A program made the position numbers and the translations under genes. DNA of 50,349 bases from a virus. This document shows, one piece after another, positions 1 to 50,349 of this stretch. A model generated the notes under the pieces. The model searched no databases. It was not told the DNA's origin and was given only the letters and a program-made list of their open reading frames with translations. Each line of letters opens with the position of its first letter. Position 1 is the first letter of the stretch. Location: the IMG/VR virus record IMGVR_UViG_3300032331_003172, positions 1 through 50,349 of that record; one strand, written 5' to 3'.

Positions 1-129
1 GTTAGCAAAGAAACACATAAAGTTAAAGGCTGGGACGAAATAAGAAAACAAAGATTCGTTACAGATAGCAGATTAAAGGATCTTAATGATAAATACAATA
101 TCCCTAGGTTCGGGAATATGAACTATTAA
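1..129 (+). CDS. 3' end of an upstream gene (partial, unknown)
   Basis: An open frame enters from the left edge and ends at a TAA at 127-129, giving 42 C-terminal residues that finish FGNMNY. The peptide is charged (Lys/Arg/Asp-rich) with no recognisable motif. It sits 15 bases upstream of the next gene on the same strand, so it is probably the last part of a co-transcribed head or tail gene. Too little is present to name it. Confidence 0.6.
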   Translation, partial: VSKETHKVKGWDEIRKQRFVTDSRLKDLNDKYNIPRFGNMNY

Positions 130-144
130 AATAATCCAGCTTAA

Positions 145-942
145 ATGACCCTAGATGAGTTAGTAAAAGAAATTGAAGACGCATTATCTTTTAGTTGTGC
201 ACTTCCTTACAATCTTAACAGAAGCGAAATAGAAAGAATTATCAAAAGAGCTAAAGAATGGTTTCACGATAATTACCAATATGCTGTAGAGGATAGAATA
301 TTTATTATTGCAAATTCAATCTTTAACCACAAGGAATTTAGAGCAACTAGACAGTTAAGACTCCCTGATGCTATAGTAACGGTTTATGACGTTAGAGAAG
401 TTGGAGGAAATGGAATTTCTGGCAACCCGGATAGAGACTTCAGTGATTCTAAGCTTTTAGGATCAGAGCTTCTTCTATCGCCCTTTGTTGGTGATAATCT
501 AGTTTATAGAACCGTAATGTATTCATATTTTGACCTATCTAGAGCATATCTACTTGATAGCTTTGCTTTTAAATGGAATAAAAACAGCAAAAAATTAACC
601 ATTTTAGGTAGGGATCCAAACAGATCAGGAAAACCTGGATCACCAAGCGGAAACCAGCTTGCACAGGGATTTGCTGGTACCGGTGGAAAGGACGTTTCTA
701 TAAGATGCTTTGTTGCATTGAATGATGAGGATCTCTTTGAAGACGAGCTTTTCGTTAGATATTGTATTGCTAAGTGTAAAATAGCACTTTCTCAAATGCT
801 TGGGGTTTTTACGTATAATCTTCCAGGAGGAGTTCAGATAAATGCTGGTGAGATAGGTGCTCAAGGATCAACGGAACTTCAGGAGGTAATGGATATGATA
901 AATGGAGAAAATACTCCTTCGTATTTCTTACAATGGAACTAA
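145..942 (+). CDS. Putative neck/head-completion protein (T4 gp13-like?)
   Basis: This 265-residue soluble protein has no signal peptide or membrane segment. The N-terminal third is helical (ELVKEIEDAL, then IERIIKRAKEWFHDNYQYAVE), followed by a mixed region and a Gly-rich loop (about residues 165-185, SGKPGSPSGNQLAQGFAGTG). A helical C-terminus contains YCIAKCKIALSQMLGVF. Size, architecture and position immediately before the gp25/gp6 baseplate genes would fit a T4 gp13-type neck protein, which helps close the filled head and dock the tail. That identification comes from context and general resemblance, not from a diagnostic motif. The start at 145 follows the upstream stop by 15 bases. A strong terminator-like hairpin follows the stop, so this gene probably ends a transcription unit. 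It could instead be another head-tail connector. Confidence 0.45.
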   Translation: MTLDELVKEIEDALSFSCALPYNLNRSEIERIIKRAKEWFHDNYQYAVEDRIFIIANSIFNHKEFRATRQLRLPDAIVTVYDVREVGGNGISGNPDRDFSDSKLLGSELLLSPFVGDNLVYRTVMYSYFDLSRAYLLDSFAFKWNKNSKKLTILGRDPNRSGKPGSPSGNQLAQGFAGTGGKDVSIRCFVALNDEDLFEDELFVRYCIAKCKIALSQMLGVFTYNLPGGVQINAGEIGAQGSTELQEVMDMINGENTPSYFLQWN

Positions 943-958
943 TCAAATAAAACACTTA

Positions 959-996
959 AAAAAGCCCTAGATTTACTCAAATCTGGGGCTTTTTAT
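959..996 (+). terminator. Rho-independent terminator
   Basis: A 16-bp stem (959-974 with 979-994) is perfect apart from one G-U pair. It has a 4-base ACTC loop and closes with an A-run on the left and a T-run on the right. It lies 17 bases after the stop of the possible neck gene, and the next gene has its own promoter-like motif at 1023. This hairpin therefore probably separates two transcription units. Confidence 0.85.
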
Positions 997-1022
997 TTAT
1001 GTTGTGAGCGTTAAAAAATAGC

Positions 1023-1030
1023 GATATATA
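1023..1030 (+). promoter_or_regulatory. Candidate phage (late) promoter core GATATATA
   Basis: GATATATA lies 18 bases before the start of the gp25-like gene and directly downstream of the terminator at 959-996. The same octamer recurs at similar distances ahead of several other genes in the window. It resembles the idea of the T4 late promoter (a single AT-rich -10-like element) but not its exact sequence. No clear -35-type element is visible. Confidence 0.45.
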
Positions 1031-1048
1031 ATAAGATTTTTTTTAGCA

Positions 1049-1420
1049 ATGAGAGAGATTTATAATAGAGACCCACTAGACCCAAGTTACAATCCATACC
1101 AGATTGAAACAACAGACCCTGTTGAAATCTGTGTGGGCCAACTTAAAATGATGCTTTTAACAAATAAAGGTGAGGTTTTAGGAGATCCTAAATTTGGATT
1201 AAATTTGGAAGATCTGCTATTTAATTTAAACCTTTCTGAGAGTAGCATTAAAAAAGAGCTTGACCTCTTTTTATTAACTTACGTTCCTCTTTTTGGAAAA
1301 CTGGGTGGCACATATTCACTTAAATTCTATCTAGGAACACAGAGAGATATAGCGGCTCTAGATTTTTTACTTCCTGGAGATGGCGGTTTAGATCCGGTAG
1401 TAACCCTAAGAATAACTTAA
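1049..1420 (+). CDS. Baseplate wedge protein, gp25-like (GPW_gp25 family)
   Basis: The product has 123 residues, close to T4 gp25 (132). The family signature is visible around residues 41-60, GEVLGDPKFGLNLEDLLFNL, matching the G-E-x(n)-P-x-F-G-x-x-L-x-x-x-L-F pattern of GPW/gp25 proteins. In T4, gp25 connects the wedge to the sheath and helps start sheath assembly. The next gene is a gp6-type protein ten bases downstream, the same gp25/baseplate-J pairing seen across contractile phages. The gene opens a new transcription unit after a terminator. It has the usual family length with no truncation. The start has no Shine-Dalgarno sequence, only a T-run and TAGCA. Confidence 0.85.
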   Translation: MREIYNRDPLDPSYNPYQIETTDPVEICVGQLKMMLLTNKGEVLGDPKFGLNLEDLLFNLNLSESSIKKELDLFLLTYVPLFGKLGGTYSLKFYLGTQRDIAALDFLLPGDGGLDPVVTLRIT

Positions 1421-1429
1421 TTTATAAAA

Positions 1430-3157
1430 ATGAATATTTTTAAGAAGAATAATATCCTAATCAACGGATTACTAAACGACACCTTCGTTTTTTTGCAGGA
1501 CACTTATAACCAAACTGCAAACCTTTTCACGGTGGCTTCTGCTTGGGGACAAATTCTCTTTGTGGTTCAGAATCTTTCCCAGATGATTCTCTACTTTATA
1601 GAGGATTCCATTACAGAACTCAATATTGAACAAGCCACTAGAGATTATTCGGTTAGAAGCTTGGCCAGAATAGCAGGCTATGATCCAGGAAGAGCAACAG
1701 CATCACAGGGTGAGGTTTCAATTGCCTGGAATGCAAGAGAATCTGACGTTGGAGGAGGATCTATAATATTAAATAATTACACACAGATCAGATGCCAAGA
1801 AAACGGTAAGCTTTATTCTTTAATTTTTGGATCACAAAAAGTAACTATTCCTCTTACTGTAGGTACCTCTCCTTTAAGATGTAAGATAGCTCAGGGATTT
1901 TTTCAGAGCAACATCGTAACCGGAACTGGACAGGCACTACAAAGCTTCAATATACCAGCACAATCAGGATCTTACATAGATCAGTTCTATGTTGATGTTT
2001 ATGTAAACGAGGAAAAATGGAAGAGATATGATTCTTTATATGATATTCCTCTTAATGGCAAAGGATACCTAGTAAAAACGGGAATACAGGAAGGTATAGA
2101 CATTTACTTCGGAAACTCATATTTCGGATTAAATCCTCAGAGTGGATCTAGAATAAGAATAGAATACTTGCAAACAACTGGTGCTGCAGGAAACTCAAAA
2201 TCAACAAAGGAAAAACCTCTCACCTATAAATTCAACACCACAGGAACGGATCTATTTGGAAAAGAAGTAGATGTTAACAACTACTTAAATATAATTCCAG
2301 GAGTAGATCCTATGTTCGGAACAAATCCAGAATCGACAAATCTAATTAGACTAGTGGCTCCAAAGACCAGTAGATCTTTTGTTTTTGCAAATGCTCAAAA
2401 CTATGAAATTTTCCTAGATAAACTTGGCATATTTTCTCAGGTCCAGGCATTCTCAACTTTTGATGATGATTATCTAGATGACGATAACGTTGTTTACATT
2501 TATCTTGTTCCTGACATAACTTTAAACATAAGTTCAAACGAGGATTATTTCAGTGTTCCCGTAACTGACTTTTTATTATCTCAAGCTCAAAAAACCGCTG
2601 TATTGAATCTTATTCAGGATTCAGGATCAATGATAGCAACCACTGTTGTTAAAATAGTCGAGCCTATTATCACTAGATACACAGGAAACGTCATCATGAC
2701 AATGTTCGAGGGCTACGATCCAGAGACTATAAAAACAGAAATCAGAAAAAGGATCTCAACTTATATGTTAAATCTTAAAAGAAGGGACACCATTCCTAAA
2801 TCTGATATAATAGCAATCATAGAAGGTATTGATGGTGTTGACTCTGTTAATTTCTTTTTCGTCGGACAGAAAAATGAAGCAAACCAGTTAGCAGTTCAGA
2901 ACTTAAGTAACGTTTCAGATATTCAGAAAGATCAGATCTTAGGAATGAACGACTTTGGAGACATTGTAATTGGAAGAAATGAACTGGTTGTTTTAAGAGG
3001 TGGATGGTCAGATAGAAACGGGACAGTGTTTACTGAAAGTATCGTTGATGGCAAACCCGGTCCTTTAAACATTAGTATCTCCTCAGTGGTAAAGAAAAAC
3101 TACAGAGCAGATCTTAATGCTGAAACCAAAAATGTAATTATAAAATCTTCTACATAA
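1430..3157 (+). CDS. Baseplate wedge protein, gp6/baseplate J-like
   Basis: The product has 575 residues (T4 gp6 has 660). The N-terminal part is helical and hydrophobic (VASAWGQILFVVQNLSQMIL). The middle is beta-rich and includes a Gly-rich run. The C-terminal region (about residues 425-485) has the baseplate-J pattern: YDPETIKTEIRKRISTYMLN, then IPKSDIIAIIEGIDGVDSVN, where a conserved Gly-Val pair closes the short alpha/beta domain. In contractile phages this protein dimerises to link the wedges around the central hub. It follows the gp25-like gene by nine bases and precedes two further virion genes by 3 and 7 bases, so translation is probably coupled. I consider the assignment firm at family level. 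Confidence 0.8.
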   Translation: MNIFKKNNILINGLLNDTFVFLQDTYNQTANLFTVASAWGQILFVVQNLSQMILYFIEDSITELNIEQATRDYSVRSLARIAGYDPGRATASQGEVSIAWNARESDVGGGSIILNNYTQIRCQENGKLYSLIFGSQKVTIPLTVGTSPLRCKIAQGFFQSNIVTGTGQALQSFNIPAQSGSYIDQFYVDVYVNEEKWKRYDSLYDIPLNGKGYLVKTGIQEGIDIYFGNSYFGLNPQSGSRIRIEYLQTTGAAGNSKSTKEKPLTYKFNTTGTDLFGKEVDVNNYLNIIPGVDPMFGTNPESTNLIRLVAPKTSRSFVFANAQNYEIFLDKLGIFSQVQAFSTFDDDYLDDDNVVYIYLVPDITLNISSNEDYFSVPVTDFLLSQAQKTAVLNLIQDSGSMIATTVVKIVEPIITRYTGNVIMTMFEGYDPETIKTEIRKRISTYMLNLKRRDTIPKSDIIAIIEGIDGVDSVNFFFVGQKNEANQLAVQNLSNVSDIQKDQILGMNDFGDIVIGRNELVVLRGGWSDRNGTVFTESIVDGKPGPLNISISSVVKKNYRADLNAETKNVIIKSST

Positions 3158-3160
3158 AAA

Positions 3161-3700
3161 ATGGCAAATCAAGAAAGTTACTCTCCATTTTTTCCCGGAC
3201 AGGAGAAAGGTGTAAATTACACGGTTGCTGGTCAGAAGCCTCAAACGACTAATACAACTTTTTACAATTCTAAGGATCTATATGAAACTATTTCTTTAGC
3301 AGAGGACAGAGCATATAATATAGGATGCTCTGGATATAGAATGGTTTTGGTTAGTGGTCAAGGTGTTTATAAATATGCTCCTTGCACAAATTCTCAAGAT
3401 TATAAGAAATTGATGAAAGAAATGCCCAACATTCCAGTAGAAAGAAGATACTATGATTTTGATCCAACGGATAACATCTATGATATTAGAGATAGTTTCA
3501 ATGACGTTCTTCCTGATGGATTTGATTATAAAAGACAGGTTTTAAGAAGAACTCTATCCAATGTTATTTATAGAGACCCTATAAAAGAGGGAATTTTGAA
3601 TTATTTTGAGAGAGTATTTTTTGGTTTGATTGAATCAACAAAACAAATTAAAAATTTCTTTAACTACACCGTAAAAAAGAATAACAGAAGGGTTTTTTAA
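3161..3700 (+). CDS. Probable virion protein, unknown (179 aa)
   Basis: This soluble protein has no recognised domain. The N-terminus is polar and Thr/Asn-rich. The centre contains a Gly/Tyr-rich stretch (YNIGCSGYRMVLVSGQGVYK) that looks like a small beta domain. The C-terminus is helical and basic, ending KKNNRRVF. It lies three bases after the gp6-like gene and seven before the 1616-residue baseplate/fibre gene, so it is almost certainly a baseplate or tail component made with them. It does not resemble T4 gp53 or gp8 closely enough to name. Confidence 0.75.
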   Translation: MANQESYSPFFPGQEKGVNYTVAGQKPQTTNTTFYNSKDLYETISLAEDRAYNIGCSGYRMVLVSGQGVYKYAPCTNSQDYKKLMKEMPNIPVERRYYDFDPTDNIYDIRDSFNDVLPDGFDYKRQVLRRTLSNVIYRDPIKEGILNYFERVFFGLIESTKQIKNFFNYTVKKNNRRVF

Positions 3701-3707
3701 ATAGCTT

Positions 3708-6700
3708 ATGTCCAGTTTTTTCTATAGAAGACTTAATTTTTTCGATAAATCAGGTAAACCCCTGAACTTCGATTACATTGGCCCTACGGGTCCAACCCCA
3801 TTAGATACAAATTTCACTTATATAAGTGAGCCAAATACAGTTGGCCAAGGGCATGCCTATGTTGCATTCCTTAGCGACACCACAGCTCCATTAATTCAGA
3901 TTCATATTCAAGATCTAAGCGGATTCTCTATAGAATCTTGGGCGGATGAGGCAATATCTTTTCTGGAACAGGGAGCAGATGTTTATTTTCACGGTAGCAT
4001 CGTAGGCCAACAAGAATTTAAAGGTAAAGTACAATCAATAACCAAAGTATTAGCTTTGGATTATGTTCAGATCAATTTTGCTCCCGGCTACGTTTCGGGA
4101 CAAACGATTATTAGTAATGGTAATCAGATTTACTTTAGAACAACATACGATCACAGACCAGGAGGTTATTATAAAGGAAACATATATTTTGAACCAGTTT
4201 CATCTGGACTCTATGAAAATGAACAGGTTTTTATAGTTCAGAATTTTCTATACCAACCTAACGGACAGTACTACTACGGTCTTCCGCATACAGGAGTAAC
4301 CGGTGCAACTGGATCTGGAAAATGGAGAAGTAGATGGTACAATGACAAATACGGTGAAACTGATGTTTCTGAAATAATTTTCAGCTACAAGATAGAGGAT
4401 CAGCTGGAAGGTGGAGACGGTCAACCGCTCATCGTTAGCTATCCGAACATACTTTTTGAAGTGGATAAAAATTCATTCGACTATGTTTACGGAAACGGTT
4501 ACATAGGAACGAATAGTATAACCTCCTCAGCTTTAGCGGTGGACGTTGCTTTAAACACAACGGATCTTGCAGCTAATATTTATGAAAGAAAACTCATTAT
4601 TGAGGATGTAACAGGTGGGACTGGATCTACACCTCAGAAGATTATCGAAATAGATTTTTATGGCCAAGTTATAGGGGAGGACGAAAGATTTGACGTTATG
4701 CTTCAGAATATGGGTAGGTCATTTTATCAAAGTGATTCTGTTATTCTTAGGGATCATGATCCCAAAGAACCTCTTCCCAACTACATAGAGATAAACGAAA
4801 AAAGAAAGGAACTTCTAATAGCGGGAGAAGAGATCTTTCCTTATATAGGAAGTTATAAAGGTCTAATCAATGCTATAAAGTTTTTCGGATACCAGGATCT
4901 TAGGATTAAAGAATATTGGTTAAACCTTCAGTATAAAAAAGTTGAATCTGATTCACCAATCAAGAAGAATCAGGAATTTCTTAACGGTCTAAAGAGACAA
5001 CAGCAAACCCAAGGATATAGCCAGAGCTACCAGATTGCGGACGTATTAGATAATCCAAATTCAGGAAAGTATAAATTAGTTCAGACGTATGGTCCTAATA
5101 AGGACGGTGAATACGTTTTAAGCGTTGCTTCTGAAGACACATTGTTACCTAGTAGAACTTTTAAAAAGACCTCTTTATTTGGTCTTTACTATGATCTAAA
5201 TAAAGACTCTGGAGAAGTTGATGATAATGGATATCCTGTAGTCGTAGATGCTTTTAAATTCACCCAGGAGGAGGTTTTAATAAAACTATTCGCTCTTAAG
5301 GAGAGACTTAAAAGTGATTATCTACCACTGAATGCTAGAATAGTTGATATCACGGGTGAGGGTATTTACTTTGATGTATACAACACCAGATCATGGACTG
5401 ATGTAATGCAAAGACCTGATATTGATGCTGGCCTTTATTTCGATGTTAGATCTAATCCGGATTTCGGGTTTATTGAGGACCTTAGAAATTTCTCAGTTCG
5501 TCCTCTTTCAACCTCTATACAAACCCCATCTAACTATTTCAATCAGTACAGCGCAAGTGTTAGTGTATCCGGTGGAACAGGTAGCGCAATATATTTTAAC
5601 GGAATCCCAGCAACTGGACCAAACCCAACCTTATATGTAACCCAAGGTAAAACTTACGAATTCACTATAGGAACAACCGGGTTTAATTTGTATTTAACAA
5701 CTGATCCAACCCTGAGCTCTGTGGTAGATCCCGTTGGATTACAAAACAATGGAGCCACCTCTGGAGGATCTCCGATAGAGTGGTATGTGAATCCTCTTCA
5801 GGGATCACCTGTTTATTATTTCTCTCCTCAGAATCCTAGTTTATTAAATGGACAAATAATTGTTCAAACATCGGAGATATCTGATCTTGGAAATATCATA
5901 GATCCTCTTTCAGCTCAGCAGAACTACAGTGCAGACCAAAACACTTCTTTACTGAGTGCGATAGAGAATTTCTATAGATTGAAGCAACAGGGTGAAATAA
6001 AGGAATTAGGAGATGGTAAATACGATCCGCCGGCCTACATAGATCCTTCCACCGGTCTTACCTATAGAACTCCTATAGGAACTCCGATCGTTCTAGAATT
6101 GATCCTGGATAGATGGAGCTGGGACGAACTTAATGTTAACTGGACATCAATTATTTTACCTATTTTTAGAGTGGGTGACAGAGTTCAAGTTAGAGACCCA
6201 AACAATTTTGCATATCAAACTTTCGGAACTGTTACTGCGGTTAGTTATTCTACCGGTGTTTATGACGTGTTCCTTGATAGCTTTTCTACTACTCTACAAT
6301 ATGACGAATCCCAATTATTTGCTAGCCTTCAGAATTATGGAATTCTCAACTGGGCAAATATAGATTTTTCTAACATGGTTGAGATTGAGTGGATTCTTGA
6401 TAAGGAGACAACTCAATCCGGAAGCCCTTATCATTTTGAATTTAGAGGTCTTATTCTTGATTTCTATAAGTTAGCTCACTTTGTTCCTTATACTGGTGAA
6501 TATAAAGTCACCTGTAATATTTATGATGCCTTCAATGTTAAGAGCACAGTCATAAATCACGGAGCTCTTGTTGTTAGTCCTAAGACTATAGAAATAGATG
6601 CTTGGACTAGATACAGAGAATCTCAGAGCTATGAGTGGATTAATACAATAAAACAATGGGACGACTATCAGTCTATCTGGGAGTATCCTGCTGAAGGATC

Positions 6701-8558
6701 TTCTATAGAGGTTTTAGAAAAAACAATACCTAGCGAAATCCTAGATTTTGCAACATACGGAAATAAATCAGAAGATGGACAGGACGTTTATGTTAAAGTT
6801 AAAACTAAACCAATCGGTGCAACCGGTGCTATAGTTCTAACCCAAACAAATCTTGTGATCACTGATATCTCATCATATCAGATCTCTCTTGGACAATATG
6901 GATATGCTACTGTTACAACATCAGCTCCTCATAATCTTTCAACTGGAGAGGAAGTTACGATTTTAAATACGATACCTCAGATAATTGGTAGATGGTCAGT
7001 AATAGTTCCATCAGGATCTACTAACACCTTTAAAATACCATTAGTTATAGAAAACACCTGGAGTGGAATTTTAGTTCAAACATCTCCTAATCGATTATCC
7101 GTTGACACCACTCCAGCTGGATATCAAAATCAATATCTAACAGGAGCTGGAACGATAATGATAACCGTTGGCGGAAGGGATATCGGATCATCAGATTCCG
7201 GTGACTCCCTATATAAAACGGCAAATGCTATAGTATCGTCGGTAAACTCTTTAAAAACTTATCCCGATTACTTCGCTTCTTGTACTGATCCTAGTCAAGA
7301 TCCAGTTACAATTATAATATCAGCTCAGGATAGTTTAGGAGCAGATCAGAATGGTGTCTCAATGAACGTGACTTCAACGGGTTCTGTTTCGATTGTTTAT
7401 TCTTCTCCGAATCTCGATTATGGGGTTAGCCCAACTGAAACCTATGAATATTGGTACGAGTCAAGCGGGGTTTTACCTAATGCTAATCTTAAATACTGGG
7501 GAACTAAAAAATTAGATTGGCAGATTTTCACCGACAGCACATGGGATAATTCTTATGCTCACGGATGGTATGATTTTGAATTCAATAACGATTGGCTGGG
7601 CGGATATGAACTTCATAATATAAAGCCAGGTGATAATGTAAAACTTAGTACAGGAAGTCCGACATATCCATTTCCTATTGGTATAACAATACAGCCTGGG
7701 GTTTCCTCTTTAACTGTTCAGGAGGTTGCTGATCAGCTTAATTCATCTTCTGATAGATACGTTACTGATTTTTACTATAGACCTATTCCGAACGAGTCCG
7801 GAAGTCTTCCCATAGATTCACCTCCTATAAACTTGGATATAAACAACTTCGGAATTCCGAATTCTTTATATCCTCCGCCTATTTCAGTAATCGGAGGAAG
7901 CCAGATCCTTATCGCTTCTTTTGGTATAACCGGAGGAACATCTATAACCACAACAACAAGTACCACAACAACAAGTACTTCGACAACAAGTACTTCGACA
8001 ACAAGTACCACAACAACAAGTACTTCAACAACAACAAGTACAACCACAGCTCCTCCTCCTAATTGCTCTCTATCAGGAACGGCTTCTATGGTTTATCCGA
8101 CGACTACAACAACTAGTACGACTACAATTGCTCCGACGACTACAACAACTACAACTATCGCACCTACAACAACAACAACTACAACTATCGCACCTACAAC
8201 AACTAGTACAACAACTAGTACAACCACAGCTGGAACAGTTACGGTTCTGTTTGAGACAATTGTAGACGGTAGTGCTAGTGGTTCGACTACTTTTAGACTA
8301 ATGAAAAATGGACTTACAGTCGTAAATATCCTAAACCTCGACGTAAGTAACACCTATACATACAATGTTGGCGACACCATCGAAGCACGATTGATAACGG
8401 CTTCAGGTAACGTATATAGTGAAGTAGCTATCTATCAAGATCCATTTATCCTTCTAGCTACCTCAGGATATGGCGGAGGCACTCGTATTGCAGGACCTAT
8501 TACAACATCAGGCGGACAAAGCTATACTGTTCAATGTGTAGCTAGCTCATTACCTTAA
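3708..8558 (+). CDS. Giant baseplate/tail protein, possibly gp7-type wedge, with Thr-rich linkers
   Basis: This 1616-residue protein appears to be mosaic. Residues about 375-400 (IGSYKGLINAIKFFGYQDLR) recall the short helical motif of tail protein I/gp7-type wedge proteins. Residues about 900-960 form a PKD-like beta unit ending YKVTCNIYDAFNVKSTVI. Beta-rich modules dominate elsewhere. Residues about 1412-1445 and 1463-1508 are almost pure Thr/Ser with IAP or APP punctuation, encoded by short tandem DNA repeats. A final domain of about 105 residues (TVTVLFETIVDGSASGSTTF onward) looks like a small beta-sandwich. The position directly after gp25-like and gp6-like genes supports a wedge role, while the C-terminal linkers suggest display of a surface domain. 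No enzyme motif is seen. It could equally be called a baseplate-attached fibre protein. Confidence 0.7.
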   Translation: MSSFFYRRLNFFDKSGKPLNFDYIGPTGPTPLDTNFTYISEPNTVGQGHAYVAFLSDTTAPLIQIHIQDLSGFSIESWADEAISFLEQGADVYFHGSIVGQQEFKGKVQSITKVLALDYVQINFAPGYVSGQTIISNGNQIYFRTTYDHRPGGYYKGNIYFEPVSSGLYENEQVFIVQNFLYQPNGQYYYGLPHTGVTGATGSGKWRSRWYNDKYGETDVSEIIFSYKIEDQLEGGDGQPLIVSYPNILFEVDKNSFDYVYGNGYIGTNSITSSALAVDVALNTTDLAANIYERKLIIEDVTGGTGSTPQKIIEIDFYGQVIGEDERFDVMLQNMGRSFYQSDSVILRDHDPKEPLPNYIEINEKRKELLIAGEEIFPYIGSYKGLINAIKFFGYQDLRIKEYWLNLQYKKVESDSPIKKNQEFLNGLKRQQQTQGYSQSYQIADVLDNPNSGKYKLVQTYGPNKDGEYVLSVASEDTLLPSRTFKKTSLFGLYYDLNKDSGEVDDNGYPVVVDAFKFTQEEVLIKLFALKERLKSDYLPLNARIVDITGEGIYFDVYNTRSWTDVMQRPDIDAGLYFDVRSNPDFGFIEDLRNFSVRPLSTSIQTPSNYFNQYSASVSVSGGTGSAIYFNGIPATGPNPTLYVTQGKTYEFTIGTTGFNLYLTTDPTLSSVVDPVGLQNNGATSGGSPIEWYVNPLQGSPVYYFSPQNPSLLNGQIIVQTSEISDLGNIIDPLSAQQNYSADQNTSLLSAIENFYRLKQQGEIKELGDGKYDPPAYIDPSTGLTYRTPIGTPIVLELILDRWSWDELNVNWTSIILPIFRVGDRVQVRDPNNFAYQTFGTVTAVSYSTGVYDVFLDSFSTTLQYDESQLFASLQNYGILNWANIDFSNMVEIEWILDKETTQSGSPYHFEFRGLILDFYKLAHFVPYTGEYKVTCNIYDAFNVKSTVINHGALVVSPKTIEIDAWTRYRESQSYEWINTIKQWDDYQSIWEYPAEGSSIEVLEKTIPSEILDFATYGNKSEDGQDVYVKVKTKPIGATGAIVLTQTNLVITDISSYQISLGQYGYATVTTSAPHNLSTGEEVTILNTIPQIIGRWSVIVPSGSTNTFKIPLVIENTWSGILVQTSPNRLSVDTTPAGYQNQYLTGAGTIMITVGGRDIGSSDSGDSLYKTANAIVSSVNSLKTYPDYFASCTDPSQDPVTIIISAQDSLGADQNGVSMNVTSTGSVSIVYSSPNLDYGVSPTETYEYWYESSGVLPNANLKYWGTKKLDWQIFTDSTWDNSYAHGWYDFEFNNDWLGGYELHNIKPGDNVKLSTGSPTYPFPIGITIQPGVSSLTVQEVADQLNSSSDRYVTDFYYRPIPNESGSLPIDSPPINLDINNFGIPNSLYPPPISVIGGSQILIASFGITGGTSITTTTSTTTTSTSTTSTSTTSTTTTSTSTTTSTTTAPPPNCSLSGTASMVYPTTTTTSTTTIAPTTTTTTTIAPTTTTTTTIAPTTTSTTTSTTTAGTVTVLFETIVDGSASGSTTFRLMKNGLTVVNILNLDVSNTYTYNVGDTIEARLITASGNVYSEVAIYQDPFILLATSGYGGGTRIAGPITTSGGQSYTVQCVASSLP
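7947..8039 (+). repeat. Tandem 15-bp repeat encoding a Thr/Ser linker
   Basis: Five consecutive 15-base units plus one 18-base unit alternate between two variants, ACCACAACAACAAGT and ACTTCGACAACAAGT. They encode TTTTS/TSTTS pentapeptides inside the 1616-residue baseplate/tail protein. Keeping the reading frame (unit lengths divisible by three) suggests expansion and contraction is tolerated. The peptide is likely an extended linker and a possible O-glycosylation target. Confidence 0.85.
8097..8230 (+). repeat. Second Thr-rich repeat tract with IAP punctuation
   Basis: The tract encodes successive Pro-Thr(7-10)-Ile-Ala units (PTTTTTTTIA twice, with longer variants on each side). Near-identical 30-base copies are visible around 8146-8205. 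It separates a short Cys-containing segment from the final beta domain of the same protein. A 26-base piece of this tract (8109-8134) is repeated exactly in the next gene. Confidence 0.8.
8109..8134 (+). repeat. 26-bp segment shared with 9197-9222
   Basis: The same 26 bases, beginning ACAACTAGTACGACTACA and ending GCTCC, occur exactly at 8109-8134 and at 9197-9222. Both copies encode the TSTTTIAP linker, in two adjacent genes. Identity at the DNA level, including synonymous positions, points to recent duplication or recombination rather than convergent Thr-rich composition. Confidence 0.85.
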
Positions 8559-8569
8559 AAATTTAAAAC

Positions 8570-9565
8570 ATGGCATCAGTATTAATAACATTAACAACAG
8601 CAGGTACGCAAACGGGACCTTTCAATCTCTACTCAAACACGGACGGGTACGTTACACCGTTCGAGACCTCTGTGTCCAAACTTCCCCTGGTTGCAGGATA
8701 CACATCAACATTAGTTCCAAACGGAACAACAACCATCAGAGTTAAATCAAACAACCCTGGACTTTGTACGAATTATGTGGATCTTGCAGTTTCTGGTATC
8801 ACAACTACAACAACTACAACAACTGCTGCACCTATTGGATTCTATTGGCTTAACGGTGGATCAGCAAATTCGTTTAGTGGAGCTTTCATGAGATTGACAA
8901 GTCCTTACACGTCTTCCAATTTCTTGAACAATCAATCCCTTACAAGCGGAACAACAAAAGCTTGGACTTCATCCCCTCCCATTCCTCTTGCATCTACAAA
9001 TTCTAGTTTTTTCTTTACTGGTGTCCCTAGTAGTCTTAGTTTGACCGGAAATGCTACTCTCACGATGTTACCAAGTAATACTAACACTAATGCAAATCTT
9101 ATTGTAGGTGCGACTTCAGCAAGTCTTAGTTGGACTGGGATTAATACAACGGGTCAAACAAGCATGCAGGTTACTATGTATACTAGCACTGCTGCGACAA
9201 CTAGTACGACTACAATTGCTCCTAACTCTTATGTGTTAGATTATTCTGCTAATAAGAATATTCAGACGTGGACTTTGTCCATAAATGGATCTGCATCTTT
9301 CTATAATAGTGCTTTCCCGGCGGCTACTATTAATTATTTCTATATACCTACAACATATTCTGGAACATTTGTTCTTGCTTTTATTATGTTAGGCACACCT
9401 TCGTCTGTTAGTGCAGTCTTTACAGGAAGCGGAAGTGGAGGTCCTCATACTGCTACTACGGTCTACCAGTCTAGTTATGGAATTTATAGTGTTTATAAAT
9501 CGACTTGGACAAGTAAAACTATTGGTGGAGGACCAGGAAATGGAATGTATATCACAATATTTTAA
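8570..9565 (+). CDS. Multidomain fibre/adhesin-type protein with Thr-rich linkers
   Basis: The product has 331 residues. Three small beta-type modules are separated by Thr-rich linkers. Module 1 is residues 1-76, followed by TTTTTTTTAAP (about 78-88). Module 2 is about 89-207, followed by TAATTSTTTIAP. Module 3 runs to the C-terminus and ends in a Gly-rich beta segment (IGGGPGNGMYITIF). The linkers match those in the C-terminal part of the preceding 1616-residue protein, and one 26-base DNA segment is identical. It starts 11 bases after that gene and is followed 12 bases later by a glycosyltransferase. I infer a surface-exposed decoration or receptor-binding component. No signal peptide or catalytic motif is seen. 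Confidence 0.65.
   Translation: MASVLITLTTAGTQTGPFNLYSNTDGYVTPFETSVSKLPLVAGYTSTLVPNGTTTIRVKSNNPGLCTNYVDLAVSGITTTTTTTTAAPIGFYWLNGGSANSFSGAFMRLTSPYTSSNFLNNQSLTSGTTKAWTSSPPIPLASTNSSFFFTGVPSSLSLTGNATLTMLPSNTNTNANLIVGATSASLSWTGINTTGQTSMQVTMYTSTAATTSTTTIAPNSYVLDYSANKNIQTWTLSINGSASFYNSAFPAATINYFYIPTTYSGTFVLAFIMLGTPSSVSAVFTGSGSGGPHTATTVYQSSYGIYSVYKSTWTSKTIGGGPGNGMYITIF
9197..9222 (+). repeat. 26-bp segment shared with 8109-8134
   Basis: Second exact copy of the linker-coding segment, lying between module 2 and module 3 of the 331-residue fibre protein. It is a potential crossover point for exchanging terminal domains with the preceding gene. Confidence 0.85.
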
Positions 9566-9577
9566 CAATTAAAAAAT

Positions 9578-10552
9578 ATGCAAAAAAAAGTAATATTTAT
9601 TAGTGTACAGCCAGACGATCCATACTTCTTTTGGCAGGTCGAGGTTTTTATACATAATTTTATGAAATCTGGTGTTCCTTCCCGCAATATACATGTTCTT
9701 TTTTCCTATGAGAATGAACCAAGTCAGGGATTATTGGAGTTAGCTCAGAAATATAAATTCATAAAATTCTTTTTTTACAAAAAAACTCCGGTTGATAATT
9801 TTGGATATATTCCTATTTTAAGACCGGATGCTCTAGAACAGCACTTTAGAAAATTCCCACACCTATCTAACGAGATTTTTTTCTATCACGATTCTGATAT
9901 AATCTTTAGAGAACTTCCTAATTTCGATTCTTTAAAAGATGATGAATTCTGGTATCTTAGTGACACGATCTCCTATATAGGTGGAGACTATATTAAATCT
10001 AAATCAGATTCTCTGCTAACAGAGCTCTGTCAGGTAGCAGGAATCGATAGATCGGTAGTTGAAGAAAACGAGAATAATTCAGGGGGAGCACAATATTTAC
10101 TAAAAGAAATAGATGCTGACTATTGGGCTGATGTGAATAAAGTAACCCTGGATCTTTATAAATATATGTCAGAGAGGGAAGTAGAAGAGAGAAAGACATT
10201 AACAGAGGAGCAGCTAATATCTTACAACCCTATTCAGAAATGGTGCGCTGATATGTGGGGGGTTTTATGGTGCGGATGGAAGAGAGGACTTAAATCTAAG
10301 ATCACTCCGGAATTTGGATTCAGCTGGGGCTCTTCAAGTTCTCAAGAGTGGAGTTATTTTAAGATCATGCACAATGCAGGAGCTATGAATAATGAAGGAG
10401 GAAAAAGATTTTACAAAGCGGAATACATGACAAAAAGTCCTTTTGATGCAGATCTATCGTCAATAGATCCTGCTAATAACACATGGAACTATGTCCAAGC
10501 AATACTTTCCGCAAAAGAGAGAAGAAAATCTCTTTGGGAGGGGTCTTTATAA
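9578..10552 (+). CDS. GT-A-type glycosyltransferase
   Basis: The product has 324 residues. The N-terminus (KVIFISVQPDDPYFFWQVEV) forms the first strand and helix of a nucleotide-sugar-binding fold. A DxD metal-binding motif is present as YHDSDIIF (D105, D107). A GGAQYLL segment near residue 168 fits the acceptor-side loop. A late His (IMHNAG, near residue 269) fits the C-terminal metal or phosphate ligand of GT-A enzymes. There is no membrane segment. It would transfer a sugar from a nucleotide donor, with substrate unknown. Its position between Thr/Ser-rich virion proteins and a PKD protein suggests glycosylation of virion surface proteins, as opposed to DNA, but that is inference. It is 12 bases from the upstream gene. 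Confidence 0.7.
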   Translation: MQKKVIFISVQPDDPYFFWQVEVFIHNFMKSGVPSRNIHVLFSYENEPSQGLLELAQKYKFIKFFFYKKTPVDNFGYIPILRPDALEQHFRKFPHLSNEIFFYHDSDIIFRELPNFDSLKDDEFWYLSDTISYIGGDYIKSKSDSLLTELCQVAGIDRSVVEENENNSGGAQYLLKEIDADYWADVNKVTLDLYKYMSEREVEERKTLTEEQLISYNPIQKWCADMWGVLWCGWKRGLKSKITPEFGFSWGSSSSQEWSYFKIMHNAGAMNNEGGKRFYKAEYMTKSPFDADLSSIDPANNTWNYVQAILSAKERRKSLWEGSL

Positions 10553-10576
10553 TAAGAATATATAGAAGAAACTAAA

Positions 10577-12343
10577 ATGACAAACACACCCACAGGGATA
10601 AATCAGGGAGATTTTATTTATTTCTTCGACACGAGCACAGGCAACGTGACCGGGTGGGATTGGTATTTTCCCGGAGGTACTCCAACCGGAAGTTTTTCTT
10701 TCGCTCAGTTGGTTAATTATTACGGTGTTAATACAAACGGATATCCCGTTAGCCTTAGTGTTACTGATGGTGTTATAACCTCATCGGTTACCGAGAATAA
10801 TTTGATAGTGGTATCTCCAGAACAGATATCACCTTCACTTTTAATCAGCACCCCGATTGGTCCTTTCCCTTCAGGTACTGCTAATCTGAGTGAAAGCATT
10901 ACTTTTACAGCAACCGGTGGAACCGGATCTGGGATTCAATATTACACATGGAGCCTACCAGGTACAGCAGGATTCACGGGAACGTCACCTTCAGTAACCA
11001 CCAACATTTATGACTGGTTGACTCTGACAGGGTCTGATCTTGGTGCTTTATATAGCACATATTTTGCATCTGCTCAGGTTTCTTTATCGACAGTGGTTGG
11101 TAATACCTTTGTTGCCTCTAATTCGCTAACATATAATAAGAGTGGAATAGCCGAGAGCTTCAATCTTTGTGATGTTAATGTGACTGGACCTACAGCCCAT
11201 AACATCCAATACTATCAAGTTTCTCCTTACAATCTAGCAACTATAAACACGTCAACTATTGGTTTACTAGGATCTTCATATCTAGTCATGGAAACAAAAC
11301 AGCTAGATTCTAGCTACACTATAAATAACTTGTCATCCCATGTGGAAGGTGAGACTGTTAATTTTTACTCTCCGAGTATGGACATAATGACCAATTCAGA
11401 GGGAAGAATCCCTGGACTGGTCGTGGCTTCAGGTTCTGCTTTTAGTGTGATGGGGGTATCGGTTCCTCCTCTCAACAGATACACTGTTGGTAAGTATATG
11501 TGGCCTAATGATATTAGCGGAGTTCTAGGGAATCAATTTTATTTTGCTGACTCGTCAGGAGCATTAACAACCCCTTTAACTGTGGGAGCATCAGGAGATT
11601 ATACCAAAAGATGCTGGTCTGATGATGCCCTTGATCTCTTCTTGAACGATGTCTCTTATGCTAGTGTCAGTTCTAAAAGCTGGGAGAATTCTCAATCAGC
11701 TTTGCCCTCTAAGGTTAACGGTGTCGATGGCGGATTAAACTCTCGTGGACCTTGCTATCCAGCAAGCATCGCAATGGGTGGAATTGATGTTGCGATTACC
11801 CTTAGATTTTACGGAGGACCTACTAGATCATGGACTGGTTCATCGCTTTTAGGAAGCTTGGTCATTAACGTAAGCACTTCGAATGCGAGAGGAAATTCAC
11901 CAGACGGAACTATTCTGCTGGCTCAGGACACTGGATATTACACACAAAAGGGATTAGCTTTCAAACTGAACTCTGCTTTCTCCTCCGCAAGATTAACCCC
12001 TTATATGAGTGCAGTGGCTAGTAAATATTTTGCAACATACGAACTTATGCCAGAAGTTGACCGTGATGAATTTAACGGGCTTCAGGTTTCAATAATTGAT
12101 GAGTATGTTACTAGCGCCAAAGGGCCTTTGCCTGTACTGAGTTCGGGAAGCATTCCCGAGGGATATTTTATAACCAAAGTTGAATTTACTAATACCGCTG
12201 GAACTTGGACTAGTCCTTTTACTGGTTATCCCTCATATAATTGGCTGGGTTTTTATTTAGACGGTCTAGACTTATTTCTTTTCAACCTGGCAAACTCAAC
12301 ATATGATTCAGGACCAAGAAGAGGTTGGTTTTTCACAGGATAA
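10577..12343 (+). CDS. PKD-domain virion/adhesin protein
   Basis: The product has 588 residues. Residues 1-85 look like a PKD (polycystic-kidney-disease-type beta-sandwich) domain: GDFIYFFDTSTGNVTGWDWY followed by GG, then a strand pattern ending VSLSVTDG. A second PKD-like segment around residues 100-200 has TFTATGGTGSGIQYYTWSLP. The rest is beta-rich, Ser/Gly/Thr-rich and lacks recognisable motifs, ending RRGWFFTG. It is 24 bases after the glycosyltransferase, with an AATATATAG element between them. PKD domains commonly mediate protein or polysaccharide contacts, so a tail-fibre or receptor-binding role is likely. No catalytic residues are evident. Confidence 0.65.
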   Translation: MTNTPTGINQGDFIYFFDTSTGNVTGWDWYFPGGTPTGSFSFAQLVNYYGVNTNGYPVSLSVTDGVITSSVTENNLIVVSPEQISPSLLISTPIGPFPSGTANLSESITFTATGGTGSGIQYYTWSLPGTAGFTGTSPSVTTNIYDWLTLTGSDLGALYSTYFASAQVSLSTVVGNTFVASNSLTYNKSGIAESFNLCDVNVTGPTAHNIQYYQVSPYNLATINTSTIGLLGSSYLVMETKQLDSSYTINNLSSHVEGETVNFYSPSMDIMTNSEGRIPGLVVASGSAFSVMGVSVPPLNRYTVGKYMWPNDISGVLGNQFYFADSSGALTTPLTVGASGDYTKRCWSDDALDLFLNDVSYASVSSKSWENSQSALPSKVNGVDGGLNSRGPCYPASIAMGGIDVAITLRFYGGPTRSWTGSSLLGSLVINVSTSNARGNSPDGTILLAQDTGYYTQKGLAFKLNSAFSSARLTPYMSAVASKYFATYELMPEVDRDEFNGLQVSIIDEYVTSAKGPLPVLSSGSIPEGYFITKVEFTNTAGTWTSPFTGYPSYNWLGFYLDGLDLFLFNLANSTYDSGPRRGWFFTG

Positions 12344-12367
12344 CAAACTTATAATATATAATTTCAA

Positions 12368-15300
12368 ATGCCAAGTGCTTCATTAAATATCAATCAAATA
12401 GCTTTAGACTCTCAGTTTTATGTTTGGGGATCTGGAGAAGATGTCAGAAGATTTAACGGATCTTCATGGGAATATTACAACTATCTAAATTCAGCTGTGC
12501 CTGGACCCTTTGGTGGTTCATTTTCACTGGACACCAGAACCGTCTCTATAGACCCCGAGGAGAAACTTTGGTGTGGAGTTGCTGAAGGCCCAACATCAGG
12601 GTTTAATGAAGTTGCGGTTTTCTATATCAACACAAACGACGTTGATGAAGGTGAATCTTGGAGATTTTCAGATCTTGGAGATTTTGGAGGAATCCCACAA
12701 GAAACATCTTTCGTCTATGCTTGTCCATTTGGTGATGACGTTTACGCTTTTGTTACGCCCCTTAATGGTATAGGTGGAACTGCAGGAATTTCTAATTACA
12801 CCAGATTCTATGGGGTTACTGGAGGGAGACTTTTTTACCATCTGAAAGAGACGGGTCAATGGAAAGAGACAATTCCAAATTATTCTTGGCCCCATGTCTA
12901 TGACATGCAAGCTAAAGGTATAGACGGAAAAAGTTATTTCTATTATGTTGCAACCAACGAGGGGCTTATGACAATTCCTCAGGGAAGTCTTTCCACTGTT
13001 GAACTTACTGACGGAACTCAAATAATTAAACAAGCACAGGTTTACAACACCCACACATCAGGAATAATCTCTGATAACGTTTATGCCCTTGACCTTGACG
13101 AAGACGGGAATCTTTGGATTGGTACGGATAAAGGTCTTTCTTTTTTTAACGGACATGGATTCTGGAACTACGGAACAACTGGACCTGTGACTGCGATTAA
13201 ATCTAGACCTAACGGCCACGTGTTCTACTCAACAGGGGATGGCGAGCTTGGACAGGGTGCTGGTCTTTGGCATTTTAACGGCAGTACACACACTTTATTT
13301 ACAAATTCTAATTCTACCCTTTCAAGCAATAATATCATCGATATTGAGCTCGTAGGAGGCAATATAGATCAGTCTGGACTTATTGCTCACGAGAATGCTC
13401 TTTGGGTTCTAGAATACAATGTGCTTTCTTCTTTTGATTATGATATTCCACATGTTTACGGGTCTTCCAAGTATGCTGGAGCTACCGGATGGAATTTCGT
13501 CTACTACAGTCCTACTGGAGGAACTAGTGCTCCTTTGCCTAAGGTGAACAAATATACTTGGACATATCCAGAGTGGAGGGTTTATCAAGATGATTATCTT
13601 GCTTCCAAACATCCTGGACTTGATCCGAGGAATTTATTCATGACCACGAAGCTGAGCGCTATAGCAGACGGCAGAGCAGGAAAACAACCCTATTGGGATA
13701 ATTTCCCTCTTCCAAGTTACGAACAGGAAGTTTGGGAAGGCAAGGTAACAGGTCCAACTTGGATAAAGGAAATAGCTCTAGTCGGAACTGATGCAGGATA
13801 TGATTATCCTGATTTAAAAATAACTTGCTCTACAACTCTAAACGTTGATGGATCAACTAAATTGTATATTGGTGGAGAAATCTCCGGAAATACGACAGGG
13901 TATCTAGGTTATTATAATGATACCGAGCTAGCAACAGTTGTGAATCTAAATCCCACAATGGGAGGAAGTGCTGCTAGTGTGCTAGATTCCAATTCAGGAT
14001 TTTTTGCTAAAATGGGATTCATTGCTTGCTATGATGAAGATGGGTATGTTGAATCCGTACTTCCTTTTAGAGGTTACTCAACTAAAATAGATTCACTGTC
14101 ACCTTCTGCAGATGGGAATTCAATCATAGCTACCGGATCTTATAATTGGCTAATAGAAAACGGACCTTATGTTTATCCCGGATGGCTTGGAGCAACAAAT
14201 ACTTATTTAGGTGGACCTACCGGAGCTCCTATAGGTCTAACGAATATTAACGTTCCTGGTGCAACCACTGGGATTTACAACTGGATAACTTCAGTGGGTC
14301 AGACTGGGTCTAATTTCTTCTACACTTATAGTGGAGGATCAACAAGTACTCTAGTATACATCGGGGCTCTCGGACCTGGAGCTGGTAACCCCGGAGGAAT
14401 CGATTTCGAATACAATGTGGGAGCTTTAACCCAATATGCCCATGATGTGAGTGCTATAACGGTCAACTTTATTGACTTCAACCTGACTGATTGGAGTAAT
14501 GCTTATGAGCAACTCCCTACCGGATACGTGATAACAATTACTGACTATGTCGGAACAGGGGAAGTTCTTGCCAATTATACAATAGATTCAATAAATCTAG
14601 GGAATAACGGACCGGGAAGCACCGCAAAATTTAACGTTACATATCAAGGAGGAACCTCAGGGAACATAGATTTCAATGTTATTACGTATTCTTTTCTTGG
14701 ATTTGATGTTTATTCGTATCTGACTAGCTGCTTCCCTCTTGTACCTGCACTAGAAACAATTAGCAGTCAAGAATCTGCAAATATACACGCCCCTGGAGTT
14801 TTTGTAGCTCAGATTGAGAAAGACCTTGGCGATATAAGTTCATTTGCTGGTATAACTGGAGATTACACTTCTGATATCAGGAAGTCTTATAGAATAACCG
14901 ACTTTAGAACTTTCCCTTCAGTTAACCAAGTCCCTTCCTCAACATCAGAAACTTTAAACTCGATATACTCAAAATCTGATACCAGTGCTAATTTTGTAAA
15001 TGTCGCTATAGTTTCAGGAGCTACTGCAGCACCTAGTTTATCTACATTAAAGAATTCGTGGAACAGAAACAATGATAATCCATCTACTGTTGAAGTTTTA
15101 AAAGATCCGCTCTCTCAGAACTTCATGTCTTATGTGAGATTAAATGCTTCTGATTTTTCTTTACAGACAACTGTTAATGCTGAGGGATCTACATCTGGGT
15201 ACTTATACCAAGGAATAAATTCTTTGAACTCTCTATCCAATGAAGATACTGTTTTAATCACGGGTAATTCGTGTAAAGATTTCTCAATAGGTGGAATGGG

Positions 15301-16474
15301 ATTAACCGGACCAACCTCATCTGTTCCTTATCCTTATTTTGCAATAATTTCAACGTCAGGTACAGGTGTTACTGGGTATTTTATGAACGATGCCCAGCCT
15401 GGAACAGGATCTATAAATTCATCCAAGGATAGATCAACATATTACGTGACCTCAATATATGGTGGATCTGGTTCTTACTTTAGGGAAGATTTTGTAGCAG
15501 GATCTACCGGCACTTATCTTCTAACCGCTCAGATAACTGAACAAGGTGTTGTTAAAAATACATTTGGATCTCATTTGGAGACATATGCTAATAACATACA
15601 GAAGATTTCAGCTTCAGAGATCATGCCTAATGGCCAGTATTTTATTTCTTATTCCGACTATAGCATTGCCTCCTTTCACCTACAAAAATTCTTAAAATCA
15701 ACTCAGGATGGAAGAATAACTGATACGAATTATTTCAGCGGACCTGATCCTTCTACATCTTTATTTAATTTTTCGGTATCTGATAAATCCGATATTTATA
15801 TGTCTATAACATGGGGGAATTCCACCACAGCGCCTTTACCTTTTGGGTATAACTATCCTTATGGACTAGGCTCAGGAAACTCACAAGTTATTAAAGCTGA
15901 GCAATATAAGCCAGATTTAGGAATAAACTTAGGTGGTATAATTTCGAGACCCGGATCAGGCGCTTGGACGTGGTGTGATGTCCACTCAACCGACAACTAT
16001 TTTGAAATACCTTTAATGTCTACAGTTATTCTAAACAACTATGCTTCCAATATCTATGGTAAGCAAAATAACGTTTGGTCTCTAATAGATTCTTCTACTG
16101 ACAATGATTTGCTAACTGTGAAATCTACACCTTACTTTATCTACACATTTACCCAACCTGGATTCTATACGGTGAACAATCAGGTTGAAGATTCTCAAGG
16201 AAATGTTTATGAGGTTTCTAAACCTGGATTTATTAAAGTTGTGGACCATCTGGCTAAGAGACCTGATGATCCAAGACCTGAATTTGTAGATTCAACTGAC
16301 TATGGATATCCTCCAGGAGTGCCTTTCTATGAAAGAGATGCGGAAGCTAAGAAACTTGCAGCCGAGCTATTAAAAGACGAGAAAGAAATCTTAAGTCAAG
16401 AAATTCAACCATTTGGATCTGATCTTAAAATAGCTCCAAACCCGGATGCAACGTTTGATGAGTATGACTATTAA
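12368..16474 (+). CDS. 1368-aa tail adhesin with beta-propeller sequence and C-terminal PKD-like unit
   Basis: The N-terminal ~370 residues contain propeller-blade signatures of the two-component-regulator (Reg_prop) type. The clearest is SDNVYALDLDEDGNLWIGTD followed by KGLSFFNG. A weaker blade, PEEKLWCG, is near residue 60. The central ~850 residues are beta-rich with many GATG/TGATS turns and no known motif. Residues about 1255-1295 form a PKD-like strand set (FTQPGFYTVNNQVEDSQGNV). The C-terminal tail is helical and acidic, ending DATFDEYDY. The stop overlaps the stop of the converging phoH-like gene inside TTAA. A large propeller-bearing virion protein suggests glycan or protein binding at the host surface. 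The function is inferred. Confidence 0.7.
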   Translation: MPSASLNINQIALDSQFYVWGSGEDVRRFNGSSWEYYNYLNSAVPGPFGGSFSLDTRTVSIDPEEKLWCGVAEGPTSGFNEVAVFYINTNDVDEGESWRFSDLGDFGGIPQETSFVYACPFGDDVYAFVTPLNGIGGTAGISNYTRFYGVTGGRLFYHLKETGQWKETIPNYSWPHVYDMQAKGIDGKSYFYYVATNEGLMTIPQGSLSTVELTDGTQIIKQAQVYNTHTSGIISDNVYALDLDEDGNLWIGTDKGLSFFNGHGFWNYGTTGPVTAIKSRPNGHVFYSTGDGELGQGAGLWHFNGSTHTLFTNSNSTLSSNNIIDIELVGGNIDQSGLIAHENALWVLEYNVLSSFDYDIPHVYGSSKYAGATGWNFVYYSPTGGTSAPLPKVNKYTWTYPEWRVYQDDYLASKHPGLDPRNLFMTTKLSAIADGRAGKQPYWDNFPLPSYEQEVWEGKVTGPTWIKEIALVGTDAGYDYPDLKITCSTTLNVDGSTKLYIGGEISGNTTGYLGYYNDTELATVVNLNPTMGGSAASVLDSNSGFFAKMGFIACYDEDGYVESVLPFRGYSTKIDSLSPSADGNSIIATGSYNWLIENGPYVYPGWLGATNTYLGGPTGAPIGLTNINVPGATTGIYNWITSVGQTGSNFFYTYSGGSTSTLVYIGALGPGAGNPGGIDFEYNVGALTQYAHDVSAITVNFIDFNLTDWSNAYEQLPTGYVITITDYVGTGEVLANYTIDSINLGNNGPGSTAKFNVTYQGGTSGNIDFNVITYSFLGFDVYSYLTSCFPLVPALETISSQESANIHAPGVFVAQIEKDLGDISSFAGITGDYTSDIRKSYRITDFRTFPSVNQVPSSTSETLNSIYSKSDTSANFVNVAIVSGATAAPSLSTLKNSWNRNNDNPSTVEVLKDPLSQNFMSYVRLNASDFSLQTTVNAEGSTSGYLYQGINSLNSLSNEDTVLITGNSCKDFSIGGMGLTGPTSSVPYPYFAIISTSGTGVTGYFMNDAQPGTGSINSSKDRSTYYVTSIYGGSGSYFREDFVAGSTGTYLLTAQITEQGVVKNTFGSHLETYANNIQKISASEIMPNGQYFISYSDYSIASFHLQKFLKSTQDGRITDTNYFSGPDPSTSLFNFSVSDKSDIYMSITWGNSTTAPLPFGYNYPYGLGSGNSQVIKAEQYKPDLGINLGGIISRPGSGAWTWCDVHSTDNYFEIPLMSTVILNNYASNIYGKQNNVWSLIDSSTDNDLLTVKSTPYFIYTFTQPGFYTVNNQVEDSQGNVYEVSKPGFIKVVDHLAKRPDDPRPEFVDSTDYGYPPGVPFYERDAEAKKLAAELLKDEKEILSQEIQPFGSDLKIAPNPDATFDEYDY

Positions 16475-17127
16475 GAGTCTTTGAGGGCATTAAGAACTTC
16501 CTCGACAATTGGATCTCTATGATTTGTTTTCAATGAGATCATGGAAATCCCCTCTATAAAGCTTAGCTTTTTAGAAAGCCAATCGAATCCACTAAGTTTT
16601 TTGTCTTTTAGATCTATCTGGGAATTATCTCCTACGAATATCATCTTTGCACCCATACAAAGCCTTGTGATAATCAGTTCAAGTTGGTTTTGTGTTATGT
16701 TCTGAGATTCGTCTATAACAACACAACAATCTGAAAAGTTTCTACCTCTCATAAATCCAATGGGTATAACCTCTATATTTCCCTCCATGATCTCTTTGTC
16801 AATCTTATCCTTGCTGTAAAGAACATACATGTTATCATAAATGGATGCTGTATATGGAGCTAGCTTAGCGTCCTTGTCACCAGGAAGAAATCCAATATCT
16901 TCCCCTGCTGTTACCGCGGGACGTGTGAGGATTATCTTTTTTACCTCTTTCTTAAAAAGAAGATCCAGCGCCACTTGGGCTGCTAGAAGGGATTTACCAC
17001 TTCCTGCCTGTCCCTTTAAAAAGGATATCTTTGATTGTAGAATTTTGTCCTTCGCTGCCTTTTGTTCTTCGTTAAGTGCGATGTTAAATTTAATGGGGTT
17101 TTTAGGCTTTTTTGCGGAATTTTGCAT
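16471..17127 (-). CDS. phoH: PhoH-like ATPase
   Basis: The product has 218 residues. Walker A is GQAGSGKS (residues 39-46) and Walker B is CVVIDESQN (about 135-143). A sensor-type GDNSQID (166-172) and a terminal NHRDPIVEEVL complete the PhoH family pattern. Length fits phage PhoH proteins, which lack the extra domains of longer bacterial forms. PhoH proteins are P-loop NTPases linked to RNA metabolism and, in bacteria, phosphate starvation. Their role in phages is unsettled. This is the only minus-strand gene in the window and splits a structural run, with its own promoter-like element at 17155-17162. That gives it an independently expressed, moron-like character. The family call is firm. 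Confidence 0.92.
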   Translation of the reverse strand: MQNSAKKPKNPIKFNIALNEEQKAAKDKILQSKISFLKGQAGSGKSLLAAQVALDLLFKKEVKKIILTRPAVTAGEDIGFLPGDKDAKLAPYTASIYDNMYVLYSKDKIDKEIMEGNIEVIPIGFMRGRNFSDCCVVIDESQNITQNQLELIITRLCMGAKMIFVGDNSQIDLKDKKLSGFDWLSKKLSFIEGISMISLKTNHRDPIVEEVLNALKDS

Positions 17128-17154
17128 GGGCTATGTTTTTTTAGTTTATATAAC

Positions 17155-17162
17155 AATATATC
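17155..17162 (-). promoter_or_regulatory. Candidate promoter core for phoH (minus strand)
   Basis: On the minus strand the sequence reads GATATATT, 27 bases before the phoH start, followed by TATATAAA. It resembles the GATATATA element found ahead of plus-strand genes. It would give phoH its own transcript against the direction of the structural genes. Confidence 0.3.
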
Positions 17163-17233
17163 GTTTGTTATTATTAAAATGAAAGGATAATTTTCCTTGT
17201 CCTTTTGTGGAATAAATTGCTGATTTCAAGCTT

Positions 17234-17259
17234 AAAGATACATCCAAGGTATCTTTTTT
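17234..17259 (+). terminator. Weak hairpin with T-run between phoH and fibre gene
   Basis: AAAGATAC (17234-17241) pairs with GTATCTTT (17249-17256) around a 7-base loop, followed by further Ts. Orientation suits plus-strand transcripts that have read through antisense to phoH. The stem is short and AT-rich, so it may be only a weak terminator. Confidence 0.4.
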
Positions 17260-17309
17260 AGAGAGTTTTATGTTTTGCCACTCCATATTTAGTAGTTGTC
17301 CGAGACATT

Positions 17310-17317
17310 GATATATA
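17310..17317 (+). promoter_or_regulatory. Candidate promoter core GATATATA
   Basis: The octamer GATATATA lies 33 bases upstream of the fibre gene at 17351. It would restart plus-strand structural transcription after the phoH interruption. The spacing is longer than for the other copies (18-21 bases). Confidence 0.35.
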
Positions 17318-17350
17318 TTTCGCTCTAAAATGAAATAAAAAAATTAAAAA

Positions 17351-18265
17351 ATGGCAACAGTAAACATTACAGAAATTTTGGGCTCCGACTCTATCTCGGG
17401 GTCTAGGATAACCATCAATTCAAACTTTTTAATCCTCCAGAACTGGATAAACGGATATATCACGGTTTTCGGGATAGACAGCGTGAATGGGATTTTGGAT
17501 TTAACCTCGGCTTCGACCGGTAGGGTTAGTGCTAAGCAAGGCAGCTTTAATTCTCTAGCCCTTCCGTCTTCAGGTACAGCTTTGGCCTCAGTGAACTCTT
17601 CAGGACAAGCATCCTTTGCAAGCGTCGCAACAACCACACTAACTGCTTCTGGAGCTGTGACATTAAACGGATCGGTAACTCTTTCATCTGCATCTATATT
17701 TACAGTAGGAGGTACTTCTAGCTTTAACGGGTCACTATCCGCTAACGGTGCTTTCTATTTAGGAACATCTCAATTAACAGGACACGTGATCGCTCAGAAT
17801 ACGATGTATCTTTCTGGGTTAACCGCAGGCTCTGCCTTCCCCGCAAATACTGCAGGTGGCGGAGGAGTTTATACGTCTATGAATTCCCCTTATGCACTGA
17901 TGGGACAAGAAGATGTTATTTACGCAAATTGCGGACCAACCGGATTTTATCTAAAAATGGTTAACGGGCTTTCTCCTGCCGGCGGTACATTACCTAACAT
18001 ACCTCAAGGATCTAGAATAACTATTATCAACACATCTTCTGCTACAGGGTATATCTGGACCGGAACTACGGGAGCTACCGCTTATTATACAGGGTTCAAC
18101 ACTGCCGCTTCTTATGGCGGATTTTCTTCAGGTGGTATAGTGGTAAACCAGAATAAGGCATACAGATCTTCAGTTACCCTTCAATGGGAACCTAGAGTTG
18201 GACAGGGACAAGCCAACCAAAACGGTTCTTGGGTAGTTTTGAGCTCTACTAATATGACAGTTTAA
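17351..18265 (+). CDS. Fibre-type structural protein, Ser/Thr/Gly-rich beta repeat
   Basis: The product has 304 residues. The N-terminus (GSRITINSNFLILQNWINGY) resembles the INSNF motif at the start of the three collagen-like proteins further downstream. Residues about 55-150 are a low-complexity beta pattern (TASGAVTLNGSVTLSSASIF, then GGTSSFNGSLSANGAFYLGT) typical of trimeric beta-helical shafts. A compact C-terminal region (about 190-304) contains SRITIINTSSATGYIWTG. It is the first gene of the second structural run, 21 bases ahead of the next. It is probably a tail fibre or head/tail decoration fibre. No enzymatic motif is visible. Confidence 0.65.
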   Translation: MATVNITEILGSDSISGSRITINSNFLILQNWINGYITVFGIDSVNGILDLTSASTGRVSAKQGSFNSLALPSSGTALASVNSSGQASFASVATTTLTASGAVTLNGSVTLSSASIFTVGGTSSFNGSLSANGAFYLGTSQLTGHVIAQNTMYLSGLTAGSAFPANTAGGGGVYTSMNSPYALMGQEDVIYANCGPTGFYLKMVNGLSPAGGTLPNIPQGSRITIINTSSATGYIWTGTTGATAYYTGFNTAASYGGFSSGGIVVNQNKAYRSSVTLQWEPRVGQGQANQNGSWVVLSSTNMTV

Positions 18266-18286
18266 TAATAAAAATTAGAAACCTTA

Positions 18287-20494
18287 ATGGCAAAGACACC
18301 TTTTATAAGACCGCTTCAAGTACAGGGAGGAACATTTTATTCTTTCTCATCTGCATCCGAGGATTTGTCATTCTCCTTTAATAATTCAGTTAACAAATTT
18401 AGATTTTCGAAGTTTGCCTTATTGAATATTCCAAACATCGATAATGGCTATAGTTCTTCTTCACAAGATAACCTTATTAGATTAAATGCTCCTGATGGAG
18501 CTTTTATAGACTATGCAACTTCAGCAGGAAAAATTATTACCGGAGACGGCAACATAGACTTCTCACAGAGTTTTCAAAGCTACTGCTTAAACTTTGAAAC
18601 CACAGCGACTAGCACTGATGAATACGATTCTACACTTAAGCAAAACATATCAGAAAGAGTTTTCTTTAAGTGGCTCAAAGAAACGGGAGCTATGAGATGG
18701 AGACCCGCTGACTCTTCAGAGGTTTCTCCTGCTTTGAATCAATCCACAGTTACTATAGTTAATGATCTTCCAGTAACACAAAAAAGATATGTTGAAGGTG
18801 ATACCGCTTTAGGTACAACCGGGGCATACGGAATAACAGCGGGTACTTATAATAGGGTAGTTCAATACGTAGGAAGTCTTGATATTGTAAATACAGTTAA
18901 GAATTCTAATAACACTTATTCTGAAGTTTATGTTTACGTTCCAACTAAGGACGGAAATACCCCTACAGTACTATTCAAAAACGTTGTAGATAAAAATTAT
19001 TATCCAGATTACCAGTGGACTAATAATCCGACTAATCCTTTGAATGATGAATATCTATTCGGAAGAAATTATGACGATATTAATCCTAGTGGTCTTACTA
19101 CCCTAGCCATTTTTGATGATGATGTTTTAGGAGCACCAACATCTACATATTTTTATACGGGTACAAACGGAGCGACCGCTTCTGGGAACTGGTACACTCC
19201 AAGGGATACTGCTAACACTTATTTTAGTGATATTCTTTTCACTGATGCCTCTAATGACATCCTCACTAAAACGTACAACAATAATTCTCTAACATACGTC
19301 AGATCTAGACTTGATTCAATAGGAATTGATTTCGATCCTAATTCATACCAGGGAATACTTACAAATCCTAGCATCAGCACTTTAGAAGAGTTTAATGCAA
19401 CACCAGATGCTAACGACTTTGAATTCAACTGTGTTCTGGTTTATTATGACATCTACGATCCTGCTAACCCGGCAGATTCTGCAACCAATCTTTTTGGTGT
19501 TCTATTTTTAGATGACGTTAACACTTCGGGCGGAGACGTATACATTCCTAGACTTCAGAAATATAGACCTAATCCAGTAACTAAGCTTAACGGTAACTCT
19601 TATGGATTTAAGATCAATCTTAAATTTGATGTTGATATAGATCAAACTGGAGTTGAGCAGGCAATAAATGATTACTCTCCGTTTTCGCTTTCTATGTTTA
19701 TGGATGCTATGAACGTTCTTCAAGACGCAAGTTCATCTTTAAATAACGCTACAACGGATTTTATAGATTTAAGTGATAGGGTAACAAGTCTAGAAAACGT
19801 AACACTCAGCGCACCAACTTCAATAAATTTAGATAGAAGAATAAACTCTATAGAGCAAACTCTTGCTGCTAATCAAGCTTTATTAAGAAATACAAGCTCT
19901 ATAATGCAGCTAATTAATCAAAACTATGATTTAGTAAGATCAATTCTAAACAATCAAACTAGCGTTGAGGTTTCATATAATTTAGATCTAATTAAACAAG
20001 GAGAAGGAATTATAGTAGACAGAAGCGTACCTAATCAAGTTTTTATAAATAACGATAGCCAGGATTTTAACATAGGAGCTAACAAGGGATATGGAACATT
20101 AACTCAAAATGGATTAAATGTAATTCCTCTAGTGGATTTCTCAAATTATTTTAAACATGTTAATAATGGAAATCCTTTAACCCTAACTGGTGATTTAACA
20201 ATAAGAATAGACGATAGTCAGATTAATTGGAAAAAAGGACAAAGATTTAGAATGTCCTTCGGAGACGAGATTTATCTGGGTAATTTTACTATAACTATCT
20301 TAACTGATGCTTTGGGACAATATCCTCTAACAAATCCTACAGGAACATCATATTCAAAAGTAGTAATATCACTGAATGACGCGACATTTGCTGCTTATGA
20401 CTATTTACCAGTTATGGATATAGTTTGTATAGATCAAAGTAATCTGAAATTCCAAGTTGATTTAGTTGGAAAAAGTTTAACAAACAACGTATAA
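18287..20494 (+). CDS. Large virion protein with central coiled coil (735 aa)
   Basis: I do not recognise the family. Residues 1-450 are beta-rich and Asn/Asp/Ser/Tyr-rich. Residues about 455-575 are predicted helical coiled coil, with heptad-like segments (ATTDFIDLSDRVTSLENVTL, later INSIEQTLAANQALLRNTSS). The last ~160 residues are again beta-rich. The arrangement beta domain, coiled coil, beta domain is common in trimeric phage fibres and baseplate attachment proteins. It lies in a tight run of structural genes (21 bases after the previous, 17 before the next). No membrane segment is present. Confidence 0.65.
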   Translation: MAKTPFIRPLQVQGGTFYSFSSASEDLSFSFNNSVNKFRFSKFALLNIPNIDNGYSSSSQDNLIRLNAPDGAFIDYATSAGKIITGDGNIDFSQSFQSYCLNFETTATSTDEYDSTLKQNISERVFFKWLKETGAMRWRPADSSEVSPALNQSTVTIVNDLPVTQKRYVEGDTALGTTGAYGITAGTYNRVVQYVGSLDIVNTVKNSNNTYSEVYVYVPTKDGNTPTVLFKNVVDKNYYPDYQWTNNPTNPLNDEYLFGRNYDDINPSGLTTLAIFDDDVLGAPTSTYFYTGTNGATASGNWYTPRDTANTYFSDILFTDASNDILTKTYNNNSLTYVRSRLDSIGIDFDPNSYQGILTNPSISTLEEFNATPDANDFEFNCVLVYYDIYDPANPADSATNLFGVLFLDDVNTSGGDVYIPRLQKYRPNPVTKLNGNSYGFKINLKFDVDIDQTGVEQAINDYSPFSLSMFMDAMNVLQDASSSLNNATTDFIDLSDRVTSLENVTLSAPTSINLDRRINSIEQTLAANQALLRNTSSIMQLINQNYDLVRSILNNQTSVEVSYNLDLIKQGEGIIVDRSVPNQVFINNDSQDFNIGANKGYGTLTQNGLNVIPLVDFSNYFKHVNNGNPLTLTGDLTIRIDDSQINWKKGQRFRMSFGDEIYLGNFTITILTDALGQYPLTNPTGTSYSKVVISLNDATFAAYDYLPVMDIVCIDQSNLKFQVDLVGKSLTNNV

Positions 20495-20511
20495 TATAAA
20501 TATTAAAAGAA

Positions 20512-23500
20512 ATGGCAGGCACACAAAACTCAATAAGTTCTTTAATTGCTCAGTTTCTAAGACTGCAAAAGAACTCTTTGGAAATACTCAATGGATTGAA
20601 CGAAGCTGCGGTTTCAACGAACGATACTGTTACTATCGAGGTTCTTGATGAGCAGGGTCTACCTAAAAACGCAAACATTCCTTCTTATGGTTATTTAAGA
20701 GGGGAACTTCAGAGAATTGACAATAATATAAAATCATTAGCTGGGATTGGAGATTCATCTTCTACAGTAAGAAATCCAGACGGAACATATTCACAGGTCT
20801 TCAAAGTCGAGACTTTGAAGAATCCACCGACTCTTTCAAATCTACCTGTACCTAATACTTTTTATGTAAAAGATAATTGGTTTTTCGAAAGCTTCCTAAG
20901 TCCACTTCTTTATGTTAGTGTGAATGTAACTGGAAAGATTCCAGACAGTGCTGATAGAATTAATGTAAAAAGGATAATTGCTAACACCGATACTGAAGTT
21001 AAAAGAACTTATTTTGATTCAAACATTAAAGGAAGAAACGATCTTACGTACGACCAATACATAAAAGCTTTACAGGACAATGGCATTGGTTATTTTGTAG
21101 ATGAAGACATAGTTAATCTTCCGCTAAGAGAAATAAGATACATTGGAAATTTTGGTGTTCTTTCTTATTATGATGATTTAGTTTCTGTTACAGACGCAAA
21201 CGGAAACATTTACCAGGAGACTAGAAGAAATTACAAGCTAGATCAGTTAACTTATACTGACACTTTATCAACGGTTAGAAACGGAAGAACACTGGATGTA
21301 AATGACAAAGTTTCAACCCCGGACGGAACACAGTATTTAATTACTGCGGTTAATAAAGATCAAAATTCAATCCAGGCAAAAAGAGTTTCTGGATATGAAG
21401 CTATCCAATTAGGTGCAAATACTCTTTCGATTTCATCTACAGACTTTGGTCCTAGATACATTCAAGTTAATGTTGGCTATAATGAGAGACAAGGGATTTT
21501 CTTTAAAACTATTGATGATTATTTTAATATACAAGGAGCTAACTGGTCAACCGGTATAGTTTTCTGGAGTAATGAACTTACGACTAAAAATTCAGACGGA
21601 GAAATAGTTACTTTAGAAAATTACTATCTCACAGAAGTTTCCGATATGGGTAAAGTTTTTCTTGGTATGGCCAAGGAAAAAAAGGTCCCTGCAGTTCAAG
21701 GTCTTACCCCCAATGCACCACTTGTAACAACTGACAGCTTTAAAGTTGTACAGATAAACAAACAGGTAACAGATTCTACTTCTATAAAAGTAGTTAACGA
21801 CAAGCTTCAGGTTAAGAGCGGACTAAAATCAGAAATAGATTCTTTAGATGATGCTATTAATAAATCTAAGCTTCAGTTAAATACTGGATTAGCCACTTCT
21901 GACCAATTGGATGTTCAGATTGCAAGAGAAGGTGTGGATGCTAATAGCATACTAGGAGCTAATCTGACAGAGGCAAAAATAAAACAGAGAACAAATCCAA
22001 TAGGGATTAACGTAGAATCTGTTAAAGCAAATCTCAATAACCTCATAAATGAGAGAGTTAAGAAGGTTCAACTTTACGCTTCTATTGTTGATGAGGTTAG
22101 TACTATAGTTCAGGATGTACCTCAAATAGTTGCTGAGCCTAAGTATAGAGTTAGAGGATTCTGGCCTATACCTGCTCCAAAAGTAAGTCCTTCTACCGGA
22201 GATCAGGCAGTCATTCAATTCTCTGTTAGATATAGATACCTGAGTGATAGCGGTTCTGCACAACCTTCAGAACAAATTGAATATACCGATATTGATGGCG
22301 TTAAAAAAGTTGGAGCTTTTTCCAACTGGGTCGAATATAAAACTGATATCAGGAAGAAAGTTTACGACGACACTAAGGGGGTTTATGTTTGGGTTCCAGA
22401 AGCAACCGCAGATTCAAATATTCAAAATATAAATCAGTTAGATTTAGCTATAACAAAAGGAGAAAAGCTTGAAATCCAGATAGCTTCTATTTCTGAAGCT
22501 GGATGGCCAGACAATCCTTTGACTTCTGAATATTCGCCTTCTGTTGTGGTGTCTTTCCCTGACAACCTTTCAGTAAACGGAGTTACAAATCTTCTTAGAA
22601 CCAACAACGAAGACTCTGCAGTGGTTAAGGTTCAAGCAAATCTTGATGCTCAAGGATTGCCTGTGCACCTTTCTCAGCAATTTACTTCAGGGGATAAAAC
22701 TTACTTCCACGATTCTACAGGAATAGCAAGCGGATTCTTTACAAGCTCTGGATTGGTTATAAATCTGTTTGACAAGATAACGGACCTTCAGAATCAAATA
22801 AACACTCTTAAAGCGGGTATTACGCAAGCTAAAGGAGTTCTTGAAGTTTATATTGTTGACTCATCCGGAAATAAAATTAAGATATCTAAAGGAGCTACAG
22901 CTAAGCTTAATGCTGGATTCTATTCAGATATCTACACCAGTCCACTTACAAGCGATGCTGGAAAAATTGCTTCTGTTAGTTACAGTATACAGCTTTTCAA
23001 CCCTGAAGCTAGTCCTTTAGAACTTGCTTCAATCATACCTGGTGGATTGGAAACTAGAGCACCTTCCACTATAAGTGGGACTTACCCAGCTGGTTACAAC
23101 GATAACTTAAGATACGGGGACGCTGCTATATCTATAACATCTCTAACTAAGCCAGATATAAGTTCGAATCAAGCTTTCAGACAAGCACCACCTTATTCTT
23201 CTGCTAGTGCATATTCACAGTTCATTTATCCTAGATATAGAAACGTCGGATTTAATCAGATCTTAGTTAATAACCCATCAGTTGGAGATCTTGGAGCATT
23301 CTTTACTTCTGTGTATACCCCTTCTTATGCTTACGATGGATCTGCTTCGACTACACAAATAAACTTCGGAGTTCCTGGAATTTATCCTCAAAACGGAACA
23401 ATATTTACTCCGTATGATCCTACAGTAACTCCAGCATCTGTTCAGGGTGCAACTGCATCAAACATTTGGAATGGAACATTCTCTGGTGTTACTTCAGGAA

Positions 23501-24156
23501 ATCCTATTGGAGGTGGAGGTATATCAGAATTCTGTATAGACATTAGACACCCTTACTTAATATCTGTTGGCGCATCAAGCTCTTACACTACATATGACGA
23601 TTTGGTTAAACCTTTTGAAACTCCATTTGCATACGCTCCTTTTAGACACACACAGTCTTTCTGGGGTGATACCACATTAAGCGTTTATTGGGTACAACAG
23701 TCTTATAGAGCACCAATCACTTTTGCAGCTGGAGCTACAGCAGCAAGACAAGATGCAATGTACCCTGATAAGTTAGGATTCTCTTCGAATGATGAATATT
23801 TAATAGGAAAATTCTCTTGCGGAGCTTATCTGTTTCTAGCGCCTACTTCTGGATCTTATGTTCAGGTTCCTGGTACTACTAGTCTTTCCACTAAACAACT
23901 TCTATCAGGAGAACCTAATGCTATAAACGTCCCTCTAATATTCCAATTTAGAGCTGTTGATAAAGCAGGATACATCGGAGGCTGGAGAAAATCTGGTAAT
24001 CTTTCAAATATAACATACGCTAAGAAAATAGGAATCGACATACAGGTTCTTAACGGTGATGCTTTCTCGTTCGATGTACAGGTTACTGGATCATACCAAA
24101 ATGATACATTAGTGGCTCCTAATTTCGATAGCGGATTAAGTGCTGTTAATTTTTAA
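20512..24156 (+). CDS. 1214-aa tail/baseplate protein with FN3-like segment
   Basis: The family is unrecognised. The N-terminus is helical (NSISSLIAQFLRLQKNSLEI). Residues about 435-515 form coiled coil (KSEIDSLDDAINKSKLQLNT). Residues about 550-685 look like a fibronectin-III-type beta-sandwich ending EIQIASISEAGWPDNPLTSE, a pattern familiar from host-contact tail proteins. A further helical pair (NLFDKITDLQNQINTLKAGI, about 755) precedes a C-terminal beta region of ~430 residues with many Tyr/Pro/Ser. The gene is 17 bases after the coiled-coil protein and 23 before the 1823-residue protein. I infer a structural role in the tail tip or fibre network. Confidence 0.65.
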   Translation: MAGTQNSISSLIAQFLRLQKNSLEILNGLNEAAVSTNDTVTIEVLDEQGLPKNANIPSYGYLRGELQRIDNNIKSLAGIGDSSSTVRNPDGTYSQVFKVETLKNPPTLSNLPVPNTFYVKDNWFFESFLSPLLYVSVNVTGKIPDSADRINVKRIIANTDTEVKRTYFDSNIKGRNDLTYDQYIKALQDNGIGYFVDEDIVNLPLREIRYIGNFGVLSYYDDLVSVTDANGNIYQETRRNYKLDQLTYTDTLSTVRNGRTLDVNDKVSTPDGTQYLITAVNKDQNSIQAKRVSGYEAIQLGANTLSISSTDFGPRYIQVNVGYNERQGIFFKTIDDYFNIQGANWSTGIVFWSNELTTKNSDGEIVTLENYYLTEVSDMGKVFLGMAKEKKVPAVQGLTPNAPLVTTDSFKVVQINKQVTDSTSIKVVNDKLQVKSGLKSEIDSLDDAINKSKLQLNTGLATSDQLDVQIAREGVDANSILGANLTEAKIKQRTNPIGINVESVKANLNNLINERVKKVQLYASIVDEVSTIVQDVPQIVAEPKYRVRGFWPIPAPKVSPSTGDQAVIQFSVRYRYLSDSGSAQPSEQIEYTDIDGVKKVGAFSNWVEYKTDIRKKVYDDTKGVYVWVPEATADSNIQNINQLDLAITKGEKLEIQIASISEAGWPDNPLTSEYSPSVVVSFPDNLSVNGVTNLLRTNNEDSAVVKVQANLDAQGLPVHLSQQFTSGDKTYFHDSTGIASGFFTSSGLVINLFDKITDLQNQINTLKAGITQAKGVLEVYIVDSSGNKIKISKGATAKLNAGFYSDIYTSPLTSDAGKIASVSYSIQLFNPEASPLELASIIPGGLETRAPSTISGTYPAGYNDNLRYGDAAISITSLTKPDISSNQAFRQAPPYSSASAYSQFIYPRYRNVGFNQILVNNPSVGDLGAFFTSVYTPSYAYDGSASTTQINFGVPGIYPQNGTIFTPYDPTVTPASVQGATASNIWNGTFSGVTSGNPIGGGGISEFCIDIRHPYLISVGASSSYTTYDDLVKPFETPFAYAPFRHTQSFWGDTTLSVYWVQQSYRAPITFAAGATAARQDAMYPDKLGFSSNDEYLIGKFSCGAYLFLAPTSGSYVQVPGTTSLSTKQLLSGEPNAINVPLIFQFRAVDKAGYIGGWRKSGNLSNITYAKKIGIDIQVLNGDAFSFDVQVTGSYQNDTLVAPNFDSGLSAVNF

Positions 24157-24179
24157 AAATATAAAAGCTGAGAGCTAAT

Positions 24180-27100
24180 ATGTCTCAATCTAAACTTTTT
24201 GATTACAATTCATCGTTTTCTGTAACGAGAACTAACCCTAAACTATCCGGGAATTTTAAAATCACGGTAGATTCAAACGATGGAGTTTGGTTTAATTCCA
24301 TAGACGCAAATCCGACTCTAAGCGATAATAGATTTAAAAAGTTTAATATCACTGGAGAGAATAGCTACTCTGTCGATCTTTTTAATTTTTTCGATCAAGG
24401 ACAGATCTCTAAGGACCTAGTTTTTCAGGTAGCTAATTTTACTAACGGAGCCGTTCAATCTGCAGAGAATTTTGCAGATCAATATGATTTTTTTTACGGA
24501 AGCGGAGCTTCTTCTTTAATAGATAAAAATTACAAAGAATCTTTTAAATATTTTGCCCCTCTTTGGATAAAGAATGAACTTCCTGATTTTTTTGTAGTAT
24601 TCAAATTACCAAATCCTTTAGATTATCCATACTCTAAAAACGTAACAACAATTAATTCAGGAACTAAATATAAGATTATACAGGATTATAATAGCACATC
24701 CCCTTTTGTCGTATCTTATGGGAAAAGTCCATCAGGTAATGATATCTATTACGGAGACGGCGATGTTTTTTCAGGTCTGAATAATTATTCTACATACACA
24801 ATAATCAGCGGAAGCGGAAAGGTTGCTATATTTAACGAGCTAGCTTATCTCCCGGACGTTCTTGATGTTGAACAAACCTTCAAGCAGAAGATTCTTAATA
24901 ATTGTACTGCAATCAAGACTTTTGACTTAAGAGAAAATACTAAAATAGGAAAATACATAAGATCAATCTTCAACAATCCTTTATTTTCTAAATCACCTCT
25001 GGAAGTCAGCTGGGGATCTAATTCTTATACATATTTTAAAGGGGTAAGTTATAACGAAGGGGTTTTCACTAAAAAAGGAGAGCTCTTAAGTTCTTTTCTA
25101 TCTTCTTCTGATTCTGATCCGATGATAGATTTTGAGGATTATATAACCTCTGGATTTTCTAGGAACGGTGTTATCTGTCCAAATATTCTAAATCTTGAAT
25201 TTATATTCGACGATGACGAATCAAATCTGTATACCATTAACAGATACATCGGATTTTACGTTTCTAGAAATGATATAGCTAGTGTTAGAATGAACGGCAG
25301 TTTTTTCTATGACTATAAAGATCTAAAGGGTAACAATAACCTTCCTAAACCTTCCATAGATAATGTTGGATATTATTACAATAATTACCCAACAATAATG
25401 GGATCTACATCAGGAATCAGATTGTTCTATGAAGGGGGAAGTGGATTTTTACCGGGATCTGACGATGTTAATTTATATAACCCGAATAAGCTTTTTTATA
25501 TAACAGATAAAGATAATAATTTTTATAGTCTTAAAAGAAATGAAGATTATTTAACACCTGGCGGGAATTCACCGGATTATTCCTACGGTCCTTTTAATTA
25601 TAGCACAGATACTTTTTCTGCAACAGGATCCACTGGAGCAACTTCAGGGTCTGTTGTAATCGGAAATACTATAACCAATCTTCTTAACTTCACAGGATCT
25701 GATACTAAAGTAGGAACAATACCAGGAATAAATGCAAAGGAGGCTGGAAGATCTTATGCAGAAGTGGAGTTTCTAAAACAGTATGATCTAAACAATCCTT
25801 TAACATTTAAAATATACTGGCCTAACGGATCGCAGTCAGAGGGCAGCAGAAAATATGACGTTGTGAGATCTGGTGATTTTTCTGCAATATTTCCTTGGGT
25901 CGAAGGAGCATATTATTTTACTGGAGATTCTTATTATTTCAATGCCTCTGCAGGTACAACTGAACAAATTGCAAGTGCTTTTTCCGGGGTAGTTAGACAG
26001 GTAGATCAGATAACTTGGGATTCCGGATACGATTCTGCTTCTTCTGTGATAAGACTCAAGAACCCGGGATTCTATGGTAACACCCAGTATTCCATTAGCG
26101 TTTTTGATGACTACACATCTTTCTTAACCGTGTATAAGGGAAATTGGTCAAATAGTTCAGCATATTCTATCGGTGACGTTGTAATGTATGATAATTCATA
26201 TTATTCCTCGAACATCGCAATATCATCATCTAGCGGATCAGGAACAATCCCAGGAGGTACAGCTTGGAGTCCATATAAAACTTTTAGTCAGAGTGGATAT
26301 GTTAAAATAAATGGGGTTGATGCTTCGGAACTAGACTACAATACGAATTTCGTGGGCGGGACTAAAACCAAAAACAATAGAATAATTTTTGATAATAAAT
26401 ATTCTAATTTGGTTCAACCTGGATATTTTATGAATACCACGACGGGGAGGTCTAAGATTACCAGTGTTACCAAGTATGTCGATTCACCTAAAAAAGATCC
26501 AGACACCGAGAGTGTTATAGGATTTAATAATTTTAATTATCTTCTTGTTGCTAACCTTGAAGACGAAAATGCTATAGTTGCATTAGGTTCTGATAATTCT
26601 TTCAATACATATTCTTCTGCAGTTTCTAAGATAGGAGTTTTTACATTCTTTGATACTAAAGAATTTGATTTTGATTTCTGGAGTTCAAATTACGGATACA
26701 ATCCTGTCGGCGAAACCTTTAAATATTTCCAAATCCAAACAGGGGTTACCGGTGCAATAGATCCGAATATTCCATATCTAGTTAAATCTGGACAGGTCCT
26801 ATATAATAACAATCTGTATGATCAGGGTGCTATATTCTATGGTGTAACCGGATACACTTCTTTCGAAAACGCTAACCCTAGTATAGCTAAGGACGTTGTA
26901 GTTTTTCCTGCCCAGTACTCTAACATATCTTATGATCCTAGCGCTACTAGTTATCAAGATATAAAATACTATAAAGATCTTGATGCCTTTATTGGATTTT
27001 TAGGAATACAGGAGTTAAATCCGGATTCACTTAAATCTGGTGCAACTAAGGAGGAGATTTTCCTTCATGGTAAGCTCAATTCTGAATATGAGTATTTAAG

Positions 27101-29651
27101 AGAAAACTATACCCCAAGAAGAGCTAATCTATCTAGAATAGTTCCGTATATAAATAAATGGGGCTATTATTCCGGATTTGATGCTAGAGGTAATGAATAT
27201 AGACTAAATTCAAGTCCAGCTTTTTCGCCTTTAAATTTTTCACCTACTTTAGATAGAATAGCATCGGATCCTCAGTATCTAAGTCAGGAATGGCTTCTTC
27301 TTGAAAGACCTCCAAGAAAGTTTCCTAAGGATTTAATGAACGATCAGAACAGTTATCTTGCTGGAAAGATAGATCTTTTGAAAGCTAAAAGTGCAGATCC
27401 TAGCGACTATCTTTATCTTCCTTCATATTTTACTGTTGAGCCTGAAGATTATGATGCTGAATTCAGGGACACATCTTTCTACACTAAAGAGCTGTTTACT
27501 TCATTAGAATACAATCCTGCATCTGGATATTATGAAACTCTTTTCAGAGGAGCTAAAATAGTATTTAAAAGGAGATCTAACCTTACGACAGGTCAAACAG
27601 ACGGATTGGATAAATATGTTCCAAATTTCAGGGGATATCAGGACTATAAGTTTTCTGCAATTCTAAGAGCTATCCCTGAAGACAGCGACACTATACAACC
27701 TCCAGTAACTTATGAGGTCATAGAAAATACACAGCAGAAGTTTATACTTTTTGTTTGTAACGTTGTTATAAAAGATCATAGGGTATTTCCTTTAGGTTAT
27801 ACCGGAGGAACAGGTGGGGACCCTGTTTTAGATTACACTTCTCTGTACTCTATATCAGGTAAGAATAAACTAAACTACCCTTTAGTTTCGGGTAATCCTT
27901 TTACTTCTATAGATGACATAAAACTAAGTGTTGCTCTAGATCTTTCTCTTGCTTCAGGTAGCTATGCTAACACTACAGTTACTGGAGTGATAAACTCGAT
28001 TAAGAGCACAGATTATGAAGTTGATCTAAGACAAGAGATACACACTTTCTATGTTGAGAACGCTTCGGGTGCAACATCGGGGGTTAGTTCAACTGGGGCT
28101 GGAAGTTTCTCCGTTCCTTCTATAAGTTGTTCTTACCCTTGGCCTATTGGGGTTGGCCCTTCTTATATAGAGTTTGGTAAAGTTGCAACTGCTTCCAACT
28201 ACACTTTTACGATACCTTTCTCTCCATCTAGTCCAGTAACAATCCCGGTTGGACCTTCTTCTATCTACAAGAATAAACCGGTTTTCCAGCTTTCTGGTGG
28301 TGATAGATACTACGAGTCTCTTTTAACCAGATGCACTGCTGCTTATATTTCTAAGAAAGTTAACTCAAGCTCTCCTTATATAAAATATAAAACGTATTAC
28401 TGGGATGATGCTTTATCTAACACAATTCTTAAAGAAAACGATTTTGAAATCTATATAGAGAAACCAACAAAGGTGGTAAAAGTAAAAGGTAGTTCATACA
28501 TTAAGACTAAAAACGGACCACAGGAACTAAAAGGTAATTCTAGCGTTACTGGATTCGAGGTAATAAAAGGTAATCCTAAGCTTCCTTCTATTATGCTTAG
28601 ATACTCTGGAGGATATGAACCATTATTTAGGAAGGTCGTACATTTCGATAAAGATAAGACGGATACAATATCCGGATCAGGTGGAACTATAGATCTATCT
28701 TTTAGAAATTGCAACTTTGCTCCAAATAAACTTTATTTTGGAATATCTAGAAATCTTAGCTATACTAAAGTTTCTTTGGGCTCTCCCATATTATCCCTTT
28801 CGAATTCATTCCCAGAGGGACCGATCTATCCTTATATAGGTCAATCTCCAATTGCTAGAAAAGATTTTAATCTTTTCTCTTCAACTTGGGATCCTGGATA
28901 TTATGAAAAATACAACACGGCAACAACATTTAGTGAGGTCGCAGGAACGAGATCGATGAAAGAATTTAATACTTTCTTTGGATCTAAAATGATGCAAACT
29001 CCAGATCCTGTTGGAATTTCAAATTATATAAATCTTGAGATATCAAGAACGTCCGGAGATTCTAGTGTTTCTAGCATTAATTCTCAAATAGATAGTTACA
29101 TTAAATCTATTCAAAACATAACATCAGCCAACTCAGGCAGCGGGATAGGAAATGTCGGTCCTTATCTTTCTGGCGTTGATTACGATAAACTCGATTTAAA
29201 CATTTTTCCTAACGCAGAGATAGTTTGGCAATATTTTTCAGAAACTAGAAGAATCTCTGGAACTATAAGATTGGATAGAATGCTAAGAAGATATCTTCTG
29301 AATTCTGGGATCAAGCAAGTGTTTATAGATAATATGATTTCCGATTTTGGTGTTGGAAGTCCAAATTCTATAAATGATGATGTTAACGGGTACATAGATC
29401 TAAATGTTGCTCCTATTTACGAAGGCGGTGAATTCGATCTATATGTTATGAAAACAGGAGAGCGAGATTTTCAGGTTAAAGAAACACTAAGAGGTGATAT
29501 ATTTAAAGCTGATAGATATAAAATGGGGTACTACCTAAATCAGAATTACAAATTAACAAAAGTAAACAATTTAGTTTATAATTTCGAATTTCCTTTTGAG
29601 AGAAACTTCGATTATTCCCTATTGTTTAACTTCTCGATAACTAAAATTTAA
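24180..29651 (+). CDS. Giant 1823-aa virion protein, unknown family
   Basis: This is the longest gene in the window. The start is FDYNSSFSVTRTNPKLSGNF, and the whole protein is Tyr/Asn/Ser/Asp-rich, strand-dominated and lacking membrane segments, Cys clusters or enzyme motifs. A helical, Arg-rich segment appears near residues 1680-1725 (WQYFSETRRISGTIRLDRML, followed by RRYLLNSG). The C-terminal 100 residues return to strands and end LFNFSITKI. The next gene starts two bases after its stop, so the two products are likely translationally coupled. The collagen-like proteins that follow may attach to it. A baseplate or tail-hub periphery scaffold is my best guess, from size and position only. 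Confidence 0.65.
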   Translation: MSQSKLFDYNSSFSVTRTNPKLSGNFKITVDSNDGVWFNSIDANPTLSDNRFKKFNITGENSYSVDLFNFFDQGQISKDLVFQVANFTNGAVQSAENFADQYDFFYGSGASSLIDKNYKESFKYFAPLWIKNELPDFFVVFKLPNPLDYPYSKNVTTINSGTKYKIIQDYNSTSPFVVSYGKSPSGNDIYYGDGDVFSGLNNYSTYTIISGSGKVAIFNELAYLPDVLDVEQTFKQKILNNCTAIKTFDLRENTKIGKYIRSIFNNPLFSKSPLEVSWGSNSYTYFKGVSYNEGVFTKKGELLSSFLSSSDSDPMIDFEDYITSGFSRNGVICPNILNLEFIFDDDESNLYTINRYIGFYVSRNDIASVRMNGSFFYDYKDLKGNNNLPKPSIDNVGYYYNNYPTIMGSTSGIRLFYEGGSGFLPGSDDVNLYNPNKLFYITDKDNNFYSLKRNEDYLTPGGNSPDYSYGPFNYSTDTFSATGSTGATSGSVVIGNTITNLLNFTGSDTKVGTIPGINAKEAGRSYAEVEFLKQYDLNNPLTFKIYWPNGSQSEGSRKYDVVRSGDFSAIFPWVEGAYYFTGDSYYFNASAGTTEQIASAFSGVVRQVDQITWDSGYDSASSVIRLKNPGFYGNTQYSISVFDDYTSFLTVYKGNWSNSSAYSIGDVVMYDNSYYSSNIAISSSSGSGTIPGGTAWSPYKTFSQSGYVKINGVDASELDYNTNFVGGTKTKNNRIIFDNKYSNLVQPGYFMNTTTGRSKITSVTKYVDSPKKDPDTESVIGFNNFNYLLVANLEDENAIVALGSDNSFNTYSSAVSKIGVFTFFDTKEFDFDFWSSNYGYNPVGETFKYFQIQTGVTGAIDPNIPYLVKSGQVLYNNNLYDQGAIFYGVTGYTSFENANPSIAKDVVVFPAQYSNISYDPSATSYQDIKYYKDLDAFIGFLGIQELNPDSLKSGATKEEIFLHGKLNSEYEYLRENYTPRRANLSRIVPYINKWGYYSGFDARGNEYRLNSSPAFSPLNFSPTLDRIASDPQYLSQEWLLLERPPRKFPKDLMNDQNSYLAGKIDLLKAKSADPSDYLYLPSYFTVEPEDYDAEFRDTSFYTKELFTSLEYNPASGYYETLFRGAKIVFKRRSNLTTGQTDGLDKYVPNFRGYQDYKFSAILRAIPEDSDTIQPPVTYEVIENTQQKFILFVCNVVIKDHRVFPLGYTGGTGGDPVLDYTSLYSISGKNKLNYPLVSGNPFTSIDDIKLSVALDLSLASGSYANTTVTGVINSIKSTDYEVDLRQEIHTFYVENASGATSGVSSTGAGSFSVPSISCSYPWPIGVGPSYIEFGKVATASNYTFTIPFSPSSPVTIPVGPSSIYKNKPVFQLSGGDRYYESLLTRCTAAYISKKVNSSSPYIKYKTYYWDDALSNTILKENDFEIYIEKPTKVVKVKGSSYIKTKNGPQELKGNSSVTGFEVIKGNPKLPSIMLRYSGGYEPLFRKVVHFDKDKTDTISGSGGTIDLSFRNCNFAPNKLYFGISRNLSYTKVSLGSPILSLSNSFPEGPIYPYIGQSPIARKDFNLFSSTWDPGYYEKYNTATTFSEVAGTRSMKEFNTFFGSKMMQTPDPVGISNYINLEISRTSGDSSVSSINSQIDSYIKSIQNITSANSGSGIGNVGPYLSGVDYDKLDLNIFPNAEIVWQYFSETRRISGTIRLDRMLRRYLLNSGIKQVFIDNMISDFGVGSPNSINDDVNGYIDLNVAPIYEGGEFDLYVMKTGERDFQVKETLRGDIFKADRYKMGYYLNQNYKLTKVNNLVYNFEFPFERNFDYSLLFNFSITKI

Positions 29652-29653
29652 AG

Positions 29654-31240
29654 ATGCCTAATACCAATATACAAGCACTTAATTACGGTGACAACCAAAA
29701 TCAGCTGATAAACAAGCTGAATAATAATTTTGACGAGGTTGTTGAATTCCACGGAGGAAGCCAGGGTTTGACTGGACCAACAGGAAGTAGAGGTCCAATT
29801 GGTGAATCTGGTACTATCGGAATAACTGGTCTAACTGGACCTAGAGGAACAAGATGGTTTATTAACGCTAGTGTTAGTCCATCAGGCTCTGGAAATTATG
29901 TGGTCGAGGGAGATTATTGGATAGAATCTGTTACGGGACAAATCTACATTTTCACCGATACCGGGTGGACATACACTGGATATAACTTCAATGCAACTGG
30001 ATCTCTATTTTCTTCCATAACTAGTAATTATGATGCTTCCATGAATCCCGCATCTGGACTCACTGGATCCTCTATTGTAGAGAATCAAGTTAATCCGGAA
30101 AAATACACATTTGTAGTATCTGATAATGCACCAGAGTCGGACATTTTAAATGAGCTACTTTCTAAATTTCTTATTTCTACAAATCCTAATAGTAACTCTG
30201 GTCCTGTTTTAGAGTTTTCTAAAAGCAACATAGAGGATGGTACGATCTCTGATTATTTACAACATCCTACTTTTAAATGGGCTAATTTCACTTCAGGTGA
30301 CGATTCTATAATACTTAACGTTCCTGGAGGTATTTTTACTTTGGGTGCAAGTGGAGGATTTCAATCCTCTTCGAGAGACTATAATATAAATGCTTCAACT
30401 TCATTGTCGGTAGAGTATGGTGCGACATCCGGATCTGGAATATTTTCAACCGGTGGATTTCAAATTAATGCACCTTCCGGTGATTTCAATTTAATAAGTT
30501 CTTTTTATAGTGTTACCGGAGGTTCCGGAACCTTCTCTAAACCTATAGAATCTACTTCAACACTTCCTGGTTCTGTTTCTTCCCTTTATGTTTCTATAGG
30601 AGGAACGTCGGGATTTAGAAGTACTAGATCTGGTGACAACTCAGGAACACTCTCGCATAATGTCTACCACATTAAACTTGAAAATAATGACGGAACCCAA
30701 TTTTATTTGGACACCAAGGGAAAGCTTAAGACCAATAAGATCGACGAGGGACTTACAATTCCGGTTAATACCCCTGGTATAACAGGCGCTAATAATTGGT
30801 TTGTGTTATCTGCACCATATACTCCTGATAGTGCATACACTTCTTTGGAAAATGGGAATAACATAATATTTGCTCCGAATATAGGATCTACTGCTTCGTA
30901 TGTCGGGGTTGCTTTTAACACTCTGATTGATTATTCGCTCGGTTCGACCGGAGGGGTTCTTCCTGGAGAATCTATAGATATAAATGTTTACTGTGGATCT
31001 GATCAATATGTTGGTTATTGGGAAAATCAAGTAGATGGAGCTAATTATACTGGATTTAAGTATATTGGATACGGTTCGACTGGAGGGGTTACCACAGCGG
31101 TTACATTTCCATTTAAAGCTCAAGCTATAGATTTTACACTAACCAAGGGAGTAACTGGTCCTTTAACCACAGTTTTTTATAAAGCATATAACACTGGAGT
31201 TGGTGGAGTTGGTGCCTCGGGGGGATATTTCAGTTTCTGA
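29654..31240 (+). CDS. Collagen-like fibre protein 1 (528 aa)
   Basis: It is the first of three tandem paralogues. Residues 12-32 carry the shared attachment motif (GDNQNQLINKLNNNFDEVVE). Residues 38-66 are a short Gly-X-Y collagen-like stretch (GLTGPTGSRGPIGESG and on). Next comes RGTRWF, and then a conserved WIES/Y-W pattern before a long beta-rich shaft (GFQINAPSGDFNLISSFYSV). The collagen piece probably trimerises the N-terminal anchor, with the rest forming a shaft and tip. It starts two bases after the 1823-residue gene. No Hint domain is present, unlike paralogue 3. I infer a tail or baseplate fibre. Confidence 0.75.
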   Translation: MPNTNIQALNYGDNQNQLINKLNNNFDEVVEFHGGSQGLTGPTGSRGPIGESGTIGITGLTGPRGTRWFINASVSPSGSGNYVVEGDYWIESVTGQIYIFTDTGWTYTGYNFNATGSLFSSITSNYDASMNPASGLTGSSIVENQVNPEKYTFVVSDNAPESDILNELLSKFLISTNPNSNSGPVLEFSKSNIEDGTISDYLQHPTFKWANFTSGDDSIILNVPGGIFTLGASGGFQSSSRDYNINASTSLSVEYGATSGSGIFSTGGFQINAPSGDFNLISSFYSVTGGSGTFSKPIESTSTLPGSVSSLYVSIGGTSGFRSTRSGDNSGTLSHNVYHIKLENNDGTQFYLDTKGKLKTNKIDEGLTIPVNTPGITGANNWFVLSAPYTPDSAYTSLENGNNIIFAPNIGSTASYVGVAFNTLIDYSLGSTGGVLPGESIDINVYCGSDQYVGYWENQVDGANYTGFKYIGYGSTGGVTTAVTFPFKAQAIDFTLTKGVTGPLTTVFYKAYNTGVGGVGASGGYFSF

Positions 31241-31246
31241 TATATA
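31239..31246 (+). promoter_or_regulatory. Candidate promoter core GATATATA
   Basis: GATATATA starts at the last two bases of the stop codon of the previous gene and ends 21 bases before the start of collagen-like protein 2. The spacing matches copies at 1023, 39803 and 45428. Confidence 0.4.
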
Positions 31247-31267
31247 GCATAAGCTAAGTAATATAAA

Positions 31268-33013
31268 ATGCCAGATTTAAAATTATTAAGAATAGAAGAC
31301 GGGGATTCACAAAAAGTTTTTGTTGATAAGATTAACTCAAACTTTTCTAATATTCTGTCTTTTGGTGGAGGACCCTACGGGAGAATAGGAAAAAAAGGTC
31401 CTCAGGGTGACCAAGGAACATTGGGACCAGCTGGATCCTATGGAGATCCAGGACAGAGAGGTAATATATGGACGGTTGGAGGAACATCATACCCATCATC
31501 TCCTTTTAATGATGACTTCTGGATAGACGTTTTTAATTTCAATAAAGTCTATCAATATGAGAATGGATCTTGGTTAGATTACGGTTTAAATCTATCTGCT
31601 CAGGATCTATTTAGAATATATGGTCCTTTAGTTACTGAATCAAGCGGGGTTTCAAATAGGAACGGATATTTTATAACTTCACAAATACCAGAGAGTTATA
31701 CCGTTGTATTAAGCGATAACAATTTCGATTCTTCTCTTTCTGGAAATAGTGTCTATACTTTTAACCCCCAGTATTCTAAGATGGTGCTATCGGTTAACAG
31801 CAATATAGAAACAAGAAAACTTTTAGAGTTCACTAAGGCAGATTATCAAATAGATCCAGCATTCTATTCTAAAACTCCAAGATTTCTTTGGACAACTGGA
31901 GCAACTGCTGACAGAGGTCAATATGGATTGAAATTTGAATCCTATGGTGGATTTTCTTTAGATATACAAAATGCAGCTTTAAACCTAGAATCAAATACTT
32001 CTAGCATAAGACTGAATTCAACCGGTTTTAATATCAATCTAAATTCAACTAATCCACTTACTATGACCTCTGCCGGAGGTAATATAGTTTTTGATTTTAG
32101 CTCAACTGGAACTGCTTTATTTTCAGCCTCCAATATAAAATACGCGAATAATACATTCACCATCCCGGTAAGAACCCTTTTCATATCCGGATTCAAAGAT
32201 GCAAATCCACCCCTTTGGCTGAATACCACGGTCGGGAGCGCATCTGGACTAAGACACAAGTCAACCGTTTCAACAAATAGGAACTCTTTCTTAATGAGGA
32301 TCCTTGATATAACAGATGTTAATTCACCACAGTCAATATTCAACGTTTTATCAAACGGTGACGTTTATTATAACAGAAAAATAGATTCAGTTCAACCGTC
32401 TCAGAGTGTAACTAACAGCGTTTCTGCAAATGTGACTGATAATTACGGAACCGTATCTTGCTATTGGACTACAGTAATTCCAACAGTGGCTATGACTGCT
32501 CAAGGACAAAGTAATATGCTGATGTCCAACAACGGTGTTGATTTCGTTTTCGATCCTTCTAGATTTAATGGTGACGGTTTGACAGGGAGTAACGCTGGAA
32601 TATCTCTATGGCTTCCTTCAGCATTTGGCGGTACTGGATCAAACCGGGGATGGTTAAATCTTTTAGATGACCATGAATGTATAACAATAAGGGTTAAAAG
32701 TTCTAGCAGTAATAAGATGTTCAGGTATCTTGGAATTAACACTAACACCACACAGAATTCTACATTCCCCGATGGGACTACTAGTCCCGGAGCAGTTGGT
32801 AACGGACAGGTAGTTGATTTAAGCAGTGGGGCTAGTGTCGGAGCATCTGCGGTAGATTTCACTATAATGAACATATCAGGAACAGGACCAACTGGAGCTA
32901 GTTACAGATGGTTTAAAGTCTATTATTCTGCTTATGGTCCAAATCTATGGCTAGGATTTGGTGATCATGTAAAATGCGGGGTATTATATACAGTAAATTC
33001 AACACCTTTTTAA
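31268..33013 (+). CDS. Collagen-like fibre protein 2 (581 aa)
   Basis: This is the second tandem paralogue. Residues 11-32 show the attachment motif (DGDSQKVFVDKINSNFSNIL). The collagen-like tract is at residues 33-66 (GKKGPQGDQGTLGPAG, then GDPGQRG), followed by NIWTVGG and DDFWIDV, which align with paralogues 1 and 3. The remaining ~500 residues are a beta-rich shaft with Asn/Ser repeats (IRLNSTGFNINLNSTNPLTM) and a compact C-terminal domain. Charged X and Y positions (Lys, Asp, Arg) differ from paralogue 1, so the collagen segments may promote homotypic rather than mixed trimers. It is 27 bases after paralogue 1. Confidence 0.75.
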   Translation: MPDLKLLRIEDGDSQKVFVDKINSNFSNILSFGGGPYGRIGKKGPQGDQGTLGPAGSYGDPGQRGNIWTVGGTSYPSSPFNDDFWIDVFNFNKVYQYENGSWLDYGLNLSAQDLFRIYGPLVTESSGVSNRNGYFITSQIPESYTVVLSDNNFDSSLSGNSVYTFNPQYSKMVLSVNSNIETRKLLEFTKADYQIDPAFYSKTPRFLWTTGATADRGQYGLKFESYGGFSLDIQNAALNLESNTSSIRLNSTGFNINLNSTNPLTMTSAGGNIVFDFSSTGTALFSASNIKYANNTFTIPVRTLFISGFKDANPPLWLNTTVGSASGLRHKSTVSTNRNSFLMRILDITDVNSPQSIFNVLSNGDVYYNRKIDSVQPSQSVTNSVSANVTDNYGTVSCYWTTVIPTVAMTAQGQSNMLMSNNGVDFVFDPSRFNGDGLTGSNAGISLWLPSAFGGTGSNRGWLNLLDDHECITIRVKSSSSNKMFRYLGINTNTTQNSTFPDGTTSPGAVGNGQVVDLSSGASVGASAVDFTIMNISGTGPTGASYRWFKVYYSAYGPNLWLGFGDHVKCGVLYTVNSTPF

Positions 33014-33016
33014 AAG

Positions 33017-35320
33017 ATGCACTTTAATACTAAATATATTTTTCAGGGAGACTCAGAAAAAGAGATAGTCAAAAAGATAAACTACAATTTTGATCAGATT
33101 CTTTCTTTCGCTGTTGGCCCGGACGGACACGTAGGTGACAAAGGTCCAACAGGATACGCCGGACCTGCGGGAAAAAAAGGCGTACATGGAGGATCTGGTG
33201 CAAGGGGATCTTTATGGTTTAAGCAATCAACCGAGCCATCTTCATCTATAAGTAACCAATTCGATAAGTGGATAGATGAATCAACAAGTTCCAACGAGGT
33301 TAAAGAATATGGCCCAACAGGAAGCTGGAGTTACACAGGATACTCAATGTTTTCCTCCACTTACTTCAAATCGTATTCAGGAATATCTGGACCTGCTGGG
33401 GTTACTGATAAATTCGTTATAGGATTTTCAAATTCTGGCGGATTAACTGCAAGTGAAACGAGTCTCGTTCTTTCCGACAAGACATTGGATATAACCAATT
33501 CAAATCCTAATAGAAGTAAACTGGTCATTTCAACTCTTGATCAAACTTCCACCCCTGTACTTACATTTACGAAAACAACTACAAATACTACGGGTGCTCC
33601 TTCGTTCTATTGGAAAAATATGGGAGCAGATACAGGTTTAGTTCTAAAATCTTCAGGCTCTTCCATTTCTTTTGTTTCTTCCCTAGGCCTAACCATAGAT
33701 TCAAGTACAGCTAGAAGTATAATCTTTGGTACTTCTATGACTATGACAGCTAACAATGATATAAAAATTTCGGGATTAGGAGATTTTATACTTGGGACTA
33801 ATACTACTATAGGAACTGGATCTGCTTTTGCCATACTTACTAGCAACATAGAAATGGCATCATCGTATTATAGATCCAATGTACCTACTAAAATAAATAA
33901 TTCGCAGTCCGGAGTTTTTACTTTGGATAACACCAAAAACGTAACTGGAACTTCAACATCTTATGGCATACAGATGGAAGTTCAAAGTCAAGTTAATTTA
34001 AGGGGATTTGAATTTTTAGACCTAACTGGTTCTGCTATATTTTCGGGGAAAATAAAAGGTCCGGTGTCTTCTGGTAAATCTCTTCAAACAACTTTTGGCT
34101 CAACTGGGAATGCAGCAGCAGGATCTACAGGGGGCCCTTATTTTTATCATGTCAAAAGGCTTAAAGAAATACGCTCTGATGGTAGCACAGTGACTTGTAG
34201 ACAGTATTTCAATTCAAGCACTTCAACTACTTATAACATACCTAATGTAATAGATCTAGACTCTTTGACACTGTGGGATTCCAATTACATCATGGTAACC
34301 CCAATAGGTACTGCTTTAAACTCATGGAATCCTCCAACAACATACGGAGTTTATTTAAAGATTCCTGCCCCTCTTTCACCTACAGCTCCTTTATTTTATA
34401 ACGGAACTGCTACAAATTACAGAGTTTTCGTTAATGACATAAACCCAAGTAACAGTGCGCCTAACAACGACATTAAAATAGTGGGTTTAGTTTGGGACTA
34501 CACTAGATACACAGGAACTTCAGCAACTACGACCACTTATTATCTGACCTTTCCTAGAGAAAGAGACATGAATTTTTATCAGAGCTACGGTTGCTCTTAT
34601 GTTGATCTTATATGGATGCCACTCACGAGTTCAACCAATGCTACACCTAAAATATTTTGGAAAACGTGTAACGGGAGTGCAGGGTTTATCAACGTCACCA
34701 ACTACTACACTGTGGGACAATCAGTTCCTCCTAGCTCTGGCGGTGGAAGTGTCGGAAATCCGCTATCTTCTTCCGGTGGAGGTGGCGTATCTTCTGGAGG
34801 CGGTGGTATCGGTGGCGGAGGCTATGGAGGCGGATCCCCTTCGGGTGGAGGCTGCTTCTTGCCTGGAACTCTTATAACTATGGCTGATAGATCTAAGAAA
34901 CTAATAGAAGAAATTTCGATAGGAGATCTTGTGATGTCTTATGATTTCAACTCTGAAAAATTGACAGAGGATGTTGTTTCCGAAACATTTAATCTCGTAA
35001 ATAGCAATATAGTAGAATTTGTTCTAGAAAACGGGACATCTTTAAGAAGCACTTCGGATCACCCATATTGGGTTGAAAATAAAGGCTGGTGTTCTTTTGA
35101 TCCCATAGCAACTAAAGATAAATACAGCATAGATTCTGCTCTTATAGAGGAGGATGATCTATTAACTTCGGATGATCTTAAACAGATTAAGATAATTTCG
35201 ATTAAAAAACTGGAAATGTTAGAAAGCAAAGTGATAAACTTCCATGCGCTTAAGAATCAGAATTATTTTGCAGAGGGAGTCCTAGTTCATAATAAACAAA
35301 TATTCATCCCTGCGGAGTAA
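33017..35320 (+). CDS. Collagen-like fibre protein 3 with C-terminal Hint domain (767 aa)
   Basis: This is the third paralogue. It has the attachment motif at residues 11-31 (GDSEKEIVKKINYNFDQILS), the collagen-like tract at about 34-64 (GDKGPTGYAGPAGKKG) and RGSLWF. A beta shaft runs to about residue 570. A Gly/Ser-rich linker (about 573-612, including SSGGGGIGGGGYGGGSPSGG) leads into a Hint fold starting at C613 (CFLPGTLITM). Hint signatures are IGDLVMSYD (block A/B), TSDHPYW with H682, and the terminal YFAEGVLVHN with H758-N759. Eight residues follow (KQIFIPAE). With Lys after Asn, normal extein ligation is not possible, so autocleavage, thioester transfer or cross-linking is expected. Whether it acts during virion assembly is inference. 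It is three bases after paralogue 2. Confidence 0.8.
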   Translation: MHFNTKYIFQGDSEKEIVKKINYNFDQILSFAVGPDGHVGDKGPTGYAGPAGKKGVHGGSGARGSLWFKQSTEPSSSISNQFDKWIDESTSSNEVKEYGPTGSWSYTGYSMFSSTYFKSYSGISGPAGVTDKFVIGFSNSGGLTASETSLVLSDKTLDITNSNPNRSKLVISTLDQTSTPVLTFTKTTTNTTGAPSFYWKNMGADTGLVLKSSGSSISFVSSLGLTIDSSTARSIIFGTSMTMTANNDIKISGLGDFILGTNTTIGTGSAFAILTSNIEMASSYYRSNVPTKINNSQSGVFTLDNTKNVTGTSTSYGIQMEVQSQVNLRGFEFLDLTGSAIFSGKIKGPVSSGKSLQTTFGSTGNAAAGSTGGPYFYHVKRLKEIRSDGSTVTCRQYFNSSTSTTYNIPNVIDLDSLTLWDSNYIMVTPIGTALNSWNPPTTYGVYLKIPAPLSPTAPLFYNGTATNYRVFVNDINPSNSAPNNDIKIVGLVWDYTRYTGTSATTTTYYLTFPRERDMNFYQSYGCSYVDLIWMPLTSSTNATPKIFWKTCNGSAGFINVTNYYTVGQSVPPSSGGGSVGNPLSSSGGGGVSSGGGGIGGGGYGGGSPSGGGCFLPGTLITMADRSKKLIEEISIGDLVMSYDFNSEKLTEDVVSETFNLVNSNIVEFVLENGTSLRSTSDHPYWVENKGWCSFDPIATKDKYSIDSALIEEDDLLTSDDLKQIKIISIKKLEMLESKVINFHALKNQNYFAEGVLVHNKQIFIPAE
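34853..35293 (+). other. Hint (intein/hedgehog-type) autoprocessing domain, residues C613-N759
   Basis: The domain begins with a Cys directly after a Gly-rich linker and spans 147 residues to the terminal His-Asn. The Thr-x-x-His motif is TSDH, and the end motif is VLVHN followed by Lys. There is no homing-endonuclease insert, as in minimal inteins, hedgehog Hint domains and bacterial intein-like domains. Confidence 0.8.
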
Positions 35321-35343
35321 TTTATAATATAAAAACAATAAAA

Positions 35344-35610
35344 ATGGCTTTATTAACAAAAAAAGAAAAGGATACGATCCTAAAATTCTCAGAAACCTAC
35401 ATCAAGCTTCATGGGGAGATAGTCGAAGTTGAGAAGCAGATAAAAGAGCTGGAGCAAAGATCAGGAGATCTAGTAAACGATCTTCAGTGTTGTAGAAAGA
35501 ATGAGTCCGAATTTATGAGTAAGCTCGAAGCCAAATATGGCCCAGGGAAGTTAAACCCTATGACCCTTTGTTGGGAAAAAGAAATTATTATAGATGAAGT
35601 ACTTCAGTAA
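35344..35610 (+). CDS. Small coiled-coil protein (88 aa)
   Basis: The protein is nearly all helical, with heptads from about residue 15 to 50 (EIVEVEKQIKELEQRSGDLV). It has two Cys in the middle (QCCRKN), a GPGK turn and no membrane segment. It is preceded by a TATAATAT element 13 bases upstream of the start and overlaps the next gene by 17 bases, implying translational coupling with that membrane-anchored protein. The two may interact. The family is not recognised. Confidence 0.65.
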   Translation: MALLTKKEKDTILKFSETYIKLHGEIVEVEKQIKELEQRSGDLVNDLQCCRKNESEFMSKLEAKYGPGKLNPMTLCWEKEIIIDEVLQ

Positions 35611-36436
35611 AGAAACACCAGGAAAAGTTTTCAGCCTGTTATCTAGCAGGATTGGACTTTTAGTAGTTATAGCAATCTTAATTATGCTATTTCTAAAACA
35701 ATGCAACGAGAGAGCAGCAATCGAGGCAGAAGCAAAAAGAGAGCACAACAATTATCTGGCAGCTCAGGATAGTGTTAGAACTATAAGTAAAGATAAGGAC
35801 CACCTCATTCAGGAAAAATCTGCTTTTCAACTTAAAGTTTCAGAGCTTTCTAAAGAGCAAAAAGATCTAGTATCTCAACTAGGACTAAAATCAAACGGTA
35901 GAGGAAATACACCTAGAACTGTTATTGAAACCGTAGTTGAGTATAGAGATACCGGAAGAGTGGTTTCTTCGGTTATTAAAGACGCATCTGGTGAATCTAT
36001 TAATTTTGAATACGCACCGGAGATGAAGGGAAAGAATAAATTAGTTATATCAGGAAAAACCCCATATAAAGTAAATCTTTTTAAAGATCCCGAAGACAGC
36101 ACTAGATATTTAACCTCTGTTGATCCTGGACATACTGATTTAACAATTGCACAGAATATAGAATTGGTTACTGGAATATATCAAGATCCTAAGTCAAAGA
36201 GAATTATGACTAGAGTTAGCACAACTTTTCCTAATTTAACTTTTAGTGATGTTAACTCTTTTGATATTACTGATAACCCAGAAACAAGAAAAAGTCTTAA
36301 GAACGCCAGAAAAGAATTCGGAATTGGATTCACAATGGGTTACGGAATGGCTTTATCAACAACAGGAGTTAAACCTGGATTAATATTAGGAGTTGGTTTC
36401 CACTACACCCCTAAGTTTCTCCAATTTGGAAAATAA
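35594..36436 (+). CDS. Membrane-anchored coiled-coil protein, spanin-like candidate (280 aa)
   Basis: An N-terminal membrane segment (IGLLVVIAILIMLFLKQC, about residues 20-37) is preceded by basic residues, which suggests the bulk is periplasmic. Residues about 40-95 form coiled coil (HLIQEKSAFQLKVSELSKEQ). A beta-rich domain follows. The last ~40 residues are Gly/aromatic alternating (GIGFTMGYGMALSTTGVKPG, then LILGVGFHY) like an outer-membrane-type hairpin. A single inner-membrane anchor, periplasmic coil and outer-membrane-like end would suit a protein spanning the envelope, such as a lysis spanin or an anchor used during infection. No endolysin or holin is seen nearby, so this is uncertain. 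The start overlaps the preceding gene by 17 bases. Confidence 0.55.
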   Translation: MKYFSKETPGKVFSLLSSRIGLLVVIAILIMLFLKQCNERAAIEAEAKREHNNYLAAQDSVRTISKDKDHLIQEKSAFQLKVSELSKEQKDLVSQLGLKSNGRGNTPRTVIETVVEYRDTGRVVSSVIKDASGESINFEYAPEMKGKNKLVISGKTPYKVNLFKDPEDSTRYLTSVDPGHTDLTIAQNIELVTGIYQDPKSKRIMTRVSTTFPNLTFSDVNSFDITDNPETRKSLKNARKEFGIGFTMGYGMALSTTGVKPGLILGVGFHYTPKFLQFGK

Positions 36437-36444
36437 TTAGAAAA

Positions 36445-39246
36445 ATGGCATATAGTACATCATCAAAATACGTTCAGCTCACTCCATATCTTTTAATGGA
36501 GTATATGTATGCTGATCAACCTACCCCGGAAACATATTTTACGAATACCGGAGGATCCACTGTTACCTTTGATAAATTGATCAATGGGTACATGTCTGAT
36601 GCTGTACAGATTTTTAATCCTCCAGCGGATTATAGCATAACCCAAAACGGTCCAGAAAATAGTGTGGTTAAGATAGCTGAGAATTCATTTGTGACCTTAG
36701 ATTCTAACCTTATAATCCCATTTAATGATTATTCGGAATATCTTACTGACACCACGAATCTTCCGATAACCTTTCCGTATAACTTAAGTGTTGTTTATGA
36801 CACTATCAGATACCACCTCAGAGCGGGATACAATCTTCAGAATATAGATGGACTTATTATAGGAATAGATTTTCAGGATGTCGATTCTACTTATGTTACA
36901 ATTTCTCAGATACTTTTAAAGAGAGGAACTGAACAGGAGTACACTTTAAATCCCAATCCTGTAACAATTGGATCAAACATCTATGACAAGTTCTTTGAGA
37001 TCAAGATACCTAGTTTAAAGAACATGAACGACACGTATCTTGCAACCCCAGCAAACTTCCAATCTGTTTCATTAGCGGGTTTATTAAGTGCTAGTGGAAA
37101 CGGGTTTGTGTATGGAGCTCCGATGAGAATATCTCTTTGGCAGGTTCAAAGTACTGATGATTTTGCAGGTTATGACAGATATAATTCTTCCAGAATAGCT
37201 CTTCTATCTTTAGAGGAGGAAGATCCTTTTGCAAACATAGGAGCCGTGATACAAGAATCCGATAAAGGAGAATTCTTTGAATATTTTGCAACCGATAATG
37301 AAGGATTCATAGAGGATTTTATTCTTTTCCAGAATTCAATAGGAAATAGCTATTACATAAGTCATCAGATAGAAGTACTTGAACAAATTGGTGCTGCAAT
37401 TATAGAAACGTCTAGGTTTGAATCTATACAGACAACTGCTTATGATACACCTAACTACTATAGACCTATAGTTAGAAATGCCGCCTATGCTGCATCTTTC
37501 TTTCTAAGATACACTATGTCTCTGGTTAATAATAAAGACCAAACAAGGGTAATTAGAATAGCATCATATTCATCTAATAATCCTTCTCAGTGGGGATTAA
37601 ATATAACTCCAATTCAACTTAGTACTTTTCCGCAAGTTCAGAAAATATACAACAAGGTTTACAGTCAGCCCCAAATTAAACTTGGAGGGTTTAACACTCC
37701 ACAACCTAAGGAGATATTGAAATTCACGAATGTTTACATCCAGCAGAATTTAATTAATTCCACTGCGACTAATCTGGTTCTTCAAAACGGATCTCTTACC
37801 GAGACCCTTAGTTCAACCCCTAGTGTTGCAGTTGGTACTGGTAAATTAACAGTAACCCTTTCTCCTTTTGATAATTATTATAAATTCAAATTTATTAAGA
37901 GTGGAAGTGACGGAACTCCTGTTTCTGTAGATCTTAGCAATTCGCCTATTTATAATTTGGCCTTCCTGGATAATCAGGGAAATAAAATTTATGTTCCTAC
38001 TCTTTCCGATCCAACTATAGCTAGACCTTCTTCAGGAGAATTGGCTTTTAAAGTTGATGAATCAACATCAGTTAAGGTTCTTAAATTCAGTGACAGAAGA
38101 TTCTTTATAGTAAGTGGAGGAGGAAATCCACTAGGTGCTACAGGATCAACGGTGGCTCTGGCTTCAAGTGTTGAAGCTGTTGCCTCTGGAAATAGTGAAA
38201 GATTAAGAGCAGTTCCTATTTCTAGTACAGATCCTGCTATAAATCTAGCCACTCAGAATTATAAAAGTCTTAACACGATCACTAAGACAACTAACACTTT
38301 AAACCCAGACTCAACTAAAAACAATCCTGCTAGTGTTATCTATTGGGGATATTGGAAGAAAGAAGGAGAATCTGATTTTGTAACAACCGTTACCACGGCA
38401 GGTGCAACTGGTGCAACTGGTGCTCCAGCTCCTGTAAGTAGTGGAACACAGGTTCTTGGAGATCTTGAGCCAGTAGTTATTATTCCTAGAAAACCATTTA
38501 TCCGTACAATTAAACCTCCTGTTAGAGGCCAAATTCTAGAATCTAATCTTGGATTAACCGGACCTGTAGCGGTAAGCTCAGCAACAAATCGGTTAACAGG
38601 AAACGCTTTGATTTCTGCCCTTAGCGCTCAGATTCAAGGGTACAAAGATTCTGGATGGAAAGATCAAACAATTATAGATTACTTCCTAATACCAGGAAAT
38701 CCTGGGTATATCCAATATCCTGGATTAACTAAAGCTGAATTCATAAAAGCAGCAAGTGGAATTCTTTCTCCTACTTCTATCAGCGTTCTAACAAGACAAT
38801 CCATCTCATCAAGTGGAGGCGCTAGTGGATGTCCAACACCAGATATGAAAATTTATTTAGGTAAGGATAATTGGGTTACTGCAGGAAACTTAGTTAAAGG
38901 AATGGAGGTTTACACAGTTCATGAAAAAACAGGGGAGTGGGGAATTTACAAAGTTGTTCATTCTGAAATAATCAAGCAACCTGTGTTGGCTGTTAAAATA
39001 GGTGACAAGAGAGTAACCGTTTCAGCTTCCCATAAATTCTTAACGGATTCCGGAAAATATGAAGAAACTATGGATCTGAAGATTGGATCTCTCATAAGAA
39101 CTATAAATGGAACTGCCATCCTATCAGAGAAGAACTACATTGGTGAATCTGATGTTGTTAAAATAGAGGTACAGGGAGCACATACCTATGTAATGGAGGG
39201 GTTTGTTTCTCACAATAAAAGAGCAGCAGAAAACGTAGTAGAATAA
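36445..39246 (+). CDS. Virion-type protein with C-terminal Hint domain (933 aa)
   Basis: Residues 1-640 are beta-rich with no recognised fold (start YVQLTPYLLMEYMYADQPTP). A short GATGATGAPAP linker near residue 655 precedes VVIIPRKPF and a helical stretch (about 715-785, LISALSAQIQGYKDSGWKDQ). A Ser/Gly linker (SSSGGASG) leads to the Hint domain from C796 (CPTPDMKIYL). Hint signatures are LVKGMEVYTV, the SASHKFL motif with H863, and HTYVMEGFVSHN with H923-N924, then nine residues (KRAAENVVE). The N-terminal region does not resemble collagen-like protein 3, so the Hint unit was gained independently or exchanged. It starts eight bases after the membrane-anchored gene and sits six bases before a possible tail-tube-fold gene. 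Confidence 0.75.
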   Translation: MAYSTSSKYVQLTPYLLMEYMYADQPTPETYFTNTGGSTVTFDKLINGYMSDAVQIFNPPADYSITQNGPENSVVKIAENSFVTLDSNLIIPFNDYSEYLTDTTNLPITFPYNLSVVYDTIRYHLRAGYNLQNIDGLIIGIDFQDVDSTYVTISQILLKRGTEQEYTLNPNPVTIGSNIYDKFFEIKIPSLKNMNDTYLATPANFQSVSLAGLLSASGNGFVYGAPMRISLWQVQSTDDFAGYDRYNSSRIALLSLEEEDPFANIGAVIQESDKGEFFEYFATDNEGFIEDFILFQNSIGNSYYISHQIEVLEQIGAAIIETSRFESIQTTAYDTPNYYRPIVRNAAYAASFFLRYTMSLVNNKDQTRVIRIASYSSNNPSQWGLNITPIQLSTFPQVQKIYNKVYSQPQIKLGGFNTPQPKEILKFTNVYIQQNLINSTATNLVLQNGSLTETLSSTPSVAVGTGKLTVTLSPFDNYYKFKFIKSGSDGTPVSVDLSNSPIYNLAFLDNQGNKIYVPTLSDPTIARPSSGELAFKVDESTSVKVLKFSDRRFFIVSGGGNPLGATGSTVALASSVEAVASGNSERLRAVPISSTDPAINLATQNYKSLNTITKTTNTLNPDSTKNNPASVIYWGYWKKEGESDFVTTVTTAGATGATGAPAPVSSGTQVLGDLEPVVIIPRKPFIRTIKPPVRGQILESNLGLTGPVAVSSATNRLTGNALISALSAQIQGYKDSGWKDQTIIDYFLIPGNPGYIQYPGLTKAEFIKAASGILSPTSISVLTRQSISSSGGASGCPTPDMKIYLGKDNWVTAGNLVKGMEVYTVHEKTGEWGIYKVVHSEIIKQPVLAVKIGDKRVTVSASHKFLTDSGKYEETMDLKIGSLIRTINGTAILSEKNYIGESDVVKIEVQGAHTYVMEGFVSHNKRAAENVVE
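38830..39216 (+). other. Second Hint autoprocessing domain, residues C796-N924
   Basis: This domain has 129 residues from a Cys after a Gly/Ser linker to the terminal His-Asn. The block-B His is in SASH, where the first residue is Ser in place of the more usual Thr. The terminal motif GFVSHN is followed by Lys, as in the domain at 34853-35293. No endonuclease domain is present. Confidence 0.78.
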
Positions 39247-39252
39247 TAGATT

Positions 39253-39801
39253 ATGATTTTAAACCCGAAAGCTAATAGTTTTTACTTTAATTTCCCTAAA
39301 GGATTCTTTAGTGAGAGAGTAACTCAAAAGTATGAAAAATACATCAAAAGGCAACCAATACCTTTTGATAATGTGCAGCAGTATGTAAACAGCACAATTC
39401 AATCTGTAGGTTTCCCGAGTATATCTATAGACACAGTTGAACAAGTTAGGCTACTAGGGAAAAAGGTAAACTATAAAAGTTCAACCCCTATCCAGGATTT
39501 GTTCTCAAGAGATTTCTCTATTAACTTTAAAATGGCAGACGGGTTTGTGAATTACTTCATAGTTTTAGACACTGTCTTAGATTTTCTTAATTTTGGGAAC
39601 CCCCAGTTATTTATACAAGATTTACCTTTAAGAATAATGGATAACGAAGGGAACGTCCTCTTTTCGTTGACCTTCCAGGAGGTAATTTTCAGCTCCCTAA
39701 ATAACATAGATCTATCTTATACTAACAATAGCCCCAACTTTACCACATTCGCACTAGGATTTAGATGTAACTACATAGACATAGTTACGGAGATAAAGTA
39801 A
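39253..39801 (+). CDS. Putative tail-tube-fold / baseplate tube protein (182 aa)
   Basis: This soluble mixed alpha/beta protein begins with a basic N-terminal region (FSERVTQKYEKYIKRQPIPF). The pattern of a conserved Pro in IQSVGFPSISID, a central strand pair (RDFSINFKMADGFVNYFIVL) and a late strand (FTTFALGFRCNYIDIVTEIK) recalls the tail-tube fold shared by T4 gp19 and the tube-initiator gp54. The resemblance is structural in flavour, not a clear sequence match. It closes the structural block, six bases after the Hint protein, and the next gene has its own GATATATA motif. Another small baseplate protein is possible. Confidence 0.4.
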   Translation: MILNPKANSFYFNFPKGFFSERVTQKYEKYIKRQPIPFDNVQQYVNSTIQSVGFPSISIDTVEQVRLLGKKVNYKSSTPIQDLFSRDFSINFKMADGFVNYFIVLDTVLDFLNFGNPQLFIQDLPLRIMDNEGNVLFSLTFQEVIFSSLNNIDLSYTNNSPNFTTFALGFRCNYIDIVTEIK

Positions 39802-39802
39802 A

Positions 39803-39810
39803 GATATATA
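39803..39810 (+). promoter_or_regulatory. Candidate promoter core GATATATA
   Basis: The octamer ends 21 bases before the start of the small gene at 39832, immediately after the structural block. It would begin transcription of the replication/recombination genes. Confidence 0.45.
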
Positions 39811-39831
39811 AACTAAACAAATTAGAAAAAT

Positions 39832-40062
39832 ATGAAAAGCTTCACTCAGAAAGTAAACGAAATGAAATACGCACAGCCTCTAGGGGGTCAAAAAGACCAA
39901 ATGAAGAACCTTTTGGTTGCTGCTGCTGGAAACGATCAAAGAGTATTAAACGATTTGGTAAACTGCTTAACTGACGACCAAATGGAGAAATGCTTCCAAA
40001 AGCTTTCTAAAGTTTATGGATACACTGGATCTTTTGGTCAGATCGTTCACCCTTCAATGTAA
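39832..40062 (+). CDS. Small soluble protein, unknown (76 aa)
   Basis: The protein is helical throughout, with no membrane segment. The N-terminus MKSFTQKVNEM is loosely like the capsid-targeting-type N-termini noted for genes at 45456 and 48993 (aromatic, then a hydrophobic-Asn-Glu). The rest (QMKNLLVAAAGNDQRVLNDL) suggests a compact helical bundle. It is preceded by a clear GATATATA motif and followed four bases later by the RuvC-like nuclease. Codon use matches its neighbours. I do not recognise a family. Confidence 0.65.
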   Translation: MKSFTQKVNEMKYAQPLGGQKDQMKNLLVAAAGNDQRVLNDLVNCLTDDQMEKCFQKLSKVYGYTGSFGQIVHPSM

Positions 40063-40066
40063 TTTC

Positions 40067-40786
40067 ATGTCAAAAGACAAAAATTTTGTAGGTATAGACT
40101 TTTCGATAAACTCACCAGCCTTCTGCTGTTTTAAGGACGGCAAATATGTCTGGGGATCGTTAACTAGATCCGATCGAACAAGCGAATCTTTAACAAAAAA
40201 TTCAAAAAAACCGTTTTCTGTTCTAAGCACAGAAACCGATTTTCACCTGCATTTCTTGGATAAGAAGGAACTTCCTGAGGACTACACAGGAAGGGAGAGA
40301 ACTAAGATAGTTTATTTTAACGAGATTGCAGAAAAACTGTGGAATAGCATTTTAGAGATAATGGAGGATTCTGAGTTCTTTGTAGCAATGGAGGGACTAA
40401 GCTTCTCTTCAAACGGAAATGCCCTAATAGACATCTCGATGGCAACTGCTCTTTTAAGAAAAAAAATTATAGATAGAGTGAGTGTTGATAACTTTTATGT
40501 TTTTTCACCGACCTCTATTAAGAAGTTTGCTCTAAAGGGAAATGCTAAAAAGGACGAGCTTTACGAAGCTCTTTGCAAAGTAAGCGACGGAACAAATCTG
40601 AAGAACTTTACTAATATATTAGAGTTCAACAAATCTGAATGGATAACTCCAAAAAAGGTTGTTAACAAACCAATTGATGATATTGTGGACGCAACTTGGA
40701 TAACTTTATATTTAAAGGAAGAATTAAAGGGAAAATTAAAGGAAATTTATGGAATTAAAGGAAATTTTGAATCAACGTCTGCTTGA
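40067..40786 (+). CDS. RuvC-like / RNase H-fold nuclease
   Basis: The product has 239 residues from the ATG at 40067. An in-frame ATG at 40016 would add 17 residues that overlap the previous gene and do not look conserved. The RNase H-fold acidic set is visible: FVGIDFSINSP with D11 on strand 1, FVAMEGLSF with E109, and a C-terminal KPIDDIVDA with D204/D205/D208. This order and spacing match RuvC-type Holliday-junction resolvases and their phage relatives, metal-dependent nucleases that resolve branched DNA before packaging. The neighbouring recombination genes (UvsY, UvsW) support that role. It overlaps the truncated gmhA start by 38 bases. Confidence 0.75.
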   Translation: MSKDKNFVGIDFSINSPAFCCFKDGKYVWGSLTRSDRTSESLTKNSKKPFSVLSTETDFHLHFLDKKELPEDYTGRERTKIVYFNEIAEKLWNSILEIMEDSEFFVAMEGLSFSSNGNALIDISMATALLRKKIIDRVSVDNFYVFSPTSIKKFALKGNAKKDELYEALCKVSDGTNLKNFTNILEFNKSEWITPKKVVNKPIDDIVDATWITLYLKEELKGKLKEIYGIKGNFESTSA

Positions 40787-41012
40787 GGCCTCTGAAATAC
40801 TAAATGCCTTTTCTACAAACGAGGAGTATCTAAACTCCGTAACAGAGGCGGCCGAAATAATCATTACAGCTTTACAGTCTAACAATAAAATAATCACTGC
40901 GGGGAACGGCGGGTCCATGTGTGATGCTATGCACTTTGCTAGCGAACTTAGTGGAAACTATAGAGATGATAGAAGTCCTTTACCTACTATTGATATATCC
41001 AATTCATCTTAG
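40749..41012 (+). pseudogene. gmhA: Truncated phosphoheptose isomerase (GmhA N-terminal part)
   Basis: The 87 residues align by eye with the first ~88 of ~192 residues of GmhA (sedoheptulose-7-phosphate isomerase, SIS fold). The N-terminal helix matches (LNQRLLEASEILNAF). The substrate-phosphate loop AGNGGSMCDAMHFASEL keeps the GGS serine and the catalytic Glu corresponding to E65. The frame stops at TAG right after DISNSS, where the family continues into the second half of the sheet and the catalytic His near residue 180. Nothing downstream in any frame restores it. The start at 40749 lies inside the RuvC-like gene but matches the family N-terminus, so it looks genuine. It is likely a decayed metabolic gene. 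A small regulatory fragment cannot be excluded. Confidence 0.75.
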
Positions 41013-41103
41013 ATATGGTAGAAAAAAATTATTTAAAATTAAACAAAATTAAGAGAAACAAAAGGAAAACAAAAACTAAAAACTAAAAATAAATTTTAAA
41101 ATC

Positions 41104-42072
41104 ATGAGCAATTTAGACATTTTTAATCTCGACGCGGAAGCTTTTGTAACAAAAGCAAATCAACAAACAAGTGGTAAAGACCTAGATTTTTACAAGCCTT
41201 ACCCAGAAGACGGTAAGGATGGAGTTTACAAATCTTTAGTTAGATTTGTTCCTAACCAGGTAAATCCTGCTAAGTCTAAAATCCATAAGTACTATGTGTA
41301 TTTAAACGATCCAGTTTCAGGAAACGGATTCTCAGTAGACTGTCCTTCAACAGTTGGAAAGAAATCAATTTTGAAAGACCTCTTTTGGAAATTGAAAAAC
41401 TCACATTCGGCTGCAGATCAAGAACTTGCTAAGAAGTTCTCAAGAAAAGAGGACTACTATGCTTTAGTTCAGATCGTGCAAGATAAAAACAAACCTGAAT
41501 TAGAAGGAAAGATTATGATCTTCAAGTTCGGTAAAAAAATCAACGATCTTATCGAAGCTCAGCTTCAACCTGAATACGGGGATCCTTGCAATCCTTTTGA
41601 CCTTTTCGGGGGAAGAGAATTTGCTGTTCACGTAAGAAAAGTAGGAGAGTGGAACAACTACGATCTTTGTTCTTTTGTAGGCGAAAAAGCACCAATTAAA
41701 GTAAACGGATCTCCGATGTCAAAGAATCAAGATGACATGAACAAGATTCTTGAGTATTTAAAAACCGGTCCTCAAAATCTAACATCTTTCGATTACAAAG
41801 ATTGGGATGACGAGGTAACAGATAAGGTGATGACAGTTATTAAAAACACTGTACCAGAAGCAAGAATCGTAAACGAGATCGTAGGATCCGTATCTAGCTC
41901 TTCTTCAAATTACAGCAATCCGGCTACACCTTCAAGTTCTTCAAACGATATTTATAACGAAGTTAGCAACACTAAAGTTGGATCTGCTAAATCTGAGAGC
42001 GCTCAGCCTGCTCAGCAATCAGCTCCTTCTAAGTCTAGCTCTTCTTTGGAAGATCTTTATAACGATCTTTAA
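41104..42072 (+). CDS. Single-stranded DNA-binding protein, gp32-like
   Basis: The product has 322 residues (T4 gp32 has 301). The order is N-terminal cooperativity region, OB-fold core (YKSLVRFVPNQVNPAKSKIH; later GKIMIFKFGKKINDLIEAQL; FAVHVRKVGEWNNYDLCSFV), a Ser-rich flexible segment (about 263-310) and the acidic tip SSSSLEDLYNDL, which closely matches the end of T4 gp32. It coats ssDNA and recruits primase, UvsY and other replisome parts, several of which follow. The zinc-binding Cys/His set of T4 gp32 is absent: the region VDCPSTVGKKSILKDLFWKL keeps only one Cys. A strong terminator follows, in line with high expression as a separate unit. Confidence 0.88.
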   Translation: MSNLDIFNLDAEAFVTKANQQTSGKDLDFYKPYPEDGKDGVYKSLVRFVPNQVNPAKSKIHKYYVYLNDPVSGNGFSVDCPSTVGKKSILKDLFWKLKNSHSAADQELAKKFSRKEDYYALVQIVQDKNKPELEGKIMIFKFGKKINDLIEAQLQPEYGDPCNPFDLFGGREFAVHVRKVGEWNNYDLCSFVGEKAPIKVNGSPMSKNQDDMNKILEYLKTGPQNLTSFDYKDWDDEVTDKVMTVIKNTVPEARIVNEIVGSVSSSSSNYSNPATPSSSSNDIYNEVSNTKVGSAKSESAQPAQQSAPSKSSSSLEDLYNDL

Positions 42073-42085
42073 TCACAACATAAAC

Positions 42086-42120
42086 AAGGACAGCCTTCTA
42101 GGAAGGTTGTCCTTATTTTT
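42086..42120 (+). terminator. Rho-independent terminator after ssDNA-binding protein gene
   Basis: AAGGACAGCCTTC (42086-42098) pairs with GAAGGTTGTCCTT (42102-42114) with one G-U pair, followed by ATTTTTTT. It begins 13 bases after the gp32-like stop and ends just before the primase start at 42126. Confidence 0.85.
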
Positions 42121-42125
42121 TAACA

Positions 42126-43193
42126 ATGGAATTATCTAGAGTAGAAGACTTAGTAAGAACGGTTCTGTCAAAAGAATTTAGAGGAGATCCAGCCAGACAG
42201 ATTATCTATAAAGCGGGTAATAGACTGAATTTCTCTTGTCCTTATTGTGGGGATTCCGTAAAAGAAGCCAAGAAGAAAAGAGGTAATTTCTATTTAGATA
42301 CTTTATCATATAAATGCTATAACGGAGGATGTGGAATATTTAAGGACTCTGCTACTTTCTTTAAGGATTTTTCAGTTTACTCTAAACTCAGCGGAGATGA
42401 GAGGGAACAAATCAGAAGTGTATTAGAAGAGAATAGAAGCAAGAGGAAAGTCTCCTATGGCAAGATAGACGTTGGTCTATTCTTTGAAAATGACATCAAT
42501 GAAATCATTATACCCCGAAGTGAATTCATGTCTCGTCTTAAGTTACAAGAGGTGACAGGATCACAAATACAGAGATACATCCAGAGAAGATCTCAGAGGA
42601 CAGATTCTAGGTTTGCTTGGGATCAGAAGTGGCAAAAACTATATCTATTTAATCTGACTCCAGATGAAAAGATTGTAGGACTCCAGGTTAGAAATATGGA
42701 ATCATTTAAAGGCTCCACTAAATACTTAACATATAAGCTGAGCGGCATTTATGAAAAAATTCTAAAAGAGACTAATCAGGAGATATTGGATAAAGCCAGA
42801 GAAGTTGATCCAATATCTAACGTCTTTGGAATAGGCTCACTTGATTTCAGCAGGGATATAACAATCTTTGAAGGCCCAATGGATTCTTGGTTATGGGAAA
42901 ATTCTGTTGGTCTTTGCTCTCTAGAAAATAGATTCCCTTTTGATGTGGATAACAAAAGATTTTGGTATGACTGGGATAAACCAGGTATACAGAAATCAAT
43001 AGATCTTCTAGGAGCTGGAGAAACAGTTTTTAACTGGGGAAAATTTTTGGAAGAAAACAATATAACAAAGAATAGAAAATGGGATTTGAATGACGTTGTT
43101 ATTCATCTCAGAACAACCGGTAAAAAAATAAAAAGATTCGATAACTATTTTACAAATGATGTCCTTGACCTTAGATATTTTATTAATGAGTGA
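42126..43193 (+). CDS. DNA primase, T4 gp61-like
   Basis: The product has 355 residues (T4 gp61 has 342). The N-terminal zinc ribbon is SCPYCGD with C38/C41, then YKCYNGGCG with C64/C69. The middle is a linker with basic stretches. The TOPRIM fold follows: ITIFEGPMDSW (E249, D253) and FWYDWDKPG (D282, D284), the acidic set that binds catalytic metals. The C-terminal part is WDLNDVVIHL. It makes RNA primers for lagging-strand synthesis together with a gp41-type helicase, which is not in this window. It follows the gp32-like terminator and overlaps the next small gene by 8 bases. The start at 42126 has no Shine-Dalgarno sequence. Confidence 0.87.
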   Translation: MELSRVEDLVRTVLSKEFRGDPARQIIYKAGNRLNFSCPYCGDSVKEAKKKRGNFYLDTLSYKCYNGGCGIFKDSATFFKDFSVYSKLSGDEREQIRSVLEENRSKRKVSYGKIDVGLFFENDINEIIIPRSEFMSRLKLQEVTGSQIQRYIQRRSQRTDSRFAWDQKWQKLYLFNLTPDEKIVGLQVRNMESFKGSTKYLTYKLSGIYEKILKETNQEILDKAREVDPISNVFGIGSLDFSRDITIFEGPMDSWLWENSVGLCSLENRFPFDVDNKRFWYDWDKPGIQKSIDLLGAGETVFNWGKFLEENNITKNRKWDLNDVVIHLRTTGKKIKRFDNYFTNDVLDLRYFINE

Positions 43194-43437
43194 TCCTTCT
43201 TCCGGTTCAGATAAAACCGGAGAATGGGAGCATGAAATAGATAGAAGAAGTTCTCCAAAGAAAAAATTCCCTTTAAAGATCAGAACAGATCTTAGCGATC
43301 TGAACTCTGAGTTTAAAGATCCAGAGGTGTCGGATCCACCAAAGAGAAAATCAGAGATGAAGAAGGAAGCTAGAGTGGTGGAAACAGGCAAGAGTAAAAA
43401 TAGGAGTAAATCCAAAGACAAAACAAAACTTTTTTAA
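43186..43437 (+). CDS. Small Lys/Ser-rich protein (83 aa)
   Basis: I choose the ATG at 43186 (MSDPSSGSDKTGEWEHEIDR), which overlaps the primase stop by 8 bases. An ATG at 43156 would add ten residues deep inside the primase. The protein is very charged, probably disordered, with Lys/Arg-rich parts (SPKKKFPLKIR; KSKNRSKSKDKTKLF). Its stop abuts the UvsY-like start with no gap. The basic tail could bind nucleic acid or a replisome partner. No family is recognised. Confidence 0.6.
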   Translation: MSDPSSGSDKTGEWEHEIDRRSSPKKKFPLKIRTDLSDLNSEFKDPEVSDPPKRKSEMKKEARVVETGKSKNRSKSKDKTKLF

Positions 43438-43884
43438 ATGTCAACAGAAGAGAAAAAAGACTTTAATAAAATATTCGAAGGTGAAAGAAATGAATGGAAG
43501 GAGAAGATCCAGGTGATTTCTTTGCAGATGAAGGATATAAAGACACTAGCAAAAGCCCAGGTGGATCTTTTTAGTCAAAGACAAATATTGCTGGAGTACA
43601 GCTATAAATTAGCATCCATAATTTCTAAACTAAACACAAAGTATAGAAGCGAAAAGTCTAGGAAACTAAAGGATTACTCTGAAAATAATGATGTTCGATA
43701 CGGATCTAACGAGAAGACTGTTTTAATAGAAGGAGATTTAAGCGAGATCCTAGAAAAAATAGAATTGGTAGAAGGACATAGAAAATTTATAGATCAAACC
43801 ACACAAACCGTGGATCACATGCTTTATGGTGTGAAGAGTCGCATTGCTCTTGAAGATTACCTAAGGGGCAACACAATTAAATAG
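43438..43884 (+). CDS. Recombination mediator, UvsY-like
   Basis: The product has 148 residues (T4 UvsY has 137), almost all helical. The central part (LFSQRQILLEYSYKLASIIS, later KLNTKYRSEKSRKLKDYSEN) and the segment KTVLIEGDLSEILEKIELVE follow the layout of T4 UvsY: helix, helix, basic YxR..K segment, then E-K-T-V-L before the C-terminal helices. UvsY loads the UvsX recombinase onto gp32-coated ssDNA as a heptamer. Position between a gp32-like/primase pair and a UvsW gene supports this, since in T4 uvsY also neighbours uvsW. UvsX itself is not in the window. Sequence similarity is modest, so the call rests on size, layout and context together. Confidence 0.72.
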   Translation: MSTEEKKDFNKIFEGERNEWKEKIQVISLQMKDIKTLAKAQVDLFSQRQILLEYSYKLASIISKLNTKYRSEKSRKLKDYSENNDVRYGSNEKTVLIEGDLSEILEKIELVEGHRKFIDQTTQTVDHMLYGVKSRIALEDYLRGNTIK

Positions 43885-43896
43885 AATATATAATAA

Positions 43897-45420
43897 ATGC
43901 TTAAATTCCAAGTTTCTGAAGACCAACAATGGATGATTCTTTTAGAGTCATTAGACGAGGTCGAGAAGAAACAAATAGAAATATCTCTCACAAAGAAGAT
44001 CCACAACTTCTATTTTCATCCACTGGTAAAGAAAAAACTATGGGATGGGAATATTTGTTTTGTTGAAAAAAGGGGTGGCTACTGGAAAGTCCCAATAGGC
44101 CTCTGGAGAGAGGTTATGCAAATAGGGGAAGACTATAATATAAAGATTGAAATAAATGGTCTTGACAACATCATCAATCCGAATTTAACCCTCGAGGAAT
44201 ACACTTCATGGGTTAATGACTTTTTTGCAGATTCCGATATAGAGCCAAGAGATTACCAGATAGAAACAGCATGGAAGATTATAAAGTATAGATACTCAAT
44301 TTCTGAGGTGGCAACGTCTTCTGGAAAAACCCTTATCTCCTTTATGATATTTGCTTATCTTAAATCTAAAGGACTGGTTCGTAAATTCATGATGGTTGTG
44401 CCTAGCACCAATCTTGTTTTTCAAGGAAGCGATGATTTCGATGATTATGGTCTTGCTAAGCTTGGAGTTAAGATTCAACAAATAGGTGGTGGTAATAAAT
44501 TAAGGGAAGGATGTGATTTAATTATTGGAACATTCCAATCTCTAGTTAAACAAGACAAGGAATTTTTTGAAGAGATTGATGCAGTTTTTGTTGACGAAGC
44601 GCACCACACCAACTCCAATTCTATTAAGAAGATAGTTTCACATTGCATGCACTCTAAATGGAGATTCGGATTAACCGGAACTTTGACCAAAAGAGGCACT
44701 GCAGATTATCTAACCATTCAGCAATTTCTAGGACCACTCGTCGTGGAAATCCCACCGAGCTTTCTATTTGCCAATAACTATGCAACTCCCGTTTCTATCA
44801 AGGTTGTTATTATGGACTGGTTAGAGAAAGAGTATAAAGAGAAACTAGCGGATCTTAAATTGAACAACAACAACCTGGAGGGGAATGAAGTTTATAACAT
44901 AGAAAGGAAACTTGTGATAGAGAGCAAGAAGCGTCTTAATTATGTAGTTGACTTCATCAGTAAAACATCTAAAAATTCACTGGTGTTATTCCAATCTGTA
45001 AAGGACGAATACGGAAAACAGATATGGAATTTAATCAGGGAAAAGAATAACGACAAAGAGGTTTTCTATGTTGACGGAGAAACCGATGAGGGATTAAGAG
45101 AAGAATATAAATCTAGAATGGGAGGGGGTAACAATAAGATTCTCGTTGCAACCTATGGTACGTTCTCCACAGGTATTTCCATAAATAATCTACATAATAT
45201 CTTTTTAGTTGAGTCTTACAAGAGCGAAGTTCTCATAAAACAGAGCTTGGGTAGAGGTATGAGAAAAATGGAGGGCAAGGAAAAAGTTAACGTTATTGAC
45301 TTCGTGGATGACTTTTCCACTCCTAAATACCAAAACTACCTTATTAAGCACGGAAATGCCCGTATAGAGATCTATAAAAAGGAGGGCTTCGAATACCGGG
45401 TTTTTAATATAAAACTTTAA
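43897..45420 (+). CDS. uvsW: DNA helicase, UvsW-like (SF2)
   Basis: The product has 507 residues (T4 UvsW has 503). The N-terminal ~110 residues match the small UvsW DNA-binding domain in size. The Q-motif region is EPRDYQIETAW (about 116-126). Walker A is ATSSGKT (139-145). DEAH is at 233-236 (VFVDEAHHTN), motif III is GLTGTL (258-263) and motif VI is KQSLGRGMRK (448-457). UvsW unwinds branched recombination intermediates and R-loops, which helps switch from origin-dependent to recombination-dependent replication. It follows the UvsY-like gene by 12 bases, with GAATATATAATA in the gap. All core motifs are intact and the call is secure. Confidence 0.9.
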   Translation: MLKFQVSEDQQWMILLESLDEVEKKQIEISLTKKIHNFYFHPLVKKKLWDGNICFVEKRGGYWKVPIGLWREVMQIGEDYNIKIEINGLDNIINPNLTLEEYTSWVNDFFADSDIEPRDYQIETAWKIIKYRYSISEVATSSGKTLISFMIFAYLKSKGLVRKFMMVVPSTNLVFQGSDDFDDYGLAKLGVKIQQIGGGNKLREGCDLIIGTFQSLVKQDKEFFEEIDAVFVDEAHHTNSNSIKKIVSHCMHSKWRFGLTGTLTKRGTADYLTIQQFLGPLVVEIPPSFLFANNYATPVSIKVVIMDWLEKEYKEKLADLKLNNNNLEGNEVYNIERKLVIESKKRLNYVVDFISKTSKNSLVLFQSVKDEYGKQIWNLIREKNNDKEVFYVDGETDEGLREEYKSRMGGGNNKILVATYGTFSTGISINNLHNIFLVESYKSEVLIKQSLGRGMRKMEGKEKVNVIDFVDDFSTPKYQNYLIKHGNARIEIYKKEGFEYRVFNIKL

Positions 45421-45427
45421 TTTCGGG

Positions 45428-45435
45428 GATATATA
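45428..45435 (+). promoter_or_regulatory. Candidate promoter core GATATATA
   Basis: The octamer ends 20 bases before the start of the gene at 45456, directly after uvsW. It would begin expression of the nucleotidyltransferase cassette, separating it from the recombination block. Confidence 0.45.
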
Positions 45436-45455
45436 CATAAAAATAATTAGGTTAG

Positions 45456-46049
45456 ATGCGCATAAAAAGATTTGATGATTTTAATAGTCCCATTAACGAG
45501 TCACGCCATTCGTCAAGAGAATACAGCTACTCTGACTATTTTGAGGGTAAAAACAAGTTTAGCAAATGGCTAAGAGGAGTTTCTAATAACCTTAAGTGGG
45601 ATGCTAAAGAATTACAGGATCAAGCTGCAGATTCGAAAAGCAATATTAGCGGTGGACAAACTGTTAGCAGTATCAGATCTATTTTTCCCACACTGGGCAG
45701 AGTTATTTTTGGTGCCGGTGCCGCTGTAGCGGACTTCTTCTCCAAAGGAGACTCTAAGGACAGCTTAAGTAAACTTTCTAAGAAGGATATAAAAACCAAA
45801 AAAGAGGAGCTCTTAGATGACTGGGAGAAGAGACAACTTAAGGGCAAAAAGATAGAACAAACAGACGCTGAAAAGTTTTACAAATCTGGAGTGTTAAAAG
45901 GTAAAGGGTATTTCGGAAAGGAATACAATCCCCTAAATCCTAAGAATGACGATGAAAGAGCCTATTCCGAATATCTGGGAGGTGCAATGTCAAGATACTA
46001 TGATAAAATAGAAAATCCAATTTATGCTAAGAGAGAAAAAAGTTCTTAA
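45456..46049 (+). CDS. Unknown protein with capsid-targeting-like N-terminus (197 aa)
   Basis: It begins MRIKRFDDFNSPINES, which parallels T4 internal-protein capsid-targeting peptides (MKTYQEFIAEA): basic start, two aromatics three apart, then Ile-x-Glu, the T4 prohead protease consensus, at I13-N14-E15. The rest is Lys/Ser/Asp-rich with one weak hydrophobic stretch (about residues 79-93, LGRVIFGAGAAVADFF) and a charged, helical second half (KKDIKTKKEELLDDWEKRQL). If packaged, it would be processed and possibly injected with DNA. It overlaps the start of the next gene by 26 bases. The packaging idea is inference and no enzyme motif is seen. Confidence 0.6.
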   Translation: MRIKRFDDFNSPINESRHSSREYSYSDYFEGKNKFSKWLRGVSNNLKWDAKELQDQAADSKSNISGGQTVSSIRSIFPTLGRVIFGAGAAVADFFSKGDSKDSLSKLSKKDIKTKKEELLDDWEKRQLKGKKIEQTDAEKFYKSGVLKGKGYFGKEYNPLNPKNDDERAYSEYLGGAMSRYYDKIENPIYAKREKSS

Positions 46050-46962
46050 CTTCGAGGGATTCAAGAAGATGTTTGAAGGAGGGGCGGCAATAAAGTCATC
46101 CAGAAGAATCCGTGAGGATGAGTATCCAAAAACTCTAGAGCATATACAACAGGTTCTCTTTCCCATTTTAGACATAAATCCAGCAGAAAAAGGCAATGAA
46201 TACCTAGTAATAGGAAGTATAGGCAAGAAGAGCGATCCTTCAGAGACATCAGGAGATTTGGATATAGGTTACAACGGTGCTTGGTTTTCTCAAAAGGAGG
46301 GAATTCCGTATAAGGAGTGCTCCAAAAAAATCATGGACATTTTACAACCTGAACTTGCTACTGTATTGGGATTTGAGCCAGAGATCAAATATATGCCAGG
46401 CCTTAATATAGTGAGTATAGGATGGCCTATAGAAGGAGATATAAACAAAGGCACGGTCCAACTGGATCTTATTCCTTTATCAAATATCGAATGGGCCGAA
46501 TTTATATACTATTCTCCAGACTATAAGAAGGGTGAGAGCAAATATAAGTCAGCTCACAGAAACTGGCTTTTCTCCGCTATTCTTTCTGCGAGAAGAAACG
46601 AACTGGAAAGGGATGAAGCGGGAGAGATCTTAGACTATGATTCTCCAGTGCTTATTTTAAGCGATGGTCTTTTCTGGCACACTAAATCTTATAAGGGAAA
46701 GATAAAAGCTAGACTTAAACACTCTCAAAAGATTCCAGGAAGCGAAAGATTCGTAACGAACAATCCCCAGGAATTTATAGATTTCACATTGGGCAAGGGA
46801 TATAAACCAGAGGACGTTAAAAGCTTCGAGGATGTGTTTAAAATCATAAATTCTCCAAGTTTTGACCTTTACGACAAACTTCCTGAAATAAAGGAAAGAT
46901 ATATTGAATACCTGGATCGAGTAAAATTACCGGTTCCAACTGAAATAAATCAGATCTCTTAA
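46024..46962 (+). CDS. DNA polymerase beta-type nucleotidyltransferase
   Basis: The product has 312 residues. The pol-beta superfamily signature is present: VIGSIGKKSDPSETSGDLDI with G64-S65 and D78/D80, plus a third carboxylate in TVQLDLIPL (D148). These bind the metal pair and nucleotide triphosphate. The later part (PVLILSDGLFWHT; SFEDVFKIINSPSFDL) is a helical/mixed region with no known name. The N-terminus VLNFEGFKKMFEGG is somewhat like the capsid-targeting-type starts of its neighbours. Members add nucleotides to RNA, proteins or small molecules. The substrate is unknown here. It overlaps the preceding gene by 26 bases and lies 28 bases upstream of the ligase/NMNAT fusion, suggesting a joint nucleic-acid or nucleotide-repair role. 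Confidence 0.72.
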   Translation: MLREKKVLNFEGFKKMFEGGAAIKSSRRIREDEYPKTLEHIQQVLFPILDINPAEKGNEYLVIGSIGKKSDPSETSGDLDIGYNGAWFSQKEGIPYKECSKKIMDILQPELATVLGFEPEIKYMPGLNIVSIGWPIEGDINKGTVQLDLIPLSNIEWAEFIYYSPDYKKGESKYKSAHRNWLFSAILSARRNELERDEAGEILDYDSPVLILSDGLFWHTKSYKGKIKARLKHSQKIPGSERFVTNNPQEFIDFTLGKGYKPEDVKSFEDVFKIINSPSFDLYDKLPEIKERYIEYLDRVKLPVPTEINQIS

Positions 46963-46990
46963 AATAAAATAAAGACTAATAAAATATTGT

Positions 46991-48982
46991 ATGTCGGGAA
47001 TAACCCATTTATATGAGCTTTACAACAAGAAAGGAAAGGATTTTATAGACAGTCTTTTAAATTCTTACGTGACCATCAACGAGAAGATTGACGGATCTGC
47101 ATTTATCTTTGAAAGAGATGAAGAGAGCGGAAAGTTCAAATTTTACAAAAGAGATCAAAGAAACCCTATCACTCTTGTTGACAGGACTCTAATGAAGTAT
47201 TACGAAAAACCTATCCAGTACATCGAATCACTTCCACCTCACATTATTCAAAGAATCCCTAGAGGTTGGAGATTCGGTCTAGAGTATCTGTCCACTGTTA
47301 ATCCGGTAGAGATAGTTTATGATAGAGTTCCCAAGAATAATTTAATCCTCTCCTATATCCACACAGATAAGGTTGACGATAGGTATAAAGGAACCATACA
47401 GAATAAAGAGGAACTTGACACCTGGGCAGATATCTTAGGCGTGGAAAGACCCCCGATTATTTTCCAGGGCAAATTAAACCCGGATCAGAAAGAGCAGATT
47501 CTAAATTTCCTTAGAACCCCTTTTGAAGATCTAGTAAAAGAATATAAGACTAGAAGCTTTGTAGCTTTTATCATAGGCGTACTTAATCCTGATTTAAAAA
47601 CAACAGCCCTAAATATGGACTTGAATAAGCCTATAGAGGGAATAGTTTTCAGATTCGGTGAAGAAGGATCAAACCAAGAACCTATACTATCTAAAGTTGT
47701 AGATCCAGTATTTACGGAACTTGCTAAATCTAAAGCCAAGAAAAAGAAGGAGGAAAAGCCTAGCGATTTCTTAGGAATAGCAATACTTGATGTTATGAAT
47801 TTCATTCTTGAGAATGGAGTTGATTCTTTCGAGTTTAGTGGAGAAACAGAGGACGAGAGATACATCTCTTTCATCTCTGATGTTTTCTTTAAATTCTTGG
47901 AGGAATATTCAGAGAAGTATAAGAGCGCTGATTTCCAAGAGCCTGAATATCTTAAGAAGGAAGAATTTAGACTTAATAAAGATATGCTAAAGGACAAAAG
48001 GGTACTTAAGTATATCGACGAAGACGAGTCTTTCGAATCTTTATATAAGCTCATTCTTAATTCATTCAGAAAGATAAAGAAGAGACCTGGTGGAATTATC
48101 ACCACAGGGATCATGGACCAGTTTAATGATCTGGTTACTCAGATAGAAAAAAGAGTTGCTGTTAAGAAGAAAGAGACTGTAAACGAGTCTGAAATGATTT
48201 CTTTCTTAGACTTCAAAAAGAAGAACATAAAGAAAGTTGATTATCTAACAACAGAGTCTGACGAGTCTCAGGAATCACCAGAGAACGAGGATGATTGCTT
48301 CTATTCTTACAATGAGTTTATTTCAGCTTTAGAAAAAGTTGACACAACCAAAAAACCTAAATCTAGAGATATCTCGGAAGACGCAGACGAAAAGAAGGAA
48401 CTCCAACCCGTTAACATGATAGTTGGAAGATTCCAGCCTTTCCATAATGGACATCTCAAGATGGCTAAAAAATTGAAAGAGAAAAACGATCTTCCTTGTA
48501 TAGTTGCAGTTGTTCATCCTGACCACAATAAATCTAAAAAATCTCCATTTAAGCAAGATCTAGTCAGAAGATACATGGAGGGTGTTATTAAAGAGAACCC
48601 TGATTTGATTAAAGGATTCTTTATAGTAAACAGGGGTCTTCTTGGAGTGATATACGGAACTGCTAAAGAACACGGATTCCTAGTAAAAACAATAGGAGCA
48701 GGTGCGGATAGAATAGAAGACTATAAAAAACAAGAGGAATATCTAAAGAAACACGGAAGTGATTTCCCTGAAGATATCCAAGTGGTTGAAACCCCTAGAA
48801 CTGTAACTGCGACAGAGGTAAGAGAAAAACTTAAAGATGAGGACTTTCTAGGATTTAAAAAATTAGTACCGTCTTCGGTTGCTTCTTTTTACCAATCCCT
48901 AGTTTCAGCTTTAAACGAAACAGACGTCAAGGAGTCAGAAATCTCTGGAGAATCTGAAGATCTAAAAGAAATAGAAAAATAA
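46991..48982 (+). CDS. Fusion of ligase-type adenylation domain with NMNAT-type nucleotidyltransferase (663 aa)
   Basis: The N-terminal domain (about 1-245) has covalent-nucleotidyltransferase motifs of RNA/DNA ligases: KIDG with K32 as the likely AMP-bound Lys, GWRFGLEYL (motif III, E98), IEGIVFRF (motif IV) and ILSKVVDP (motif V, K235). A helical middle (about 255-395) precedes an acidic linker (about 396-472). The C-terminal domain (about 474-640) has the NadM/NadR-type start VGRFQPFHNGHLKMA with HNGH at 485-488, and a closing TATEVREKL in place of the usual ISxTxxR. That domain type transfers AMP or CMP to a phosphorylated acceptor such as NMN. One chain thus combines polynucleotide joining and nucleotide adenylylation. 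The actual substrate is unknown. Confidence 0.75.
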   Translation: MSGITHLYELYNKKGKDFIDSLLNSYVTINEKIDGSAFIFERDEESGKFKFYKRDQRNPITLVDRTLMKYYEKPIQYIESLPPHIIQRIPRGWRFGLEYLSTVNPVEIVYDRVPKNNLILSYIHTDKVDDRYKGTIQNKEELDTWADILGVERPPIIFQGKLNPDQKEQILNFLRTPFEDLVKEYKTRSFVAFIIGVLNPDLKTTALNMDLNKPIEGIVFRFGEEGSNQEPILSKVVDPVFTELAKSKAKKKKEEKPSDFLGIAILDVMNFILENGVDSFEFSGETEDERYISFISDVFFKFLEEYSEKYKSADFQEPEYLKKEEFRLNKDMLKDKRVLKYIDEDESFESLYKLILNSFRKIKKRPGGIITTGIMDQFNDLVTQIEKRVAVKKKETVNESEMISFLDFKKKNIKKVDYLTTESDESQESPENEDDCFYSYNEFISALEKVDTTKKPKSRDISEDADEKKELQPVNMIVGRFQPFHNGHLKMAKKLKEKNDLPCIVAVVHPDHNKSKKSPFKQDLVRRYMEGVIKENPDLIKGFFIVNRGLLGVIYGTAKEHGFLVKTIGAGADRIEDYKKQEEYLKKHGSDFPEDIQVVETPRTVTATEVREKLKDEDFLGFKKLVPSSVASFYQSLVSALNETDVKESEISGESEDLKEIEK

Positions 48983-48992
48983 CCAAATAAAA

Positions 48993-49538
48993 ATGAGAAT
49001 CATAACTAATTTTGATGATTTTAATCCCTCTATGAATGAGTCAGACGGATTCGGAACATCACCATTCCTTCTAAAAAAGACCAGTGACGTTTATCACTAC
49101 TTTTTCAACATCGAAAACGAAAATGGAACTGACAATGAAATGGGATATCACCTTATCATAGGAAAGTATTCTGACATCGAAGTAATCGATGGAGCAAAGA
49201 ACTCGTATTGCGTTTTAACCCTAAACCAAGTTGCTCACGAAATAATAGACGATATTGCTGTTGGCAAGGAAGATATTCCTTTAGCAAATGAAGATAAATT
49301 TAAAGCAAAAGGAAACGAGGTTTCTAGACTTATGGAGTACTGCTGCAAGTGTATTCAGAACTATCTTGAGCTTAATCCTAAAGTTACCAGAATATATGAC
49401 GAGATCCAGGATAATCTAGTTTTTGAAGGTGAAGGAACATACATAGAGTTCATGAAATCCATAGTTATTTCTTACCTGGGATCAAATTGGTCAGTACAGG
49501 AGGGAGCTTCTAAAAAATCAGTTTTAATCACTAGATAA
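48993..49538 (+). CDS. Unknown protein with capsid-targeting-like N-terminus (181 aa)
   Basis: The start MRIITNFDDFNPSMNES closely matches that of the gene at 45456, sharing FDDFN and NES plus a 15-base identical DNA stretch (TTTGATGATTTTAAT). The rest differs: a beta region (YHLIIGKYSDIEVIDGAKNS), a Cys-containing helix (LMEYCCKCIQNYLEL) and a C-terminal tail ending SVLITR. No domain is recognised. The gene begins 10 bases after the ligase/NMNAT fusion. The shared N-terminus on unrelated bodies implies a sorting or processing tag, not a catalytic part. Head packaging is the leading inference. Confidence 0.6.
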   Translation: MRIITNFDDFNPSMNESDGFGTSPFLLKKTSDVYHYFFNIENENGTDNEMGYHLIIGKYSDIEVIDGAKNSYCVLTLNQVAHEIIDDIAVGKEDIPLANEDKFKAKGNEVSRLMEYCCKCIQNYLELNPKVTRIYDEIQDNLVFEGEGTYIEFMKSIVISYLGSNWSVQEGASKKSVLITR

Positions 49539-49593
49539 GGAAACAACGGAGGAATTTTTAACTATAATAAACAAATTAAAAAAATTTTAAAAC

Positions 49594-49776
49594 ATGGAAA
49601 CATTCGAAAAAATGCAAGCCCTTTTGGAGCAGCTTAAACCTGATGCTCAAAAATTCTTTGAAAAAGGTAATGGTTCAGCGGGTACTAGAATTAGACAAGG
49701 TATGCAAGAACTTAAGAAATTAGCTCAAGATTTAAGAGCTGAAGTTCAAGAAGCTAAGAAAACTAAAACTGCCTAA
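49594..49776 (+). CDS. Histone H1-like small protein (Hc1-type)
   Basis: The product has 60 residues, helical and rich in Lys/Gln/Glu. The core KFFEKGNGSAGTRIRQGMQE and KKLAQDLRAEVQEAKKTKTA follows the pattern of histone H1-like Hc1 proteins widely present in Bacteroidota (a GN-x-x-AGTR-x-R-x-x-xQ-x-x-KKLAQ-type motif). It would bind DNA or modulate packaging or host nucleoid state. Length matches the bacterial short form. A long A/T-rich leader (49539-49593) precedes the start with no Shine-Dalgarno sequence. The gene supports a Bacteroidota host and was probably acquired from one. Confidence 0.75.
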   Translation: METFEKMQALLEQLKPDAQKFFEKGNGSAGTRIRQGMQELKKLAQDLRAEVQEAKKTKTA

Positions 49777-49805
49777 TCTTTTTTTAAACCCCAAAAATAT
49801 ATACA

Positions 49806-50045
49806 ATGAGCTATTATTTAGTAAAAGTAAACACTGAATCAGGTGAAGTAAACAAAAAGGGAGATCCCGTAATGAAAAAATGGGAATTTCTCGTAGCAGG
49901 TGATTCTGTCACTGAAGTGGAAAAAAAAGTCGCAGAATATATGGACGGCACTGTTGGGGGATTTGAAACCTTCGCGATTTCAAAAACCAAAATTGAAGCT
50001 GTCATATACGACAAAGATAAATATGCAGAAGAACTTCTCAACTAA
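49806..50045 (+). CDS. DUF4494-like small protein (79 aa)
   Basis: The sequence starts YYLVKVN, has MKKWEFLVAGDSVTEVEKKV in the middle and ends KTKIEAVIYDKDKYAEEL. This resembles the Bacteroidota family DUF4494, with its pattern of an N-terminal strand, a 'yLVdA.s.tEAE' helix start and a C-terminal K-x-I-x-x-V-I strand. The function of that family is unknown. It overlaps the next gene by 23 bases, so the two are probably co-translated. A small beta-alpha-beta fold is likely. Confidence 0.65.
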   Translation: MSYYLVKVNTESGEVNKKGDPVMKKWEFLVAGDSVTEVEKKVAEYMDGTVGGFETFAISKTKIEAVIYDKDKYAEELLN

Positions 50046-50274
50046 TGAGGGAGACACCGGATCTTATCCTCCCCCTCAGTCACCCATAGCAATTCAGCCA
50101 GGTGACACAGGATTTAAAACGGTAGGAAAGGGCTACAATCGATTCATTTGGACCTTTAGCGATTGGGACAAAAGAAAAAAGAAGATCATAGACCCGGATA
50201 AAAATTGGGGGTTAGCTTCCAAACCGATGTCAAAATCCGAATGGGATAAAAAGAAGAAAGATCTATATCTTTAA
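50023..50274 (+). CDS. Small protein, unknown (83 aa)
   Basis: I choose the ATG at 50023 (MQKNFSTNEGDTGSYPPPQS). The longer frame from 49900 lies almost wholly within the DUF4494-like gene and its added peptide is unnaturally Lys/Trp-rich. The protein has a polar Pro/Gly/Thr-rich N-terminal half and a basic Trp/Lys-rich C-terminal half (FIWTFSDWDKRKKKIIDPDK, later SKSEWDKKKKDLYL). The repeated W-D-K-(K/R)-K motif suggests nucleic-acid or protein contacts. A terminator follows. No family is recognised. Confidence 0.6.
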   Translation: MQKNFSTNEGDTGSYPPPQSPIAIQPGDTGFKTVGKGYNRFIWTFSDWDKRKKKIIDPDKNWGLASKPMSKSEWDKKKKDLYL

Positions 50275-50285
50275 GCTATTTTTAA

Positions 50286-50318
50286 AAAAGGACTTATATT
50301 TATAAGTCCTTTTTTTAT
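50286..50318 (+). terminator. Rho-independent terminator
   Basis: AAAAAAGGACTTATA (50286-50300) pairs with the mirrored arm ending in a run of seven Ts, with a very small loop. It lies 11 bases after the stop of the last gene and closes the final transcription unit in the window. Confidence 0.88.
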
Positions 50319-50321
50319 TGA

Positions 50322-50329
50322 TATATAGT
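50322..50329 (+). promoter_or_regulatory. Candidate promoter core GATATATA (next unit)
   Basis: The octamer lies four bases after the terminator T-run, as also seen at 1023 after the terminator at 959. The downstream gene would begin beyond the right edge of the window. Confidence 0.4.
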
Positions 50330-50349
50330 TAAAATCAAAAGAATATCAA

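Follow-up and report, generated by a model that had tools for sequence, protein, structure and literature searches.

Two nearby genes in a large uncultured phage encode putative virion proteins, here called P1 and P2, that each end in a Gly/Ser linker followed by a domain that starts with cysteine and closes with His-Asn, with Lys next and a tail of 8 or 9 residues in all. What are these domains, and what might they do to the protein ends that carry them? The window analysed is the whole of IMG/VR record IMGVR_UViG_3300032331_003172 (50,349 bases), a single record. PHROG names were obtained for genes of baseplate-wedge, tail-tube, ssDNA-binding and helicase type, which suggests that the source is a contractile-tailed, T4-like phage. 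The features of the locus are as follows.

29654 to 33013, plus strand: two fibre-like genes (528 and 581 amino acids [aa]) without a Hint, with an N-terminus of the same kind as that of P1
33017 to 35320, plus strand: P1, fibre-like protein of 767 aa, with a short collagen-like Gly-X-Y stretch near the N-terminus and a C-terminal Hint; collagen and tail-fibre matches are weak
34727 to 34852, plus strand: P1 Gly/Ser linker, residues 571-612 (42 residues), ending SPSGGG (from the sequence)
34853 to 35293, plus strand: P1 V-type Hint, C613-N759, 147 aa, without endonuclease (Pfam, profile, model and Foldseek)
35060 to 35062, plus strand: codon of the P1 block-B His, H682 (TSDH; from the sequence)
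35288 to 35293, plus strand: P1 H758-N759 (VLVHN; from the sequence)
35294 to 35317, plus strand: P1 tail after HN, KQIFIPAE (8 aa; from the sequence)
35344 to 36436, plus strand: an 88 aa protein and a 280 aa protein with a hydrophobic N-terminus, between P1 and P2, found in most but not all relatives
36445 to 39246, plus strand: P2, 933 aa, with a beta-rich body, a helical segment (719-783) and a C-terminal Hint
38794 to 38829, plus strand: P2 linker, residues 784-795, ending GGASG (SSSGGASG), with low pLDDT at 784-794
38830 to 39216, plus strand: P2 S-type Hint, C796-N924, 129 aa (sequence match, profile and model)
39031 to 39033, plus strand: P2 block-B His, H863 (SASH; from the sequence)
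39211 to 39216, plus strand: P2 H923-N924 (FVSHN; from the sequence)
39217 to 39243, plus strand: P2 tail after HN, KRAAENVVE (9 aa; from the sequence)
39253 to 39801, plus strand: tail tube protein (phrog_45, E 9e-10), adjoining P2 here and in relatives

V-type denotes the P1 kind of Hint (VLVHN), and S-type denotes the P2 kind (SHN). The original prediction had described both proteins from the letters and open reading frames, and its coordinates, key residues (C613-N759 and C796-N924, TSDH and SASH, HN then Lys) and tails proved exact. A search with the P2 body retrieved 73 related loci, most of which keep the order fibres, P1, two small genes, P2 and tube. The neighbouring genes and the type of sequence suggest that P1 and P2 may be part of the virion. 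Downstream, an 87 aa open reading frame (ORF) at 40749-41012 has an end point that matches that in a near relative (L002, 11897-12160); it appears to resemble the beginning of a GmhA-type sugar isomerase.

The C-terminus of P1 matches the Pfam families Intein_splicing, PT-HINT and Hint (E values of 6e-7 to 2e-5), all three under their curated cut-offs, and PT-HINT exceeds its cut-off for P1 in a genome-wide search. No ubiquitin family is among the Pfam matches of P1. A profile of the six-member P1 Hint family finds two solved bacterial-intein-like (BIL) domains, BIL2 (6y75, E 2e-25) and the Clostridium thermocellum BIL (2lwy, E 3.5e-15). The AlphaFold2 model of the P1 Hint has a pLDDT of 93.6, and Foldseek places four BIL2 chains (6tmm/6y75) at the top (TM about 0.88, E about 6e-13), with 2lwy next. 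The Pfam family AXH (ataxin-1) exceeds its own cut-off on the C-terminus of P1 in the same scan and also on Hints of L137, L160, L065 and L027, which suggests that AXH is kin to Hint or that its model is mixed.

The only cysteine of P2 is C796. Full-length P2 matched no Pfam family, and its Hint alone matched only Intein_splicing (0.013), a family matched by 14 of the 15 S-type family members at E values up to 1 (best, 3e-7). Residues 786-924 match a phage TerL mini-intein (E 5e-6), and the profile of the 15-member S-type family finds 2lwy (E 6.7e-6), the top credible solved sequence match. The top two rows of that PDB sequence search (Tako8) were discarded because they add up weak matches to repeats. 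The model of full-length P2 is modest (pLDDT of 66), but its Hint part (801-920) reaches 76 to 89 by tens of residues and matches inteins, BIL2 and 2lwy. The P2 body is similar to uncharacterised phage proteins, and its model has no convincing fold match among solved structures. Block B of the S-type reads S-x-S-H, with S-x-x-H in a few of the copies, and so differs from T-x-x-H. Thus, predicted folds together with profile and sequence matches bear out the expectation that both C-termini are Hint-like, and this identity is firm.

The two Hints belong to families that are related at the profile level (Prob 98.2) but have no significant similarity in pairwise BLAST (best E, 0.50). A recent duplication of one Hint within the phage is rejected, as the two copies are of different families. 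In the best tree, the S-type Hints of P1 and those of P2 fall on two sides, with support of just 48/66. The bodies of P1 and P2 are likewise without similarity (best E, 0.34), as had been stated.

Type A BIL domains end in HN, form the thioester and are cleaved by Asn cyclisation (PMC4031507). In a review, BIL domains are reported in variable, non-conserved parts of proteins. P1 and P2 combine a predicted Hint fold, Cys1 and a C-terminal HN with no Cys, Ser or Thr at the position after Asn (+1), and the Hints of the clade are accessory ends placed after linkers. The BIL-like identity and the absence of a +1 nucleophile that had been proposed are well supported, through the matches to 2lwy and BIL2 and the residues after HN in the clade. 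BIL2 of the Tetrahymena thermophila protein BUBL1 (6tmm, 6y75) is the top match of the P1 Hint in both fold and sequence (26-27% identity) and shares the HN end and the lack of a +1 nucleophile (Met in the solved construct). However, BIL2 is described as lying between ubiquitin-like domains of a ciliate protein, whereas the P1 Hint is the last domain of a fibre-like phage protein and has Lys at +1. Similarly, 2lwy shares with the S-type an HN end without a +1 nucleophile, as given for type A BILs (PMC4031507), but differs in host protein and position; no mention of an HN-(x)-K junction was found in the BIL sources consulted. The TerL mini-intein of Corynebacterium phage PotatoChip (29% identity over the P2 Hint; 134 aa) differs in lying inside a terminase and in having Thr at +1, which fits a splicing intein.

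Other assignments were rejected. A chance motif is inconsistent with the homology, fold and selection. A class 1 splicing intein would need Cys, Ser or Thr where both window proteins have Lys; moreover, there is no conserved insertion site, the position is C-terminal and 9 of the 73 loci have a Hint on P2. B-type BIL domains lack the intein-like block G (PMC4031507), but HN is present here. The Hedgehog Hog domain is described as having a sterol-recognition region after the Hint. Sterol transfer of that kind is rejected, since the partner region is absent and Asn is present, and the hedgehog-like option of the original prediction is dropped, with HN present and merely 8 or 9 residues after it.

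Across the 73 related loci, the Hints are accessory, exchangeable modules that terminate the products of these two genes. The nine Hints on P2 comprise seven S-type and two V-type (in L198, P2 runs off the contig), while P1 carries a Hint in 19 of the 62 loci that have both genes whole (15 S-type and 4 V-type); the remaining 11 of 73 loci, with a gene missing or cut, are omitted from this table. Among 46 distinct P1 and P2 pairs, 6 have Hints on both proteins, 7 on P1 only, 1 on P2 only and 32 on neither. Many orthologues without a Hint stop approximately where the linker starts, and others have different ends. The 39 Hint-less P2 entries of these pairs include 38 without Cys past residue 560 and 33 without any Cys. 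At least seven changes for the P1 Hint and at least three for the P2 Hint are needed on the P2-body tree, on which L152 and L164 are sisters whose P1 ends are an S-type Hint and an unrelated Cys-containing module, respectively. Most relatives are without Hints, and many phages therefore do without them. A shared maturation step for the two proteins, as originally proposed, is weakly supported: P1 and P2 Hints are associated (Fisher p 0.001, ignoring relatedness, with four well-supported independent pairs, too few to test), but many relatives carry only one Hint.

Other variation was observed at the same genes. In the P1 orthologues of L164, L183 and L185, the Hint is replaced by another C-terminal module of approximately 110 aa, which in L063 follows a Hint. 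This module opens with a Cys motif, e.g., ICNLLYRQG or ICTELHRQG, just past the linker, and it was left unnamed by NCBIfam (L164, L183 and L185), Pfam (L164, L183 and L063) and PHROGs (L164 only). The P1 orthologues of L160 and L163 reach approximately 1,280 aa through repeats inserted before the Hint, with a DUF5122 beta-propeller in L160. The P2 gene is present as two ORFs in L169, L171, L172, L181, L204, L205 and LR756500 (L008).

The 30 rows of clade Hints, window included, represent 21 distinct sequences; only identical sequences were collapsed, and the remainder are still related (the window and its near relative L133 are counted separately). Cys1 and HN are kept in all 21. All 15 distinct S-type Hints of the clade are 129 aa long and gapless, with C1, H68, H128 and N129 invariant, and their His and Asn codons vary synonymously. 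Values of dN/dS are 0.05 to 0.13 in six of seven Hint comparisons, three of which have a dS of >1, and the value is 0.32 (nine differences) for the P1 Hint between the window and L133. Three body comparisons gave 0.03 to 0.06, so that the bodies are slightly more constrained than the Hints. Clade Hints thus seem mostly to be under purifying selection and look as though they are kept active.

A lysine close behind HN is also conserved. The +1 residue in the 21 clade Hints is Lys in 11, Ile in 7, Val in 2 and Leu in 1, but never Cys, Ser or Thr (p 0.005 assuming independence, which does not hold). Lys is found at +1 or +2 in 20 of 21, the exception being P1 of L137, and Gly-Gly precedes Cys1 in 12 of 21. 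A virome scan with the pattern CFxxGTxIxMADG gave at least 120 loci and at least 115 distinct units, and the corresponding cellular scan gave at least 117 loci and at least 124 units, 56 of them mini-Hints; these are sample counts. Block G was called by a regular expression, and the +1 counts omit units without a recognised HN (51/115 viral and 66/124 cellular). Among the matches listed, viral mini-Hints have Lys at +1 or +2 in 43/52 (6.9 expected, given how often Lys occurs at +4 to +12) and Cys, Ser or Thr at +1 in 0/52, whereas long, endonuclease-sized viral units have Cys or Ser at +1 in 12/12 and Lys at +1 or +2 in 0/12. Lysine thereby separates these two viral groups among the matches listed, a simple and testable point. 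Cellular mini-Hints among the matches listed, at loci that may include prophages, have Lys in 33/56 and Cys, Ser or Thr at +1 in 8/56; the lysine junction is consequently neither exclusively viral nor specific to virions. A virome scan for S-type Hints, with a search pattern that did not include the lysine, gave 90 distinct Hints among the matches listed, of which 86 have Lys at +1 or +2 (4.1 expected), 2 have Cys, Ser or Thr at +1 and 81 have a Cys1. Thirteen of the 90 came from the clade, and outside it the lysine count was 73/77 (3.5 expected) among the matches listed. Mini-Hints ending in HN-K or HN-(hydrophobic)-K are common in viruses and present in cells. A location within 40 aa of the stop was found, among the matches listed, in a minority of viral mini-Hints (8/52) and in 37/85 closed S-type Hints (24/72 outside the clade).

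An arrangement similar to the combination of a Gly linker, Cys and HN-K that the original prediction had proposed searching for elsewhere, but with HN-IK, exists on another phage tail protein. In Bacteriophage sp. MT835519, a J-like tail fibre protein (phrog_5616, E 2e-72) ends, like P1 and P2, in a Gly-rich linker and a Hint with Cys1 and an SHN-IK end as its last domain, but its body is unrelated and the record is unannotated and marked unverified. A tape measure protein (L044) also has a Hint in its C-terminal part, and the L065 protein, which matches Peptidase_S74 below threshold, has two. In a PHROG scan of the parts preceding the Hint in eight other viral proteins, only two matched anything, and the wider Hint-bearing set is thus mostly not established as structural. 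Tandem Hints are present in L027, L051, L053, L065 and L077, in which the first ends HNK or HNR and the next Cys1 lies approximately 1 to 21 residues on. Collagen-like or fibre-like proteins of L003, L004 and L010 (Achromobacter phage 2-1) carry C-terminal Hint-like domains without His-Asn, which could be capable of the first step of Hint chemistry only.

Taken together, these features suggest, with a probability of roughly 0.7, that P1 and P2 carry functional A-type BIL-like Hints at their ends, which process the protein C-terminus. In the proposed mechanism, the Gly612-Cys613 bond (Gly795-Cys796 in P2) would be converted to a thioester on Cys1 with the aid of the block-B His. Cyclisation of Asn759 (Asn924 in P2) would then free the tail of 8 or 9 residues, and the thioester would be resolved by water or an amine, because there is no Cys, Ser or Thr at +1, and the Hint shed. 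The flexible Gly/Ser end of the protein would be left free or be joined to an amine of the freed tail, a lysine or another molecule. The analysis establishes the similarity of fold, the catalytic residues, the selection, the exchange of modules and the conserved lysine; the occurrence and timing of the reactions, the acceptor used and the place of both proteins in the virion are inferred. Points against this mechanism are the lack of Hints in most relatives, the dN/dS of 0.32 between the window and L133 for the P1 Hint, the bodies being slightly more constrained than the Hints, the deviating block B of the S-type, the minority of near-terminal positions in the wider scans and the modest model of P2. 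The thioester-based release or attachment originally suggested fits the published chemistry of the nearest solved relatives: type A BILs can ligate through a freed amine, although cleavage products predominate (PMC4031507), and BIL2 forms a lysine isopeptide, its ubiquitin-like domain being conjugated to other proteins without ATP (PMC8616854).

An amine acceptor is attractive because the lysine is conserved, and a special case of the processing mechanism is that the lysine at +1 or +2, or one of a partner protein, attacks the thioester to give an isopeptide to that protein or to the protein's own tail. The lysine counts in the clade and in both virome scans, the Gly-Gly before Cys1 in just over half of the clade copies and the isopeptide chemistry of BIL2 (PMC8616854) argue for such ligation. 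Nevertheless, the solved BIL2 construct has Met at +1, cellular mini-Hints share the lysine, and the residue might serve only to assist Asn cyclisation, or its sharing might be neutral; ligation to lysine is attractive but unproven, and it is a tentative possibility. A broader proposal, which seems rather unlikely, is that mini-Hints with HN-K or HN-(hydrophobic)-K form a chemical class of their own, with Lys in place of the +1 Cys, Ser or Thr, and that on tail proteins they form ATP-free, ubiquitin-like isopeptides between C-terminus and lysine, building or decorating virions or bonding them to the host surface.

Three other explanations seem improbable. Peptidase_S74 is a self-cleaving C-terminal chaperone of tail fibres, with a fold and chemistry that differ from those of Hint. 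Like that module, Hints here terminate fibre-like proteins, and they could be folding aids that are removed after assembly; the L065 protein, with a Peptidase_S74 match (just under the cut-off) downstream of its two Hints, agrees with this. However, a long, flexible Gly/Ser linker between body and Hint would be poor geometry for nucleating a trimer, and with most relatives managing without a Hint, the explanation appears improbable. It is less probable still that the Hint is an inactive fold serving as a structural or binding tip: other fibre-like proteins of phages (L003, L004 and Achromobacter phage 2-1) do end in Hint-like domains that lack HN, but clade copies retain Cys1, block-B His and HN, residues for which a simple tip would have no use. 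An origin as selfish or decaying inteins stranded at gene ends would explain the patchy distribution and the repeated changes on the P2-body tree, but it is very improbable in view of the purifying selection, the invariant active-site residues, the lack of an endonuclease, the position after linkers at non-conserved ends and the conserved lysine close to where an intein has its nucleophile.

A-type BIL domains are already known, and the possible novelty lies in the recurrence of such domains, with a lysine junction, on proteins of tail type. A search of one open-access library found neither this nor any description of virion tail proteins that carry Hint or BIL domains. If active, the Hints of P1 and P2 would provide ATP-free trimming or covalent attachment of tail-protein tips, which would change the view of assembly and adsorption in such large phages and place the purpose of BIL domains in a testable setting. 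The tails could then also become ligation tools.
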